64,000 nucleotides of DNA from Streptomyces altiplanensis (GTDB lineage Bacteria > Actinomycetota > Actinomycetes > Streptomycetales > Streptomycetaceae): contig RHMC01000020.1 of NCBI GenBank assembly GCA_003719395.1, positions 1 to 64,000 on the forward strand, written 5' to 3'. Shown one piece after another: positions 1 to 64,000 of this stretch. Made by a program: the position numbers and the translations under genes. A model generated the notes under the pieces. The model did not search any database and was not told where the DNA came from. It was given only the letters and a program-made list of their open reading frames with translations. How positions within the stretch are numbered: position 1 is the stretch's first letter; the number at the start of each line of letters is the position of its first letter.

Positions 1-106
1 GGAGACCGCGGCGGACGCGGCCGCAGACCTGCCGTCGCCGCTCGCCGCGTCGGGGAGACCGCGGCGGACGCGGCCGCAGACCTGCCGTCGCCGCTCGCCG
101 CGTCGG
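1..106. repeat. 53-bp tandem duplication
   Basis: Positions 1-53 are repeated exactly at 54-106. The repeat lies within the start of the lipoprotein gene and would shift its reading frame. It sits at the very edge of the window, so a collapsed or duplicated assembly end is as likely as a real duplication. Confidence 0.9.
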
Positions 107-179
107 CCCCGGTGGAGCAGCCGAGCAGCGCGACCATGACGGCGGCGAGTGTCGCGGGGACGGTTCGGTGACTCAGCAT
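1..179 (-). CDS. Lipoprotein N-terminus (runs off left edge)
   Basis: An ATG at 179 opens a minus-strand frame that leaves the window. The first 21 residues form a short charged segment, a hydrophobic stretch and the lipobox LLGC, so the product is probably a lipidated secreted protein. After the lipobox the sequence is Ala/Gly/Ser-rich. A 53-bp tandem duplication lies inside the coding region; because 53 is not a multiple of 3, the frame changes between the two copies, although both stay open. The mature domain is outside the window, so no function can be given. Confidence 0.5.
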   Translation of the reverse strand, partial: MLSHRTVPATLAAVMVALLGCSTGADAASGDGRSAAASAAVSPTRRAATAGLRPRPPRS

Positions 180-439
180 GGCATTCCAGTGTGATGGCCA
201 GGCGGTCACACCACGGCGGGCGGCGGAACCTATCGGACAAAACGACGCTAGTCGATCGAATGTTTCCCTAACAGGGTTCCCGCGCATGAGACCGGCCATT
301 CACCGAGCACAGGGGTGCACGGAATGCGGCAGCGAAAACCCCCTGAGTGACAGCGGCCTCCTGGACGAAAGGAGCGGAAGAGCCCGTTGGCTCAGGAGGG
401 GCTTGAGTGGCGAGCGCGGCCGGCGCCGTTCGCCGCCTT

Positions 440-922
440 TCAGGCGCGTCCGGGGACCGCGGCACGAAGGCCGAGGAGCTGCCGCGTATGCCCGGGTACG
501 TGGTCCTCGGCGAGGCCATCGATGAGGCCTGCCAGCGGAATCGGCTGGTCCAGCACGAGTACATCGTTGGACAGCAGGAGCGACGGCACCAGAACCGAGG
601 CGGCTTCGCCGTGGAGCTGATCGGCGATGTCGCACAGGACGGCGGCCTGGCTCCGGACCTGATCAATCAGGTCCGCCCGGCCTGAGTGCTCGGTGATGAT
701 CCGGTCAAGATTCCAGGCATCGAGGCAGATGCGGTTGTCGAAGGCGGGCCGCGAGCCGGCGACGACACCCAGAGCGACCGCTGCGATCGAGGCGTCAACG
801 CTGAGGATGTGAGCCAATACCTGGTCGGCGTTCCAGCCTCCGTCGTCCGCGTCGCCGAGGTCGGGGACAGCCGCCGCATCGAGCAACCTGCCGTAGGCGG
901 CGCGAAGTACTGCCGTATCCAT
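440..922 (-). CDS. DinB/MDMPI-like helical-bundle protein
   Basis: The 160-residue product starts at an ATG with AGGAAGG ten bases upstream. It is rich in helices and contains W-N-A-D-Q-V-L-A-H-I near residue 30, which resembles the first helix pair of DinB or mycothiol-dependent maleylpyruvate isomerase-like proteins. Such proteins usually bind a metal through scattered histidines and act in thiol or detoxification chemistry; the substrate cannot be read here. It is the third gene of an operon, starting 12 nt after the ArsR-type regulator stop. The ending is Arg/Pro-rich and may be altered. Confidence 0.6.
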   Translation of the reverse strand: MDTAVLRAAYGRLLDAAAVPDLGDADDGGWNADQVLAHILSVDASIAAVALGVVAGSRPAFDNRICLDAWNLDRIITEHSGRADLIDQVRSQAAVLCDIADQLHGEAASVLVPSLLLSNDVLVLDQPIPLAGLIDGLAEDHVPGHTRQLLGLRAAVPGRA

Positions 923-934
923 GGTGCCCTTCCT

Positions 935-1299
935 TCAGTCGGGGTGTACCGAACCCGCATCCCGCTCGGCTGCCTCAGCGGCACGCTTGATGTTCGCCAA
1001 CCGCCGGTCCCAGTCGGCCGCGAGCGAGGCCATCCAGCGCGCCGTCGCGTCCAGCGCCGCGGGCGCACCGCGTACCGCACCTCGCGCCCGACCCGGCCAC
1101 CGGAAACCAGACCGGCGGCGTCCAGGACGGCGAGGTGCTTGACCACCGCCTGCCGCGAGACGGGAAGTCGCCCGGCGAGCGTCGTGGCAGTGGCCTCGCC
1201 CTGCGCGGCGAGCAGATCAAGCAGCTGACGTCGCGTCGGGTCCGCCAGCGCGCCGAGGACGCTGTCGACGGCCTCGGCGGCGGGACGTTCTTCCGTCAT
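935..1299 (-). CDS. ArsR-family HTH regulator (frameshifted)
   Basis: The first 80 residues hold a clear winged helix: A-D-P-T-R-R-Q-L-L-D-L-L, then the recognition helix V-S-R-Q-A-V-V-K-H-L and the wing before R-Y-A-V-R-P. After R-Y-A-V-R-P, near 1060, one G appears to be missing. The other frame supplies the expected ending (L-D-A-T-A-R-W-M-A), a stop at 935 and a Shine-Dalgarno site for the next gene. The start overlaps the stop of the upstream SRPBCC gene as ATGA, so the two are translationally coupled. No metal-binding cysteines are visible. This subgroup, paired with an SRPBCC partner, usually represses its own operon; two dyads lie upstream of that operon. Confidence 0.8.
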
Positions 1300-1742
1300 G
1301 CGGAGGGCTGTTCGGCGCGCGTCTTGAGCGCGTCGAGCTCCAGCGGCCAGCCTTCGCTGTGGTCCTTGAGGTTCTGACTGCGCAGTTCCTCGGATCCGGC
1401 CAGCGCCGCGAAGCCGCTCTCGATGACGCGAAGCCGCGTCCGGTCGCCTTCCCGGGTCAACGTGAACTCCACAAGGGTGCTGTTGTCCTCCCGCAGCTCT
1501 TCACCGGGGAAAGCGCTGGTCCAGCGGTATGCCAGGTACGTCGGCGGCTCGACCCTCTCCACGCGCACCGGAAAGTCGCCGTGCTCGGCGTTCTTCAGCA
1601 CCATCGACTCCCCCTCCTTGGCCACGGTGCCGGGCAGGCTCGCCTTGTCGGCCACCCAGAACCCGGGCTGGGCCACCAGCGACCAGACCCGCTCCAGGGA
1701 TGCCGCGATCAGGGTTTCGCGTTCGATCCGGTCCTCGCTCAT
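1296..1742 (-). CDS. SRPBCC/AHSA1-domain protein
   Basis: The 148-residue product has the START/Bet v1-like pattern of AHSA1 proteins: an early I-A-A-S-L-E-R-V-W-S-L-V strand-helix, a central Y-R-W strand and a long C-terminal helix ending at the stop. I chose the ATG at 1742 because AAGGAG lies six bases upstream; a longer frame exists but has no such site. These proteins bind hydrophobic ligands in a deep cavity and commonly sit beside ArsR regulators. It is the first gene of the SRPBCC-ArsR-DinB operon. The ligand is unknown. Confidence 0.8.
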   Translation of the reverse strand: MSEDRIERETLIAASLERVWSLVAQPGFWVADKASLPGTVAKEGESMVLKNAEHGDFPVRVERVEPPTYLAYRWTSAFPGEELREDNSTLVEFTLTREGDRTRLRVIESGFAALAGSEELRSQNLKDHSEGWPLELDALKTRAEQPSA

Positions 1743-1769
1743 GAGGGACTCCTTCACCGTCACCATCGG

Positions 1770-1822
1770 ATGCAACTCCAGGGTTGCGCATTGACTCCTG
1801 ATGCGCAACCCATGGGTTGCAC
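1770..1822 (-). promoter_or_regulatory. Two dyads upstream of the ArsR operon
   Basis: Two imperfect palindromes sit next to each other: 1770-1791 (ATGCAAC-N6-GTTGCGCAT) and 1801-1822 (ATGCGCAAC-CCATG-GGTTGCAC). They share a TGCAAC/GTTGC half-site and lie 28-80 bases upstream of the SRPBCC start. By position they are probable operators for the ArsR-type regulator encoded second in the operon; this is an inference. Confidence 0.55.
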
Positions 1823-2126
1823 CCTTTGGAAGAGTGTCACTTCAACCGGGGCACCCGGGCGGTGCCCGACGGGTCGAGCGACTCCTCTGCGGGCAGATCC
1901 TTCCGATCGCTGCGGGCGGGGTGATCTTTCGGACGGTGCTCCTGGGCGTGGCCGCCATGCCGTGCGGCCTTCGTCGTGGTCACGCCACCTTGGTCGGAGC
2001 ACACGATCAGACGAAGGCGCCCCAGCATCCGGCGAAGGCCCGGGTGAACGAACCAGTTCGCGACGCCGTTCGAGGCCCGAGGCCAAGAAATGAGATCAGA
2101 TCGAAGACACCTGTTCAGCCGATTGT
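1823..2126. other. Intergenic, no gene seen
   Basis: About 300 bases between the ArsR operon and the end of ridA. I see no reading frame with a recognisable product and no strong hairpin. Confidence 0.5.
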
Positions 2127-2534
2127 TCAGTCGATGACCGCGGTGGCTTCGACCTCGACCAGATGGTCGGGTACGTCCAGCGCCGCCACGCCGATCAGCG
2201 TGGCCGGCGCCATCGGGGTGACCCCCAGCTTCGCGGCCGCCCGAGCGATCCCCTCCAGGAACAGGGGCATCTTGTCGGGGGTCCAGTCGACGACGTAGGC
2301 GGTCAGTTTCGCCACGTCGTCGAAGGAACCACCCGCCCCGGCCAGAGCGGTGCCGACATTGAGGTAGGACCGCTCGACCTGAGCGGCGAGGTCACCTTCG
2401 CCGACAGTGACCCCATCGGCGTCCCAGGCGACCTGTCCCGCGACGAAGACCAACTTCGACCCGGACGCGATCGACACCTGCCGGTAAACGGGGATCTCCG
2501 GCAATCCGCTGGGGTTCACCAGGGTGATAGCCAT
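2127..2534 (-). CDS. RidA/YjgF/Rid-family protein
   Basis: The 135-residue product matches the Rid family in length and motifs: G-L-P-E-I-P-V-Y-R-Q-V near the start, the V-F-V-A-G-Q-V-A-W-D strand, a mid-protein L-T-A-Y-V-V-D, and P-A-T-L-I-G-V-A-A-L followed by V-E-V-E-A-T-A at the end. Family members hydrolyse reactive enamine/imine intermediates, but this one lacks the clear C-terminal arginine motif of archetypal RidA, so it may be a Rid subfamily with another role. The ATG at 2534 has AAGGAGG upstream. It is transcribed divergently from an HxlR regulator, its likely controller. Confidence 0.85.
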   Translation of the reverse strand: MAITLVNPSGLPEIPVYRQVSIASGSKLVFVAGQVAWDADGVTVGEGDLAAQVERSYLNVGTALAGAGGSFDDVAKLTAYVVDWTPDKMPLFLEGIARAAAKLGVTPMAPATLIGVAALDVPDHLVEVEATAVID

Positions 2535-2678
2535 GCTGCCTGCCTCCTTGTCATGAGGGCCCGTGGGCTCTCGCTTCCCCTGAATCAAGACACCATTGGT
2601 CTCTTGTGGTTACTCAGGAACCGTAGGAGAGTGGGCGCTGACATGGAAGAACGCACTTTTCAGTGACTGAGGAACCTG

Positions 2679-3059
2679 ATGGTGACCAAGCAGTTCACCG
2701 GCTCGCCCGACGACGCGGACCTGAGGCGCGCGGACTCTTTGGCTCGGGAGATCTTCTCCGACGTCGCCAACAAATGGGCGCTCCTGATCATCGAGGCGCT
2801 CGGTGATCGCACCCTGCGCTTCATCGAGTTGCGAAACGATGTCGAGGGCATCAGCCACAAGATGCTCACCCAGAACCTGCGCATGCTGGAGCGCTACGGC
2901 CTGGTCGAGCGGAAGGTCTACCCCACCGTGCCGCCGCGGGTCGAGTACACCCTCACCGAGCCGGGCCGAGCCCTGCGGGCCACGGTCGACGGAATGTGCG
3001 GCTGGACCCACCGGTACCTCGGCCACATCGAGGCCGCCCGCCGCCGCTTCGACGCCTGA
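2679..3059 (+). CDS. HxlR-family transcriptional regulator
   Basis: The 126-residue protein shows the full HxlR winged helix: I-F-S-D-V-A-N-K-W-A-L-L-I-I-E-A-L, then I-S-H-K-M-L-T-Q-N-L-R-M-L-E-R-Y-G-L-V-E-R and the wing P-P-R-V-E-Y-T-L-T. It lacks the N-terminal cysteine of quinone-sensing relatives, so the signal is unknown. The ATG has GAGG upstream. It diverges from the RidA-family gene; the 144-bp gap holds a near-repeat (TACTCAGGAACC at 2611 and GACTGAGGAACC at 2665) that could be an operator. Confidence 0.85.
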   Translation: MVTKQFTGSPDDADLRRADSLAREIFSDVANKWALLIIEALGDRTLRFIELRNDVEGISHKMLTQNLRMLERYGLVERKVYPTVPPRVEYTLTEPGRALRATVDGMCGWTHRYLGHIEAARRRFDA

Positions 3060-3110
3060 CGGGTGGAGCACTCCCACGCGAAGCCATCGGCCGGGCCTCA
3101 CTCGGGCGGT

Positions 3111-3443
3111 TCAACGAGCCTGTGTGGGCGCGAAAGCTGAGATCGAGCGGGTACGGGCAAAGAGAACCGGAGGGGCACCGGGGACTTGACGCAGAGCACG
3201 ATGCCGATACCTGGGCCTTGCCCAGAAGAGCACCAGGCTGCCAGCAGCCTCCCATTCCAGCCCTACGCACGTAACTGCCGGTCCGTCGAAGAGATTCGGG
3301 TCGGTCCGGACCGCCTCGTCCCAGAGGAGATTCATGGCCGGCCGCTCTTCGGCCGACAGCCGGGGCCCGGCACCTTCGACGAAGCGGATCCGCTGGACCT
3401 CGAAGACCTCCACGGCGGACGGCGGCAGCTGCGCTTCGGTCAC
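3111..3443 (-). pseudogene. NUDIX-type hydrolase remnant (N-terminal part)
   Basis: A GTG at 3443 opens 110 residues containing L-W-D-E-A-V-R-T-D-P, F-D-G-P-A-V and Y-R-H-R-A-L-R-Q-V-P-G-A. These are segments I recognise from the N-terminal half of Streptomyces NUDIX-type proteins. The GX5EX7REUXEEXGU nucleotidase box is absent, because the frame ends soon after the V-P-G-A segment. The gene therefore appears truncated and inactive. The identification rests on remembered family sequence, not on the catalytic motif. Confidence 0.45.
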
Positions 3444-3733
3444 CGGCTCATGCTTCCACACCTTCTGCGGTCGTACGTCACGCCGAGTTCGTCGATCGCG
3501 GTACCGCCTCCCACATGTCTCATGAGACGTAGCGAACTCTGGAGAACATCGGCCGCACAAGGCTGACGAGCAGGGCCAGTAGCCACGGGGAACGCCTGGG
3601 CCCCGACCCGGAATAGAACCGGCAGGGCGTGCTTGCCCAGGTGACAGCCCGACGGTGCGGGCCGGGCGGCCCAGTACCTTCTCTGCCTCTACGGCTGCCG
3701 GCCTCGTCAGGGGGACGCCTTGGTGTCCGTTGT

Positions 3734-3946
3734 CTACCAGTTGACGGCGGTGTGGCGGAGTGCGTCGCGGACACGGACGACGTCCGGGTCGGCGTCGGCG
3801 GCCGGGCGCTGGACGAGGAAGAGGGTGTTGAGCGAGGGCTCGTCCGGCTCGTGGAGGAGGACCAGGGTGCCCGCGGCGAGATGGAGATCGGGCAGCCCGC
3901 CGCCGCACTGGCACAGGAGCGGCCGAACCCGATGCTCAACGGCCAC
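3734..3946 (-). pseudogene. C-terminal fragment, possibly LysR-type
   Basis: A 70-residue frame with good codon bias ends in L-F-L-V-Q-R-P and D-P-D-V-V-R-V-R-D-A-L-R. That pattern resembles the end of a LysR-type effector domain. No helix-turn-helix is present, and the upstream part is occupied by the start of the divergent dehydrogenase. It may be what is left of that gene's former regulator. The assignment is weak. Confidence 0.3.
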
Positions 3947-3996
3947 CAGGCGTGGCTCGACGGCCTTGTCCGCGCCGCGGCCGGGAAGGTGGCCCG

Positions 3997-5061
3997 ATGG
4001 CCGGCCGGCTCACTGTCACCGCCCTCGGCACAGGGATCATGGGGTCCGCGACGGCCCGCAACCTCGCCCGGGCCGGACACACCGTCCGCGCCTGGAACCG
4101 TACCCGTGGCAAGGCCGAACCCCTCGCCGCGCCGACGGCGTGGAGATCACCGGTACCCCCGCTGAGGCCGTCACGGGCGCCGATGTCGTCCTGGCCGTGC
4201 TGTACGACGGTTCCACCGCCCTGGATGTCATGGAGCAGGCCGCCGAAGCCCTGCGCCCCGGTACGGCCTGGGTGCAGTCGACCACCGTCGGGATCGAGGC
4301 GGTCGGTCACCTGGCCGGCTTCGTCCGCGAGCACCGGCCGGTCTTCTTCGACGCCCCCGTCCTCGGCACCCGGCAGCCCGCCGAGGCCGGGCAGCTGACC
4401 GTTCTGGCCGCCGGCCCGAGCGAGCACCGCCACGCCGTGACCCCCGTCCTGGACGCGGTCGGCGCCCGCACCGTGTGGACCGGCGAGGACGGGGCGGCCG
4501 GCAGTGCCCCCCGCCTGAAGCTCGTGGCCAACAGCTGGGTCATCGCCGCCTCCAACGCGGCCGGCGAGGTCCTCGCCCTGTCGAAGGCCCTCGGAGTCGA
4601 CCCGCAGAGCTTCTTCGACACCATCGCGGGCGGCGGGCTCGACATGCCGTACCCGTGCGCCAAGACCGGGCCCGCCCTGAACGACCGGCTGTCCCCGGCG
4701 CAGTTCGCCGTGGTCACCGCCGCCAACGACGCCCGCCTGATCGTCGAGGCCGGACGGCGGAACGGCGTCCGGCCGACGCCGAGCCGCGAGCGCGGACCGC
4801 CCGGAACGCCCGGAACGCGCCGCCGCAGCCGGGCACGGTGACGAGGACATCGCCGCGGTCCACCTCGCCGGCTTCGACGAGGGTCTGGCCGACATCGACC
4901 GCATCGCCGTCCACTGCACCGGCAAGCCGCACCCGGGCCGTGTCCGCGCCGGGGTCAGCGCGTGGACCGAAATCGACCGCCGGCACGGCTGGGGCGCGAC
5001 GAAGGACAGCGACCAGGCTCCACGCGGTTTCCCGTCAGCTCATGAACGCGCCGGCCCTTGA
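3997..5061 (+). CDS. NAD-binding beta-hydroxyacid dehydrogenase-type oxidoreductase (two frameshifts)
   Basis: The start has a dinucleotide-binding glycine motif (A-L-G-T-G-I-M-G) and R-T-R-G-K for cofactor phosphate. It continues with F-F-D-A-P-V-L-G-T and a catalytic-type lysine in L-K-L-V-A-N-S-W. This is the 3-hydroxyisobutyrate/6-phosphogluconate dehydrogenase superfamily. One base seems missing near 4131 and a second shift near 4770 restores the original frame, which then gives G-H-G-D-E-D-I-A-A-V-H-L as in relatives. The frame continues to a stop at 5061, about 60 residues longer than usual, so the ending may also be disturbed. The ATG at 3997 has GGAAGG upstream. The substrate cannot be inferred. 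Confidence 0.75.
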
Positions 5062-5286
5062 TCACCCCGGCACCCCCGTACACGCTCGGTCTGGCCGTAC
5101 TGCCGGTTCCCGGGCCCGGCTCACCCGAGGAGGCGGGCGGCGGCCGCGGTCCCGGCACCGCCGGTACTGCCCCCGCCGGCCGTCGTGTTGGGCCGTGAAC
5201 CCGTCCGCCAGGAGCTCCACCAATCCGTACAGCCACCAGCCATCCGCCTGCACCGTCGGGCTGGAAGGGCTCACGGTCTTGCCGGG

Positions 5287-6496
5287 TCACCCGAGGGGCA
5301 GCAACTCGGCGTCGACCGGTAGCTGTTCCTCCTGCCGGCTGTGGACGACTGCCAGCTCGTAGGCGTGGCGACGGCCCCGCTGCCACTGCCCTCCGGCCAG
5401 CCGCACAGCAGCGACGTTGGGAACGGGACCGGAAGTCCAGTCCAGGGGGCCTGCGATGGTTTCCAGGCGCGTCCTTGCGAGTGCGGCTGCGACCGATGCG
5501 GGATCCGCCGGCTCGGCTGCGGTCGCGAGGGCGTGCGCGGCCACTTCGAACAGTGCGTATGCCAGGCCGAGGGGCTGGAGCCACTGCCTGCCCGTCTTCT
5601 GCTCGTACGCCTCGGCCAGTTGGGCCGCGCTCATTCCGTCGACGACGACCGGTACGGATGATTCGGCGTCCAGTACACAAGAGTCGCCACGTTCGCCTGG
5701 GCCGGTTCCTCACCGGCCGAAGCGACAGGCGGGTAGGCCAGCCACCGCGAACACGTGATCAGCCGGGGCAGTGCGCCCAGTTCCACGGCCTGCCTGCGGA
5801 ACAGTGCCAGGTCCCCGCCGGTCGAAAGCCCCGCTCGTGACGACATCACGTCCTGGTCCCGGAACGCCGCGAAGTGCCCGCCGAAACCGGCGGCCGGTTC
5901 GCGGTAACCGGCCGGGTCGACCAGGCGGTGCCCCCGCGCGCGGCCGCCGGCAGGAACCCGAGCCCGGCGTGGCGCGACCAGTCGCCCTGCGGGCCGTCGT
6001 TCCACAGACACCCCACGCCCCGCCCGCCCCCGCCCACCATGTCCCACAGGTCGGCGAAGGTTTCGGCGATGTCGTCGAGACCCCAGCAGAAGTGGTACGT
6101 CCAGCGGAACGGCCTGTCCGCCGACGCTCCGCGCCCGTAGTAGTACACCTGCCACGGGAACGTACTCGACACGCAAGGGATACCCGCCTCCTCGCACGCG
6201 TCGGCGACAGCCGGCAGCACTTCCGTGCCCACCAGCGTCAGCACGATCCCGGCGCCCTCCGCCCCCACCAGCTCCCGCACCGCCTGCCGTGCGCCCTCAG
6301 CCGTAGAGCGACTGTCCCGGCTCACCAGGCGCACCTCGTAGCCGCGTTCACCGTTCACGAGTCGTCGCAGCTTCGGCTCCAGCAACTGCATGACGAACGT
6401 CAGCGGGTCACCGAGACGAGCAAGCCTGCCCGTACGCGCGATCACCACTCCCACGGTCAGGACCCGGCCTCCGCTTGCGCCACTTGTCTCCACCAT
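5287..6496 (-). CDS. Receptor-type (type I periplasmic) ligand-binding protein (two frameshifts)
   Basis: The corrected product is about 400 residues and has the branched-chain amino acid receptor fold: V-L-T-V-G-V-V-I-A-R-T-G at the start, then G-I-V-L-T-L-V-G-T-E-V-L, a Y-H-F-C-W-G segment and a final lobe with L-A-E-A-Y-E-Q-K-T-G. Frame changes fall near 5935 and 5645. No signal peptide or lipobox is visible at either plausible start (6496 or 6540). The protein may therefore be cytoplasmic or lack its true N-terminus. No transport genes sit beside it, so it appears to be an orphan receptor. The ligand is unknown. Confidence 0.65.
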
Positions 6497-6579
6497 GACC
6501 GGACCCGCGCTTCCCTCGACTGGGACCTCCCCGCTGAACATCCCGGCTGAACAACTCACCCGCGAACCGATGCCGGTGA

Positions 6580-6859
6580 CGGCGATGCCGTACAGACGGT
6601 GTGCTGTCGAACCTGTCCGGCAGGAACTCCTCGGGGCACGCCAACCTCTGTGGCACCGGCAAGGTGGCACTCTTCAAGGAGCGCACCTGCGTGGCGCACG
6701 ACGGGAACAAGGCCGGCGGCGGGGATTACGCGGGCCCCAGCGGGGGGCGTTCTCTCCAATCTGCTGTTCGCCCGCAACGCTTCGGGCCACAGCAACAACT
6801 GCGGCAACGAGACGGTCTCGGTGTTCAGCAGGACCACCTGCGTCACCGTCGACCAGTGA
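6580..6859 (+). pseudogene. Remnant of a secreted protein with two Cys-containing repeats
   Basis: Two units of about 35 residues are alike. Each begins V-L-S-N-L, continues R-N-(S/A)-S-G-H-(A/S)-N and ends in a two-cysteine segment followed by T-C-V-(A/T)-(H/V)-D. A frameshift near 6735 separates them. The N-terminus, where a signal peptide would be, is missing, because a stop lies at 6577. The repeats recall small secreted Streptomyces surface proteins, but I cannot assign a named family. Confidence 0.4.
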
Positions 6860-6901
6860 GGGCCGGCCAAGCTGCAGAGCCGGTGTTCCGGAAGTAATCG
6901 G

Positions 6902-6942
6902 ACGGTGTTCCTCGACCGCGTGAACCGCGTGAGGAACACCGT
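6902..6942 (+). terminator. 12-bp inverted repeat, likely terminator
   Basis: ACGGTGTTCCTC (6902-6913) pairs perfectly with GAGGAACACCGT (6931-6942) across a 17-nt loop. It lies 43 bases after the secreted-repeat remnant and is followed by a T-rich stretch, which fits a transcription terminator. Confidence 0.6.
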
Positions 6943-7112
6943 TTCGTTCCAGCGCAGGAACCGTGATCAGCTCGGTCGGAGCTGCGACGAAGGGCTGGGC
7001 GGCACTGCCGTCGGGCATCGTGGCGGCGGCCTGCTCGAGACGCTCGTACACGGCGGGCAACCTGCAAAATGCCGGGCACGCCGTCGTCCCGCGGTTGCTG
7101 CAACAACCCACT

Positions 7113-7162
7113 CCGCAGAAGTCGCGCCAGAACCGGCTCGGGTTCTGGCGCGACTTCTGCGG
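7113..7162. terminator. Perfect 22-bp hairpin with 6-nt loop
   Basis: The arms 7113-7134 and 7141-7162 are exact reverse complements of 22 bases with a six-base loop. The stem is far longer than a normal terminator and no gene ends within 200 bases. It could be a bidirectional terminator, a structured RNA or a mobile-element relic. A smaller dyad (GGTTG-N6-CAACC) lies just to its left. Confidence 0.7.
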
Positions 7163-7335
7163 TCGGTGACAGTAAGTGCAGGCGCCCGGATCCGGGTGCA
7201 GAGACGGATACAAGAGAACGCCAGGCTCCGGTCGCGGGAAGCCCCGGGGGCTGCTCCCTGGATTGCTCGTGCATGCAGAGAATGAGTGACATGGCCATTT
7301 GAAGAGCACCGGGCGAGCGGCAACGCTGGCTGAAG

Positions 7336-7650
7336 GTGAGTACCTGGGGCACGGTCGCCGATGGGGATCGGAGAGTCTGTGTTGCCTGCGGGACGACTGT
7401 TCGTGCGTACCAGTACCGCTTCCATCCTCCCGAGTCCGCCATGTTCGAGCGATGTATCGGGTTCACGTGGTGTACCGGCTGCCGGATTTACTCCGGCGCG
7501 ATGGTTCATGTGCCCCGGAATCGGCTCCTCGTCGATGTTTTGGCATCTCTGCCCCGACACCAGCGGGAGAGGCTTGAGCGTGGCGAAGCGGCGCTGATCG
7601 CGTACTTGGACAGCCGGTTCTCAGGTGGTGCGGGACCGCTCGGCTCTTGA
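7336..7650 (+). CDS. Small protein with two CxxC pairs, unknown function
   Basis: The 104-residue product contains C-V-A-C-G-T-T and C-T-G-C-R-I-Y-S-G, about 33 residues apart, which could form one zinc ribbon. A helical part follows, with L-V-D-V-L-A-S-L-P and a Y-L-D end. The GTG at 7336 has only a close GAAG upstream, so the start is uncertain. I believe similar proteins occur widely in Streptomyces, but their role is not known to me. Confidence 0.6.
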   Translation: MSTWGTVADGDRRVCVACGTTVRAYQYRFHPPESAMFERCIGFTWCTGCRIYSGAMVHVPRNRLLVDVLASLPRHQRERLERGEAALIAYLDSRFSGGAGPLGS

Positions 7651-8069
7651 TGCCCTGCCGGTTCCGCTGTACGACGAGCGGAAGTTCGCCCTGACGAACT
7701 GACCGACTGCGCATCGACACCACGCCGCGGCCTGTGGGCGCGCCCGGACATCTTGTGCGGGAACACCGAACCGTGAACGCGTACCAGCGAAGCCTGAGTG
7801 GTGTGAGTCGCCTTGGCCGTCCGCCCCGGCATCAATCGTCTTTCCTGCCTGGCCGCCGAAGGCTAGTGTTCGGGTGCAGCAAGTGACCCACGAGGAGCCA
7901 AGACATGGTCGGTCGTCCGAGCGCGCGTTGACGTTGCAGGCCGTGATCGGTCTGTCATCGCGTGCTGCCTTGATGGTGCGGCACAGCAAGCCTTCCCCTG
8001 CCTGAATCGCAGGCGCACCCGGTGTGCGCCGGGTGATGGGCCTCGTCGTCGGCAATCCAAGGGATCTTC
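7651..8069. other. Intergenic upstream of the MFS gene
   Basis: No full gene is visible. Two signals stand out: an 8-codon frame with a strong ribosome site (listed separately) and a small hairpin GGCGCAC-N5-GTGCGCC near 8011. Together they would fit a leader region for the exporter gene, but nothing proves this. Confidence 0.4.
7905..7931 (+). CDS. Possible 8-residue leader peptide
   Basis: ATG to TGA encodes MVGRPSAR. GAGGAG lies seven bases upstream, a better ribosome site than that of many full genes here. It precedes the MFS exporter gene by 140 bases. It may be a translated leader that couples ribosome stalling to exporter expression; chance is also possible. Confidence 0.25.
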   Translation: MVGRPSAR

Positions 8070-9370
8070 GTGCCGCCCACTTCCTCCGCCGTACCCGATT
8101 CCAGTCGATCTGTTCCGCCAAGTCTGTGGCGGGATCGCGACTTCCGCAGACTCTGGGCGGGTCAGACGGCCTCCCAACTCGGCGAACACACCACCCTGAT
8201 CGTTCTCCCGCTCTTCGCCGTCCTGACGCTCAACGCCGGCGCCGGGCAGTTGGGCCTCCTCCGCGCGGTGGGGCAGGCGCCGCTCCTGTTGCTCTCGCTC
8301 TTCGTCGGCGCGTGGGTGGACCGGTGGCGGACCCGCACGGTGATGGTGGTGACGGACGCCGGCCGGACCCTGACACTGGGCGCCGCCGCCGTGGCCGGTC
8401 TCCTCGGCTGGCTCGGTCCGCCGGCGCTGCTCGTGGTCGCCTTCGCCGTCGGGGCGCTGTCCGTGTTCTTCGACGTGGCCTATCAGGCTTCTCTCGTACG
8501 GCTGGTGAAACGCGATCAGTTGCTGCAGGGCAACAGCGCCCTCGAGGGCAGCCGGTCCGCGGCGCAGATCGGCGGGCCCGCCCTCGGCGGTGCGTTGGTG
8601 TCACTGCTGTCGGCGCCGATCGCTGCTGCCTCCAGTGCGTCGCTCTTCGCGCTGTCGTTCCTGTCGTCCGGCGGATCCGTCGGACCGAATCGATCCCGGG
8701 GCGCTCGGAACGTCCCCCGCGGGTATGGCGGCGGATCCATGAGGGCCTCCGCTTTGTCGTCGGCGACACCTCGCTGCGGACCGTGTGCCTCGCCTCGGCC
8801 GCCTTCCAGTTCTCCCTCGCGGCCATGATGACCGTCTATCTGCTCTTCCTGCCGCGGGAACTGCACTTGTCCGGCACCACCGTCGGACTGGCGCTCGCGG
8901 CGACGGGGCCGGGCGCGCTGCTGGGCACGCTGCTGGCCGCTCGCATGCCGAGCCGGTTCGGTTACGGCCCGGTGCTCGTGTCCGCGGCGGCACTCGGCGA
9001 CGGCGTGTTCCTGTGTGTGCCCGCGCTGCACGGCTCCTCTGCGGTGACGGTTCCCGCGCTCCTGGCGATCAACTTCGTGTTCGGGACCGCCGGCCAGTTG
9101 GTGAATGTCACGGTCATGGCGGTGCGGCAGGCCGTCACTCCGGACGGCATGCAAGGCCGCGCGGCCGCGACGATCGCGTTTGCCGGCATGGGGACGGCTC
9201 CGCTCGGCTCCCTGCTCGGCGGGTTTCTCGCGATGGAGTGGGGACTGCGCGCCAGCCTCCTGGTGACGGCCGCGGGCATGATGTCGTCCCCGGTGGTGAT
9301 GGCCTTGTCCCCGCTCGCCCGCCTGGGACGGGCGCTTCCGGATCTCGCAGGACGCGCCGGCGACCCATGA
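8070..9370 (+). CDS. MFS transporter, EntS/MFS_3-like (frameshifted)
   Basis: The product (about 430 residues) begins W-R-D-R-D-F-R-R-L-W-A-G-Q-T-A-S-Q-L-G, typical of the MFS_3 group of drug and siderophore exporters, and has about twelve hydrophobic segments. The signature loop reads G-A-W-V-D-R-W-R-T-R after the second helix. Near 8670 the frame changes: the first half ends F-L-S-S-G-G and the second resumes with I-R-R-T-E-S-I-P-G. The GTG at 8070 has AAGGGA upstream. The substrate is unknown and no regulator is adjacent. Confidence 0.8.
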
Positions 9371-9715
9371 TCCTCCTGCCTCCCACGAGACCAGCCGCCG
9401 TGACACCGGTACGCCCTCCGTCGGCCCGGTGGACGCGCGTCACTTGGGTTCGCCGGACTCGGCTGCGTGGGGTTCTCGGGCGAAGGCGACGGCCAGAACG
9501 TCTGCCGAGCGGTCGCTGACGGCCGCCAAGCGGTCCAGGTGGGGCCTGTCGCGGTCTTGTGCGACCGATGGCTGGCCCCCGGGGACCCGAACCGCACGGC
9601 CGAGTCCGATTCGGAAGACCGACGTGCTTCGCCCCCTTCTGCTGCTGTGCGGCGCGGGGGCCGAAGGGGCGCCGTCCTCGCCCCGGCTCGGGTCACAGGA
9701 TTCCGGTGGCCCTGG
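9371..9715. other. Intergenic, no gene seen
   Basis: Convergent gap between the MFS gene and the sigma factor. No frame gives a recognisable protein and I see no clear terminator. Confidence 0.4.
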
Positions 9716-10653
9716 TCACCATGCGGTGATGACCGGTGCGCCGGGTTCGTACTGTCGCCAGGCCTCGTTGAGGCGCGCGAGCCGGTCCGCGGCGGCGATG
9801 CCGCGCAGGGACGCGACCTTGCCGTCGCTGACGTCGAACGCCACGCGCCCACGACCCGGTCGTCGACCACGGCGAGGACGGCCGGGGCGCCGTTGACCAG
9901 CGCGTAGTGGAGGGCGGGCGAGCCGCCGGCCAGCCGCCGCTTCGCCGGCGTGGGCTTGAAGCCGGCCCGCACGTAGGAGGCGATGCGCTCGCGCGTCTGG
10001 TACCGCAGCAGCCGCCTGGCCAGTCCGGCGCCGTCCGAGATCGCGGTCGCGTCGTCGGTGAGCAGCGCCACCAGCCGTTCGGTGCGCCCCGACGCGGCGG
10101 CGGCGAGGAACTCCTCGACGACCCGGCGCGCGGACGCGGGATCGGCCTCGCCGCCGCGGCGGCGCTCGGCGGCGACCCGGATCCGGGCCCGGTGGACATG
10201 CTGCTGGCTCGCGGACTCGGTGATGTCGAGGATCCCGGCGATCTCGGAGTGGCTGTACGAGAAGGCCTCACGCAGGACGTAGACGGCCCGCTCGACCGGC
10301 GAGAGGCGCTCCATGAGGGTCAGTACGGCCAAGGACACCGATTCGCGCTGCTCGAAGGTGTCGGCAGGGCCGAGCATCGGGTCGCCCTCGAGGAGTGGCT
10401 CGGGCAGCCAGTCCCCGGCAGCTCGCTCGTGGCGCGCCTGCGCCGAGCGCAGCCGGTCGAGGCAGAGATGGGTGACGACCTTGGTCAGCCACGCTTCCGG
10501 CACCTCGACCCGTTCTCGGTCTGCGGCCTGCCAGCGCAGGAACGTGTCCTGCACGGCGTCCTCGGCGTCGGCCGCCGAGCCGAGAAGACGGTACGCGAGT
10601 GAGGCCAGTCGGCCCCGGCCGGCCTCGAACCGATCAATGGCTGCACTGTCCAT
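9716..10653 (-). CDS. ECF sigma factor with SnoaL-like tail, SigJ/ECF41-like (frameshifted)
   Basis: The order is region 2 (Y-R-L-L-G-S-A-A-D-A-E-D-A-V-Q), the linker motif W-L-P-E-P-L, region 4 (E-R-A-V-Y-V-L-R-E-A-F and a helix-turn-helix) and a C-terminal SnoaL-like domain. The tail motif is D-G-A-G rather than the usual D-G-G-G-K. A missing base near 9846 is bridged by the other frame, giving V-A-F-D-V-S-D-G-K-V and a stop at 9716. ECF41 factors carry this tail in place of a classical anti-sigma factor. It starts 10 bp after a truncated partner gene, so its own promoter may be gone. Confidence 0.85.
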
Positions 10654-10663
10654 GCGGAACAGC

Positions 10664-10984
10664 CTATGCGGCGGCCCCCGCACCGGCCCGGTCAGGCGCG
10701 GTGGCCAGGCGGCGCTTGCGCTTCGGCATGCCGAAGGCCGGGTGGGCGATGCCCCACCCGGCCCCCTTGAGCATGCCCGGCTTGAGCCGCGCGGCGGTCC
10801 GGCCGCCCGGGTACCAGGACTTCGGCCGGACGTCCCCGTCCACCATCTGGAAGACCGCGTCCCGACGCCCGGGGCTGATGTGGTTGCCGTGGTACTTCAG
10901 CCCGGTGGCCGGGACCTCGCCGCCCGTCAGGCGCGCGATGATCGCGGCGGTCGCCTGCAGGGTGGTGAAACCGGCCGAGGCCAT
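10664..10984 (-). pseudogene. C-terminal fragment of a sigma-linked protein, possibly SDR-type oxidoreductase
   Basis: About 105 residues with strong codon bias include T-G-L-K-Y-H-G-N-H-I-S-P-G, W-Y-P-G-G-R-T-A-A-R and W-G-I-A-H-P-A-F-G, and end 10 bp before the ECF sigma start. The frame has no credible N-terminus: it stops making sense exactly where an unrelated plus-strand gene begins (10983). The position beside an ECF41-like factor fits an oxidoreductase partner, but no catalytic motif remains to prove it. Confidence 0.45.
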
Positions 10985-11290
10985 GGATCCCGAGTTGCTG
11001 GAACGGATCACCGCGCGGCGCGCGGAACTGGACGAACTCGAAGAACAGCTGGCCGGGCAGCCGGCGGAGGTGCGGGTCGAACGAGACGAACTCGCTGTCG
11101 CCGAACGGGTCCTTGAGCGGGTGAGCGAACAGATCGCTGACGAGCGTGTTCGGTCTCGCCGGTGCCCGCGCAGGTGGGTGGACGGGCGGTACTGCTGATC
11201 CCACCCCGCACGCCGGACGTAGAAGAGACCATGCTCCCGCCGGACTACCAGCGCATTCTCGCCGTCGTGCAGCAGGCCGCCGGCGTCCAC
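10983..11290 (+). pseudogene. Coiled-coil/wHTH Streptomyces repeat-family protein, truncated and frameshifted
   Basis: The first 55 residues form a heptad-like helix (L-L-E-R-I-T-A-R-R-A-E-L-D-E-L-E-E-Q-L). After a frameshift near 11155 comes G-R-A-V-L-L-I-P-P-R and L-P-P-D-Y-Q-R-I-L-A-V-V. In intact relatives this leads into a winged helix, here replaced after 11283 by unrelated sequence. I recall this family as present in many copies in Streptomyces genomes. The start codon overlaps the broken end of the minus-strand gene, so an insertion or rearrangement junction lies at about 10983. Confidence 0.55.
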
Positions 11291-11833
11291 GAAGCCGTGC
11301 CCCGCCTCTTGTGCAACGGCTTCAGCACACCGGACGGGAGTTTAACCACGTCGGATCCGGTGCGGTGTGGTGTAACCGAAGTTCCTCCGGCGGCAGTTGG
11401 AGCTGTGTGACGATAACCGAGGAGTACGCCCAGGGCTCCTGCGCGCTCGTTTACCAGTGCCGTCTGTCGCTGTCCACGGGCGCTGTCCACCACCTCGCCG
11501 GTCCAGCTGCGACGGTATCCACGGCCCCAGCGGTAAGACGAACACGTACTACGCCACGGAGCAGGCCGCGTGCGGGTGACGCTCCCGCGCAGCCCGCGCA
11601 GCCGAAGCGACTGCCGATGCGGGAGCACCGCGACGAGTGCGACAGGATGCTGTACGAGGGAAGCACCTGCACCTCATCGAACGGCTGGGGGCGCCATCGG
11701 AGCGAGGGGGAATCCCCTACTGGGGCAACCTCCCGCCCCTCCCCCGCTGCGGATCGTGCACGGCAGCATCCCGAGCCAATGACGTCATCCACGGCGGAAA
11801 CGGGTGGTGAATCCTGTTCCGTACCCTGGTGGC
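11291..11833. other. Degenerate region, possible scrambled Cys-rich secreted protein
   Basis: Across two frames there are pieces that could belong to one small protein: W-C-N-R-S-S-S-G-G-S-W-S-C-V-T-I followed by Y-A-Q-G-S-C-A-L-V-Y-Q-C (to about 11465) and then K-T-N-T-Y-Y-A-T-E-Q-A-A-C-G with a stop at 11579. I cannot find a start or a family, so I do not call a gene. Confidence 0.25.
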
Positions 11834-12733
11834 ATGCGCATGCGCCCCACTCTGAACTGGACCCCCGCCGAGGACCTGCCGCCGGCCACCACGGATCTGG
11901 AGCCGGTCGCCGATGCGCTGAGCACCGGCGGTGTGCTGGTGCTCAGCGGGGCGGGCATCTCCACGGAGTCGGGCATCCCCGACTACCGGGGCGAGGGCGG
12001 GAGCCTGAGCCGGCACACCCCGATGACCTACCAGGACTTCACCACCAGCGCCCGGGCCCGGCGCCGGTACTGGGCGCGCAGCCACCTCGGATGGCGCACC
12101 TTCGGCCGCGCCCGGCCCAACGCCGGGCACCGCGCCGTGGCCGCGTTCGGGCGGCACGGCCTGCTCTTGGATGTGATCACCCAGAACGTCGACGGTCTGC
12201 ATCAAGCTGCCGGCAGTGAGGGCGTCGTAGAACTCCACGGAAGCCTTGACCGGGTCGTCTGCCTTTCCTGCGGCGCCTTCAGTCCGCGCCGTGACCTCGC
12301 CCGGCGGCTGGAGGAGGCCAATGCGGGTTTCGCGCCGGTGGCCGCCGGGATCAACCCGGACGGTGACGCCGACCTCACCGACGAACAGGTCGGGGACTTC
12401 CGCGTGGTGTCCTGCACGCTCTGCGGCGGCATCCTCAAACCGGACGTGGTGTTCTTCGGCGAAGCCGTTCCGCCGCGGCGGGTCGAGCACTGCCGCGAGC
12501 TGGTCCGTGAGGCGGCCTCGCTGCTGGTCCTGGGCTCTTCGCTGACGGTCATGTCCGGGCTCCGGTTCGTCCGCCAGGCGGCCCAGGCCGGAAAGCCGGT
12601 GCTGATCATCAACCGGGACCCGACACGGGGCGACCAGCACGCCCTCACCCGCATCGCGCTCCCCCTGGGAACAGCCCTCACCACCGTGGCCGGCCGACTG
12701 GACATCCCCGCCGACGGCCGGGCGACGGCCTGA
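11834..12733 (+). CDS. Sir2-family NAD-dependent protein deacylase
   Basis: The intact 299-residue sirtuin has the NAD site G-A-G-I-S-T-E-S-G-I-P-D-Y-R, the T-Q-N-V-D-G-L-H motif, the catalytic histidine in V-E-L-H-G-S, and two zinc pairs (C-L-S-C and C-T-L-C). The late G-S-S-L-T-V and N-R-D-P-T motifs complete the Rossmann fold. It removes acyl groups from lysines using NAD, likely on cytoplasmic enzymes. The ATG at 11834 lacks a clear ribosome site, but TACCCT stands 6 bases before it, so the mRNA is probably leaderless. It is a single-gene unit. Confidence 0.93.
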   Translation: MRMRPTLNWTPAEDLPPATTDLEPVADALSTGGVLVLSGAGISTESGIPDYRGEGGSLSRHTPMTYQDFTTSARARRRYWARSHLGWRTFGRARPNAGHRAVAAFGRHGLLLDVITQNVDGLHQAAGSEGVVELHGSLDRVVCLSCGAFSPRRDLARRLEEANAGFAPVAAGINPDGDADLTDEQVGDFRVVSCTLCGGILKPDVVFFGEAVPPRRVEHCRELVREAASLLVLGSSLTVMSGLRFVRQAAQAGKPVLIINRDPTRGDQHALTRIALPLGTALTTVAGRLDIPADGRATA

Positions 12734-13298
12734 GCGAGTCGTAACGGTGGGGCGGCACCGGGCATTAGCGGCTGCGGCGACGCCAGCTCGTACCAGGTGA
12801 CCAGGGTCCGCCAGTACGGCGCGGCAGTGGTCGTACGGCTCGTAAGCAGTTCGGCGGCCGTCGATCCGGAGGGCGTCGAGGGCGAGGAGGGCGAGGAGGA
12901 AACCCGTCTTCTGCTGCGTTTCGCCGTTCTGCGCGAGCTGGTGATGGTCGCGGAGGGGAAATCCCAGGTGATCGGCGCCGAGCGGCAGGACCGGCGGCGT
13001 GGCACGGGGCGGCGTGCCGGTTCGGCGTACTACGCCGAGGCCGGAACGCCGACAGCGCCACGTCACGCGGTCGCCCTGAACAAGCCCTTGGCCCTGCTCC
13101 GGCTCCCGGTCCCGGCGCCCGGTCGCGTCTCAGCTCACCGCCCGAGTCGCTCAGGCGCGGCCGGACAGGACCAGCAGGAGCACGCCGGTCCACGCGAGAC
13201 GCAGTCCCTTCGCGCTCAGAGCGCCGAGCCGGTCGAGCAGGGGCACGCTCGTTTCTGCCGGGTCGATGAGGTGTGCGGTCGTCGCCGGGACCGGACCG
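12734..13298. other. No confirmed gene
   Basis: A minus-strand frame over 12760-13000 has high G/C in third positions and reads D-H-H-Q-L-A-Q-N-G-E-T then A-Y-E-P-Y-D-H-C-R-A-V-L, but has no clear start or family. It may be a relic. Nothing else is supported. Confidence 0.3.
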
Positions 13299-14902
13299 TC
13301 AGGCGCGCAGCCAGACCGCGGTGTCCCGCGCAGTCGGCCCTCCCCGTCGAGCGGGCCGCTCGCCAGAAGCAGTTCCCGGTGCGCCGGGAGGGCGGCAGGA
13401 CGGTCCGACAGGTTGACGACGCAGATCAGACCGTGCGTCCGTGTGAAGGCGAGGACGCCGTCCGCCGCGGGCAGCCAGGTCATCGGGCCGTCACCGAAAC
13501 CGTCCGAGGACCGTCGCAGCCCCAGCGCCCGCCGGTAGAGCGCGAGCATCGACTCCGGGTCGGTGTTCTGCCGGTCGACGGCGTAGCGCGCCCAGTCGTC
13601 GGGCTGCGGCAACCAGGGTTCGGAGCCCGAACCGAAACCGTAGTGGGGGGCGTCGGCGGCCCAGGGCAGCGGCACCCGGCAGCCGTCGCGGCCGGGGTCG
13701 GTGCCGCCGGAGCGGAAGTGCATCGGGTCCTCGATGCGGTCCAGTGGGATGTCCGCCTCGGGCAGGCCGAGTTCCTCGCCCTGATACAGGTAGACCGAGC
13801 CGGGCAGGGCAAGCGTGAGCAGGGCGGCGGCACGGGCCCGCCGGGTTCCCAGGACGAGGTCGGTGGGGGTGCCGAAGGCCTTCGTGGCGAAGTCGAATCC
13901 GGTGTCCCCGCGGCCGTAGCGGGTAACCGTGCGGGTCACGTCGTGGTTGCAGAGCACCCAAGTGGCGGGGGCCTTCACAGGCGCGTGCTCAGTGAGGGTG
14001 TCGTCAATCGTGCGGCGCAGCCGACCGGCTTCCCAGGGGCAGGCGAGGAAGTTGAAGTTGAAGGCGGTGTGCAGCTCGTCGGGGCGCAGGTAGCGGGCGA
14101 AGCGTTCGGTGTCCGGGAGCCAGACCTCGCCGACGAACACACCGCCGTACTCGTCGGCGATCGCGCGCCAGGAGCGGTAGATGTCATGGATCTCGTCCTG
14201 GTCGATATACGGATGCGGGTCGACGTCCTCCACGAAGTCGGGGAGTTCCGGGTGCTTGGCGAGCAGCGCGGCGGAGTCGATGCGGACGCCGCTGACGCCG
14301 CGTTCGAACCAGAAGCGGAGCACGTCCTCGTGTTCGCGGCGGACGGCGGGGTGGTTCCAGTTGAGGTCGGGCTGTTCCGGGGTGAACAGGTGGAGGTACC
14401 ACTCACCGTCGGGGACCCGGGTCCAGGTGGTTCCGGCGAACTGCGACGGCCAGTCGTTCGGCGGAATTTCGCCGTTCTCACCACGGCCGGGCCGGAAGTG
14501 GAACAGCTTCCGTTCGGGGCTTCCCGGACCGGCCTCCAGCGCGGCGCGGAACCAGGCGTGCTGGTCGGAGACATGGTTCGGGACGATGTCGACGATCACC
14601 CGGATGCCGAGACCGGCGGCCTCCGAGATCAGCTTCTCGGCCTCGTCGATGGCCCCGAAGGCCGGATCGATGGTGCGGTAGTCGGCCACGTCGTAGCCGC
14701 CGTCCACCAACGGGGAGAGGTACCAGGGAGTGAACCACACGGCATCCACGCCGAGTTCGGCGAGATACGGCAGATTGGCGCGGACGCCCGCGAGGTCCCC
14801 CGTGCCGTCACCGTCGCCGTCCGCGAAACTTCGGGGGTACACCTGGTAGATGACGGCGTCGCGCCACCAGTCTTCGGTGGGGGGTGAGTGAACAGCTGCC
14901 AC
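13299..14902 (-). CDS. GH13 alpha-glucosidase (frameshift at the end)
   Basis: The 534-residue cytoplasmic enzyme starts at a GTG with AAAGGA upstream. It shows the GH13 regions in order: D-I-V-P-N-H-V, G-V-R-I-D-S-A with the nucleophile Asp, G-E-V-W-L-P-D with the acid/base Glu, and L-C-N-H-D-V-T-R with the transition-state Asp. No signal peptide is present, so it acts on imported oligosaccharides. A frameshift near 13333 precedes the expected ending T-A-V-W-L-R-A; without it the frame runs on to 13151. It is the last gene of the sugar importer operon, which points to cleavage of alpha-glucosidic oligomers released by the nearby glucanases. Linkage preference is inferred, not visible. Confidence 0.9.
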
Positions 14903-14927
14903 GGGACGGTCCTTTCGGGCAGGTGGG

Positions 14928-14979
14928 ACTCCGCCGCCAGTCTGAGCGGGGGCACGGATGGACAGACCGGCGGCGGAGT
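14928..14979 (-). promoter_or_regulatory. Intra-operon hairpin before the alpha-glucosidase
   Basis: Two 17-nt arms (14928-14944 and 14963-14979) pair with one mismatch across an 18-nt loop. They lie between the second permease and the glucosidase. Such a stem can slow transcription or protect upstream mRNA, lowering glucosidase output relative to the importer; this role is inferred. Confidence 0.6.
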
Positions 14980-15060
14980 GCTTTCGGTGGTGGCGGAGGT
15001 CAGGCTTGGCAGGGCGCCGTGGGCAGAGCGGGACTCGGTCCGCCCCTGCGGAGGAGGCGG

Positions 15061-16047
15061 TCAGCCCTTGAGGCTGCCGGCGGTGAGGCCCGCCATGATG
15101 CTGCGTTGGAAGAAGAGGAACACGATGATCATGGGGACGCTCGCGATCACCAGACCGGCCATGATCTGGTTCTGCGTCACCTGTCCCGCAGTCTGCGACA
15201 GGCCCACGCTGATCGTCATCTTGCTGCTGTCGGGAAGGACGAGCAGCGGCCAGACGAAGTCCTTGAAGACCATGACGACGGTGAAGATGGACACCACGCC
15301 GAGAATGGGCCGGGAGATGGGCAGGATGATCGATACGAGGACGCGCCATGGGGGTACGCCGTCGATCTCGGCTGCTTCGAGCAGCTCGTTCGGAATCGAG
15401 TCGAAGAAGCGCTTCAGCAGGAAGATGTTGAAGCCGTTGGCGGCCACGGGAAACCAGATGGCCCAGGGCGAGTTGAGCAACTGCCAGCCGAAGATGGGCA
15501 CATCGGTCACCGTGATGTACGCCGGAATCATGACGACGATCGGCGGGATCATGAGCGTCGCCAGCATGGCCCCCAGGATCACGTTGCCGAACATCGGCCG
15601 AAGCTTGGACAGCGCGTATGCGGCGGTGACGTCCACCGCGAGCGCGAAGAGCCATGCGCCGACGGCGTAGAACAGCGTGTTCTTGAGCAGCAGCCCCATG
15701 TCGAAAAGTTCCCAGGCATCGGCGAACACGGAGAAGTCCGGCGCCTTCGGGAACAGGGAGGGCGGCATCTGAGCGATCTCCTCGCCCGTCTTCATCGCCC
15801 CGGTGACCATCCAGTAAAGCGGGAACACGAACACCAGGGTGAACACGGCCAGGACGGTGGCGAGCAATGCCCAATATATTCTCCGGCCCCAGCGGGACTT
15901 CAGCTCCAGCGGGGAGACGATGGTCCTGGCGTGGCCCTCGGCCCACGCGCCGCGACGCTTCGTCCTGCTTCTGCTCCTGCGCTGCGGAGCCGGCGCCACC
16001 GCTCGGGTCTCATCTGCCGCTTCCGGTCGGGCGGTTGTGTTCAGCAT
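15061..16047 (-). CDS. Sugar ABC transporter permease, MalG-type
   Basis: The 328-residue protein has a basic cytoplasmic N-terminus (residues 1-55) and six predicted membrane segments. The EAA loop reads E-A-A-E-I-D-G-V-P-P-W-R-V, with the P at the expected place for docking to the ATPase. The ATG is 4 nt after the stop of the first permease, with AAGAGG overlapping that stop, so the two are coupled. No ATPase gene is in the cluster. In Streptomyces such importers commonly share the MsiK ATPase encoded elsewhere. Confidence 0.93.
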   Translation of the reverse strand: MLNTTARPEAADETRAVAPAPQRRSRSRTKRRGAWAEGHARTIVSPLELKSRWGRRIYWALLATVLAVFTLVFVFPLYWMVTGAMKTGEEIAQMPPSLFPKAPDFSVFADAWELFDMGLLLKNTLFYAVGAWLFALAVDVTAAYALSKLRPMFGNVILGAMLATLMIPPIVVMIPAYITVTDVPIFGWQLLNSPWAIWFPVAANGFNIFLLKRFFDSIPNELLEAAEIDGVPPWRVLVSIILPISRPILGVVSIFTVVMVFKDFVWPLLVLPDSSKMTISVGLSQTAGQVTQNQIMAGLVIASVPMIIVFLFFQRSIMAGLTAGSLKG

Positions 16048-16051
16048 GGGC

Positions 16052-16987
16052 CTACCTCTTCTCGTCTCGCGTCAGCCGGAGCTGAACCGCGGCGACTGCC
16101 AGGAGGACGATCATGAGCATCAGGCCGAGCGCGCTGCCGGCTCCGTAGTTGCCGCCGTAGACGAAGGCGTACTGGTACATCAGGTAGGCGACGGTGACCG
16201 TCGCGTTCTCCGGTCCGCCGCCCGTGAGCATGTACGGCTCGATGAACACCTGCATCGTGGCGACGATCTGCAGCATCAACATCAGCAGCAGGATCAGCCG
16301 CGTCTGCGGGACCGTGACATGCCAGATCCGCTTGAGGATGCCCGCCCCGTCGAGTTCCGCCGCCTCGTACAGGTCACCGGGGATGTTCTGCAGAGCCGCC
16401 AGGTAGATCAGCACCCCGGACCCGAGGTTCATCCAGGTGGAGACGATCACCAGCGAGATCAGCGCGGTGTCGGTGGAGTCCAGCCAGGCCAACGCCGGCA
16501 GTCCGACGAAGTCGAGCACCTGGTTGAACAGCCCCGGACCGGGATCGTAGAACCAGCGGAACAGCAGGACCGACACGATCGGCGGCAGCATCACGGGCAG
16601 ATACACCACGAACCGGAGATACGCCCGGGCGTGCCGCAGTTCGTTGAGCACGATCGCGACGGCGAAGGGCACGATGTAGCCGCACAGAAGGGCCAGCAAG
16701 GTGAAGACCAGAGTGTTCCGCCAGGCCTGGCCGAACGCGGGATCCTCCACCACCGTGCGGAAGTTGTCCAGGCCCACCCAGGTCGGCTCGTCGACGAGAT
16801 TGGTTTGCTGGAAGCTGAGGACGACTTCCCTGATGATCGGCCACCACGCGAACATCGCGAAGCAGAACAACGCCGCGCACAGGAATCCATAGGCGGTCAG
16901 ATTGCTCCGCACTGCCCGACGGCGCTGCGTTGGTGGTCTACGACGCGGCGTGAGCTGCCGCTTCGGCTCCATAGTGAGTGTTTCCAT
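16052..16987 (-). CDS. Sugar ABC transporter permease, MalF-type
   Basis: The 311-residue permease begins at the ATG at 16987 (GGAG six bases upstream) rather than at the longer in-frame start. It has six membrane segments and the EAA loop Y-E-A-A-E-L-D-G-A-G-I-L-K-R-I-W. The motif A-W-W-P-I-I-R-E lies near the first membrane helix and T-G-G-G-P-E-N-A-T in the late periplasmic loop, as in MalF-like proteins. It forms a heterodimer with the next gene product. It follows the binding-protein gene after an 85-bp gap that contains a hairpin. Confidence 0.93.
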   Translation of the reverse strand: METLTMEPKRQLTPRRRPPTQRRRAVRSNLTAYGFLCAALFCFAMFAWWPIIREVVLSFQQTNLVDEPTWVGLDNFRTVVEDPAFGQAWRNTLVFTLLALLCGYIVPFAVAIVLNELRHARAYLRFVVYLPVMLPPIVSVLLFRWFYDPGPGLFNQVLDFVGLPALAWLDSTDTALISLVIVSTWMNLGSGVLIYLAALQNIPGDLYEAAELDGAGILKRIWHVTVPQTRLILLLMLMLQIVATMQVFIEPYMLTGGGPENATVTVAYLMYQYAFVYGGNYGAGSALGLMLMIVLLAVAAVQLRLTRDEKR

Positions 16988-17032
16988 CGTGATCTCCAGT
17001 TCCCGGCTCTGACTCCGACGCGGGGCCGATGC

Positions 17033-17059
17033 GGGGTGCCGCCCGCTGGACGGCACCCC
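17033..17059 (-). promoter_or_regulatory. Intra-operon hairpin after the binding-protein gene
   Basis: GGGGTGCCG (17033-17041) pairs perfectly with CGGCACCCC (17051-17059) around a 9-nt loop. It sits directly after the solute-binding-protein stop. In many sugar importer operons such a stem stabilises the binding-protein mRNA, giving more of it than of the permeases. Confidence 0.6.
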
Positions 17060-17072
17060 GGGACCGTCGCTG

Positions 17073-18404
17073 TCAGCCCTGGGCCAGAATCGTGTTCGCC
17101 TTGGCCTCGGCGTCCGCGAGCAGCTTGTCGATGTCGGCGTTCTCCCGCGTCAGCACCGCGGACATGGCCACGTCGAGCACTGCGTACAGTTCCTGGGCCT
17201 TCGCCGGCTCCAGCTTGGGAGCGACTCCGGCCGCGGTGTCGACATAGAACCGGTAGTTCTCGGTCGGCAGGACGGCGTTCGCTTCGCGGTCCTTGACAAT
17301 GGCCCTGCCGGTCGGGGAATCACCCATGTAGTCGTTGTTGGGAACGCCCACAGCCTCGCCGTTGGCCTTGCCCCGGGCGTAGTCGTGGCGGCCCTTGCCA
17401 GGCGTATTGAACTGGAAGTCGATCCACTGCATCGCGGCCTTGGTCTGCGCGGCGTTCGCCTTGGGGTTGATCATGTAGGCCTCGCCGCCGGTCAGCGACG
17501 CCTTGCCCTCCGGCACGCCCGTGATGCCGTAGGCATCGACATTCCCCTGGAACTTCTGGACCAGGTCGGTGACGACGTCCGGCGCCCCGAGCATCATGCC
17601 CGTCTTGCCTGCCGCCATCTGCTGCATCAGCGCCTCCCAGCCGATCAGCACCTTGCTGCCGACGCTGTCGTCCTCCCAGCGCATGTCGTGCAGGTTCTGC
17701 AGCACGGCCTTGCCCTCGGGGCTGTTGAAGGCGGCCTTGTCTTCGACGACCATCTCGCCGCCGCGGCTGAAGATGGACTGCGCGAAGTGCCAGCCGCCGA
17801 CGTTGCCGCCGCCGTACTCGCCGTAGCCGACATAGCCGTCGCCCAGGCCGGCGATCTTCTTCGCCGCGGTACGGACCTCGCTCCAGGTCTTGGGCGGGTT
17901 GTCGGGGTCGAGGCCGGCTTTGGTGAACAGCTCGCGGTTGTAGACCAGTCCGACGCTGTAGCTCACGTTGGGAACGCCGTAGACCTTGCCGTCCTTGGTG
18001 ACCATGCCCCTGACGTCCTGCTTGATATCGCCGTAGTTCTTCACCAGGTCGGTCACGCCGGTGATGTCCTTCGCCTGCTTCTTGGCTATCACGTCGGTGT
18101 AGTTGGTGACGGGCACCATGAAGACCGTCTCCATCTGCCCGCCGGCCAGCTTCGCGGCAAAGGTCTTCGGGTCGAAGCACGGCTGCTGGTCGGTGCTGTC
18201 GACCTTGACGCCAGGGTGCGCTTTCTCGAACGCGGCGACATCGTCGTTCCATGCCTTGCGCTGCTTCGCCGCGGTCTTCGCCGGCTGACACGCAACGGTG
18301 ATCTTCACGCCTCCCGCGTTGGAGTCCGACGAGTCACTACCGCAGGCCGCGAGGCTGAGTACGAGACCTGTGGTCAGAAGGATCGCGAGGTTACGGGACT
18401 TCAT
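17073..18404 (-). CDS. Extracellular sugar-binding lipoprotein (family 1)
   Basis: The 443-residue product begins M-K-S-R-N with a hydrophobic stretch and the lipobox L-A-A-C, so it is anchored outside the membrane. The body matches family 1 solute-binding proteins: A-F-E-K-A-H-P-G-V-K-V near residue 60, K-T-W-S-E-V mid-protein, and G-G-E-A-Y-M-I-N-P-K in the second lobe. The ATG has AAGGAG five bases upstream. First gene of the importer operon; by position beside two alpha-1,3-glucanases its ligand is probably a nigero- or related oligosaccharide. Ligand specificity is inferred from context only. Confidence 0.92.
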   Translation of the reverse strand: MKSRNLAILLTTGLVLSLAACGSDSSDSNAGGVKITVACQPAKTAAKQRKAWNDDVAAFEKAHPGVKVDSTDQQPCFDPKTFAAKLAGGQMETVFMVPVTNYTDVIAKKQAKDITGVTDLVKNYGDIKQDVRGMVTKDGKVYGVPNVSYSVGLVYNRELFTKAGLDPDNPPKTWSEVRTAAKKIAGLGDGYVGYGEYGGGNVGGWHFAQSIFSRGGEMVVEDKAAFNSPEGKAVLQNLHDMRWEDDSVGSKVLIGWEALMQQMAAGKTGMMLGAPDVVTDLVQKFQGNVDAYGITGVPEGKASLTGGEAYMINPKANAAQTKAAMQWIDFQFNTPGKGRHDYARGKANGEAVGVPNNDYMGDSPTGRAIVKDREANAVLPTENYRFYVDTAAGVAPKLEPAKAQELYAVLDVAMSAVLTRENADIDKLLADAEAKANTILAQG

Positions 18405-18452
18405 TACGGCTCCTTGGAGGTGACGCCCAAGCACTGCCCTGATTGCTGCGTA

Positions 18453-18504
18453 ACGATAGGACGACCTACAGATATACGCAATATTTTGATTCATGCTTGC
18501 AAGA
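18453..18504 (-). promoter_or_regulatory. Promoter and putative LacI operator of the importer operon
   Basis: On the minus strand TTGCGT (18476-18481) and TATCGT (18453-18458) are 17 bases apart, a good -35/-10 pair. Ten bases upstream is TCTTGCAAGCATGA (18491-18504), which matches 13 of 14 bases of a site at the start of the lacI-type gene (28726-28739). The centre CTTGCAAG is palindromic, as expected for a LacI operator. Confidence 0.5.
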
Positions 18505-18509
18505 TTACG

Positions 18510-18850
18510 ACTACATTACGGCGCACTGTGATGATGGATCGTCAGCAGCCGTACAGCGCGCGCTTCCAGGCATGTGTGGCATGTTTCGAGTCGCTGCGGA
18601 CGTGGTGCGCAAGGAGGATGAGTCACAGGCGGCGCCCGAGCGCCGCGACGCCGGCGTGAGTGAGGCCGAGGGATCAGCAGCGCCTGCGTACGGCGTGACG
18701 AGGGGCCATGAGGGCCCCGGCAGCCCGAGGCCGACCCCGTGGACGCGCCGTGGTGATCGACACCGACCGGGGCCGGGCCAGGTGGCGCGCGAGCGGCAGG
18801 GGCGCCCGGAGGGCCGGGGCGGGACCACGCAACCAGGCCTCCGGAGCACA
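18510..18850. other. Intergenic between importer promoter and glucanase end
   Basis: About 340 bases with no recognisable protein in any frame. The right part leads into the hairpin downstream of the first glucanase gene. Confidence 0.4.
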
Positions 18851-18855
18851 TGAAA

Positions 18856-18891
18856 GGTCAGCGCAAGCTTCGCAAGCGGCTTGCGCTGACC
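18856..18891 (-). terminator. Terminator of the first GH87 gene
   Basis: GGTCAGCGCAAGC (18856-18868) and GCTTGCGCTGACC (18879-18891) are perfect complements around a 10-nt loop, 36 bases after the glucanase stop. The left arm plus loop (GCGCAAGCTTCGCAAG) matches 15 of 16 bases of a sequence in the lacI upstream region, so it might also bind the regulator. Confidence 0.7.
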
Positions 18892-18926
18892 TCGTCATAC
18901 TCTGACCCTCCCCGGTGCGGGGTGGG

Positions 18927-21900
18927 TCACGGATTGATGTTGATCTTGAAGGTGGATGTGGTGTTGCGGATGTCCACGGCGTTGTTGTTCAGCTCGAGAC
19001 CGTTGAACGTCACCTCGCCCACGGCGGGGCCCTGTCCGGACTCGGGCATCTCGTTCGCCCACAGACCGAAGCCCGACTTGGCGTCGTAGGCGTCGCCGCT
19101 CTTGCGGGCACCCGTGATCGAGATGTCGCTGAAGACCGTGTCCTTGACCGGGAACTGGGGCCGGCCGCCCACGTAGTTGGTCTGGAACATGATCCCGCTG
19201 TACGTCGGGTCGACAATGTCCACGTGACTGACCCTGATCCCCTGGAAGACCTTGGAGGCCGAGAACACCCAGATGCCCGGGAAGGTCTGCGAGCCCCAGA
19301 AGTGCCCGCCGGCCCGCACGATCGAGATGTTTTCGAGGTTCGTCGGATCGGTCCCGAAGCCGTTCATCGGGTAGCCGAAGTCCAGCGAGGAGATCGTGAT
19401 TCCGGAGTAGACGAGCGTGTCCGCGATGTGGATGTTGCGGAAGGTGTTGGCGTAGCCGCCGTAGACGGCCACACCCGCGGCCCGCCAGGTCAACGTGGAG
19501 GTCAGGTTCTCGTAGACGTTGTTCTTCATGTCGGCGCCGCCGGCGTCGATCGCCGAGAACAGTGCGAAGCTGTCGTCGCCCGTGGCCCTGGCGTCATTGT
19601 TGGACACGAGGTTGTCCGTCGACCCGTTGGTCATGTTGATGCCGTCGGCGAACATGTTGCGGATCCGGGAGTTCCTGATCGTCGTCCGGTCGGTGTTGGC
19701 GCCCCAGTAGAGGCACACCATGTGCTCGGTCCAGATGTTGTCGATCACGATGTCCGAGACGCCCGCGAAGTCGAACACCTTGCCCGGGCCGTCGATCCGC
19801 GAGGTGTAGTTGCCGAAGTAGGCGAAGCCGGAGAAGGACGACCCCTTCGACGACGCCTCCGCCCGGAAGCCCACGTCGGTGTTGTCCTGCGCCGAGGGCG
19901 CGTGGAACTTCGTGTACCACGGACCGGCGCCGGTCACTTTGACCGCCTTGCCGTACACCTGGAACTTGCTCGCCGTCTGGTAGTCGCCCGGCGGCAGGTA
20001 GACACCGACGAGCTTGCCCGTGGTGTCCATCCGCACCCTGTCCAGCGCGTCCTGGACGTTCTGGTGGGTGAAGCCGGCCGGCACCGTGTAGGCGGCCGGG
20101 TCCGGGTTGGCGATCGGCGCGACCTGTTCGAGGTTCACGAAGTCGATCGCGTACGTGGAGGTGTTCGCGGCGTCCTTCTGCAGCCGGATCTTCGCTCCGG
20201 CGGGAACCGTCTCGCCCAGCATGAGGTGCGCCTCGTCGTAGATGTGGCGCGGGGCGCCCGATCCCGGCGCGTTGCCGGGCGCGGTCTCGGCGCCGTACAG
20301 CCAGGCGTACTTCGACGTCAGCGCAAGCGCCTTCTTCATCACCCCGTTGACGTAGACGTTGATCGTGGAGTCGATGCCGCCGCCGCCCGGGGCGTCCGGG
20401 ATCGAGAAGCGGGTCACCAGGGTGTTGGTGGAGGCGCGAGTGGTGAACTCGATGTACTCACCCGTGGCGTCGAGCCTGACGGCCTTGCGTCCGGACGCCT
20501 CGCCCGCGATGTCGCCGACTGTCCGGTTGGGCCCCACGACCTGGGCGCCGCCGCCGACCGTGCCGTCCTCCGCCTCGTACATGTCGTACGGCATGTTGGC
20601 GCCGCGCCCGACGAACAGGGGCTGGGTGGAGGTGTTGTTCTCGCGTTTGACCGGCAGCTCGTTGGCGTCGTCGGCCAGGGCGACCTTGACGATGTACGAG
20701 CCGTTGGCCGCCGTCCACGGGCCGAGGCCGACGTCGGCCGACGAACCGGCGGCGATGGCGCCGGTGTGCGCGTCTGGTCAGCGTCTTGACCGCGGCGCCC
20801 TTGGAGTCGACGAGAGTCAGCGTCACGCCGTGACTCCCCGCGGCGCTCGCCACGGTTCCCTGGTTCTTCAGAGCCACCTTGAAGGAGACGCTGTCCCCGG
20901 CCGCCGGGCTGGACGGCGAGGTCGTCACCGAGGCGGTGACCAGGTCCGAGCTGGAGACGGGCTTGACCACCAGCGCGGTGGGGCTGGTGAAGGTGTTGTT
21001 GGACTCGTTCTGCTCGATGACCGCCTTCGCTTCGTCGGCGACCGCGCTCAGCTGGTACGAACCGGCGTCGCGGGCCCCGATGGAGGCACTGACCGTGGTC
21101 TGCGGCTCCTGCCGCGAGTGCCCCGGCCTGGGCGGTGGCGACCTTGGTGCCGCCGAGCCGCAGAGCGACGGCGCTGGCCGGCGCGGCGGCGGCCCCGCTG
21201 TTGCGGACGGTGGCCTTCACAGTGATCGCGTCCGACTCGACGGGAGCCGCGGGTGTCGTGGTCAGGTCGGTGACCTCGAGGTCCGGGTTGGGCGCCGGAA
21301 CACCGATGACCTGGAACTCGGCGAGCTGCCCGGCGGAGGAGCTCGAGTTGGCGGTGAACTTGAGCTGGACGTCGGCGACGCGGCCGGAGACGGGGACGGT
21401 GACGCTGTTGCCGCTCGCGGGATCGAACGTGTAGCTCTTCGCCGCGACCAGGCCGGTGAAGCCGGAGGCGCTCTGTTCGCGGCCGAGGACCTCGATCGTC
21501 TGGGTCCGGGCCGACCAGGCGCTGTCGGGGTTCAGCTTGAGCACCAGGCGGTCGAGGTCCGCGTTCGAGCCCAGCTTCGTGGTGAGAGTGGTGGGGTAGC
21601 TGCCCGCCGCGCCCTCCCAGTAGGTGGCCGTGTTGTTGTCGTTGGCGTTCTCCGCGACGAAGGTGTGGACCGAGGACGAGGCGCTGATCTGCTTGCCGAC
21701 GGCGAGGTTGGAACCCGTACCGCCGCTGCCGTTGCGGGTCACGGTGTTGCTGTTGCCGGACTTGTTTCCGGCCGCGTCCTTGGCGCGGACGTGGTAGGTG
21801 ACCGTTGCGGTGGCCGGCTGGGTGTCGGTGTAGGTGGTGACACTGCCCGCGACGCTGTCCCGGAGGGTGTTGTTGGCGTAGATGTCGTAACCGGTGACGG

Positions 21901-23215
21901 CCGTGTTGTCCGAGGAGGCGTTCCAGACCAGCTTGACCTGACCGCTCGCGGGCTCGGTGAGGGCCAGGTTCGCCGGCGCGGTGGGCGCCTGCGTGTCTCC
22001 GGTGTCGGCGCGGCGGGTGACGGTGCTGCTGTTGCCGGACTGGTTTCCGGCCGCGTCCTTGGCACGGACGTAGTAGGTGACCGTCTGGTTCGCAGGCCGG
22101 TTGTCGGTGTAGGTGGTGACGTTCCCGGCGACGCTCGTGAGCAGGGTGTCGTTGGCGTAGATGTCGTAGCCGGTGACGGCCGTGTTGTCCGAGGAGGCGT
22201 TCCAGGTCAGTTTGACCTGGCCGGTGACGGGCTCGGTGTACGCGAGACCGGACGGGACGGTCGGCGCCTGGGTGTCACCGGTCGTCGGCCCGTAGACCTC
22301 GAACTCGGATATCTGCGCGGCGGGCTGCGCGGTGTTGGCGGTGACCAGGACACGGACGTGGCGGGTCGTGGTGGCGTCGAAGGTGATCGTCGCCGAACGG
22401 CCGCTCGCCGCGTCGAAGGTGTACGCCCGGGAGGCGGTCAGATCGGTGAAGTCCGTACCGTTCGCGCTGCCCTGGATCTTCAGGGTCTGGCTGCGGGCCT
22501 CCCACGTGTCCGGCAGGCGCAGGACGACGCGGTCGACGCGGACGGAGGAGCCGAGGTCGGCCTGGAGCCACTGAGGGAGGGCGTTGTTCCTGCTCTCCCA
22601 GTAGGTGGCACGGTTGCCGTCGTTCGCCCGGGGTGCGCTGTAGACCTCGGTGTGGCTGCTCGCGGTCAGGGTCCGGCCGGCGGCCAGGTCGGCCGACGAC
22701 CCGTCGGCCGCGTGCACTTCGAGTTCCGAGAGCTGGGCCGCCTCCCAGCCGCTGTTGGCGGTGATGTTGATCCGGACGAACCGTGCCTGGGTGGCGGGGA
22801 AGGACACCGTGACGGTGTTGCCCGCGCCAGGGCTGAAGGCGTACGAGGCGGAGTTCTTGAGGGTGGCGAAGCTGGTCCCGTCGGCGCTGCCCTGGACGGA
22901 GAGCGTCTGACTGCGGCTCTCCCAGCCCGCCGGCACCTTCAGCACGACCTCGTCCACGCGCGTCGTGGCGCCGAGGTCGGCCTGCACCCATTGCGGCAGG
23001 GTGGTACCGGAGCTCTGCCAGTAGGTGCCCTGGTTTCCGTCGGTGATGTTCCGCGCGCCGTACTCGCTGTGCGCGCTGCTCGCCGCTGCCGCATCGCCCA
23101 GCGCGATGTTGGGCCCCCCGGCGGCCCGGGCGGTCGTCAGCGGGCCTCCCAGCGCCAGGAGGCTTGTCACGATCACGGCGCTCATGCTCCGTGATCTCCA
23201 GTTCCTGATTCTCAT
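18927..23215 (-). CDS. Secreted multidomain alpha-1,3-glucanase, GH87 (two frameshifts)
   Basis: About 1,430 residues when corrected. Order: signal peptide (1-28), two discoidin (F5/8 C) domains (about 30-310), two FN3 repeats (about 313-497), a third discoidin domain (about 505-645), two CARDB-like linker domains (about 650-870), a CBM6/35-like domain starting Y-D-M-Y-E-A-E-D (about 875-1030) and a right-handed beta-helix catalytic domain. The catalytic part has F-A-D-G-I-N-M and G-D-D-S-F-A-L; the Asp of DGIN and the DD pair are 23 and 24 residues apart, the spacing I recall for the GH87 acidic triad. Breaks lie near 21112 and 20778. The ATG at 23215 has GGGGA upstream. It would cut fungal-wall or bacterial alpha-1,3-glucan outside the cell. 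Confidence 0.88.
21745..22290 (-). repeat. Tandem FN3 coding repeats
   Basis: Two copies of an FN3 unit lie 279 bp (93 codons) apart and are nearly identical over long stretches, including the W-N-A-S-S-D-N-T-A-V-T-G-Y-D-I-Y-A-N segment. The similarity at DNA level points to a recent internal duplication of the linker. Confidence 0.85.
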
Positions 23216-23355
23216 CTGTCCCCGATCTCCGCCTCGCGCCCGTCGGCAGTCGAGACGCGGCTCAGTCGGATAAGTACGTGGGGGAACGCCTATGCGCGTA
23301 TGCGCGTTCGCGCGCGCCCTTGCCCCGCCGCCACCGCGGCCGGGGCAAGGGCGCT

Positions 23356-26300
23356 TCACGGCGCGGAAACGGCCGGCTGGCCCGCCCTGTTGACGACGAA
23401 CTGCGAGCCGGGCTCGACCAGGACGTCACCGTCGGCCGAGTCGGTGATGGTGACGTCCGTGAGGGTGGCGCTGCCCCGGGCGCCGCTCATCGCGAGGATG
23501 CCGGAGCCGTTGTTCGACTTGTCGATGCGGACGTTCGTGACCTTCACGCCCGGCATCGTGCCGCCACCCGTCTTGAACTGGATGCCGTCGTAGGTGGAGT
23601 CGATGATGTCCGTGTCGCGGATGGTGACACCCGGGATGTCGGGGCCCTGCGCGAAGAGGGTGATGGCGCCGAATTCCTGGTCCTCGTTCCAGAAAGCGCC
23701 ACCGGTGCGGTGGAGGGCGTTGTTGGCGATGAGGGTCTGCCCGGAGAAGGGCAGCGGGTCGTGGTCGGTCGCCAGCATGATCCCCGGGTAATTCATGGTG
23801 TCGGAGATGATGTTGTTCTCGATGGTGTTGCCGTAACCTCCGTAGACCGCGATGCCGTTGGCGCGCCATGGCAGCTGGATCGTGTTGTTGCGGAAGTGGT
23901 TGTCGTGACCGACGTCCACCGACGTGTCCTTCACGTACTTGCTGGCCCAGACCGCGAGCGCGTCGTCACCGTTGTTGCGGAACGAGGAGTTGTAGACGGT
24001 CGAGTTGCGTGTGCCGTTGGCGAAGTTGATGCCGTCGGCGTACGTGTTGCGAATCCGCATCCCGCTGAACTCCACACCGTCGCCCGGACCCCACAGCTCC
24101 GGCACGTTGGAGTAGTCGCGTCCGGCCCACACGCCGACGTTCGCGTGCTCGATCCACACATTGCTGATCTTCGTGTCCTTGCCGAACCGCCCGTTGAGGC
24201 CGACTCCGCCCTCCTGGTTGCCGTCGCCGCCGCGGATGGTGCCCGAGCCGAAGATGGCGATGTCGGAGATCTTGGTGTTGTCGTCGATGTCGAAGCCGAA
24301 GTTGCCCTCGTGCGGGTGGTTGATGCCGCCCGCCTGGTGCGGCGGGGTGAGGGTGTAGAGCTGGGAGTGCCACATGCCCGCGCCGCGGATCGTCACGTCA
24401 CGGATGCCCACCACGTTGTACTGACCGCGGTTCTGCGGGTCGTCGGTCAGGATCTTCTGCTCCTGCCGCCACTGGCCGGCCGGGATCCAGACGCAGCCGA
24501 TCTCACCCTTCTGGTCCGCCGTCACCGCACGCTGGATGGCGTCGGTGTCGTCGATGCCGTCGTTCGGCACGGCGCCGTAATTCGTGATCGAGGTGCATCC
24601 CGCGGGCTGCGCCGCCGGCGGTGCGACCTGCTCCAGGTCGATCAGGTCGAGGATGTAGAAGGAGGCCGTGTCCCCGGCGTCACGCTGGAGCCGGAACTTC
24701 GTCCCCGCCGGGTAGGTCTGCGTCAGGAGCGCGTGGGACTCGTCGAAGAGCCGTCGCGCGTCCGTCTGCGGGGTGTTGGTCAGGCCCTCGGGGTCGTCGG
24801 TCTTCCCGTACAGCCAGCTGTGCTTGGAGGAGAGGGTCAGCTTCCGGCTGAAGGTGTCGTTGACGTAGAGGCTGATCGTCGCTTCGGCGCCGCCGCCGGA
24901 CGGGGCGTCGGGGATCGAGTTGCGCACGACGATCGAGTTCGCGGCGTTGGCGGAGGTGAACTCCACGAACTGGCCGGCCGAGTCGAGCCGCACCGACCGA
25001 CGGCCGGAGGACTCGGTGGCGAAGTTGGTGTGGCCGAAGGTCCGCTTCTGGTCGGAGGTGAGGAGCGTGCCCTGGTAGCGGGCGTCCTCGGCCTCGTACT
25101 CGGTGTACGGCACCGCCGCGCCGCGTCCGACGACGACGGAGCGCGCGAAGACGTTGTTGTTCTCGTCGGTCTCGGTGACCGTGCCTGTGGCGTCGGCCGT
25201 CGCGGTCAGTGTGACGCCGCCGCTGGTGGCCTTCCAGGTGCCGCTGATCGGGACGGTGGCGGTGTCACCCGCGGCGATCGCGCCCGCGGTGCCATTGAGC
25301 GTGGTGGTGCCGGCGACCAGTCGGGTCACCGTCCGGCCGGGACACCCGTGGTGCCCCGGTTCTGCACTGCCACGCTGAAGCCGACCGACGCGCCGACCGC
25401 CGGGGCGGCCGGGTTGGAGGTGATGCCCGTGACCCGCAGGTCCGGCCCCGGGCTCTGGCCGACGACCAGCTTCGCCGACGCCGTCCGGCTGTTGTTGCTG
25501 TTGTCCTGCTCCGCGACGGTATCGGTGGGGTCGACGACCGCCGAGACGGTGTACGACCCCACCGGACGCTTGCCCACCGTGACCGCGACGGTCACGAGGC
25601 TCCGGCCGCGAGCGCGGCCACCGGAGCGGAGCCGGCCACCGCGCCCTCCAGGCTGACGTTCACCGTGGTGGCGGCCGCCGGGGCACTCCCCGCGTTGCGT
25701 AGCGTGGTGTTGACCTTCACGGTGTCGGTCTCGGACGGGGCGGAGGGGGCCCAGGTCAGGTCGGTGACGGTGAGGTCGGGGTTCGGCGCCGCCGCGCCCA
25801 CCACCTGGAACTCCGCGACCTGGGCCCCGGTGCCCCCGCTGTTGGAGAAGAAGGTGAGCCGGATGTCCGCGTACCGGCCGGTCACCGGGATCGTGACGGT
25901 GTTCTTCCCGGCCGCCGGACTGAACGTGTAGTCGGCCCGCGCCTTGAGGGACGTGAAGCCGGTGGCCGACTGCTCACGTCCGAGGACCTGGATCGCCTGG
26001 GTCCTCGGTCCCCACGCCTGATCGGGGTTCAGCTTGACGACCACGGCCTCGACGTCGGCGTTCGCGCCGAGCTTCACCGTCAGACCGGACGGGAATCCGG
26101 AGGACTCCCAGTAGCTGGTGAGGCTGTCGTCATTGGCGTTCGCCGCGACGTAGGTCTGCGTCGTCGAGGTGGCCTCGATCGGCTTGTTGCGCGCCAGGTT
26201 CGAACCGTTCGTCGGCGGGTCCCCCGGCCCCTCGTCGCCCTCTCCGTAGACCTCCAGCTCGGAGAGCTGCGCCGCGTTCCAGCCTGAGTTGGAGCTCACC

Positions 26301-26752
26301 TGCACCCGTACGAACCGGACCGTGGCGGCCGTGAAGCCGATGCTCACCGTGTTCGCCCCGGCCGGGTCGAAGGTGCGTGAACCCGATGCGGCGAGAGTGC
26401 TGAAAACGCTGCCGTCGGTGCTCCCCTGCACACTGAGGGTCTGGTTGCGCGCCTCCCACCCGGTGGGAAGCTTCAACGCCACCCGGTCGGCCCGGACATC
26501 GCCTCCGAGGTCGACCTGGACCCACTGCGGAAAGGCGCCCGCGGGCCCTTCCCAGTACGACTGCTGGCTTCCGTCGGTGACGTTCCCGGCAGGGTAGGCG
26601 CCGTGCGCTCCACCGGCCTTCGCGGACTTGCCGAGAGCCAGGTTGACTTCCTCCGCCGCGGCATGGGCGGTGACGGGCAACAGCCCGACCGCGATCAAGC
26701 CGGCTGTCACCGCGCCGGCGATCAGCCGCCAGCCCTGGTGTTTGCCTCTCAT
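23356..26752 (-). CDS. Secreted alpha-1,3-glucanase, GH87, second copy (two frameshifts)
   Basis: About 1,130 residues when corrected: signal peptide (1-32, ending A-H-A), two discoidin domains, two CARDB-like domains, a CBM6/35-like domain starting Y-T-E-Y-E-A-E-D and a beta-helix catalytic domain. It lacks the FN3 pair of its neighbour. The catalytic motifs Y-A-D-G-I-N-F and G-D-D-A-L-A-V keep the same 23/24-residue spacing. Breaks lie near 25598 and 25335, the first at the same place in the first CARDB-like domain as in the neighbouring gene. The ATG at 26752 has AAGAGG six bases upstream. Sequence divergence suggests different preferred chain lengths or glucan forms. Confidence 0.88.
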
Positions 26753-27718
26753 GATGGCCTCTTGTTCCGTGATCCGGGCAGACGGCCACGGCTCGGCACC
26801 CGGCCTTTCACCAACACGCGGTCGACGGAGGCGAGGCGACGAGGCGCGTGTGCCGGTGCGCCGAGTGGATGATGACGAGAACCCCTCGTCAGGTACCTGA
26901 CACGAGTCCTGCGAGAAAATAGCAACGCACGACTACTACTTTTGAGTTATTCAGTCGATGTTTTGCGTTATCAAGGTGACAGGTTTCTACCAGGCCGCCA
27001 CTTTGTCAACGGCCGTGACAGTCCGGTGAGTTGAGGGCGCCGTTCCCGCAGGTCAGTGGCGTGGACCTGACAGTGGCCACCGACGGGAGCCGGCCTCCCG
27101 GTGACGGTCGCCCGGCGGAGTCCACGTGCCGCCCGGGACGCAGCGAGGATCGGCAGTCCGGCCCCAAAGCGCCTCTCGGTGTCACCGGGGAGAGCGGAAG
27201 GCCCTGCTGGGGTCGGCGCAGTTCCGAGGGGCACGAGGCAGGGCAACACGACAGGGGCGCGCGTGCGGAAGACGAGGCACGCGCCGGCGGTCCGGGTGCG
27301 GCCAGGGGAGCCCGGCCGGAGAAGGTGCAGCCTCGCCCGCTCTTCGCAAGGGGGAGCGCAACGAGTGTGGAGGCAGGGGCACAGTGCTCACTGCGGGAAG
27401 CGGGCAGCCGAGGCGGCAAAAAGGCTGGACGGCGCTGCGGTGCGGCCGCAGTCAGGCGACGCGCCCGCTCGAGTGGATCCAGCCCGACGACAACGCGGCT
27501 ACTCAACCATCATGAAGAAACGCGCGCAAGATACGTCGCCGCACATGAAACATGCCGACAGTCGACCACACGGACAGTGGAGCGGATAAAGCACTGGGAC
27601 CACGGAGCCCCGTGGGAAAGAAAGGCACTGACATCAGGCACTCAGCACCCCATAGTTGAGCGGCGCGGGGGTCCGAGTGCCCGAAGCCCGACAGGCCGGG
27701 CACCGATACTCCGCGGCG
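26753..27718. other. Long intergenic region upstream of the second glucanase
   Basis: Roughly 970 bases. The part near 26905-27005 is unusually AT-rich and holds ACGCA/TGCGT half-sites, suitable for a regulated promoter. Over 27030-27720 a long plus-strand frame exists, but its Arg/Gly/Pro composition shows no protein-like pattern. No gene is called. Confidence 0.5.
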
Positions 27719-28729
27719 CTATGCGGCAGGCGCCTGGGCCGTCGAACCGCGGACGACCAGTTCCGGTTCGAAGAGAAGCTCGCCGGGGTGGGTCTGTGAA
27801 CCCTGGATCTGGGCGCACAGCAGTTCAACCGCGGCTCGCCCCATCGCCTCGATGGGCTGCCGCACCGTCGACAGGGGCGGTTCGGTGCAGTTCATGAAAG
27901 CAGAGTCGTCGAATCCGACGACCGAGACGTCCGAGGGAACCCTGAGACCCCGCCGACGGGCGGCCCTGATGGCCCCCAGCGCCAAAGGATCGCTCGCGCA
28001 GACGATCCCCGTCACTCCACGTCCCAGCAGGCGGGAGGCGGCCGCCTGGCCTCCTTCGAGTGAAAACATTGACCGCTCGACGAATTCCTCCGCCAGCTCC
28101 TTGCCGGCGGCCTTCGCCGCCGCCCCGGCGGCCTCCCTCTTCCGACGCGACGGAATGTGATCCGCGGGGCCGAGAATCAGACCGATTCTCTCGTGGCCGA
28201 GCGAGGCGAGATGGCGCCACGCCTGCTCGACGGCGACCGCGTCGTCGCAGGAGACGCAGGGGAAGTCCAGTCCCGCGATGGGTGCATTGATGAGCACTAC
28301 CGGGATGTTGCGTTCGGCCAGCTGTCGGTAGTGGGCGTGCGAGGCGTCGGCCTGTGCGAACAAGCCGCCCGCGAAAACGACTCCGGAGACCTGCTGCTGG
28401 AGCAGCAGCTCTACGTAGTCGGCCTCCGAGACCCCGCCCTTGGTCTGTGTGCACAGCACGGGCGTCAAGCCCTGCTGGGCCAGCGCACCCCCGATCACTT
28501 CCGCGAACGCGGGGAAGATGGGGTTCTGGAGCTCAGGCAGGACGAGCCCCACCAGGCGCGCACGCTCACCCCGCAACTGCGTGGGCCGTTCGTATCCCAG
28601 TACGTCCAGCGCCGTCAGTACGGACTGCCGGGTCGCGTCCGAGACACCGGGCTTGCCGTTGAGTACCCGGCTTACCGTGGCCTCGCTGACTCCCACCTTC
28701 TTGGCCACCTGAGCAAGTCGTCGCGTCAT
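27719..28729 (-). CDS. LacI-family transcriptional repressor
   Basis: The 336-residue protein begins M-T-R-R-L-A-Q-V-A-K-K-V-G-V-S-E-A-T-V-S, a textbook LacI helix-turn-helix, followed by the hinge V-L-N-G-K-P-G-V. The effector domain has R-A-R-L-V-G-L-V-L-P-E-L-Q-N-P and a late V-S-V-V-G-F-D-D-S. I prefer the ATG at 28729 over 28780 because family homology starts there and TAGTCT stands seven bases upstream, suggesting a leaderless mRNA. It is upstream of, and co-oriented with, the two glucanases and the importer, so it probably represses them until an oligosaccharide binds. A related site lies at the importer promoter. Confidence 0.92.
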   Translation of the reverse strand: MTRRLAQVAKKVGVSEATVSRVLNGKPGVSDATRQSVLTALDVLGYERPTQLRGERARLVGLVLPELQNPIFPAFAEVIGGALAQQGLTPVLCTQTKGGVSEADYVELLLQQQVSGVVFAGGLFAQADASHAHYRQLAERNIPVVLINAPIAGLDFPCVSCDDAVAVEQAWRHLASLGHERIGLILGPADHIPSRRKREAAGAAAKAAGKELAEEFVERSMFSLEGGQAAASRLLGRGVTGIVCASDPLALGAIRAARRRGLRVPSDVSVVGFDDSAFMNCTEPPLSTVRQPIEAMGRAAVELLCAQIQGSQTHPGELLFEPELVVRGSTAQAPAA

Positions 28730-28758
28730 GCATGCAAGACTAGCGCAAGCTACGCAAG
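28726..28758 (-). promoter_or_regulatory. Putative autoregulatory LacI operators
   Basis: TCTTGCATGCATGA overlaps the lacI-type start codon (28726-28739) and matches the importer promoter site at 13 of 14 bases. Next to it GCGCAAGCTACGCAAG recurs almost exactly inside the hairpin at 18861-18876. Binding here would block the regulator's own start. Confidence 0.45.
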
Positions 28759-28780
28759 GAAATTGCAATACTTTCGCCAT

Positions 28781-29268
28781 GCCCCACAGATCCGAGTTCG
28801 CCTGGGAGCCGACGTGCGAGCGAGGCCCGGGCAGCCCACTGGATCATTGGTGTTTTCAGGATGGTTTGCCGCAAAGAGATGAGCAACAGGCCCGATCACC
28901 GCTGCTGTTGAAGGGGAAGGTTTCCGGCCGCTCCTCCACAGTTGCGGGAATGCGCGCATGCCACACCCGCCTCGGCCTTTCCCCAGGCGGCGCCCTCGCG
29001 TGCCGAGCGCCACCATCCTGGCGAACACCCCGCCCACACGACCGGGCACCTGCTACGGCCGGAACGGCATCGAGTCCAGCCAGTGGTGGGGCCGCCGCCG
29101 TCCTGCACGTCGGCGGCCCCCGAACCGACCTCCGGCCCCGACCTCCGGCCCCGGCCTCGGCGAGGTCCGTGTCCGCATTCACCGTCGCGGGCGTCGTCAC
29201 CGTCCCCGCCCCCGTGCCCAGTAGCGCAGACCCGGAACACTGCTCTTCACCGGTAGGACGGCAGCGCG
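28781..29268. other. Intergenic, no gene seen
   Basis: About 490 bases. Several open frames exist on both strands but all are Arg/Pro-rich with no recognisable motif. Confidence 0.4.
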
Positions 29269-29610
29269 GTGCCGGGCGTGGGTCCGGTCCCCCCGGCCCT
29301 GTGCGGCGTCGACGGCGTCGACTACGACCAGGTCGCAACCGAGCGCCTGGAGCCTTCACCGCAGGCGGTGGTGCGTGACGTCCTCGGGAAACGCCGGCCT
29401 TCGGGCTGGGTACTGCAGCAGGTGCGCGACGGTCGCTGCCCCGTCCGGGGTGTACTGCACGCGCCGGACCGCGAGGAAGCGCCGCAGGGCGCGCCGCTGC
29501 TCGATATGGAGCACGCCCTGAACGTCACGGAGAAGCCGGGGACACCGCTGTGCGCGCTGTGTGACCACGCTCAGGAGCCGGGAACCCATCGCGTCGTGCC
29601 GAAGGCGTGA
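29269..29610 (+). pseudogene. DUF6233-like protein, probably truncated
   Basis: The part from residue 40 reads S-G-W-V-L-Q-Q-V-R-D-G, V-L-H-A-P-D and P-L-C-A-L-C, which matches the DUF6233 C-terminal half (tryptophan strand, His/Cys pair, then CxxC). The first 35 residues do not match the usual helical start, and the end overlaps the convergent DUF2690-like gene by 40 bp. The gene is therefore probably rearranged. The role of the family is unknown. Confidence 0.45.
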
Positions 29611-30080
29611 GTGACCCACGCTCCGGCGCTGTTCTTGCGGTAGAGGTATCCCTCCACCCACATCGAGTACTTGCGGCTCATCATCGGCGTGTAGCAGGTG
29701 GTCTGACCGGCCTGGACATGCTTGTTCCCGCCGGCGGTGTCACAGCTGAAGGCGAGTGCGTGGCTGCCGTTGGGTCCGGCGCGGCGAATCAGCGCGTTGC
29801 CCGACTCGCCGGCACTGAGCTTGGTGCCGAAGTTCACGAACGCCCACGCCGTGTTGCATCGCAGGTTCCAGCGGAACTGGACAGTGCCGTAGACGCTGTC
29901 CCCCCGGACGATCTCCTCGGTGTCGTGGATGGATCCATCGGAGTTGCAGGAGCGGCCGTTGATCACTTTGTAGGGCGACTGGCCGTTGTACGGGTCCGCG
30001 GCCTCGGCTGCCTGGGCCGGGGCGACAAACGACAGCAGGGTCAAGACGGCGAGCAGGATGAACAAGGGCTTCGACTTCAT
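29571..30080 (-). CDS. Secreted DUF2690-like protein
   Basis: The 169-residue product starts at the ATG at 30080 (AAGGAG upstream) with a signal peptide ending A-Q-A. The mature part has S-C-N-S-D-G, then V-Q-F-R-W-N-L-R-C-N-T-A-W-A-F-V and T-C-Y-T-P-M-M near the end. The C-x-T-A-W-A motif and the late T-C-Y-T-x-M-x are features I associate with DUF2690. Four cysteines could form two disulfides. It stands alone; the function is unknown. Confidence 0.65.
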   Translation of the reverse strand: MKSKPLFILLAVLTLLSFVAPAQAAEAADPYNGQSPYKVINGRSCNSDGSIHDTEEIVRGDSVYGTVQFRWNLRCNTAWAFVNFGTKLSAGESGNALIRRAGPNGSHALAFSCDTAGGNKHVQAGQTTCYTPMMSRKYSMWVEGYLYRKNSAGAWVTHAFGTTRWVPGS

Positions 30081-30174
30081 CAGGTCTCCTTCGTGCGACA
30101 CCGGTCCAGTACCTACCCGGTTTCAGCAAGTCCGGATCCCCGCCCAGGGCTTGCCCGGGCGGTCTCTGAGACAA

Positions 30175-30472
30175 CGTCCTGGCCGACAAGGCCTACTCCT
30201 CCCGCACGATCCGCGAGCACCTGCGCAAGCGCGGCATCCGGGCGGTGATCCCCATTCCGGCGGACCGGCGTGGCCACCGGTGGCGGCGCAGCAGCCGGGG
30301 CGGCAGACCGCCGGCCTTTGACCGCGAGGCATACAAGCAGCGCAACACGGTCGAACGGTGCATCAGCCGCTTGAAGCAGTGGCGCGGAATCGCCACCCGC
30401 TACGAGAAGACAGCGACCCTCTACCTGGCAGGGCTGCACGTCGCGGGCATCTTCCTCTGGTCCGCCCGATGA
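30175..30472 (+). pseudogene. IS5-family transposase, C-terminal remnant
   Basis: The frame reads V-L-A-D-K-A-Y-S-S-R, I-P-A-D-R-R-G and Y-K-Q-R-N-T-V-E-R-C-I-S-R-L-K-Q-W-R-G, the last part of an IS5 DDE transposase including the final catalytic Glu in N-T-V-E-R. The N-terminal two thirds are absent. The 3' end of the element lies just after the stop at 30472. Confidence 0.85.
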
Positions 30473-30598
30473 TCCAAACACGAGGCCCTAGTTCTGCGAG
30501 ACCCCGCTCCCCCACCGGACCGTGCCCGGTTTGCCCCCGAACTCCGTTCTCGTAATCCCTCGCAAAATGGCGTTCGCACAAATCCCCGCGCGACAGGT

Positions 30599-30640
30599 CG
30601 TGAGTGTTCCGGGCGGCGAGAACCGCCCGGAACACTCACG
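30599..30640 (-). terminator. Perfect 18-bp hairpin, sigma gene terminator
   Basis: The arms 30599-30616 and 30623-30640 are exact 18-base complements around the loop CGAGAA. The structure starts 21 bases after the end of the minus-strand sigma factor gene, so it is probably its terminator. Confidence 0.75.
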
Positions 30641-30660
30641 ATGCCAGAGCAGCAGCAGGC

Positions 30661-31527
30661 CTACCTGGCGAGTTCGGCCAGTTCGTCGAGCCGTGTCAGC
30701 TTCTGCGGATTTCTCATCAGGTAGATCCGGGTGACCCGCCCGTTCTCCACTACAAGGCTCAGTGCGGTCGGCTCGCCGTCGATCTCGAACCGGCCCGCAG
30801 GCGCGCCGTTGAGCCACACGGTCGCCGTCTCGAACGAGGCCGCCACCCGGTTCGCGCGCGCGAGCACCGTCGCCACCAGTTCGGCCCCGTGGAGCGGAGC
30901 CAGAGCGGCTGCAGCAAGCCCGCCGCCATCGGCGATCAGGACCACGTCCGGCGCCATGACCTCCAGCAGCTCCTGCAACCGCCCGGTTCGCAACGCGGCC
31001 AGGAACCGCTCCATCACGGCCCGCTGCTCCGTCCGGCTCACTTGCACCCGCGGCCGCCGAGCCGCCACATGCTCGCGTGCCCGTCGCGCGATCTGCCGCA
31101 CTGTGGCCGCGGACTTCCCGACGGCCTCGGCGATCTCGCCGTACGGCATCTCGAACACCTCGCGGAGCACGAACACCGCCCGCTCGGTGGGCCCGAGCGT
31201 TTCGAGGACGGTCAGCATCGCGATCGAGACGCTCTCCGCGAGCTCGACGTCCTCGGCAACATCAGGGCTGGTCAGCAGCGGCTCCGGCAGCCACTCGCCG
31301 ACGTACTCCTCGCGGCTGCGCGACAACGTGCGCAGGCGGTTGAGCGCTTGCCGTGTGACGACCCGGACGAGGTACGCCCGCGGGTCGCTCACTTGCGACT
31401 GGTCGACGTCGGCCCACCGCAGCCAGGAATCCTGCAGCACGTCCTCCGCGTCGGCCGCCGACCCGAGCATCTCGTAGGCGACCGTGAACAGAAGGCTGCG
31501 ATGGGCGACGAACGGGTCCTCGGTCAT
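30661..31527 (-). CDS. ECF41-type sigma factor with SnoaL-like tail
   Basis: Intact, 288 residues. Region 2 carries Y-E-M-L-G-S-A-A-D-A-E-D-V-L-Q, the linker W-L-P-E-P-L is present, region 4 has E-R-A-V-F-V-L-R-E-V-F, and the tail contains A-D-G-G-G and N-P-Q-K-L near the end. These are the hallmarks of ECF41 factors, in which the SnoaL-like tail controls activity. The start overlaps the stop of the upstream decarboxylase-like gene as ATGA, so both are one operon. A promoter of the ECF41 type lies upstream of that operon, suggesting autoregulation. Confidence 0.93.
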   Translation of the reverse strand: MTEDPFVAHRSLLFTVAYEMLGSAADAEDVLQDSWLRWADVDQSQVSDPRAYLVRVVTRQALNRLRTLSRSREEYVGEWLPEPLLTSPDVAEDVELAESVSIAMLTVLETLGPTERAVFVLREVFEMPYGEIAEAVGKSAATVRQIARRAREHVAARRPRVQVSRTEQRAVMERFLAALRTGRLQELLEVMAPDVVLIADGGGLAAAALAPLHGAELVATVLARANRVAASFETATVWLNGAPAGRFEIDGEPTALSLVVENGRVTRIYLMRNPQKLTRLDELAELAR

Positions 31528-32102
31528 GCCGTCGACGCTGCCCGGGACGTCTCAGGGCGTGTGGCCAGTGGGATCTCGCAGGCATCGGAGAAACCCTGCG
31601 ACGTGATCCCGTTCGCATTGTTGTTCCTGGTCGCCATGTTGACGAAGGCGATGTACGCGGTGAGCTCGACCATCGCCGCCGGGCCGAGCCGGTCGAGCAG
31701 GCTCGCGTACAGCTCGTCGGTGACGGTCGGCGGCGTGTTCGTCATGGCCTCGGCGTACTCCATCGCGTCCCGCTCCAGCGGGGTGAACACCTCCGACTCC
31801 CGCCAGCGCGGCACCTGGCTCGCCTTGGCCAGGTCCAGGTTCTCGTTCTGCGCCTGGAAGTAGCCGACGTCGAGGCACCAGCTGCAGCCGACCTGCGCCG
31901 CGACGGCCATGTGCGCGAACGACTTGAGGCTCGCGTCGGCCACATCCCATTCAGCCAGCTTGGCCGAAAACTCCAGGCTGGACGTGGCGACCTTGGGGCT
32001 GTGCCACACCACCTCGACGGGCTCGGGCACGGCACCGAGCTGCTTGATCATGTTTTCCCTCATCGCGGCGGGGAGCTCCGCCTTCGGAATGCGCGGTGTC
32101 AT
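31524..32102 (-). CDS. Carboxymuconolactone decarboxylase/AhpD-like protein
   Basis: The 192-residue product has the AhpD-like core: H-M-A-V-A-A-Q-V-G-C-S-W-C-L-D-V-G with the CxxC redox pair, then a long helix ending in A-F-V-N-M-A-T-R-N-N-N. The ATG at 32102 has AAGGAG upstream. Members next to ECF41 sigma factors are regular targets of that factor and probably act in peroxide or aldehyde detoxification. It is translationally coupled to the sigma gene. Confidence 0.9.
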   Translation of the reverse strand: MTPRIPKAELPAAMRENMIKQLGAVPEPVEVVWHSPKVATSSLEFSAKLAEWDVADASLKSFAHMAVAAQVGCSWCLDVGYFQAQNENLDLAKASQVPRWRESEVFTPLERDAMEYAEAMTNTPPTVTDELYASLLDRLGPAAMVELTAYIAFVNMATRNNNANGITSQGFSDACEIPLATRPETSRAASTA

Positions 32103-32145
32103 GGTGTCTCCTTGTCCAGTGGCCTGTCGGCCTGTTTGACATGAA

Positions 32146-32172
32146 GACACCGCCGGACCCACGAATGTGACA
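32146..32172 (-). promoter_or_regulatory. ECF41-type promoter
   Basis: On the minus strand TGTCACA (32166-32172) is followed after exactly 16 bases by TGTC (32146-32149), about 45 bases before the decarboxylase start. The ECF41 consensus as I recall it is TGTCACA-N16-CGTC, so one base differs. Confidence 0.7.
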
Positions 32173-32524
32173 ACCACCGTCACGCATGGTTTCGAGGGGC
32201 GGTACGGCAACGACCCGATACTCGCTTCTCCTTCCGTCACCTCAAGGTTCGCATTTCGCCGGTTCCCCTCCGGGGACCGGAGGTACGCCGCCTTCGGCCC
32301 ACCACCGGGAGCTCGCACATCCACCCCTGCTCGGCGAATCGGGGCACGACCGCATGGCGAAGGGGCGGTCGCAGCTGCGGCGCCCTTCTCGAAGGTCCCC
32401 AGAGTGTGCTGTTCCAGAAGGAATGCATGACAGCTGTCACTCCTTCACCGAGGCGGAGCGCTTCGTTCCCTGGTGACAACGAGCCTGCCCTCGTGAACAT
32501 CGGGCGGGCCGCCGTAGCCGGAGA
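32173..32524. other. Intergenic, no gene seen
   Basis: About 350 bases upstream of the ECF41 promoter. No supported gene or strong hairpin. Confidence 0.4.
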
Positions 32525-32896
32525 TCAGTCCGCGTACACGAAGACCAGGCACAGAGCCGCGAACGGCACGACGGACGCGCCGAGCAGCGCCAGCACCGCC
32601 GGGACCGCCGCCGTCAGCCGCTCCCTGCCCCTGCGCCGGCCCGAACGGAATACCGCGCGGGCCAGGGCGAGCGGCAGCGTCACGAGGACGAGGAAGACCA
32701 CCGGCGTCGAGAGCCGGCTGAACGCGGTGGCGCCGGTGTCGGTGACCAGGTGCCAGGCGGTCGTGCCGAAGACCACTGCCGGGCCGACCAGCAGGCCGAA
32801 CGAGAGGACCGACGCCACGGCGACGGTCAGTCCTTCGGTCAGCCGCTCGGCACGCGTACGCTTCCGGCGCACTTCCGTCATGCCCTTGTCCCCCAT
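32525..32896 (-). CDS. Small integral membrane protein
   Basis: The 123-residue product (or 118 from the second ATG) has a basic start, R-R-K-R-T-R-A-E-R-L, and three hydrophobic segments at roughly residues 25-45, 62-82 and 97-118, separated by a basic loop (R-S-G-R-R-R-G-R-E-R). No family is recognised. It is a single gene; the codon bias and membrane pattern support it being real. Confidence 0.65.
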   Translation of the reverse strand: MGDKGMTEVRRKRTRAERLTEGLTVAVASVLSFGLLVGPAVVFGTTAWHLVTDTGATAFSRLSTPVVFLVLVTLPLALARAVFRSGRRRGRERLTAAVPAVLALLGASVVPFAALCLVFVYAD

Positions 32897-32997
32897 GCCC
32901 GTTCCCCCAGGTGCCGCAGTTCGGTGTCACCAGTGCTCCGGTCGAGCCGCGCAACCCGTAGCCGGCAGGAGACGACAGCGCCAGGGCCCCCGGGGCG

Positions 32998-33393
32998 GTG
33001 GACACGATGATCTCATGGGCCCACCGGCCCGTCGGTGTCCTACCGCTCCCTGCGCGGAGCCGGCCAAGCCGGCCTCGTGAACCTCGACGACGGCCTCACC
33101 TGAGGCGTCTTTCCCTGCTCTTCACCGACCACGGTCTGGGCCTGGTCGCCGTCGGACTCGGTCCGGGCACCGCCATGGTCTGCCTTGCCCTCACCGTCTC
33201 CATCTGCGACCGGGCCCTCCGCCTGACGCGCCAACGCCCTCGGGACCGCTTCAGGCGGGACATCGGCTACGCAGCAGGCACCCCTGTTGCCGGCGCCCCC
33301 GCCGGCGCCCTCAACGCCGCCGCCATCCTCACCGCCGCCTCAGGGCTCCTCGCCGCCCGGTGGATCACGAGGCGCCGGCCCGACACCCGCTGA
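32998..33393 (+). CDS. Possible membrane protein, start uncertain
   Basis: From about residue 40 the frame shows two hydrophobic stretches (G-L-V-A-V-G-L-G-P-G-T-A-M-V-C-L-A-L and A-G-A-L-N-A-A-A-I-L-T-A-A-S-G-L-L-A) with a basic loop between them, and high G/C in third positions. The first 35 residues are Arg/Pro-rich and look non-coding. It may be the remaining part of a longer gene. No family is recognised. Confidence 0.35.
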   Translation: MDTMISWAHRPVGVLPLPARSRPSRPREPRRRPHLRRLSLLFTDHGLGLVAVGLGPGTAMVCLALTVSICDRALRLTRQRPRDRFRRDIGYAAGTPVAGAPAGALNAAAILTAASGLLAARWITRRRPDTR

Positions 33394-33609
33394 GCGACCG
33401 GCCTGCCCCAGTCGCTACCGGGGCAGGCCCCGGGTGGTCCGCCACAAGCACCGCGACAGTCCCTTCCTCGGATGCGTGCACCTCCCCCGGGCTCCAGCCG
33501 CTCGCGAGGTCCTGGGACCTGTTCCTGGTGGTGGTCCAGCCGGGTGAGTTCCATCGCGTCGGCGCTCTCCGGTCAGGTACCGCAGACGTACGCCTGCGAG
33601 CAGGGTCGC

Positions 33610-34236
33610 TCAGGCGGGTGCTTGCCGGCTGGGCCGGGCGTGCGCCAGGAGGAACTCGGTCGCCCGTGCGATGGCCTCGGTCGAGGTGCGGTGGACGGCT
33701 TCGGACTCCTCGTCCTGCTGATCCGCGGCGGTGGCGGTGTACCACCAGGCATCGGCGTCCGGGTCGTGGTGAATGGCGGCGGTGCCTCCTGCGTAGTGGA
33801 GCGGGATGGACTCGCCGGCGGACCTCTTGACTACCGCATGGGGCCACTTGAGGCGGGCGGACTGGCGCTTGATGCCACCCCAGGCTGTACCCAGCTGGGT
33901 GTAGCTGGCTCCGCTGCGGCCGGCGACGGTGGCGGCGCTCTCGGCCAGCCGGTCGACGGACCGCTTTGCTTCGTACAGTGCTCGCAGCAAGGCCAGTTGT
34001 ACGTCGGGCGCGGCCATGAGCGCGGGGTCGAAGGGCTTGCCGGCGGTGCGGTAGGCCAGCGCGCGCGTCGAGATCCGTTCGGCCAGCGCGCGGACCGCGT
34101 TGAGCACGTCCTCGTCCATGGCGAACGCGTCGTCCTCGGTGGGCTCGCTCCAGGCGGGCTCCACCAGAGTCATGACGGTGGCCCAGAAGTTCTCGTCGTT
34201 TTTGTCGGGGGTGGGGATCGTTGCAGCATCATCCAT
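33610..34236 (-). CDS. Uncharacterised protein with a possible HTH, under three phased operators
   Basis: The 208-residue product has an acidic N-terminus, a helical middle (V-R-A-L-A-E-R-I-S-T-R-A) and a segment S-Y-T-Q-L-G-T-A-W-G-G-I-K-R-Q-S-A-R that fits a helix-turn-helix. The last third is Trp/Tyr/His-containing (D-A-W-W-Y-T-A). I cannot name a family. The ATG at 34236 sits just after a promoter with TTGTCA and GATACT 17 bases apart, so the mRNA is probably leaderless. Three identical-pattern dyads cover this promoter, which would suit autorepression by the product itself. Confidence 0.75.
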   Translation of the reverse strand: MDDAATIPTPDKNDENFWATVMTLVEPAWSEPTEDDAFAMDEDVLNAVRALAERISTRALAYRTAGKPFDPALMAAPDVQLALLRALYEAKRSVDRLAESAATVAGRSGASYTQLGTAWGGIKRQSARLKWPHAVVKRSAGESIPLHYAGGTAAIHHDPDADAWWYTATAADQQDEESEAVHRTSTEAIARATEFLLAHARPSRQAPA

Positions 34237-34238
34237 AC

Positions 34239-34310
34239 GACAAGTATCACTGTCACTAAGCTTGATGACAAGTGTAACTGTCAGAGAATCGCATGACAGC
34301 TTCACCTGTC
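34239..34310 (-). promoter_or_regulatory. Three GACA-N8-TGTC dyads spaced exactly 28 bp
   Basis: GACAAGTATCACTGTC (34239-34254), GACAAGTGTAACTGTC (34267-34282) and GACAGCTTCACCTGTC (34295-34310) repeat every 28 bases. They overlap the -10 and -35 boxes of the promoter for the gene starting at 34236. The regular phasing suggests cooperative binding along the helix. Confidence 0.85.
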
Positions 34311-34535
34311 GCTGAGCTCTGAAGTCTCGGATCGAAGAGGTTCGGCCGCGGTCATGGCTCGGTTGCCGTCCGCCGATGCCGACGCGGGTTTCACGTCGGC
34401 CGAAGAAGCACCGCGCGACGGCCACCCGCTGTGCCAAGCACTGCTACGTCTGCCTCGGCGCCGCTGCGGCCCTCACCATCCGGCTCCGCACGGATCGACC
34501 GGACAGGTCCCAGTCACTTCTGCGCACCACGCGAG

Positions 34536-35294
34536 CTACATCCGCGTCCGCGCGTGCGCTTGCAATGCGTCGCGGACGAACGTCGTGCCCGCGACGTCGT
34601 CGTACATGCCGGCGAAGCGGGGGTCGTCGACGTACATGTCCCCCAGGCCTTCCACCATCTCGATCGAGCGCTCCCGGTCGCCCTCGGCCGTGGGGGTACC
34701 CGGGATCTGGCTCAGCCACCGGACGTGCCGGGCAGCCAGTGACTGAGCGTGTTCCGATGTCGGGGAAACCCCGGCCTTCACTGCGGCGACCCATGCGGCG
34801 ACGAGGTCTTCGGCGGCCTGCTTCCAGGCCCGCTGCTGCTCAAGGGTCTTGCCGTGCCACCAGTCGTTGCTCACCTGGAACGCGCGCTCGCCCCAGCGTG
34901 AGATCACCTCGTCCTTGTAGCGGTCGTTGAACCCCGCCAACATGACGTCCATCCGCGGTTCCGCCCCCGCCCGGAGGGCCTCGAGCGTGTGACGCACAGA
35001 CCGGATCTGCCGTTCGATGCGGTCCCGTTCCTCTTCCAGTGCGGTGATGTGCTCGCGGAGCCCGTCGCACGTGTCCACCTCGTCGGCCAGGACCTCGGCG
35101 ATGGCCGGCAAGCCCATGCCTAGCCGGCGCATGAGCAGGATCCGCTGGAGCCGGGCGACCGCGCCCGGGTCGTAGTAGCGGTACCCGTTCGCGCCGACCC
35201 GGGACGGGGCCAAGAGCCCGATGTGGTCGTAGTGACGCAGGGTGCGGCTGGTGATGCCAGCTCTCGTCGCGAGTTCCTGGATCGTCCACTCCAT
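34536..35294 (-). CDS. MerR-family regulator with TipAS-like domain
   Basis: Intact, 252 residues. The N-terminal MerR part reads T-I-Q-E-L-A-T-R-A-G-I-T-S-R-T-L-R-H-Y-D with the wing G-Y-R-Y-Y-D, followed by a dimerisation helix (about 75-115). The C-terminal half (Y-K-D-E-V-I-S-R-W-G and W-L-S-Q-I-P-G-T-P) resembles the TipAS antibiotic-binding domain. It starts 10 bases after the protease gene and shares its promoter. The promoter has the stretched spacer MerR proteins act on, so the regulator probably activates its own operon when a ligand binds. Confidence 0.9.
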   Translation of the reverse strand: MEWTIQELATRAGITSRTLRHYDHIGLLAPSRVGANGYRYYDPGAVARLQRILLMRRLGMGLPAIAEVLADEVDTCDGLREHITALEEERDRIERQIRSVRHTLEALRAGAEPRMDVMLAGFNDRYKDEVISRWGERAFQVSNDWWHGKTLEQQRAWKQAAEDLVAAWVAAVKAGVSPTSEHAQSLAARHVRWLSQIPGTPTAEGDRERSIEMVEGLGDMYVDDPRFAGMYDDVAGTTFVRDALQAHARTRM

Positions 35295-35304
35295 CGTTCC
35301 AGTG

Positions 35305-36188
35305 TTACCCGCGGCGGAGCGTGGCGGCGATGATCTCCGAGCTGTCGGCGTGCAGGGCCTGCGCCGCCGTCTGCCCGGTCGCCGCCAGGTAGGTGTCGAC
35401 CAGCCTGTTGCCCGCGGCGTACCCGGCGCCCGTCGCAGTCCCACCGGGGTGAGGCCGAAGCGCTCGGCGCTGGGGTCACCGTGCACCCAGGCAGTGAAGT
35501 TCTGCATGCCTGTCACGTCGAGCCCGGTGAGCACCTTGCCGAAGATCTCGTCGTCGTGCAGGTACGGCACGCCGATGCGGGTGGGGCCGAGTTCGTTGCC
35601 GTAGAGCTGTCGGGCGAAGGCGTCGGCCAGACCCTCGGAGACGATGTGCTCGCCGACCGTGACGGTCATCGGGTCCCACACGACCCCGCCCGGGCCGAAC
35701 CGCAGGTTGTGGTGGAGTTCGTGCACGGCGGTGGCCTCCAGCCGCTCCACGTTCTCGGGGAAGGGCCAGAGCGTGATCACGATGTGGCCCGAGATGCCGC
35801 CGAACCCGGTCACTCCTTGGCAGGGACCCATGAAGTGCTCGTCACCCGGGTCGCCGAGCACGAACAGCACGGTGATGTCCGGGGCCCCCAGCCCCGGCGT
35901 CGTCTCCAGCAGTACGGTGAGAGCGTCGTCGAGGGCGCGTTGCATCCGCTCCCAGGCTCCGGCCGCCGCCAGGGTTTCGAGCGCGTCGAGGCAGCGCTCC
36001 TCGTCGCGGTCGATGGGGAACCCGGACGCTTCGAGGTGCATGGCCACCAGGTCGACCTCGCCGGGGTGGTAGCGGTACATGCCCCTGGTGGGCTCCAGCA
36101 TCGAACGCAGCAGGTCAACGCGGTCCGCGACCGGGGCCAGCAGGATCCGCCTCGTGGCGGAGAAGGTGTCAAGAACAGTGATCGGCAT
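35305..36188 (-). CDS. DUF2268-type putative zinc protease (frameshifted)
   Basis: The corrected product of about 295 residues carries the zinc-protease motif H-E-L-H-H near residue 162, followed by E-G-L-A-D-A-F-A-R-Q-L with the likely third ligand Glu. No signal peptide is present. A frame change near 35440 follows F-G-L-T-P-V-G; the other frame supplies T-G-A-G-Y-A-A-G-N-R-L-V-D-T-Y-L and a stop at 35305. The ATG at 36188 has no ribosome site, but TAGCGT stands seven bases before it. It is the first gene of an operon with a TipAS-type MerR. The substrate is unknown. Confidence 0.8.
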
Positions 36189-36195
36189 GGCCCCG

Positions 36196-36226
36196 ACGCT
36201 AGAAGTTGACGCAGCGTCAAGGTCAA
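36196..36226 (-). promoter_or_regulatory. MerR-type promoter: 19-bp spacer with a dyad
   Basis: On the minus strand TTGACC (36221-36226) and TAGCGT (36196-36201) are 19 bases apart, and the spacer holds the perfect 15-bp palindrome TTGACGCTGCGTCAA (36206-36220). A 19-20 bp spacer with a central dyad is the hallmark of promoters activated by MerR through DNA distortion. Confidence 0.85.
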
Positions 36227-36555
36227 ACCACCGGCGTTGTAGGTGCGCGTCGCGTGGACGAGTTCCCTGCGCGTGTCCTTCTCGGCCAGGCGGGGTACAA
36301 GTACCTCTCCTGCGGCTGACAGGCTGCCGCACGACTGATCCCGGTCACGTATGGCGGCATGCGGAAAGGCCGTGCGAGCTGTCTGGATTGTGAAGATCAA
36401 GGAAGCCCGCGCGGCCACGTCCCGTCCTGCCTTCTGTGGTCTCTCGCACATGCATCCGGGCGCGGCTGGTGGAAGAACTCGCCCGGCGTGGGGAGGCGCG
36501 CTGGGGGTCCGGGCGCCGTCAACGGCGCGAGGAGCCTGCCGGCATCAGGCAGGAG
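36227..36555. other. Intergenic, no gene seen
   Basis: About 330 bases between the MerR-type promoter and a transposase fragment. No supported gene. Confidence 0.4.
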
Positions 36556-36712
36556 CCGGGCCGAAGTGCGCATTCGTCTTCACCGGCCGGTTACTGGCCA
36601 CGCTCGCGCATCTGCGGACCGGCCTTGCCCACGAGGTCCTCGGGGTGCTCTACGAGGTGGGGTCCTCCACGATCGGCCGGGCCGTCGCCGGGATCCGCCC
36701 GCGGTCGATGAG
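36556..36712 (+). pseudogene. Transposase N-terminal helix-turn-helix remnant
   Basis: The frame gives F-V-F-T-G-R-L-L-A-T-L-A-H-L-R-T-G-L and V-G-S-S-T-I-G-R-A-V, matching the N-terminal DNA-binding part of IS5-group (DDE_Tnp_4-like) transposases. It stops where the EamA gene body begins, so the element probably inserted at, or recombined with, the end of that gene. Confidence 0.65.
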
Positions 36713-37634
36713 TCGTCCGAGTCGGCGTGGTGAGCACGGTGAGGCAGCCGACGACCAAGGCGATGCCGGCCCACCCCGGAAGGGGCAGACGTTCACCGAC
36801 GACAAGTACGGCCAGTACGGCCGCGACAGCGGGTTCCAGCAGGGAGAGGGTGGTCGCGGTGCTCGCCGGAACGTGCGCCAAGCCCCAGCCGAACAGGACG
36901 TAGCCGACGAACATGGGCACCAGAGCCATGTAGATGCCGACGGCCGCATTGGACCAGGAGGAAAGGAGCGGGGCGCCGGTGGCCAGCAGCACCGGCATCA
37001 GCAGCAGCCCGCCCAGCCCGAAGACGGTTCCCATGGCCGCGCCGGAGGTGACACCGCGGCTGATCAGGCGATGGGCCGCCCATGAGTACAGGGCGTAGGT
37101 CAGCCCGGCCACAAGGCCCAGTCCCACGCCGAGCACGGTCTCCCCCGCGGAGTGGGCCCCGGGGCCGGAGTGCGCGCCGGCGGCTTCGCCGTGCACAGCA
37201 GCACTGTCCCGGACAGCCCCAGGGCAGCGCCGGTCATCCAGCGGCGCGTGAGGCGGCGCCCGTCGGCGACGCGCTCGATCAGGGCCGAGGCGAGCGGGGC
37301 CGATCCGATCGACACCACGGTGCCGGCGGCGACCCCGGCCAGGTGCATGGAGGTGTAGAACGCCAGGGGGTAGGTCCCGACCGCGATCGCGCCGAGCGGC
37401 ACCACCCCCTTGTGCGCACGCAGTCGAGGTCCTTCCCGGCGGATGCGGGGGGCGGCGACGAGGGCCTGGAGCAGTCCGCCCAGGCCCATGGCGGACGGCC
37501 CCGAGCGCGAGCGGCCCCACCGCGGGGGCGAACGTCGCGGCGGTGCCCGTGGTGCCCCACAGCACCGACGCCATCAGCACGCACACCGCCCCCACGCCGA
37601 CCGAGCCGGCCGCGTGTCCGGCGGACCGCGTCAC
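36591..37634 (-). CDS. EamA/DMT-family exporter (two frameshifts)
   Basis: The product has about ten hydrophobic segments in two EamA halves: A-S-V-L-W-G-T-T-G-T-A at the start and L-V-P-M-F-V-G-Y-V-L-F-G-W-G-L and S-L-L-E-P-A-V-A-A-V-L-A in the second half. Frame changes near 37490 and 37190 are bridged by the middle frame (Y-P-L-A-F-Y-T-S-M-H-L-A-G-V). The GTG start overlaps the TetR stop, so the two are an operon. The last 40 residues after T-V-L-T-T-P are foreign and overlap a transposase remnant, so the true end is lost or replaced. Confidence 0.75.
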   Translation of the reverse strand: MTRSAGHAAGSVGVGAVCVLMASVLWGTTGTAATFAPAVGPLALGAVRHGPGRTAPGPRRRPPHPPGRTSTACAQGGGAARRDRGRDLPPGVLHLHAPGRGRRRHRGVDRIGPARLGPDRARRRRAPPHAPLDDRRCPGAVRDSAAVHGEAAGAHSGPGAHSAGETVLGVGLGLVAGLTYALYSWAAHRLISRGVTSGAAMGTVFGLGGLLLMPVLLATGAPLLSSWSNAAVGIYMALVPMFVGYVLFGWGLAHVPASTATTLSLLEPAVAAVLAVLVVGERLPLPGWAGIALVVGCLTVLTTPTRTTHRPRADPGDGPADRGGPHLVEHPEDLVGKAGPQMRERGQ

Positions 37635-38238
37635 AGCCGGTCCAGCAGGTCGGCCGCCATCGCCCGGGCATGCTCCAGACGCGTACCCGAACCCTCCAGT
37701 CCGGCCCGTGCCATCGCGCCTTCCAGCAGGAACGACAGGTGCTCCGCCACCGCGCGCGCTTCCTCGGGCGCCCGGGCAGCAGCTCCTCGAGATGCCCTGC
37801 GAGCAGATCCTCGACCTCCTCCTTGTGCCGGCGCACCACGGCCCGGCCCTCGTCCCCTGCGGGCAGTTCGGCGGCCGCGTTCAGCAGCCCACAGCCCCGG
37901 AAGCCGTGCTCGTAGGCGAAGGCCGCGTGGTCGGCGTACGCGCCGAAGACGGCCAGCACGCCGCCGCGACCGTCCCGGGCCTCCTCCAGCCGGCGCCGGT
38001 ACAGGCCCAGCCACTCCTCATGCCGTGCGTCGAGGTAGGCCATCACCAGATCGGCCTTGGAGGAGAAGTTGTTGTACAGGCTCATCTTCGCCACGCCCGC
38101 CTCAGCGGTGATCGTGTCGATCCCCGTCGCCGCCACGCCGTCCGCGTAGAAGCGGCACGCCGCAGCGGCGAGCAGCCGCTCGCGCTCGGCCCCCCGCCGC
38201 CTGCCGGGGCGCGCCACCGCCGTTCCGGTCTCGCTCAT
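37631..38238 (-). CDS. TetR-family regulator (frameshifted)
   Basis: The N-terminal HTH reads G-I-D-T-I-T-A-E-A-G-V-A-K-M-S-L-Y-N-N-F-S-S-K, followed by a ligand domain with R-G-C-G-L-L-N-A-A-A-E-L. Near 37772 the frame changes and the other frame supplies A-V-A-E-H-L-S-F-L-L-E-G-A-M-A-R-A and a stop at 37631. It overlaps the EamA exporter start by four bases, so it most likely represses that exporter. A dyad lies 20 bases upstream. Confidence 0.85.
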
Positions 38239-38257
38239 CGCACTCCCTCTCCGTTAC

Positions 38258-38277
38258 TAGGTAGGTCAGTCTACCCA
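38258..38277 (-). promoter_or_regulatory. Putative TetR operator
   Basis: TAGGTAGGTC-AGTCTACCCA is a 20-bp imperfect palindrome with 7 of 10 matching positions per half-site and a perfect GGTAG/CTACC core. It is located 20-39 bases upstream of the TetR start. Confidence 0.6.
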
Positions 38278-38682
38278 ATAGCGGAGAGGGTCCCCATTCC
38301 GGCCTGAAGCGAAGGCGGGCGGTGAAGGGGCGTGCAGCGGCGCTCGAACCAGGAGGTGCTCAGGGAGCGCCGGTCCTCGGGAGGGGCGCCGCAGAAGCCG
38401 GGTGGGGGCCGCGTCGAGCACGTAGAGCATCGAAGCTCCGTACCTCACGCGTGATCCGACGTCGTGCGGCAGCGCCGTGGGGCGAGGACAGCGGCATTCC
38501 GGAGGCGGCCGCCCGGAAGAACAGGATCACGGTCCGCAGGACGGCCGCGGCCTTGCGGAACGTGCCGCCTCACCGCTGGGCCGTCGTAGGTCCGCCCGTG
38601 GAAGTGGCCCTTTCGTCTGCCGTGTGCGGTGGTCACGTGGTGCGCCTGACGCTGTGGCGCTCGACTGGATGTGCGCCGGTCG
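38278..38682. other. Intergenic, no gene seen
   Basis: About 400 bases. No frame with recognisable protein features. Confidence 0.4.
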
Positions 38683-39066
38683 TCAGCCGGTGAAGGACTC
38701 GGGGCCGAAACGGCCCCACGCGACGAAGAGGGCCAGGACGAGGTAGATCAGGTCGCCGGCGATCGTGGCCTTCTCCCCACGGCGCAGACGCATGGTGAGC
38801 GCGCAGGCGAACAGCACAGCGAGTCCGGTGGCGGCCAGCGGCACCAGGACCGGCGCGACGTCGAGCACCGCGGGCAGAATCAGACCGGCCGCAGCCAGCA
38901 GCTCGACGGCGCCGATGGCCTTGAGGGTGCCGGGGCTGAAGTCCAGGACCCACTGCGCGGAGGAGCCCATCGCGGCCATCTTCTCCGGCGGCACGAACAT
39001 CTTGGCACTGCCCACCAGGCAGACAGCGGCCAGTACTCCGGTGGTGATCCACAGCGCGACGTTCAT
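38683..39066 (-). CDS. DoxX-like membrane protein
   Basis: Intact, 127 residues with four membrane segments. The motif L-K-A-I-G-A-V-E-L-L-A-A-A-G-L-I-L-P in the second segment is typical of DoxX-like proteins. The ATG has GGGAG six bases upstream. It diverges from a carboxymuconolactone-decarboxylase-like gene, and its own upstream region carries a perfect ECF41-type promoter, making it a probable target of the sigma factor at 39890. It may take part in redox or thiol metabolism at the membrane. Confidence 0.88.
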   Translation of the reverse strand: MNVALWITTGVLAAVCLVGSAKMFVPPEKMAAMGSSAQWVLDFSPGTLKAIGAVELLAAAGLILPAVLDVAPVLVPLAATGLAVLFACALTMRLRRGEKATIAGDLIYLVLALFVAWGRFGPESFTG

Positions 39067-39100
39067 CGTCAACTCCCTGATCGAGGACTTCCGTACCCGG

Positions 39101-39127
39101 GACGAGGCGGCGGCTCGGCCTGTGACA
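39101..39127 (-). promoter_or_regulatory. ECF41-type promoter of the DoxX-like gene
   Basis: On the minus strand TGTCACA (39121-39127), 16 bases, then CGTC (39101-39104). This is an exact match to the ECF41 consensus as I recall it, 35 bases before the start codon. Confidence 0.8.
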
Positions 39128-39171
39128 TCCCCGCACCCGGACAGCGGAGAGACGCAGGTCACGCCACGCCG

Positions 39172-39198
39172 TGTCACAGGCGTGAGGGCCGTCTCGTC
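39172..39198 (+). promoter_or_regulatory. ECF41-type promoter of the decarboxylase-sigma operon
   Basis: TGTCACA (39172-39178), 16 bases, then CGTC (39195-39198): again an exact match, 39 bases before the decarboxylase-like start. It forms a divergent pair with the promoter at 39101-39127. Confidence 0.8.
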
Positions 39199-39237
39199 TC
39201 GGGGGTGAAGGCATCGACGAACGTGGAGGAGCACACG

Positions 39238-39712
39238 ATGGACGCGCGACTGAACTACCTCGCCGGCCCGACCGCCGGCAAGACCCTCAAGTACTTCATG
39301 GGGGCCGGCCGGGAGCTGAAGGAGTCGCCGCTGCCGGCCGCGACGCAGGAGCTGGTGGCGCTGCGGGTGAGCCAGATCAACGCGGTGTGCGGTCTGCATC
39401 GACATGCACACCAAGGAAGCCGTCGCTGCCGGCGAGAGTCCGGTGCGGCTGAACCTGATCGCGGCGTGGCGGGAGGCCACGGTCTTCACCGAGGCCGAGC
39501 GGGCCGCGCTGGAGCTGGCGGAGCAGGGGACCCGGGTCGCGGACGCGGCCACCGGGGTCAGCGACGAGGTGTGGGCGCGAGCCACCGAGCACTACGACGA
39601 GGAGCAGCTCACCGCCCTCGTACTGCTGGTCTCGTTCATGAACGCGGTGAACCGGCTGAACATCATCGCCCAGCAGCCGGCCGGCGACTACCAGGCCGGC
39701 CAGTTCCACTGA
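39238..39712 (+). CDS. Carboxymuconolactone decarboxylase/AhpD-like protein (frameshifted)
   Basis: The corrected product is about 158 residues. It starts at an ATG with GGAGGA upstream and contains L-V-A-L-R-V-S-Q-I-N, then the redox pair C-A-V-C-I-D-M-H-T-K once a missing C near 39394 is restored. The end has F-M-N-A-V-N-R-L-N. It is followed by the ECF41 sigma gene and preceded by a matching promoter, the standard ECF41 arrangement. A role in reducing peroxides or reactive carbonyls is likely but not shown. Confidence 0.87.
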
Positions 39713-39889
39713 ACCGCCGCCACGCCTTGCCCCCGGGGCAGGCACGGTGTCCCGGGCACGGTGGTCACGAGGTGGGAGCACGGTCGCGGTGCGAGCGTCG
39801 TCCGCCCCGCTCACCCATCGGATGATCTTCGAAGGATGCCTGGCCGGCCCGGGACCGGCCACACACAGAGACCCCAAGGAGGAGACGGC

Positions 39890-40814
39890 ATGGGCAAGGT
39901 CGAGGAGTTCGAGGAGCTGCGGCCGCTGCTGTTCTCGATCGCGTACCGGATCCTGGGCAGCGTGGGGGAGGCGGAGGACGCGGTGCAGGAGACCTGGCTC
40001 CGCTACGACGCCTCGACCACCCGGCCCGTGTCGGCCAAGGCGTTCCTGTCGGCCACGGTCACCCGGATCGCGATCGACGTGCTGCGCTCCGCCCGGGTGC
40101 GGCGGGAGGAGTACGTCGGACCGTGGTTGCCCGAGCCACTGCTGGACGATCCGTATGAGGACCCGGCCCGCGCGGCGGAGCTGGCCGAATCGGTGTCGAT
40201 GGCGGCGCTGCTGCTCCTGGAGCGGCTCAGCCCGCTGGAGCGGTCGGTGTTCGTGCTGCGGGATGTGTTCGCCTTCGGCTTCGACGAGATCGCCGCCGCG
40301 GTGGGGCGCTCGGAGGCGGCGTGCCGGCAGCTGCTCGTACGGGCGCGCCGCCACATGCACGAGGGACGCCCCCGGTTCGAGGCGGACCGCCGGGAGCGGC
40401 AGGAGCTGGCGCGGCGGTTCTTCGAGGCACTGGCGGAGGGTGACGTGGAGGGGCTGCAGAGCCCAGCTGTCCGCCGACGTCCAGCTCGTCGGGGACGGCG
40501 GCGGCAAGGCCCCGCAGCTGGCCAGGGCCGTCTCCGGTGCCGAGAACGTGGCCCGGCTGCTCGCCACCGTCTACCCGCTGATGGCCCGGGCCGACATCAG
40601 GTTCGAACCGCACGAAGTCAACGGCCAGCCGGGCGCGCTCTTCCGCGACCGCGACGGCAAGGTCCTCCACATCCTCGCCCTCGACGTACTCGACGGGCAG
40701 ATCCAGACCATCCGCTCGGTCATCAACCCCGACAAGCTCGGCCACCTCGGCACGGTCGCCGATGCCTGGGCCGTCGACCAGGAGGTGAAGCAGGTCCGCA
40801 AGCGGACGCAGTGA
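39890..40814 (+). CDS. ECF41-type sigma factor (frameshifted)
   Basis: Region 2 has Y-R-I-L-G-S-V-G-E-A-E-D-A-V-Q, the linker W-L-P-E-P-L is present, region 4 carries E-R-S-V-F-V-L-R-D-V-F, and the SnoaL-like tail keeps G-D-G-G-G-K and N-P-D-K-L, the two conserved ECF41 tail motifs. A frame change near 40462 separates sigma and tail. The ATG has AAGGAGG upstream. It belongs with the decarboxylase-like gene 177 bases upstream and probably drives both divergent promoters between 39101 and 39198. Confidence 0.9.
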
Positions 40815-41101
40815 CCTCCCCGACGGCCCGGTGGGGCAGGGCCGGACGTTTCAGAGCGGTTGCGGGCCGGCACCGACCACATGCCGGCGCTGGCCTGCGC
40901 CCTCGTGTCGCCACGGCACCAGGTCAACGACAAGCAGAACCTGAGGGATGACACAGGAGCTGACCCCGATTTCGAACGCACAGGTTCACCGGGGCGGGTG
41001 GCCAAGGCCGTGAAGACGAGCGATCGGCCTCCCCGTCAATTGCCTTGCCTGCTACGGACCTTGGCGTGTTCGCGACGTCGGCACGGCGCTAGAGTGAGAC
41101 G

Positions 41102-41644
41102 GTGACCTCCCTGCCGGAAGACCCACCGTCGCTGATCAGCGAAGACGACCGCGACACGGCCGTGCAGCGCCTGCGGGAGGCGTACGCCGAAGGGCACATC
41201 TCACACGAGGAGTTGGACGAAGGCCTCGGCCAGGTCCTCACCGCCAGGACACGCAGCGAGCTCCTGTCGCCTCTGGCCTCGTTACCGGAGAAGAATGCTG
41301 GCACCACGTCCACGATTGCCGCCGCCGGCGGACGGATCCGGCGGCGCGGCGCATGGCGGGTACCTCGGATCCTCAAGGTCGAGTCCGCATTCGGAAGAGT
41401 GCACCTCGATCTGTCCCGGGCCGTCATCGAGCATCCAGTGGTCGACATCGAGTTGCAACTCGGCACCGGCAGGGCCAGGATCACGGTGCCTCGCGACGCG
41501 ATCGTCGACACCGAGGGCCTGCACACCGGGTGGAAGGACACGCTCTACAAGGCCCGGCGGAGCTCCCGCCCCGGCGGGCCGAGAATCCGGATCTCCGGGG
41601 CCATGGGGCTCGGACGGTTGAAGATCCGCCACGCGTGGCGTTGA
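41102..41644 (+). CDS. DUF1707 protein with LiaF-like C-terminus
   Basis: The 180-residue protein opens with I-S-E-D-D-R-D-T-A-V-Q-R-L-R-E-A-Y-A-E-G-H, the DUF1707 helix pair (L-R-x-A-x-x-E-G-x-I/L). After a basic linker comes a beta-rich part (A-F-G-R-V-H-L-D-L, I-S-G-A-M-G-L-G) like the DUF2154/LiaF C-terminal domain linked to cell-wall stress sensing. No membrane segment is seen. The GTG at 41102 has no ribosome site but TAGAGT six bases before it, so the mRNA is probably leaderless. It is a single gene. Confidence 0.88.
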   Translation: MTSLPEDPPSLISEDDRDTAVQRLREAYAEGHISHEELDEGLGQVLTARTRSELLSPLASLPEKNAGTTSTIAAAGGRIRRRGAWRVPRILKVESAFGRVHLDLSRAVIEHPVVDIELQLGTGRARITVPRDAIVDTEGLHTGWKDTLYKARRSSRPGGPRIRISGAMGLGRLKIRHAWR

Positions 41645-41734
41645 GGTCCCGTCCGGTACCAGGACCACCTGTCCGGCTCTTCTTCGTCCCCACTCGACTG
41701 CTGATCCTGTGACCTCGTTGGGTCGCCGGTCGGC

Positions 41735-41975
41735 TCAGGCTGCGGTCTGGGGAGGACGTCCGCACCAGCGGATGCGTGTCTCACTGCGGATGTGGGCGCG
41801 TTCTCGGCGTTCGGCGGCCAGGACGTCGCGGTGGCGGGCGTGGGCATTGCGCCGGCGCAGGTAGGCATGGAGGGCCCGGGTCTGGACGGTGGGGTCGGGG
41901 CGGCTGGAGTTGGCGATGGTGGACTGTCGCAGTGGTCCGAAGCGGGCTTCGACCGGGTCGGCCCAGGAGGCGTGG
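41735..41975 (-). pseudogene. IS630-type transposase, C-terminal remnant
   Basis: The frame reads P-V-E-A-R-F-G-P-L-R-Q, H-A-Y-L-R-R-R-N-A-H-A-R-H and R-E-R-A-H-I-R-S-E, which corresponds to the last 75 residues of IS630-group transposases, including the catalytic Glu region (I/V-E-A-x-F). Upstream sequence is out of frame and not recognisable. Confidence 0.6.
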
Positions 41976-42125
41976 GCCAGCGAGCAGGAAGCACTCCTCC
42001 CGGATCAGGCGGACGATGACGCTCATGGCCGCGACCGCGGAGTCGAAGCAGGGGAAGGAGCCGGTACAAGAGTGAAGAAGGCTGCCTGCCGAGAGTTGTG
42101 TCGGTGCACAGGTGGGCCGAGGCGG

Positions 42126-43351
42126 TCAGATCGCGGTGCAGCGCCTGGGCACGCGAAATCGCCACCGCTCTCGTGCAGTGGTTCGCTTCCGCGGCTGCTG
42201 TCCGTACGCCGTTGGCTCAGGCACGAAGTGCGGATGCCTCGCCATGGCGAGGCAACCGCACGTTCCGCAGACCGACTCCGTGGGGCAGCGGTTCTCGGCC
42301 TTGCCGGTGGCCGCGTCGACGTAGGTCACCGTCAGGAACGTCTCACCCGTCGAGTCTTTGAGGGTGACGAGCCATGGCGCGCGCCATTGGCCGGAGCGTT
42401 CGACGGCCATGAGGGAGCTGTCGGCCGCCTTCAGCTTCTGCCCTTCACCTCTGCCGTGATCGACTTCAGTGCCGTGGCCTCGGCCGTGGCCTTGGAAACA
42501 CTCGCCTTGGGCAGTTCCTTGGGGTCTTCGGCGCCGGCGGTCAGGAGCTGGGAGATACGTCCTGCGGTGTTGATCTGTGCATCGAGGCGCAGGGGCATCA
42601 GGACGCCGTCGGCGTTCTCGCGTCGCCGGCCGACCATCCGGCCCAGCTCGCCCTTATCTCCGACCGGGTCGACGAAGTGCTTCGACCCGGAAAGGGCTGC
42701 GGGGAAGCAGCGGCGAGCATACGTTTCGGCGATCGTGTACGCGTCGTCTGCGTCGGCAGGTTTCCTGTCCGCCCCTGGTACCGGGAAGCTTGCGCCGGCG
42801 GTCTTGTCGGTGGTCTCGAAGGTGATGGTGAGTTCCTTCGCATCGGGTCAGGTCAGCGAGGCTGTCCCCCTCTCATCAGTGAGCGCGAGGAGGAGATTTC
42901 CCGGGGAGTTCCGCCACGGCGGCTGCACCTGCACGCTGGCCACGGAGCAGCGGTCGCCGAAGGCGTCGCTCATCGCCTTCTGCGCTGCCTGCTTCTCTTC
43001 GCTGCCGACGGACTGGAGACTGGTGGAGTCCACGTGCTGGGGAGTGACCCAGGCACCTGCGGCGAGCGCGGTGAATGCCAGTACGGTGCCGCAGGCCACG
43101 GCGGTGGGGCGCGGGTGCGCGTTGGGCTTGATCTCGTGCTTGGAGACTCGCAGGCAGCCCCAGGCCGCGAGGGCGCCCAGTGCCCCGCCCATGCTGTTCA
43201 TCAGGAAGTCGCTGGTGTCGCAGCCGCGACCGATACCCGGCACCAGTGTCTGGGCAAGTTCTGTGACCAGCGACAGTGCCGCGGCTCCCGCGACGACGGG
43301 GACGACAGCGCGTAGCGCGAGGACCCCGAGGAACCCGATGGGCAGGAACAT
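42126..43351 (-). CDS. VanZ-like membrane protein with large extracytoplasmic domain (in-frame stop and frameshift)
   Basis: The first part has hydrophobic helices and the VanZ motif region S-L-V-T-E-L-A-Q-T-L-V-P-G-I-G-R-G-C-D-T-S-D, then an external tail. An in-frame TGA at 42848, where homologous sequence would continue L-T-x-P-D-A-K-E-L-T-I-T-F, separates two segments in the same frame. A missing G near 42435 splits off the final segment (W-R-A-P-W-L-V-T-L). Family members in Streptomyces carry such an extended tail. The N-terminal helix may start earlier (frame open to 43421). The last 30 codons run through a hairpin and are probably not natural. Confidence 0.6.
42228..42261 (-). terminator. 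Hairpin at the end of the VanZ-like gene
   Basis: A 34-nt near-perfect palindrome centred on CCATGG, with GTGCGG/CCGCAC ends and TGCCTCGCC/GGCGAGGCA inner arms, broken only by one unpaired A-A. It probably ends the VanZ-like transcript. Confidence 0.65.
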
Positions 43352-43622
43352 GGCGACGGTCAGCTCGTGGTCGGGGCTGAGGACGTCGTGGACGCGGGAT
43401 CCGGTGGCGGCGAGTACGGCTCAGGACGGAACAGGGACTGGAGTCGCTTGCGCAAACTGGCTGAGGATCGTCCTTTTGCCGGGCCGATGCACGGTGTGCG
43501 TGAATGTTCTCCCCGGGCCCGACGTTCGTTTTCACCAACCATGGCACTGAACCGCCGCGCACCCACCGTCGTGCTCGCGCGATGCTCCGGCCCCTTCCCG
43601 GGGCACGTGTTGCGCGCCGGTT

Positions 43623-45485
43623 TCACAGTGGGTGGCGGGGGCGGGTACGGGCGGGCGTGACGGTGGAAGTCCGGGTGCCGGCCGGGCGGAGCATCTGTCC
43701 GGCGGCCAGTTCGCGGTAGGTGGGGCTGCTGGTGAGCAGTTCCTCGTGGCGTCCGCAGGCAGCGGTGCGGCCGTTGTCCAGTACGACGATCCGGTCGGCG
43801 TGCTGCACCGTGGAGAGCCGGTGTGCGACCACCAGCACGGAGCACTCCCGGGTGACGTCCCTCATCACTGTGGTGAGCGCCGTTTCGTTGACGGTGTCGA
43901 GGTGGGAGGTGGGCTCGTCGAGCAGGAGGAGCGCGGGACGGGCAAGCAGGGCGCGGGCCAGGGCGACACGCTGGCGTTCTCCCGCCGAGAGGGTGCCGCC
44001 GCGTTCGCCGAGCACTCCTGACAGGCCGCCCGGCAGTCGCCGTACGACACCTTCGAGCCGGGCGAGTTCGATGACGCGTCGCACCTCGGCCTCGGTGGCG
44101 TCGGGCACGGCGTAGGTGATGTTGTCCCGCAGCGTGCCGTGGACGACGTGGGTGTTCTGGTCGTCGACGGCGATGCGTTCTCGGCATGCGGCGCGGCTCA
44201 GTCCGGTGGCGGGCAGGCCGTCGAACAGCAGGACCCCGGAGTCCGGTTCGTAGAACCTGGACACCAGGGCGAAGACCGTGCTCTTTCCGGCACCCGACCG
44301 GCCGACCAGGGCGACCTGCTGCCGGTGCGCGACGCTGAAGGACAGGCCCCGCAGCACCGGCCGGTCCGGGACGTAGCCGAAGCCGATGTCCCGCAGGGCG
44401 AGGACGGGCTCCTCGCGTGGGACGGTCTGCCGGACCGGTTCGCGCGTACGTACCCGGACAGGCGGTGTTTCCCGCTGCGAGGGCTCCGCGGGCAGGGACA
44501 GCGCCTGCTCGATGCGCTGGTAGGCGCCCATGCCGCGCTGGATGAGGCCGACCGCGCGGAACACCGACGACAACGGCAGCACCAGGTAGGAGGCGTACAG
44601 CAGGAAGGCGACCAGGTCGCCGAGGGAGTGGGTGCGGCCGTCGACCCGCAGACCGCCGATCACCAGGACGATCAGGAAGGAGCCCTGGACGGCGAGTTCG
44701 ACCGCCGGGCTCATCACGGACGCGAGCTTCGCTGTCCGTACGCCCGCGGTGTGGGCCGCTTCGACGCGTACCCCGATGCGGGCCGCCTCGCGGTCCTCGC
44801 CGCGGTGGACCCGGACCATCGGGAGGGCGCCGAGCGCGCGTTCCAGGTCGGCGGCGATCGCGCCGACGGAGTTCTGCATCCGTTCGGACGCCGCCCGGAT
44901 GCCCTTCAGCAGCGAAGCGACGACCGCGGCGGCGGCGGCCACCGTGAGGGCGACCAGGAGCAGCAGCAGCGGGTCGATCCACACCATGAGGACGATGGCG
45001 CCCGCCGCGACGAGGGCCCCCGTCACCAGGTCGACCAGTGCCTGGGACACGACCTCCCTCAGCAGGGTGGTGTCGGCGGTGACCCGGGAGATGAGGTCGC
45101 CGCTGCGGTGCCGGCCGTACTCCCTCATCTCCAGCCGGAGCAGCCGCGCCACCAGGCTGTGGCGCAGCCCCCGTACGACGCCTTCGCCCATGCGCTCCAG
45201 GACGAAGCGGCCCACCGCGCCCGTCGCCGCTTCGGTGACGAACAGCGTGGCCAGGAGCAGCAGCAGCGGCCACAGCACCTGTTCCCGCCCGCTCGCGTCC
45301 ACGGCGTGTTTGGCGACGAGCGGCTGGGCGAGTCCCAGGGCGGAACCGGCCAGGGTGAGCGCGGTGGCGGCGGTGACGGAGGTCCGGTGTCCGGTGGTCA
45401 GCCGGTACATGGTGGCGACCGCGGCCCGGGTGGAGCGGTCGTCCCCGGCCGCCGGCTGGGCCCGGTCCGGGTCGGTGCCGGTCAT
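43623..45485 (-). CDS. Lasso peptide ABC exporter
   Basis: Intact, about 620 residues. The N-terminal half is an ABC exporter membrane domain with six helices (R-S-G-D-L-I-S-R-V-T-A-D-T coupling region). The ATPase half has Walker A G-R-S-G-A-G-K-S-T, signature L-S-A-G-E-R-Q-R-V-A, Walker B L-L-L-L-D-E-P-T and the H-loop V-A-H-R-L-S. The start overlaps the B2 stop as ATGA, which ties it to lasso peptide synthesis. It most likely exports the mature peptide and gives self-protection. Confidence 0.93.
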   Translation of the reverse strand: MTGTDPDRAQPAAGDDRSTRAAVATMYRLTTGHRTSVTAATALTLAGSALGLAQPLVAKHAVDASGREQVLWPLLLLLATLFVTEAATGAVGRFVLERMGEGVVRGLRHSLVARLLRLEMREYGRHRSGDLISRVTADTTLLREVVSQALVDLVTGALVAAGAIVLMVWIDPLLLLLVALTVAAAAAVVASLLKGIRAASERMQNSVGAIAADLERALGALPMVRVHRGEDREAARIGVRVEAAHTAGVRTAKLASVMSPAVELAVQGSFLIVLVIGGLRVDGRTHSLGDLVAFLLYASYLVLPLSSVFRAVGLIQRGMGAYQRIEQALSLPAEPSQRETPPVRVRTREPVRQTVPREEPVLALRDIGFGYVPDRPVLRGLSFSVAHRQQVALVGRSGAGKSTVFALVSRFYEPDSGVLLFDGLPATGLSRAACRERIAVDDQNTHVVHGTLRDNITYAVPDATEAEVRRVIELARLEGVVRRLPGGLSGVLGERGGTLSAGERQRVALARALLARPALLLLDEPTSHLDTVNETALTTVMRDVTRECSVLVVAHRLSTVQHADRIVVLDNGRTAACGRHEELLTSSPTYRELAAGQMLRPAGTRTSTVTPARTRPRHPL

Positions 45486-45917
45486 CGGTCCGGTCGGGTC
45501 GCGGGGGCGACCGTCATCAGCCGGGTGAAGTAGTCGTCGGGTACGCCCTCGCCCACGGGGCGGCCGTCCGCCTCGATCCAGGCGTGTGCCGTGAACGGCG
45601 GCACCATGCTCACCCCCGTGCACCAGGCCGGCCAGGTCCCCGAGAGGCGGCACACGAGCGCCGCGCCCAGGGAACGCGGCAGGCAGCCTTTCGGACCGGC
45701 GCAGCGCAGACTCACCGCGCACATCGGCGACCCGGGCGTTCTTGGCCTGTGCGGCGGTGGCCGGCGCGGCCCCCCGGCGGACGAGGCCGAGTACGGCACG
45801 GATCCGGCGGGGCGGCAGGAGGGAGAGCGCGACGGCCGGGAGCAGGACGGCACGGGCGGTCAGCCGCCGCGCGAAGGGGACCCCGGAGGGCCTGTCCAGT
45901 GCGCTGGGTGTCGTCAT
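45482..45917 (-). CDS. Lasso leader protease B2 (frameshifted)
   Basis: A transglutaminase-like cysteine protease of about 145 residues. The N-terminal helix part (A-R-A-V-L-L-P-A-V-A-L) is followed, after a frame change near 45724, by V-S-L-R-C-A-G-P-K-G-C-L-P-R-S with the catalytic Cys, and A-H-A-W-I-E-A-D-G-R-P-V-G-E with His and Asp. It removes the leader peptide before ring closure. Its ATG overlaps the B1 stop and its stop overlaps the exporter start (ATGA both times). Confidence 0.9.
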
Positions 45918-46169
45918 CGGGCCAGCCCCGAGGTCCGCAGTTGCTGGACGAGGGCGTCGACGTCCTGTCTCGCCCGCTCGGGGGTGATGTCGAACGCTTC
46001 GGTGAGCGCGGCGACCGCGTCGGCTTCGTCGCCGCCCGCCATCAGCGTGCTGACCACCAGGGTGGCGGTGGGGTTCAGCTCCCAGTACTCCCCGGCGCGT
46101 TCGTCCAGGAGAACCGTGCCGTAGTCGGTCTCGGCAGTGGAGACGTCGGCGCCGAACTTCAGTGCCATG
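45914..46169 (-). CDS. Lasso leader-recognition protein B1 (PqqD-like RRE)
   Basis: Intact, 84 residues. The PqqD-like fold is shown by Y-G-T-V-L-L-D-E-R-A-G-E-Y-W-E-L-N-P-T-A and a helical end (V-D-A-L-V-Q-Q-L). It binds the Tyr-x-x-Pro part of the precursor leader and presents it to the B2 protease. It starts about 30 bases after the cyclase gene and overlaps B2. Confidence 0.92.
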
Positions 46170-46196
46170 CGTGTGCCCTTCCGCTGGGAGCTGTGG

Positions 46197-48054
46197 TCAT
46201 GAGGACGTGGGCGTCTTGCGCCCGCTCGTCCGGTCGAGGCCGCGCAGCCACACTTCGGCGCGGCGATGGTCGAGTAGAGGATCGCGTCGCGCAGTCCGGG
46301 TGTGGCCGGCCGCTGGGCCAGCCGGCGCAGGGCCGCGCCGTCGACCAGTCCGAGCTGTTCCAGTCGCGAGCCCTCCCAGAGCGCCAGCAGGTCGGCGCGG
46401 TGTTCGCGCAGTCCGTTGGCGGCGTCCATGGACGCGGCGGCCTTGTTGGTACGCCGCAGGCACGCATCGGGCACGATCCCGCTCATGGCGGTGGTCAGGA
46501 GAGGTTTGTACTGCCAGGGTGTGACGCGCTCGCTCGGGCGGACCGCGAGGCATGCCTCGATCACCCGGTCGTCGAGGAACGGCGATGCCATCGGCACTCC
46601 GGCCCGGGCCGCCATCCGGTCCCACTGGCGGAGGATGCGGGTACAGGAAAGAATCTGTTCGAGGTCGGCGTGCAGGCCGCGGTCCGGGTGGAGCGGAACC
46701 GCGTTCGGGGCGGCCTCGCGCAGCGCCCGCCGGGCCGCCCGTTCGGCGTCGGGGGTGACCCAGTCGAAGAGGCGAGGGGCATGCCCCAGCCGAGACCGGT
46801 GCTGACGCTGGTGGGCACGGGGTCTCGCAGGTGACCGCCGGAGTCGGCCAGCCACTTCCCGTACGGCCGCGAATCGGCCAGCGCACGTGCCGTGTCCGCG
46901 AGCGGCCACTGCCACAGGGCCCGGAATCCGCGCAACTGGCGGACGGCGAGCAGCGGGCGGGTGCGCAGCAGTCGGTGGTAGTACGCCTCGGAGCACCAGG
47001 CCACGTGGTCGCCCCCGATGCCGGTCAGGTGCAGCCGGCTGCCGCGCTCGGCCAGGGCGGGCAGGTGGTGCAGGACCCGCGAGCGGTCCATGACGCCGAT
47101 GGTCGGTTCGTCCAGCAGGTCGTCGATGCCGAGCAGGTTGTCGTAGACCAGCGGCGAGGCGCCGGCGTCCCAGACGACGTGCTCGACGTCCGGCAGGGAC
47201 CGGGCGGCCTGTTCCGCCCAGTACAGATCGGTGTCGGCGGGATCGCGCCCCGGCCAGGTGCTCGCCACCACGCGGGCCGGTGACCGCGCGGCCAGAAAAC
47301 AGACGGAGGTGGAGTCGAGACCGCCGGACAGGTCGCAGCTGACCACGCCCCCCTGGCGCGTACGGGCGTCGACGGCTTCGGCGAGGGCTTCACGGACGAG
47401 GGGCGCACCGTCGGCGAGCGTGCGCACCGGCTCCGGCGGTGTCCACCAGCGCGAGTGGCGTACGGTCCGCCCGTCCGCCGCGACGATCAGCGCGTCGTAC
47501 GGGGAGACCGCGGTGATGTCCCGCCACATGGGCGCCTCGGCGAGCGGATGGGGAACCGGCCACAGCAGCCGGACGGCCAGCTGCTCCTCGTCCGGGCCGG
47601 TGCCGAGAGCGGCGGCGAGTACGTCGGCGCGGGTGGCGGCCACCTGCGTTCCGCCGACGCGGGTGTGGAAGACCAACCGGAGACCGGACGCGGTGCCCTG
47701 CACCCTGAGCCGCCCGTCGAGCGCGGCGACGAGGTGGAAGCTCCCGGGAAGGGAACGGGCCAGTGCGTCGAGTCCGGAGAGGTCGCGCAGCCGCGCCGCA
47801 TGCCGTTCGAGCTCTGCGGCGTCGATCGGGCAGCAGCCGATGACGGCGAGGGCCGTGTGGCCGGCGCGCGCGGTGACGATCTCCTGGTCGTGCCACTGCC
47901 CCACCAGCCAGGGCCGGCCCGAGGCGTGCTTCAGGATCCGTGTTCCGGGGAGGGAGAGGGAGCGGGCCACGGCGGCCGCGTCCTCACGGTCGGTGAAGAC
48001 CGTGAAGTGCGCGTCGCCGGGGCCCGCCCCCGCACTCTCGTGCAGCTCAGTCAT
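46197..48054 (-). CDS. Lasso macrolactam synthetase C (two frameshifts)
   Basis: An asparagine-synthetase-like protein of about 610 residues. The ATP-binding loop S-G-G-L-D-S-T-S lies near residue 245, followed by D-L-Y-W-A-E-Q-A and G-I-G-G-D-H-V. Frame changes near 46783 and 46263 are bridged by other frames, giving P-F-L-D-D-R-V-I-E-A-C-L and the ending A-E-V-W-L-R-G-L. It adenylates the ring Asp side chain and closes the macrolactam with the core N-terminus. It starts 24 bases after the precursor gene. Confidence 0.92.
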
Positions 48055-48078
48055 GACGTCGGATCAGAGACTCGGTCG

Positions 48079-48189
48079 TCAGTTCTTGCTCAGGATCAGC
48101 CGGTCGTTGCCGGAGCTCCGCAGCAGCCCGGTCTTCTTCCGGAACGTCCCGAGCCGGGCGAGTGTCGGTGCTTCGTAAGCCTTCTTCAT
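48079..48189 (-). CDS. Citrulassin-type lasso peptide precursor
   Basis: Thirty-six residues with GAGGAG upstream. The leader holds the Y-E-A-P-T-L-x-x-L-G-T-F motif read by B1 and ends K-K-T-G, placing Thr at -2. The predicted core is LLRSSGNDRLILSKN: Leu1 to Asp8 would close an eight-residue ring. From memory, citrulassin A has LLGLAGNDRLVLSKN, so the GNDR centre and LSKN tail are conserved while positions 3-5 and 11 differ. In that family Arg9 is converted to citrulline by an enzyme encoded outside the cluster; none is seen in this window. If cleavage occurred before Gly the core would be 16 residues with a nine-residue ring. Confidence 0.92.
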   Translation of the reverse strand: MKKAYEAPTLARLGTFRKKTGLLRSSGNDRLILSKN

Positions 48190-48674
48190 GACTTCTCCTC
48201 GCGTACAGGTGTCACGGCCGCCTCCCTGTCCGGCTGCGAACCGGAAGCCGGTCCGCTGCCGCCCTGCCCAGGGCTCATCGGGAGCCCGGAACGAAGAAGC
48301 GGGCGTACGCAATAGCTACCGGTACACATCGATGCCGTGACAAGGCCGTCAGAGAAAATAGGATCAAACGCAAATCCAGAAGCGGTCGGGCGCATGTGCT
48401 GCGTCTCATGAAGTCAGTCAAGATGAGGAACGTGGGGCGAGCGGATGCACACGAGGGTGCAGAAACGTTTCGACCTGGCATGCAAAGCAAGCAACAAGTG
48501 TGGCGACACAGGTGCACCGAAGAGTGCAGAACGGAGCCGCCGGGGCGCACTCCGCTCTTGTCACCGCGCTTCCCCCCTTGCTCCGGACGAGGAAATGCAG
48601 ACCCCGCTTGAACAAGTCGCTGCGGGACCGGCCCCCGGTGGTACGGCGGTTCGCCGAGCGTCCGGCCGAGGCGA
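48190..48674. other. Upstream region of the lasso cluster
   Basis: About 485 bases. On the minus strand TTGTCA and TAGCTA near 48310-48355 are 19 bases apart, a weak promoter candidate for the lasso operon. No other gene is supported. Confidence 0.4.
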
Positions 48675-49790
48675 TCACGCCTGAGGTGTGGGTGTGCGCC
48701 CAATCGCGATCATGGCGGCGTCGTCGCCCAGCTGTCCGCCGACGTGGTCGAGCAGATCACGCTGGAGGTGACGCAGGAACGCGTCGGGGTCGCTCTCGGT
48801 CCAGCCCGTGATGCGCTCGGTGAGTGGGTAGAAGACGCCAGTGGAGTCGCGGGCCTCGATGACCCCGTCCGTGTACAGCAGCAGGAGGTCTCCCACCTCG
48901 AACTTGAACGCGTCGACGTGGTAGCGACGGCGCACCAGTTCGCCCAGGCCCAGCGGAGGCGCGGGCTGGTAGGCGTCGATCGTCATGGCACGGCCGTTGC
49001 GCAGCAGAACAGGCGGTGGGTGCCCGCAGTCGATCATGTCGACCCTGCTGTCCTGATCGGGGATGTCCAGAATGACCGCGGTGATGAAGGTCTCCCCGGT
49101 CTCGTTCGTCTCTCCTGGTTCGGCCAGGTCCCAGCACACGCTTCCATCGAGATAGGTGACCAGTTCGGCCAGGGTCGCCTGGCGGTGGGCTGCGGCCCGG
49201 AACGCGCCGAGCAGCAGGGCGGCGTCGCCGACCGCGGTCATACCTTTGCCCCGTACGTCGCCGACCATCAGCCGGGTGCCGGAGCCGGTGCGTGCCGCCG
49301 CATACAGGTCGCCGCCGATCTGGGCCTCGGCCTCGGCAGCGAGATAGAGGGAGGCGACTCGCAGTGGTCCGATCCGTTGGGGCAGCGGCCGCAGGACGAC
49401 GCGCTGGGCGGTCTCGGACACGTACCTCACCTGTGTCAGCTCTCTGGCGCGGCGCTCCCGCAGTACGCAGAAGATCACGAGGCTCGATCCGACCAGGACC
49501 AGGGCGGCGATCTGTGCCTGGTGGTTCGCCGAGAACAACTCGTCCCGGTCGCGCAGCACCGCGATGACCGCCTGAGTCACCACTGCGAGGGCGCCAACCA
49601 GCCCCGTCAGCCAGGGGCCGGCGAACGACGCGGTAATCGCCGGGGCCGCGACCAGCAAAGGACCCAGGTGAATATCGGGCGGCGCGAGAACGTCGACCAC
49701 GGCAACCGCCACCATCAGCGCGATCGGGATGGCCACCATCGCATAACCCGCTCGCGCCGACCGACGAAGACCGACGAGCCGCTGCAACAC
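48675..49790 (-). CDS. Membrane-anchored SpoIIE/PP2C-type serine phosphatase
   Basis: Intact, 371 residues. Several membrane helices (residues 15-125) are followed by a linker and a SpoIIE domain with I-G-G-D-L-Y-A-A, G-D-V-R-G-K-G-M-T-A, D-C-G-H-P-P-P and L-L-L-Y-T-D-G-V, the metal-binding aspartates of PP2C phosphatases. Such proteins dephosphorylate anti-sigma antagonists in Streptomyces stress and development pathways. No GAF or PAS sensor is present, so the membrane part may sense the signal. The ATG has AGGAGG upstream. It is a single gene. Confidence 0.93.
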   Translation of the reverse strand: MLQRLVGLRRSARAGYAMVAIPIALMVAVAVVDVLAPPDIHLGPLLVAAPAITASFAGPWLTGLVGALAVVTQAVIAVLRDRDELFSANHQAQIAALVLVGSSLVIFCVLRERRARELTQVRYVSETAQRVVLRPLPQRIGPLRVASLYLAAEAEAQIGGDLYAAARTGSGTRLMVGDVRGKGMTAVGDAALLLGAFRAAAHRQATLAELVTYLDGSVCWDLAEPGETNETGETFITAVILDIPDQDSRVDMIDCGHPPPVLLRNGRAMTIDAYQPAPPLGLGELVRRRYHVDAFKFEVGDLLLLYTDGVIEARDSTGVFYPLTERITGWTESDPDAFLRHLQRDLLDHVGGQLGDDAAMIAIGRTPTPQA

Positions 49791-49956
49791 ACCTCCTCTC
49801 TACACCTGCCCTGCCGGGCGCGCACCACCTGGCAACGGCAGACGAAGGGCCGTGGGGGACGTTGCCGGGTCCGAAGCCGGTCGCGGGGCGGGCGCCGGAC
49901 CGGCGGGCTCTGTGCGGGATCCTGTTTTCGTACTGCACACCGGGATTTAGCGGGAG

Positions 49957-50130
49957 CACCTGTCCCGGGAGCTCGGCTTCGGCTCGGGCATGAGACGCGC
50001 CGACGCCGCCTGGCCGCCTGGGACGGGGCCGGCGTGTGGGACCGGCTCGACAGTGTCCTGCCGGCGAAGCTGCGGGCCGCGAAACAGCTGGACCGGTCCG
50101 GCCGGTGATCGACTCCGCGCAGGCCACAGC
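49957..50130 (+). pseudogene. IS5-family transposase, N-terminal remnant
   Basis: H-L-S-R-E-L-G-F-G-S-G-M, then in the next frame R-R-L-A-A-W-D-G-A-G-V-W-D-R-L, and finally P-V-I-D-S. This is the N-terminal region of an IS5-type transposase up to the first catalytic Asp (V-I-D-S). It has two frame changes and no downstream part. Confidence 0.7.
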
Positions 50131-50697
50131 ACCGTCCACTGAAATCTTCCCTGCGGATCAACGATTTCCTGTGCTTTCAGGTCTTTACTGAAGAACAGGA
50201 GAAAGCTCCGAACCGATCACACGGCCTTCCTCGCCTGACAGACTTCCTGCCGGCGACATCCCTGCCTCCGCCTTCCTGAGGGCGTGGATGTCTCGACCTG
50301 TTTTTATTCGTTCAGCACCCACGAGCCGGGGTGCGCCCGCATGCGGTCTGTCGACCCGTGCACGAAGGAGTACGGCGCGCGATCGGGTCCTTTGGCGTGC
50401 CGACATGCCCGTGTATGACGCTTTCCGTGCCGCGCTCCCCCGAATTCCTCGGCAGCCTCGGTGTCGGCCCGGTCCTGGCCATCGGAAGCTGGACGGTGAA
50501 GAAGGCGATCAACCGACGCGACGCACTGCCGGCGAATGCCCCTCCGCCGACGCAGGGGGAAAACCAGGGAAAACGACGCCATGCGCGACAGCGGGCGACG
50601 CGAAACCCGGCGTTGAGGCCCGCTGGACACATCGCGGTTCCGGCCGGTGAGAACAAGGCAGCGGTGTGGGGCGTACCTGTCGCGCAGAGGGGTCAGC
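50131..50697. other. Intergenic, no gene seen
   Basis: About 570 bases between the IS5 and IstB remnants. Frames are Arg-rich without motifs. It is probably old mobile-element DNA. Confidence 0.4.
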
Positions 50698-50835
50698 GAT
50701 CCCTCAGCCGTTCATCGACGAGCTCGGATACATGGAACTCGACCGCCTCGGCGCCGAACTCCTCTTCCAGGTGCTGACCGGACGCGGGAAGAAGAACAGC
50801 GCCGTCATCGCCTCCAACGAGCCCTTCGGAAAAGC
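50698..50835 (+). pseudogene. IS21-type IstB helper ATPase, internal fragment
   Basis: The frame reads F-I-D-E-L-G-Y-M-E-L-D-R and L-L-F-Q-V-L-T, the Walker B part of IstB, and ends at I-A-S-N-E-P-F-G. The continuation expected in IstB (G-W-T-K-T-F-T-D-P) is found 900 bases further on at 51740. The 5' part with Walker A is missing. Confidence 0.8.
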
Positions 50836-50906
50836 GCACATGTTCTGGAGAACCTGTGCCAGGCAGCGCCGAAACGGGACGGGTTCAGCCGTGGTGGGGC
50901 GGGTGA

Positions 50907-51305
50907 TCAGTCGTTGGCAAAGGAGAGACATACCGCGTGTGGCTCCAGGATCACCTGGTTCTCGGTATAGCAATCTGCCTGCCGGGTGCCGACCTCGACT
51001 GCACAGCCCACGCAGACGAGGTTCAGACCATCGGTGCCAGAAGGGCTCTGGCAGCAGCCGTTCGATCGCATGATGTCGGGGTGCCGTTTTGTGCCGATCA
51101 CGTCGTCAGGGTGCACGGTGAAGCCAGGAACATCGATGCCGAACTCGCTCACCCGGAAATTCCGGGCATAGGTGCCGCGGGGCATCCGGGCCGGACGTGT
51201 CCGGACGCCCGGGATCTCCGACATCGGGACCGGCGGCGGCACTTTCACCTTGGTGACTGGTCCGGTGAGGGGGTGTCGGCATTGGTCACACAAGAAGCGC
51301 GGCAT
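50907..51305 (-). CDS. Small Cys-rich (zinc-ribbon) protein inside the split IstB gene
   Basis: The 132-residue product begins M-P-R-F-L-C-D-Q-C with a CxxC pair, has H-P-D-D-V-I-G-T-K and N-G-C-C in the middle, and V-C-V-G-C-A-V-E-V near the end. Six cysteines in three pairs suggest metal binding. The codon use is normal. It lies between the two IstB halves, so it came with the inserted segment. The function is unknown. Confidence 0.65.
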   Translation of the reverse strand: MPRFLCDQCRHPLTGPVTKVKVPPPVPMSEIPGVRTRPARMPRGTYARNFRVSEFGIDVPGFTVHPDDVIGTKRHPDIMRSNGCCQSPSGTDGLNLVCVGCAVEVGTRQADCYTENQVILEPHAVCLSFAND

Positions 51306-51359
51306 TCTGCTGATTCTGCAGATCGAACACTGCCTTGACCAGCGAATTTGCCGTGTCTG

Positions 51360-51644
51360 TCATGCATCAGGCAGGCGGCCCGGATCGACGTGGTCGGCGA
51401 GGTAGATCATGGTGGCCTCGGAGTCCATGCCGAACGCGGCGGCGACGAGCTTGGGGTCCATAGTGTTGACCAGGTCGAGCAGTCGAGTGCAGCGGATCAT
51501 GCGGGATGGGAAGCCGCAGGCGTCGAGGACGTGACTGACATAGGCGGTGGGCGCCGGGCCCCGGCCGGACTTCGTCTGGCGGGTGACCATCACATGCGGG
51601 TTGTCCGTCCGCTGATCTTCGCGGTGGGCCAGGCAGCGTTCCAC
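51360..51644 (-). pseudogene. Integrase/recombinase-like C-terminal fragment
   Basis: The frame contains N-P-H-V-M-V-T-R-Q-T-K-S-G-R-G, then R-M-I-R-C-T-R-L-L-D-L-V-N-T and A-A-A-F-G-M, ending with Y-L-A-D-H-V-D-P. The arrangement (R-x-x-R-x-x-R-L then L-V then a late Y) is that of the C-terminal part of tyrosine recombinase-like proteins found around Streptomyces elements. It lacks the first catalytic region and so cannot act alone. Confidence 0.6.
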
Positions 51645-51739
51645 TGCCGCTCAGGACGCCGGATCCAAAGGGATCGGATGCGGGCGGTTGCCGAGCCGGG
51701 CGGTCCGTGCACGAAAGTCGAGGTTGGGCCCTGACCCCG

Positions 51740-51880
51740 GATGGCTGGACCAAGACCTTCACCGATCCCCCGGCTTCACGGAGCCATGGTCGACCGTCAC
51801 ACGTTCAACGGCACCATCATCGAGACCGGTACCGATTCCTACCGCCTCGACGGCACCCGGGCGCGAGCCGAAGAGCCCGC
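51740..51880 (+). pseudogene. IS21-type IstB helper ATPase, C-terminal fragment
   Basis: D-G-W-T-K-T-F-T-D-P, then after an extra C in a run near 51770 the next frame gives R-L-H-G-A-M-V-D-R-H-T-F-N-G and I-I-E-T-G-T-D-S-Y-R-L. This is exactly the part missing from the fragment ending at 50835. Confidence 0.8.
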
Positions 51881-52002
51881 CACCGGCAGCCGGCCCCCCG
51901 CAGGTTCCGTCTCGACGGCTCGCCACCCTCACCGGGCGGCGAGCGTCCCCTGCACTGCCGCCGGGGCCTTCCCGCAGCCTCTTCACGTTCTCCGGCCGAG
52001 TA

Positions 52003-52524
52003 TCAGACCAACTGTCGCAGCCACGAGTCGAGAGCCGCATAGTCGCTGTCGACCAGACCACGGCGGGCATCGACACGATGGAGCAGGGCGTGCCCCTGGT
52101 GGTGGGCAGCAACCCAGGCCCGATCGGTGTCGGTGACCTCGTCGTCGACCCAGACGAACGGGCGCCCCGCAGCCCATTCGACAAGTGCGCGGGTCTTCCA
52201 GTGCAGTCCGTTCCGCTCGTCCTGGTCCTCGGTGTCGGACGGCTCCGGCCAGACCACCACTGCCAACTGCGGCAGACCGATGCGGGGGGCGATGCACTCG
52301 TTCGCGTCAGCCATCCATGTCGTCGCCCAGACCATTTCGCACGAAAGCGCCGCCAGCCGGGGTCCGTGCTCGGGATTGATCCTGGTCAGGAGCGGATTCC
52401 CGTCGGCGCCAAGCGGATCAGGGCCCGTCGTACGGGTCGGATACTGCTGAGGCACCGCACCGAACGGGATGAGCGGCCCATCGACATCGAGAAACAGCAG
52501 CGGGCGCTGCACAGAACCAGTCAC
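52003..52524 (-). CDS. HAD-like hydrolase domain protein
   Basis: The 173-residue product begins at a GTG at 52524 and has the HAD motif I L-L-F-L-D-V-D-G-P-L near residue 12, motif II V-W-A-T-T-W at about 65, and acidic residues F-V-W-V-D-D-E-V near the end as motif III/IV. It resembles the HAD proteins annotated in Streptomyces as secreted or RNA-repair related, though no signal peptide is seen. It likely removes a phosphate; the substrate is unknown. Confidence 0.8.
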   Translation of the reverse strand: MTGSVQRPLLFLDVDGPLIPFGAVPQQYPTRTTGPDPLGADGNPLLTRINPEHGPRLAALSCEMVWATTWMADANECIAPRIGLPQLAVVVWPEPSDTEDQDERNGLHWKTRALVEWAAGRPFVWVDDEVTDTDRAWVAAHHQGHALLHRVDARRGLVDSDYAALDSWLRQLV

Positions 52525-52928
52525 GGGAGCACGATAGCGGCAGACCCCACCGGGGCCGCCTCGATGACCAAGGCCCTGCAGCCGACCGCCCCGCCTGCTG
52601 CCGTTTCTCGTGAACATCCACGGGGCCCAAGATCCGCAACTGCTGCCAGAAGTGGACGAAGCCAGTGGCGGCCCGGTGGGTGACAGGCACGTAGCGCTGG
52701 TCCGGCTCTGAGGTCACTGCCCCCGAAGAGGGGCCGCTCCGGTACCGGCCGGATCACAGACGGCGGCGCGCGGAGGGCAGCACCCCCTTCGGATCACGTG
52801 GCGCACACGTCGTGTTTGGACACCTGAGCCCCGACCGGCGCTCGGTCTGCCGGGAGGAGACGCAGAGCCCTGACGCGCAAGGTGCGAGGTCCCGCTGTCC
52901 CGTACGGTGCCCGCCGGGCGCGCCCTGG
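52525..52928. other. Intergenic, possible gene scrap
   Basis: About 400 bases. A minus-strand frame from 52717 starts M-T-S-E-P-D-Q-R-Y-V-P-V-T-H-R and has fair codon bias for some 40 codons, then degenerates. I cannot identify it. Confidence 0.3.
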
Positions 52929-53630
52929 TCACGCGTCCGGGTGGGGGACCTCGCAGGTGCCGTCCGGCCCGCACACGGTCCCGGGCGGTGCGGCCGGGGC
53001 GAGGGGGCGCTCCGACCACGCGGTGCTCAGGGCCTGGGCGAATGCCTCGACAGGCCGGCCTCCGGAGAGGGCGAAGCGGCGGTCGATGACGAAGAAGGGG
53101 ACACCGGTGGCTCCGAGCCGGGCGGCTTCCTGCTCATCGGCGCGTACCGCGTCCAGGTAGGCGTCCGGGTCGTCGAGAACGCTGCGTGCGTCGTTCTGGT
53201 CCAGTCCGGCGCGGGTGGCGAGGTGGAGGAGGGCGTCGTGGGTGAAGATGGTCCGGGCCTGGGCGAAGTTGGTCTCGAACATCAGGGACAGCAGTCGGTG
53301 CTGGCGACCGTGCGCCTTGGCGAGGTGCAGGAGGCGGTGGGCGTCCAGGGTGCTGCCGACCTGGCGGTCGGTGCGGTAGGCGAGCCCTTCGCCGGCCGCT
53401 GTTCTCGCGACCTGCTGGTCCATGCCGGGGCCCCGGGGGCCGAACTTGTCGGCCAGCATTTTGTGCACCGGTTCGACGTGCGCCTTGTCGTGTCCGGGGT
53501 CGAGTTCGAACGAGCGGTGGATGACTTCGACCTGGTCGCGGTGGTCGAAGCCGGCCAGGGCTTTTTCGAAGCGGGTGGTGCCGATGTAGCACCAGGGACA
53601 GACGACGTCGCCCCAGATCTCTACGCGCAT
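52929..53630 (-). CDS. DsbA-like (FrnE-type) oxidoreductase
   Basis: Intact, 233 residues. It begins M-R-V-E-I-W-G-D-V-V-C-P-W-C-Y-I-G with the CPWC active site, continues through the helical insertion, and ends with G-V-P-F-F-V-I-D (cis-Pro loop) and a short Cys-containing tail (C-G-P-D-G-T-C). It has no signal peptide, as in FrnE-type polyketide-linked or stress-linked members. It follows the quinone-reductase-like gene by 60 bases, suggesting a common redox response. Confidence 0.92.
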   Translation of the reverse strand: MRVEIWGDVVCPWCYIGTTRFEKALAGFDHRDQVEVIHRSFELDPGHDKAHVEPVHKMLADKFGPRGPGMDQQVARTAAGEGLAYRTDRQVGSTLDAHRLLHLAKAHGRQHRLLSLMFETNFAQARTIFTHDALLHLATRAGLDQNDARSVLDDPDAYLDAVRADEQEAARLGATGVPFFVIDRRFALSGGRPVEAFAQALSTAWSERPLAPAAPPGTVCGPDGTCEVPHPDA

Positions 53631-53690
53631 GGTCGTGTTGTTCCTTGCGTCTGTGCGGGTGGCAGGGGGTGTTGCGCTGTGCGGCGGGTG

Positions 53691-54551
<861 letters not shown>

Positions 54552-54621
54552 GACGGATTCCTTCGCATGCTGAGGGCGAGGCCGGGTGACATCTCGGCGA
54601 CTCCACCGACAGTACGCTAAC

Positions 54622-54643
54622 TAAAAGTTAGTGCCAACTTTTA
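54622..54643. promoter_or_regulatory. HxlR operator between the divergent genes
   Basis: TAAAAGTT-N6-AACTTTTA is a perfect inverted repeat, overlapped on the left by CTAAC-N5-GTTAG. It is AT-rich in a GC-rich setting and sits between the quinone reductase-like and HxlR-type genes. Confidence 0.75.
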
Positions 54644-54687
54644 CGCCGCGCTGTGTTCGAGGTAACGTGAAGGTGAAGGAGGCATTC

Positions 54688-55092
54688 ATGAACGAGTTGT
54701 CCACCGAGGACGAGCGCCGGGCAGCTGCGCTGGAGTTCGACGTCTTCGCCAAGCACTGCCCCTCCCGTCAGGTACTGGACCACCTCACGGGCCGCTGGGG
54801 CGTCCTGGTCCTCGCGGGCCTGCGCAAGGGGCCCGCGCGCTTCAACGCCCTGCGCCGGCGCGTCGACGGGGTCAGCGAGAAAATGCTCGCCCAGACACTC
54901 CAGGCCCTGGAGCGCGACGGCTTCGTCAGCCGCGAGGTCCTCACCGCGATGCCCCCGAGCGTCAACTACTCCCTCACGCCCCTGGGCGAGACCACGGCCG
55001 ACCACCTCATGGCCTTCATCGGCCACATCGAAGCCAACATGCCCGCAGTCCTCGCATCCCAGGAAAAGCACACCGCCACAACCCCGGCGTGA
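54688..55092 (+). CDS. HxlR-family regulator (QorR-like)
   Basis: Intact, 134 residues starting at an ATG with GAAGGAGG upstream. The HTH reads L-T-G-R-W-G-V-L-V-L-A-G-L-R-K-G-P and V-S-E-K-M-L-A-Q-T-L-Q-A-L, with the wing P-S-V-N-Y-S-L-T. A cysteine (K-H-C-P-S-R) precedes the HTH; in DUF24 redox sensors a Cys at this place detects quinones. It likely represses the divergent quinone reductase-like gene and itself through the dyad at 54622. Confidence 0.9.
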   Translation: MNELSTEDERRAAALEFDVFAKHCPSRQVLDHLTGRWGVLVLAGLRKGPARFNALRRRVDGVSEKMLAQTLQALERDGFVSREVLTAMPPSVNYSLTPLGETTADHLMAFIGHIEANMPAVLASQEKHTATTPA

Positions 55093-55193
55093 CCCGGTCG
55101 CCCGGCTCGCAGCCGGGTCCGCCCGCACACCGACGAGCCAAGGCCGTATCTCTCTGAAGTCCGGGACGACTTGGAGCGCGTAGCGCGATCACG

Positions 55194-55430
55194 GGTGGGC
55201 TTTTTGAGGCATCGCCAGCAGATGAGGCTGCAGGCGGCGTCGTGGAGCGCGGGACGGCGTTCCCCGCGGACGGCGAGACGCTCGAAGTGGTGGAGCAGGG
55301 CAACGGGGCGCTTTCCTGGTCGGCCCCGATGGCCGGCGGTGGGCGGGACGCCGACGATCAGACGGTGCTTGCTGCCCGCCCACAACCGGTCGACCGGTGA
55401 CGGGCCAGTGTGAGCGCCCCCTTTTTCGCA
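55194..55430 (-). pseudogene. IS5-type transposase remnant with internal deletion
   Basis: The frame joins K-G-G-A-H-T-G-P-S-P-V-D-R (middle of an IS5 transposase) to F-E-R-L-A-V-R-G-E-R-R and S-L-I-C-W-R (its end) in about 80 codons. The catalytic core between them is deleted. Clearly inactive. Confidence 0.75.
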
Positions 55431-55505
55431 CAGATGTGGGAACGGATGCGGGAGTCGTCCACACACGCGTGACCAGACGAGTTCGCCGGGCGAGAGCCGG
55501 AGCCG

Positions 55506-56472
55506 TCAACCCGCTTGTGCATCCCGGCGTCCGTGGTGGCCGCCGCGCTGCTCAGCGCGAGGGTGTCCCTTCGTGCTGAACTTCAGCACGGCGCCGTCCT
55601 CATTGACGGCGACGGCTTTGACGGGGACCTTGTCGCCGCCCGCTTCGCCGAACGATCCGGTTCCGCCGACGCCCAGCCCCACTTCCCCCACGCCCCCTTG
55701 GGCCCGCTGTTGCGCACTGTGGCCTTCGTCTTCGTCAGCGACACGCGCAACTTCCATGCGCCGACCACGACGTCCACCCGCTTCGTCACCAGGATCTCGC
55801 AGGTCCCGTCCTTGCAGGCGCCGGCGCCCGTGCCGTCTGCGGCTTTGGGCAGCGGTTCGGGCGGGGCTCACTTGGGCGCGGTACGGTAGGCGGCCGAGAG
55901 CTTCGGCTCCTTGGCGGCCACGGCCGGCAGGTCGGGCTTGGGCATCTTCAGAGACTCGACCAGCTCGCCGACACGCTCGGCCCGATCGGCCGAGTCCCCC
56001 GCGGGGCTGGTGAACGCGCTGGAGCCGGTCAGCGCGGTGACCTTCGGACGGCCCCTCACGATCTCCTTGGCCAGGCTGTCGTGCAGCCGGTCCGCGGCGA
56101 TGCCCGACGGCCGTACGTTGCCGAGTGCCTGCGTGACCTCGCCAAGAGAGGACGATGTGCCCGGCAGGTAGCCCATGGCGATGAACTCGGGTGCGATCAG
56201 CGCGTCCTCGGATGGGTCTGTGATCTCTTTGACCTCGCCGGCGCTGTCCGCCTTCATCGTCTCGAAGAGCTTTGTGGCCTCACACATCTGACCGGCCCAT
56301 TTCACCAGCGCCCGGTTCGGCGTGGTGGACCTCGACGCGGCGGACCTCGAAGCGCTCGCCTCCGGTCCCGCCGAACGTCACCGTCCTGCGTGTCCGACGA
56401 ACATTCGCCGACGGCGAGGGCGACCCCGACCGCCGACATGGCGACGCGCCCCACCCCCGTCTTCACCGGCAT
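55506..56472 (-). pseudogene. Streptomyces lipoprotein, multiple frameshifts
   Basis: The ATG at 56472 has AAGGGA upstream and leads into a hydrophobic stretch and G-E-C-S-S, a possible lipobox. Later frames give W-A-G-Q-M-C-E-A-T-K-L-F, then L-P-A-V-A-A-K-E-P-K-L (to 55868), D-G-T-C-E-I-L-V-T-K and finally V-A-V-N-E-D-G-A-V-L-K-F to 55506. At least three frame changes and one stop separate them. The pieces are in the right order for one secreted lipoprotein of about 310 residues whose function I do not know. Confidence 0.55.
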
Positions 56473-56600
56473 GGCATTCCCTTCTTCCCAACGCTTCAGT
56501 CTCAGCCGCCCGCCATCGGCTGCGGCTCCCCCGTCAGGCACCCTGCCAGGGCGACGGAACCGGTGCCGGCCCGGCTTCTGTGTCCTGGTGCCTCTGCCGC

Positions 56601-57257
56601 TCAGACCTGACGCCATGTCAGCGTGTAGCGCCAGAACAGCCGGCGGCGCAGCCGTGCACCGGGCAGTGCGTGTCGGGTTGCGGCGACGATGTCGGGAAAG
56701 ATCATGGCTGGTGGCCGGGTTGGTGCGGTCATCGAGACCGGCCGGGGTGCTGTTCGGCCCTTGTTCTTGATCCAGCCCGTGGCGGCATTCAGCGGGATGG
56801 CGGTGGTACCGAGCAGGTGGTCGACGGGGGTCTGCGCGCGCCAGAGGCCGACGACGACCAGAGTCCCTCCGGGTGCCAGGTGCCGGCGGAAGTGGGGCAG
56901 AGCCTCGGTGAACGGCAGGTGGTGGATGGTGGCGACGCAGGTGATGACGTCGTAGGAATCAGCGGGGATCCCGGTCAGCGCGTCTGCGGCAGTGAAGGTC
57001 ACCGGGGCGGCCGCAGGGGTCAACTCCTGTGCCCGGGCGACGATTGCGGGATCGGAGTCGATTCCATGCACCGTCTTGGCGCGTGTGGCCAGGAGCCTGG
57101 CCAGGTCACCGCTGCCGGAGCCGATGTCCAGGGCCTTGTCGAAGCGCCCGGGAAGCTGACGCAGGATCCACCGGTGGTAATGGGCGTTGTGGTCCCAGGG
57201 GTGAGCGGCGTTGAACCGGTCAAGCGCGTGCAGGAGGCGGCGTGGCAGTGTCGTCAT
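56601..57257 (-). CDS. Class I SAM-dependent methyltransferase
   Basis: Intact, 218 residues. Motif I is A-L-D-I-G-S-G-S-G-D-L-A, then G-I-D-S-D as motif II, A-A-D-A-L and a post-motif D-V-I-T-C-V-A-T-I-H-H-L, as in the Methyltransf_11 group. A short helix start (W-D-H-N-A-H-Y-H-R-W) probably caps the active site. The substrate is unknown; the gene stands alone. Confidence 0.9.
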   Translation of the reverse strand: MTTLPRRLLHALDRFNAAHPWDHNAHYHRWILRQLPGRFDKALDIGSGSGDLARLLATRAKTVHGIDSDPAIVARAQELTPAAAPVTFTAADALTGIPADSYDVITCVATIHHLPFTEALPHFRRHLAPGGTLVVVGLWRAQTPVDHLLGTTAIPLNAATGWIKNKGRTAPRPVSMTAPTRPPAMIFPDIVAATRHALPGARLRRRLFWRYTLTWRQV

Positions 57258-57813
57258 GTGCCAAGTCCATCAGGCCCTCTGTCCAGCCGTACCCCTCCTC
57301 ACCGGGGAAGTGCCGCCTGAGCCAGAACCTGCCTTCGGGTACTGAGCCAGTGGAGGAGGACAAGACGGTGAAGAAGGGCAAGGCGGTGGAGGCGCGGATG
57401 GCGCTCGAGTACGCCCGCGAAACCCCCGGTGACAGCGTGACCGCGTAGCCGCCGACGCCGGGCGTCCGCCGGGCATGCTGTTCCTGGAGACGGCCTGCCC
57501 GGGACGGTGAGTGTGCGGGACCGGGCGGAGGTGATCTCCGCCCGGGAGAGTGAAGACAGACGTTCATCGCCTCCGCGGCCGCCCGGGTGCGCCGTCTCTG
57601 CTCGTGCGGTCAAAACTGTGACGCGCGCCGCCCTGGCCGCCACCTTCACCCTGGGGCCCATGGCCCTCTGCGTGACGGCCCGGACGTGTACGGCGCCGCC
57701 GGTCCGCAGCGCGCGAACCGGCGGCCCCGCCGTTCCTCCTGGCGCCGGTACCCCCGGTCTCGATGTGCCAGGCATGGGCAAGCGGATCGGTGTCCGGCAC
57801 GGCGATGTTCCTG
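57258..57813. other. Intergenic, no gene seen
   Basis: About 550 bases with several open frames on both strands, none with recognisable motifs or good start sites. Confidence 0.4.
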
Positions 57814-58392
57814 TCAGTCGTGGTCGGGGCGGAGCTTGCGGTTGGTGCCGGAGCGGGCGATGTCCAGGTCCAGGAACGAAGTCAGCACGGTGCCGTTGTT
57901 CCAGAAACCGAGCAGGTTGATGTCGATCAGCGTCAGATGCTGGCGGGCGGCGAATGCGCGGGCCGGTTTCGTGAAGACGCAGGAAGCGACGAAGACGGGG
58001 ACGTCGGCGCCGTGTTCGGCGCGGGCGGTGCCGTTGAACATCTGGATGTCGCGGCTGCCGACCGTGCGATGTTTCGCGTAGCGCTTGCACTGAATGACAA
58101 TCTTTCGTCCGTCGGGCAGGCAGCCGATCACGTCGGCTCCCAGATCACCGGCACCGCCGACCCGCTTCACCTCCGTGCAGCCGTCCCGGCGGCACAGCTG
58201 GGCGATGTACTCCTCGAACTCGCGGTCGTCCATCGCCCAGACCGCCTCCAGCGACCGGCGCGCCTGCCGCTGTGCTTCTTCGGCGAGCCGGGCCTTCTCG
58301 GCCTGCGCTTCGCGCCGTCCGGCACGTACCAGGCCCGTGATGACGAGCGCGGTGACTACAGCGGCCAACGCCACCAGCAGGACTGTCCCCAT
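57814..58392 (-). CDS. Membrane-anchored Mrr-type restriction endonuclease-like protein
   Basis: Intact, 192 residues. An N-terminal membrane helix (residues 3-22) and a short coiled part (A-E-K-A-R-L-A-E-E-A-Q) precede the Mrr catalytic fold: D-R-E-F-E-E-Y-I-A-Q-L, then G-G-A-G-D-L-G-A-D-V-I with the catalytic Asp, and K-I-V-I-Q-C-K-R-Y with the Gln-x-Lys. It may cleave foreign or modified DNA entering at the membrane. It is common in Streptomyces and stands alone here. Confidence 0.88.
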   Translation of the reverse strand: MGTVLLVALAAVVTALVITGLVRAGRREAQAEKARLAEEAQRQARRSLEAVWAMDDREFEEYIAQLCRRDGCTEVKRVGGAGDLGADVIGCLPDGRKIVIQCKRYAKHRTVGSRDIQMFNGTARAEHGADVPVFVASCVFTKPARAFAARQHLTLIDINLLGFWNNGTVLTSFLDLDIARSGTNRKLRPDHD

Positions 58393-58955
58393 GCCTGTTT
58401 ACCCCTCCCGTGCCTCCGGCGGTGCCGCCTTGTTACTCCCCGCCCGGCGGGCGGTCTATCCGGCGGGGCCGGCAGGCAGAAGTACCTGGCACATCTTCTG
58501 AGGGGCCGCTCGGACCGCGATGATGCGGCCCGGCTCCTCGCGGGGCTCCTGCCTCAAAAGCGGGACGAAGGGCTCCTGCATACCCAGGCCCTGTTCGCAC
58601 TCGCCCGGCGCTGGACGGACGTTCTCCGGGCGGTGCTGCGTGACAAGAGGCCGGGAACCGGGCCGCTGCTGGATGTGGTGGGGCGGTGGTGTGGGTGCCC
58701 CCTGCTGAAGCCGGGAACCAGGGGCGACGGCGCGTTCCCGGATGCCGTCCTGGACCTTGGCGGCCATCTTGGCGGCGGCCTCGATCATGTGGTGGCCCTC
58801 CCCCACCGTGGCGACGCCGGTCACCTGTTTCTGGTCCCGCCCGGCCTTCTTCTGGTCCCGACCGGCCTCCGCACCGACGGCGAGTCGATGATGCCCGCGG
58901 ACGGGTCGACACCACGGCCCTGCGCTGCGCGAGCCGGCCTTCCCCGAGCCGATGG
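58393..58955. other. Unassigned region
   Basis: A plus-strand frame from about 58460 reads A-A-R-L-L-A-G-L-L-P-Q-K and L-F-A-L-A-R-R-W-T-D-V-L-R-A-V with high G/C in third positions, which could be a helical-repeat scrap. No start or family is visible, so I do not call it. Confidence 0.3.
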
Positions 58956-58984
58956 TTCGTAGTACGAAGCATGGCGAGTAACGT
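58956..58984 (+). promoter_or_regulatory. MarR promoter with overlapping dyad
   Basis: TTCGTAGTACGAA (58956-58968) is a perfect 13-bp palindrome. Its left half is in the -35 position, 17 bases before TAACGT (58979-58984), which stands 6 bases before the ATG. This suits autorepression of a leaderless transcript. Confidence 0.7.
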
Positions 58985-58990
58985 GGCCGC

Positions 58991-59404
58991 ATGACTTCCG
59001 ACGCCCTCGTGGATGCCCTTGTCCGCAGCACCTTCCAGGTGGTGGGCGTGCTCACCCGCATCGGAGCCGAGCGCGACCTCTCACTCACCCAGCTTCGGGT
59101 CCTCGGCATCCTCCGCGACCGCCGCCCGCGCATGACCGAGCTCGCAGCGTTCCTCGGATTGGACAAATCGACCCTGTCCGGCCTCGTCGACCGTGCCGAA
59201 CGCCGGGGGCTGGTGGCCAGGGGCAAAAACCCCCAGGACCGCCGTGTCGTCGATGTGTTCCTCACCCCCGCCGGCCTGGAACTGGCGGAGCAGGTGTACG
59301 GCGAGGTCCGACGCGCACTGGCACCTGCGGCGGAACGGCTCAGCCCGCAAGACCGCGACCAACTTGTCCAGCTGCTGCACACCGCCCTGCACTCGCACGA
59401 CTGA
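58991..59404 (+). CDS. MarR-family regulator
   Basis: Intact, 137 residues. The winged helix is L-S-L-T-Q-L-R-V-L-G-I-L-R-D-R, then M-T-E-L-A-A-F-L-G-L-D-K-S-T-L-S-G-L-V-D-R-A and the wing P-Q-D-R-R-V-V-D-V. No regulatory cysteine is visible. It is convergent with a secreted CrtC-like gene, so its targets may be elsewhere or only itself. Confidence 0.93.
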   Translation: MTSDALVDALVRSTFQVVGVLTRIGAERDLSLTQLRVLGILRDRRPRMTELAAFLGLDKSTLSGLVDRAERRGLVARGKNPQDRRVVDVFLTPAGLELAEQVYGEVRRALAPAAERLSPQDRDQLVQLLHTALHSHD

Positions 59405-59495
59405 GGCCGTCTTCTTCCAAAGGTTCGCCCCGGGACCAGTGTTCGTTCCCGGGGCGATGTCGGAGTGTGTCAGGCGAGGGCGGCTTGCCCGGTGA

Positions 59496-60580
59496 TCAGG
59501 AGCCCCACTCGCCGGTCATCTCGACGTAGTTCTCGCCACGGACCTTCCCGCCGTCGTACGTACCGGCGAAAGCCGCTGCGGCCTCGAGGTAACCGCTCCC
59601 GTCGGGAGTCCCGATCTCCTGGTCCGGGTTTCCGATGACCCGTACGTCGAGCTCGGAACGCAGCGCGGGAATGCTGATGTGCCAACGGGTGGGATACGTC
59701 TGGCCGGTGGCCGGACTGGTCCACTGCCGGGAGACGCCCTGCGCGAGCGGCTTGACGTCGACCACGTCGTAGGAGCCGTCCGGATGGAGGACCGTCGCCC
59801 AGCTGTCCTTGGTCCCGCTGCCGACCGTGTCCCAGATGGCGACCTTGTCACCATTGGGCATGCTGAGGTTCATCCACGTCCACCGGGTCAGCGACGTCGG
59901 CATCTCCCCCCACTGCCTGTCCAGCCAGGAGGTGCCCCTGACCCTGTGCTTCCTGCCCTCGACGGCGAGCGTTCCGGACGTCCGCATCTCCGGGAGCGCG
60001 AACTCGTGGTTCGGTACGCCGTCGACGAGGTTGAAAACGCCGGTCGACGCGTAGTTCATGGCGGGGCCGGTGGGTGCCAGCTGGACATCGAGAGCTCCCC
60101 ACGGCGTCTGGACCTGCACCGACTGACGGACGGAGTCACCCGTCCCGCTCAGCCCCGGGGCCTTGATGCCGAGCTTGCCCTCACTCCACCGATAGTCCTC
60201 CGGCTCGACCATCGCGTCGTAGTCCTTGTACCACCCGGTGGTCTTGTTGATCACCGAGAACGTCCAACGGTACGCGGCCTCGTCCCTGTTCGGGAGGATG
60301 CGCGTGTGGACCTGAAGACCGAACTCCTGGCCGTCAGCCTTCACCGAGCCGGTGAAGTAGATCGAGTCGAACCAGGTCTGCTCCGGCCCGGCGGCGTGCC
60401 GGCCCAGGTCGGCCGTGGGATCGGCCACGGCCGGGATCCCTGACGTGGCGGAGCGGACGGTCGGTGTTGCGGACGGGGCGGTCGCGCCTGGGCCGATGAG
60501 CCGGCGAACGTACCGAACGCCAAAACCGTTGCCGCGGCGACCAGGGTTGCCGCTCGGCGCTTGGTCCGGGTTGCGGGCAT
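59496..60580 (-). CDS. Secreted CrtC/AttH lipocalin-like protein (frameshifted)
   Basis: The ATG at 60580 has AAGGAGG upstream and begins a signal peptide (R-T-K-R-R-A-A-T-L-V-A-A-A-T-V-L-A-F). Near 60500 the frame changes, and the mature part of about 330 residues follows, with W-F-D-S-I-Y-F-T-G, G-T-S-W-L-D-R-Q-W-G and the final Y-V-E-M-T-G-E-W. These motifs mark the CrtC/AttH lipocalin-like superfamily (carotenoid hydratases and related secreted hydrolases). The substrate is unknown. A dyad covers its promoter. Confidence 0.85.
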
Positions 60581-60701
60581 GAAGATTCCTCCTTGCATCG
60601 GAGGCGGACGAGACCGTCACTCACCCACCGGCGCGACCGGCAAAGCCGCAGATGATCACCATCGTTGCGAAATCACTCCTGGCCGAGCCATTTGTTCGCA
60701 A

Positions 60702-60727
60702 TACCAACAACTTCATATTGGTTGGTA
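60702..60727 (-). promoter_or_regulatory. Operator over the CrtC-like promoter
   Basis: TACCAAC (60702-60708) and GTTGGTA (60721-60727) form an inverted repeat with a 12-nt spacer. On the minus strand TTGACG and CAATAT are 17 bases apart and the dyad overlaps the -10 box, so a repressor bound here would block transcription of the CrtC-like gene. The regulator is not adjacent. Confidence 0.55.
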
Positions 60728-61177
60728 ATCCAAACAGCGTCAAGCGCAACGAGGCCCGCCCGCCGGGCCGAGTCCGCTCCGCCCCGGCCGAGTTCCGCTC
60801 TCCCTGGAGGTCGTCCGGTCCGATGCCATGGCCGGGAAAACGGGGCAGGACACCATGGCGCTGGGGGTGCTGTGGGGCATCCCCGCGACGGAAGGGACCG
60901 AGCGGCGATCACACCGACCGCAGGAGCGCCGGCCTGCGGACAGAGGGCGGGTGCACCGTGGACGCCGCGGGAGGAGACTGAGTGTGACGACGCAGCAGTT
61001 GGCAAATCAGCACGCTGGTTGGCAAGCGTCAAGGAAGGCGCCCGCAGAAAGGCTGCAACTGAGCGCTGCAGCCGGCCCGTGAGCGTTCCAGTCGGCCTCG
61101 TTGAATGCCGTTGTTGGCCTGGAGCGGCGCGAGGCCCGGCTGCCTTCGGTGTCAGTGGTCCCGCGTACGGTCTGTGC
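60728..61177. other. Intergenic upstream of the SMI1/KNR4 gene
   Basis: About 450 bases. No gene supported. TACGGT at 61166-61171 is the likely -10 box of the next gene. Confidence 0.4.
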
Positions 61178-62587
61178 ATGGTTGATCAAAACTCTCCCTC
61201 GCCCTCGGTGTACGACTTCGCGACCTGGGAGCCCGTGCTGCGGCTTCTGCGGGACAGCGGGGCGACGGAGCAGGCCGCCCCGTCCATCCGCGTGGCGGGA
61301 CGCATCGGCCGAGGGAGCTGGAGTCTGCCCCTGCGGCGACGGCTGCCGCCGCCCGGCCGGGCCGCCCAGGTCGAGGACATGCGGGACGAGACGAAGGCGG
61401 TGGAGCGGGTGCAGAGTGCGCTCGCGAACGCCGGTGTCGACGACATCTCGTTCACAGCGGAGATATCGCCGGACGGGAAGACCGCGCTCCGCCTGCTCGG
61501 GCAAAGCCCCGCCGTGGAGTCCGGCATCGGCACCCCGCACCCTGGGGCGCTCATCCTGGTCGAGGGCGCCGTTCCGCAGCCCTGGCACTGTCTTCCCGAT
61601 CCGGTGCCCGGGGCAGGGCCGGCTCCGTCGGCGGATCCGGTGTTGCTGGAGCGGGTGCTCTCTGAGCGGTTGCCCGATGCCATCGGCGCGACGGAGGCGG
61701 AGATCTCCGCTGCGGAAGCGCGCCTCGGCGTCACCCTGCCCGAGGAACTCAAGGTGCTCTACCGGGTGACACGGTCACGGTGGGAGGACTTGGGCGACGA
61801 CTACAAGGCAGCGGAGCGTGCATGCATGGCGGTCGGCTGCGAACTCTTCGCGTTGGACGACCTGTACATCGCCGACGCGTCGTCCCGCCCATGTCTTTGG
61901 AAGTTCGCGGCGATGGAAGCGGTCGTCACCCCGGCCGATGCCGCGGTGCAGGGCCTGGTGGGCTCGCCCGGCTGGATCGCCTTCGGGGACAACGGCGGTG
62001 GCGACCGGCTGGCGGTCGACCTGACACCCGGCCCGCGCGGACACACCGGGCAGATCATCATCCTCAGCCACGAGGAGAACATCGGCGCCTCCCTGGTCGC
62101 CGACTCGCTCACCGACCTGGTGATGAACCAGCACAGCAAGCGGGATGCCGGCTCGGGCGGAGACCAGCCGTCGGCCGTGGCCCACGTCAATATCCGCAGC
62201 CTGCCCAGCATCGAGGCCGCCGCACATCCCGGCTTGGAGGTCCTGTCCATCGGCGTATGGGACGCTGAGCCACTCAGCCTCGCCCCGGTCACCGAGCTGC
62301 CCCGCCTGAGGACCCTCGCCGCCTACCCTGACACGCTCGCCGATCCTCTGGAGATCGCCCGGCTCACCACGCTGGAGTTCCTGGAGCTCGGCCCGGCGGA
62401 ATGGCGTCTCCTCCTCGATGCGGGGGCCGTGCCGCGCAGTCTGTTGGCCGCCGCCATCACGGTGCACGGCAACCAGGACCCCCTGCCCATCGTGGCCATC
62501 GCCAACGACATCCTGGCCCTCTGGGACCGGCCCCAGATCATCCAGACCGTCCTCGACGGCGACCTCGGCCCCACGCCAAAGCCCTAG
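61178..62587 (+). CDS. SMI1/KNR4-domain protein with C-terminal repeat-like region
   Basis: Intact, 469 residues. The central SMI1/KNR4 domain (about 155-310) shows A-T-E-A-E-I-S-A-A-E-A-R-L-G-V-T-L-P-E-E and P-G-W-I-A-F-G-D-N-G-G-G-D. The C-terminal part (L-R-T-L-A-A-Y, L-E-F-L-E-L-G) resembles leucine-rich repeats. SMI1/KNR4 proteins often act as immunity partners of polymorphic toxins, but no toxin lies nearby. The ATG has no ribosome site; TACGGT stands six bases before it, so the transcript is probably leaderless. Confidence 0.85.
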   Translation: MVDQNSPSPSVYDFATWEPVLRLLRDSGATEQAAPSIRVAGRIGRGSWSLPLRRRLPPPGRAAQVEDMRDETKAVERVQSALANAGVDDISFTAEISPDGKTALRLLGQSPAVESGIGTPHPGALILVEGAVPQPWHCLPDPVPGAGPAPSADPVLLERVLSERLPDAIGATEAEISAAEARLGVTLPEELKVLYRVTRSRWEDLGDDYKAAERACMAVGCELFALDDLYIADASSRPCLWKFAAMEAVVTPADAAVQGLVGSPGWIAFGDNGGGDRLAVDLTPGPRGHTGQIIILSHEENIGASLVADSLTDLVMNQHSKRDAGSGGDQPSAVAHVNIRSLPSIEAAAHPGLEVLSIGVWDAEPLSLAPVTELPRLRTLAAYPDTLADPLEIARLTTLEFLELGPAEWRLLLDAGAVPRSLLAAAITVHGNQDPLPIVAIANDILALWDRPQIIQTVLDGDLGPTPKP

Positions 62588-62804
62588 CCGACGGGGGCAG
62601 CAAGTCGCGCAAGCGGCCGGTCGGCGCGGCGGGAGTCGCCCGCTTTCTGTCCTTCCAGCGCTGTCACGTCTTCTTGACTGTCGCAAAAGCGCGCGACCTG
62701 CCGCTTTGAACTGACCGCTTGCCAACTGACCTGCTGCGCCGCCTCAGGCCACTCGCCCCAGCCGCAAGCGGACACCACCGCCGCGCTCCTGTCGCCCCTA
62801 CGGC
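62588..62804. other. Intergenic
   Basis: About 220 bases after the SMI1/KNR4 gene. No gene or hairpin is clear. Confidence 0.4.
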
Positions 62805-62921
62805 GTGCCGGCGGCGCGGTTGGGCGCCGCCGAGGTGGCGCCGGCCACCACGATGCTCGGGGTGACGCGGCTGGCGGTCCCCGGCCAGATGGTCGAGCTT
62901 GAGGGGACCGCCGTCGCGTAA
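62805..62921 (+). pseudogene. RidA-family C-terminal scrap
   Basis: The frame ends V-A-P-A-T-T-M-L-G-V-T-R-L-A-V-P-G-Q-M-V-E-L-E and T-A-V-A-stop, which is the end of a Rid-family protein (P-A-T-x-x-G-V then V-E-x-E-x-T-A-V). The rest of the gene is missing. Confidence 0.5.
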
Positions 62922-62957
62922 GGGGACCTCGCCGTCCCTGCTGCTCGACGTACGTCA

Positions 62958-63167
62958 GTGTCCCGGTGTCCGCAGACCCGAGTACGTCTGGGCGAACTCC
63001 ACACCGGCCGGAAGAACCGGCCCGGCCAGGCCATCTTCACCTGCAGATCCTGCGGCTTCGTTGAGCACGCGGACCTGAACGCGTCTCACAACATCAGCCG
63101 ACGCGGCTGGTCGGCGCAGGTCCGCGGGGCCGAGTCACAGGCCCCTGCCCTCACGCTCCTCGCGTAG
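62958..63167 (+). pseudogene. IS605-type TnpB C-terminal remnant
   Basis: The frame contains G-R-K-N-R-P-G-Q-A-I-F-T-C-R-S-C-G-F-V-E and H-A-D-L-N-A-S-H-N-I, the second half of the TnpB zinc ribbon and the last catalytic Asp region. Only the final 60-70 residues are left. Confidence 0.8.
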
Positions 63168-63479
63168 TGGCGGGGTGGGGCGAGGTCTGACGGTTGAGTG
63201 GGGCCGTTCGCCGGGCCATTCGCCACGCTTTCGCCGGGGGCGCGCTCTTGGTCCGCCTGAGGCTGCGGCACAGCGTGAGGCCGTTCCTGCGTCGGCGTGA
63301 TGGAACAGGTCAGCCGTGACTGCGCAGTTCCGCGCAGTTCATGCCGAACTCGTCGAAGACGGCCTCGAGTCCGGGGGCCGAGCAACTTCTCACATGGGCA
63401 AGGGTACGGTCATGCCCGTGAGCGCGACCCGCCGACCTCTGGCCAACTGTGCTACCTGTACAGCGAGTAGGAGAATTTG
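63168..63479. other. Intergenic upstream of the methyltransferase
   Basis: About 310 bases. A minus-strand scrap near 63325-63395 reads A-V-F-D-E-F-G-M-N-C-A-E-L but is too short to call. Confidence 0.35.
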
Positions 63480-64000
63480 ATGACCTCTGACGACGTTGAG
63501 TTCCGCAAGCAGATACGGTCGGACATACCGCATTCCGCGCGGGTGTGGAACGCGTGGCTGGGCGGGAAGGACAACTATCCGGTGGACCGGGAGCTGGCCG
63601 ACGCGGTCACGGCCGCCTACCCGCAGATGGCCGACATCGCGCAGGCATCGCGTGCGTTCCAGGCCCGGGCGGTGCGCCACCTCACCACCTTGGGAGTGCA
63701 TCAGTTCCTGGATGTGGGAACAGGGCTTCCGGTGGAGAACAGCACCCACGAGGTCGCACAGGCCGTTGCGCCGCATGCCCGGATCGTCTACGTGGACAAC
63801 GACCCCATCGTCCTGGTCCATGCCGCAGCGCTGCTGACCAGCGCCCCGGAGGGCAGGACGGCCTACGTGGATGCGGATCTGTCCGACACGGACGTGGTGG
63901 TCGACGAGGCGGCGAAGACGCTGGACCTGTCCGAGCCGGTGGCGGTGCTCCTGCTGTCGACCCTGGGGCATCTGCCCCCGGCCGACGGAATCAAGGTGGT
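63480..64000 (+). CDS. SAM-dependent methyltransferase, PF04672 type (runs off right edge)
   Basis: The ATG at 63480 has GTAGGAG upstream and the frame is open to the window end (173 residues). It begins with R-S-D-I-P-H-S-A-R-V-W-N-A-W-L-G-G-K-D-N-Y and has Q-F-L-D-V-G-T-G-L-P and I-V-Y-V-D-N-D-P, the signature of the actinobacterial PF04672-type (DUF574) methyltransferase family. These proteins are numerous in Streptomyces and their substrates are mostly unknown. The part after about residue 173 is outside the window. Confidence 0.92.
   Translation, partial: MTSDDVEFRKQIRSDIPHSARVWNAWLGGKDNYPVDRELADAVTAAYPQMADIAQASRAFQARAVRHLTTLGVHQFLDVGTGLPVENSTHEVAQAVAPHARIVYVDNDPIVLVHAAALLTSAPEGRTAYVDADLSDTDVVVDEAAKTLDLSEPVAVLLLSTLGHLPPADGIKV

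Follow-up and report, generated by a model that had tools for sequence, protein, structure and literature searches.

The window, a stretch of 64,000 nucleotides from Streptomyces altiplanensis (contig RHMC01000020.1), contains two divergent genes separated by an intergenic region of 171 bp. On the minus strand lies a gene for a small membrane protein of 127 amino acids (38683-39066), which belongs to the DoxX_2 family (PF13564, E 7.6e-19; 68.2 bits with a gathering score of 26.3). It is the sole match to the DoxX profile in this genome at E <= 0.001. On the plus strand lies a gene resembling carboxymuconolactone decarboxylase (CMD) and AhpD (39238-39712), directly followed by a sigma factor gene with a SnoaL-like C-terminal extension (39890-40814), apparently of the ECF41 type. 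An open reading frame with a DUF1707/LiaF-like C-terminal domain (41102-41644, plus strand) neighbors the sigma gene downstream. Start codons read from the sequence are ATG at 39066 (minus strand), 39238 and 39890 (both plus strand), which confirms the position of the sigma gene given in an earlier sequence-only reading of this DNA.

The promoter pair and the genes it flanks

Two exact matches to TGTCACA-N16-CGTC lie between the DoxX and CMD genes, one on each strand, as the sequence-only reading had claimed. The DoxX promoter, TGTCACAGGCCGAGCCGCCGCCTCGTC, occupies 39101-39127 on the minus strand (-35 TGTCACA at 39121-39127, -10 CGTC at 39101-39104). The CMD promoter, TGTCACAGGCGTGAGGGCCGTCTCGTC, occupies 39172-39198 on the plus strand (-35 TGTCACA at 39172-39178, -10 CGTC at 39195-39198). 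The -35 boxes are the inner elements of the pair, with 44 bp between them. Each -10 box ends short of its ATG, by 39 nt on the CMD side, as previously given, and by 34 nt on the DoxX side, where 35 had been given. The motif is, as the sequence-only reading had it, the published ECF41 consensus TGTCACA-n16-CGTC, backed by 5'-RACE and reporters in B. licheniformis and R. sphaeroides (PMC3426412). The B. licheniformis promoter itself has TGTT as its -10 (PMC3426412). The two tested ECF41 promoters have leaders of 22/23 bases in the text and 31/32 in Table 5 of that paper, and leaders of 34 and 39 nt, with transcription assumed to start a few bases past the -10, agree with them (PMC3426412).

Dinucleotide shuffles with spacers of 14-18 pooled predict 0.22 motif matches per window, and two or more matches occurred in 2 of 100 shuffled windows. 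The genome scan proposed in the sequence-only reading was carried out with the exact N16 pattern on the draft assembly (7,922,561 bases, 458 contigs) and returned four matches; the reversed pattern, used as a control, returned one. Besides the pair in the window, one match (L004) precedes a different CMD gene, which diverges from a further ECF41-like gene, and one (L001) has no CMD or ECF41-like gene nearby. No sigma-70-like promoter and no intrinsic terminator was found in 38600-41000, where shuffles predict 0.1 and 0.3, respectively, and such absences say little. No Rfam match at gathering score was found in 38000-41500. Other promoter types and structured RNA were rejected as explanations on these grounds. 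The absence of a terminator-like hairpin fits co-transcription of the CMD and sigma genes, as weak evidence.

The sigma gene is read in two pieces, broken at about 40456-40461, with 97% and 92% identity to an intact orthologue (L024). A piece in the window carries both Sigma70_r2 (E 2.5e-12) and Sigma70_r4_2 (E 3.8e-13), the sigma2 and sigma4 regions. The C-terminal piece is out of frame and, searched alone, has no Pfam match; it is the piece with 92% identity to L024, in which the extension is present. The intact protein matches Sigma70_r2, Sigma70_r4_2 and SnoaL_2 (SnoaL_2 E 1.2e-6), and it scores above the NCBIfam cut-offs for TIGR02957 (SigX4, 369.5 bits) and NF007214 (SigJ, 330.8 bits). 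WLPEP in the sigma2-sigma4 linker, DGGGK and NPDKL are all present in the window's own frames. We take the latter two to be conserved motifs of the ECF41 extension. Among 55 homologues, D[GS]GG[KR] occurs in 32 and NP[DEA]KL in 42. ECF41 proteins, about 400 in 10 phyla and without a known signal, are marked by WLPEP in the linker and by an extension of about 100 amino acids with three conserved motifs (PMC3426412). The CMD gene directly upstream provides the COE neighbor. An anti-sigma gene is not expected beside an ECF41 gene; the immediate neighbors here are CMD upstream and the DUF1707/LiaF-like reading frame downstream. By the features tested, the gene at 39890 appears to encode an ECF41-type sigma factor, and the earlier assignment holds.

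The CMD gene is likewise split into two pieces in two frames (locus L005), the break at about 39385-39404 falling in the CxxC region. Its 3' piece matches PF02627 at E 6.9e-7; an orthologue (L012) matches PF02627 at E 2.5e-20 and the ahpD core domain at 1.7e-19. CxxC is present in 36/37 homologous CMD loci (the window excluded, some contigs counted twice), and the window's frame is broken at this very spot. Frames were checked in 27 loci with the same gene order, namely 7 other DoxX loci with the exact pair and 20 GTDB loci, some contigs being in both. The sigma factor and its tail share one frame in 27/27, and CMD is one full-length piece in 26/27. The exception (L030) has a weak, partial CMD match with both promoters exact, and its CMD copy may be decaying. 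The TetR-like regulator gene (37279-38238, minus strand) and the transporter-like gene (36591-37634, minus strand) that adjoin the region also look frame-broken by eye, suggesting indel errors in the assembly. Assembly error is probably a better explanation than pseudogenes for the frameshifts in the CMD and sigma genes.

Conservation of the promoters and of DoxX as a probable target

The exact divergent pair, with a gap of 30-60 bp, was found in 10/295 Streptomyces genomes, that of S. altiplanensis included, and the reversed control in 0/295. DoxX and CMD flank the pair in 8 of the 10 genomes, and the DoxX protein is 76-91% identical to its 7 orthologues. In the other two, CMD is divergent from an ECF41-like gene, an arrangement already present in Table 4 of PMC3426412. 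The exact-pair, GTDB and Streptomyces profile sets overlap (L006=L021, L009=L034, L007=L033), and their counts are not summed.

Window-type loci were aligned in 26 rows, with a subset of 22 rows lacking L026, L027, L039 and L042; L002 and L003, which represent the same place as L005, were dropped from the alignment and from the dyad and promoter counts. The sequence CTCGTC at the DoxX -10 (39101-39106) is invariant in all 26 rows, and the DoxX -35 has a mean agreement with the window of 0.98. For the CMD promoter, agreement over 26 rows is 0.92 at both the -35 and the -10; over the 22-row subset it is 0.99 at the -35 and 1.00 at the -10. Taken together, the promoter boxes range from 0.92 to 1.00 in 26 rows and from 0.97 to 1.00 in the subset, whose rows all have the CMD side. 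Agreement in the spacers averages 0.74-0.77, with 0.74 in that of the DoxX promoter. The leaders, from -10 to ATG, are also well conserved (0.79-0.86), so part of the conservation of this region is not specific to promoters.

Relatives of DoxX were collected by a search with 8 aligned DoxX proteins, and the best 80 of 172 confirmed matches were kept (53-89% identity). These 80 actinobacterial loci from GTDB are the nearest to the window's DoxX and hence biased towards it. In 43/80 loci the motif, with at most one mismatch, lies on the DoxX strand no more than 150 bp upstream of the gene, and in 24 of them it is exact; about 0.2 would be expected, and the reversed control occurs at 0/80. The rest of these loci (978,246 strand-bases) holds 17 motif and 23 control matches, the motif rate being 0.0026 per 150 bp. 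The number becomes 49/80 when CMD-DoxX orders are scored at the gene that comes first and the TGTGACA variant of the -35 is excluded; none of the 43 loci of the first count depends on TGTGACA alone. The 49 motif-bearing loci span 18 named genera and 12 families, with 28 of them in Streptomyces. Several DoxX promoters outside the window's group have GGTGTC- or GGCATC-like -10 boxes, so the exact pattern misses them.

An ECF41-like sigma gene lies in the flank taken at 55/80 loci. The W[LFI]PEP linker is present in 43 of these and absent in 12, which indicates that not every sigma gene near a DoxX relative is an ECF41 factor. The motif precedes DoxX or CMD-DoxX at 36/43 loci beside a W[LFI]PEP sigma gene and at 1/12 beside a sigma gene without it (raw Fisher p 2.7e-6, a value affected by common descent, since related species have both traits in common). 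A tree-based test of the motif against ECF41 adjacency found 4 independent pairs on supported branches (median p 1) and was uninformative. At 12 of the 25 DoxX loci without a sigma gene in the flank taken the motif is present, so control in trans is also possible.

Gene order varies among the 80 loci. The window's arrangement, in which DoxX diverges from CMD and a sigma gene, occurs in 20. An ECF41-like sigma gene divergent from DoxX with no CMD detected occurs in 24; 16 of these have W[LFI]PEP, and 11 of the 16 have the motif. CMD-DoxX divergent from sigma and a sigma gene on the same strand account for 5 each, CMD and sigma in another order for 1, and CMD alone for 1; neither CMD nor sigma was found in 24. 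At six Nocardia loci (L046, L047, L049, L056, L057, L063) DoxX diverges from a sigma gene that is ECF-like but has no WLPEP, and the ECF41 motif is absent. DoxX may partner another sigma group there too.

Profile searches at E <= 1e-30 found DoxX relatives in 41/199 Streptomyces genomes. Besides that of S. altiplanensis, 45 places were listed and 29 examined as loci, some repeated from the other sets. The motif lies within 750 bp upstream of DoxX, either directly or before a preceding CMD, at 15/29. At one locus (L268) DoxX precedes ECF41 where the COE gene would otherwise stand, and another (L273) has the row DoxX, an NAD-binding-like gene (best Pfam match below cut-off) and ECF41. A third (L278) has DoxX, a Pyr_redox_2 oxidoreductase gene and then a weak partial sigma match. 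The motif precedes the row in all three. The claim of the sequence-only reading that DoxX joins the ECF41 regulon thus appears well supported by footprinting and by several DoxX-ECF41 gene arrangements.

A sample of 78 genomes was scanned to cover the whole class. The exact motif gave 138 matches and the reversed control 38; 134 sites in 130 loci were examined, the four G000 sites being left out. A sigma, SnoaL or CMD domain lies within about 1.5 kb of 50/134 sites. The genes behind the sites include known COE types, for example epimerases, which indicates that the class-wide scan finds true targets. DoxX was downstream of 0/134 exact sites in this sample outside G000, which argues against a general rule. 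DoxX looks like a recurrent but minority ECF41 target beyond the published COE genes. Two further divergent exact pairs were seen. In L190 (20-2401) a Pyr_redox_2 oxidoreductase gene lies opposite an NAD-binding/epimerase-like gene, the latter on the side of the sigma gene, and in L188 (731-1492) an NAD-binding-like gene resembling that of L190 lies on one side.

A dyad-like element between the promoters

A dyad-like element, GAGAC-GCAG-GTCAC (39149-39162), sits in the gap between the promoters; 9 nt separate it from the CMD -35 downstream. It is an imperfect copy of a consensus of about GTGAC-N4-GTCAC. The element was examined in a non-redundant set of 22 CMD promoters, with no more than 65% identity over the 80 upstream bases; weak CMD matches were excluded from the counts, as were sites having less than 80 bases of upstream sequence. 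Besides the promoter boxes, these promoters show information content from about -23 to -7 relative to the CMD -35, with A at -20 in 14, C at -19 in 18, T at -13 in 14, A at -11 in 13 and A at -9 in 13 of the 22. GNG-N6-GTCAC occurs within 40 bp upstream in 11/22 non-redundant promoters and in 26/43 with redundancy; the rate in base shuffles is 0.0024, a comparison uncorrected for shared descent. Better palindromes are found elsewhere, GTGAC-N4-GTCAC in L236 and GTGGC-N4-GTCAC in L008 and L245. The dyad averages 0.78-0.81 agreement in the alignment and the stretches flanking it 0.53-0.68.

On the DoxX side, the dyad is kept at one locus where no CMD was found (L042) and absent at another (L026). 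The central element was also considered as a third ECF41 promoter, since TGTGACA-N17-CGTC can be read towards DoxX. That reading counts the CMD -35, taken on the opposite strand, as part of the promoter, and the dyad was preferred. In Streptomyces flaveus (L018, about 3350-3420) the segment of dyad and -35 looks tandemly duplicated. CRP/FNR- and Rex-type operators are palindromes of the form GTGA-N6-TCAC, and the form of the dyad presumably resembles CRP- or Rex-type operators. We regard the dyad as a putative second regulatory input.

Proposed control of the DoxX and CMD genes by ECF41

The simplest reading is that the factor at 39890 would drive both genes. We assign a probability of about 80% to the region being a divergent ECF41 control region in which this sigma factor drives the DoxX promoter and the promoter of the CMD and sigma genes. 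The motifs, the degree to which they are conserved, the gene families and the recurrent gene orders are observed; recognition by this factor, co-transcription, autoregulation, the signal and the physiological role are what we infer. RNA polymerase with the ECF41 sigma factor would recognize both consensus promoters and transcribe outwards. One transcript would give the DoxX_2 membrane protein and the other the CxxC-type AhpD/CMD protein; read-through across the 177-bp gap would give the sigma factor itself and positive autoregulation. The SnoaL-like tail is expected to gate activity on a small-molecule signal. Together, the products of DoxX and CMD may contribute to redox defence at the membrane, of the thiol or the quinone/electrophile kind.

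It is unlikely that both promoters, while real and of the ECF41 type, are driven mainly by one or more paralogues, possibly with overlapping specificity, and not by the gene at 39890. The genome has at least five further ECF41-like genes that could recognize both sites, at C413, C434 and C359 and two in the contig of the window (matches at 30673-31512 and 9979-10638), with partial matches at C439 and C188. The ECF41/CMD locus at C359 carries an exact copy of the consensus, and retention of the motif at DoxX loci lacking a flanking sigma gene (12/25) would also fit a distant factor. Against this, CMD adjoins the sigma gene at 39890, and the CMD-ECF41 order is kept in the orthologues together with the promoter pair. 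Moreover, a second complete CMD-ECF41 pair in the window (30661-32172, minus strand) consists of a CMD gene (PF02627, GCSWCLD) and then an ECF41-like gene with WLPEP (30661-31527, minus strand). This paralogue has its own CMD behind a variant promoter, TGTCACATTCGTGGGTCCGGCGGTGTC (32146-32172, minus strand), whose -10 differs (GGTGTC). Yet another ECF41-like sigma gene with WLPEP, the third in the window, lies at 9979-10683 on the minus strand; its match ends early in frame, perhaps because of a frameshift. All three fall within 31 kb.

We think it very improbable that only the CMD promoter functions, the match in front of DoxX having arisen as a side effect of selection acting on the intergenic region that both genes share. 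The published ECF41 regulons have one target transcript each (PMC3426412, PMC6180224), as this explanation would have it, and the motif is missing from 7/43 DoxX loci that have a W[LFI]PEP sigma gene nearby. However, the DoxX promoter is exact at two loci with a divergent ECF41 where no CMD was found in between (L026, L042) and at one where neither was found in the flank (L027). It is also exact before DoxX genes located in front of ECF41 (L268, L273), and CTCGTC on the DoxX side does not vary. Chance matches in GC-rich DNA, which would suit the 38 reversed-pattern matches against 138 in the class sample and the 84/134 sites there without an ECF41, SnoaL or CMD domain within 1.5 kb, can be dismissed given the rarity of the motif in the genome, its enrichment upstream of DoxX, its fixed distance from start codons conserved in many species and the exact pairs (10 versus 0), conservation being in our view the strongest argument.

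Control of both genes by the factor at 39890 agrees with the ECF41/COE system of Wecke et al. 2012 (PMC3426412), which has the same WLPEP linker, C-terminal extension, consensus and adjacent CMD, probably of the CxxC type in the window too, and in which the COE gene comes first and has the motif upstream, the ECF gene behind it having none of its own. The window differs by DoxX, a predicted second target that diverges from the first and has the same consensus. In the available text of that paper, the sole detectable targets named are COE genes and the sigma gene (PMC3426412). A COE transcript as the only target would not describe this locus, where a conserved second promoter is predicted in silico at DoxX. 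Motif-bearing hypothetical genes appear in Fig. 2 and Table S1 of PMC3426412, and DoxX genes could be among them. In Sinorhizobium meliloti, RpoE9/SMb20029 is likewise an ECF41 factor with CMD-ECF order and a mapped start behind the motif; it differs in having a single target, and DoxX has 0 occurrences in the paper (PMC6180224). No paper joining ECF41 with DoxX, DoxX with SnoaL and a sigma factor, or DoxX with extracytoplasmic function and Actinobacteria was found in the literature searched. The addition of DoxX to the ECF41 regulon would be modestly new.

DoxX-like membrane proteins also occur under the oxidative-damage ECF sigma factors RpoE2 of Haemophilus influenzae and SigE of Neisseria (PMC7907618). 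Those factors, unlike what is expected of an ECF41 factor, are controlled by an anti-sigma factor, and their DoxX genes adjoin genes of the DUF2063/UPF0276 type, whereas the window's DoxX adjoins CMD (PMC7907618). A link between DoxX and a thiol oxidoreductase is known from the mycobacterial membrane complex of DoxX, SseA and superoxide dismutase (Nambi et al. 2015, cited in PMC7907618). The presence of DoxX under other ECF factors and in such a complex makes a redox role plausible (PMC7907618). Unlike that of the mycobacterial complex, the thiol-chemistry link of the window's DoxX comes from gene neighborhood only. We know of no link between the mycobacterial complex and ECF41 or CMD.

Tentatively, DoxX_2 might form a fourth recurrent class of ECF41 effector in Actinobacteria, beside C, O and E, acting with CMD as a membrane thiol/quinone module, with the dyad as the site of a second regulator of both promoters; we regard this as a possibility on the doubtful side. 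The intergenic region is a ready-made two-color reporter, and the dyad offers a testable second regulator. The recurrence of DoxX under an ECF41 promoter in several arrangements would provide a second handle on ECF41 function, one suggestive of a membrane role in redox or electrophile defence.
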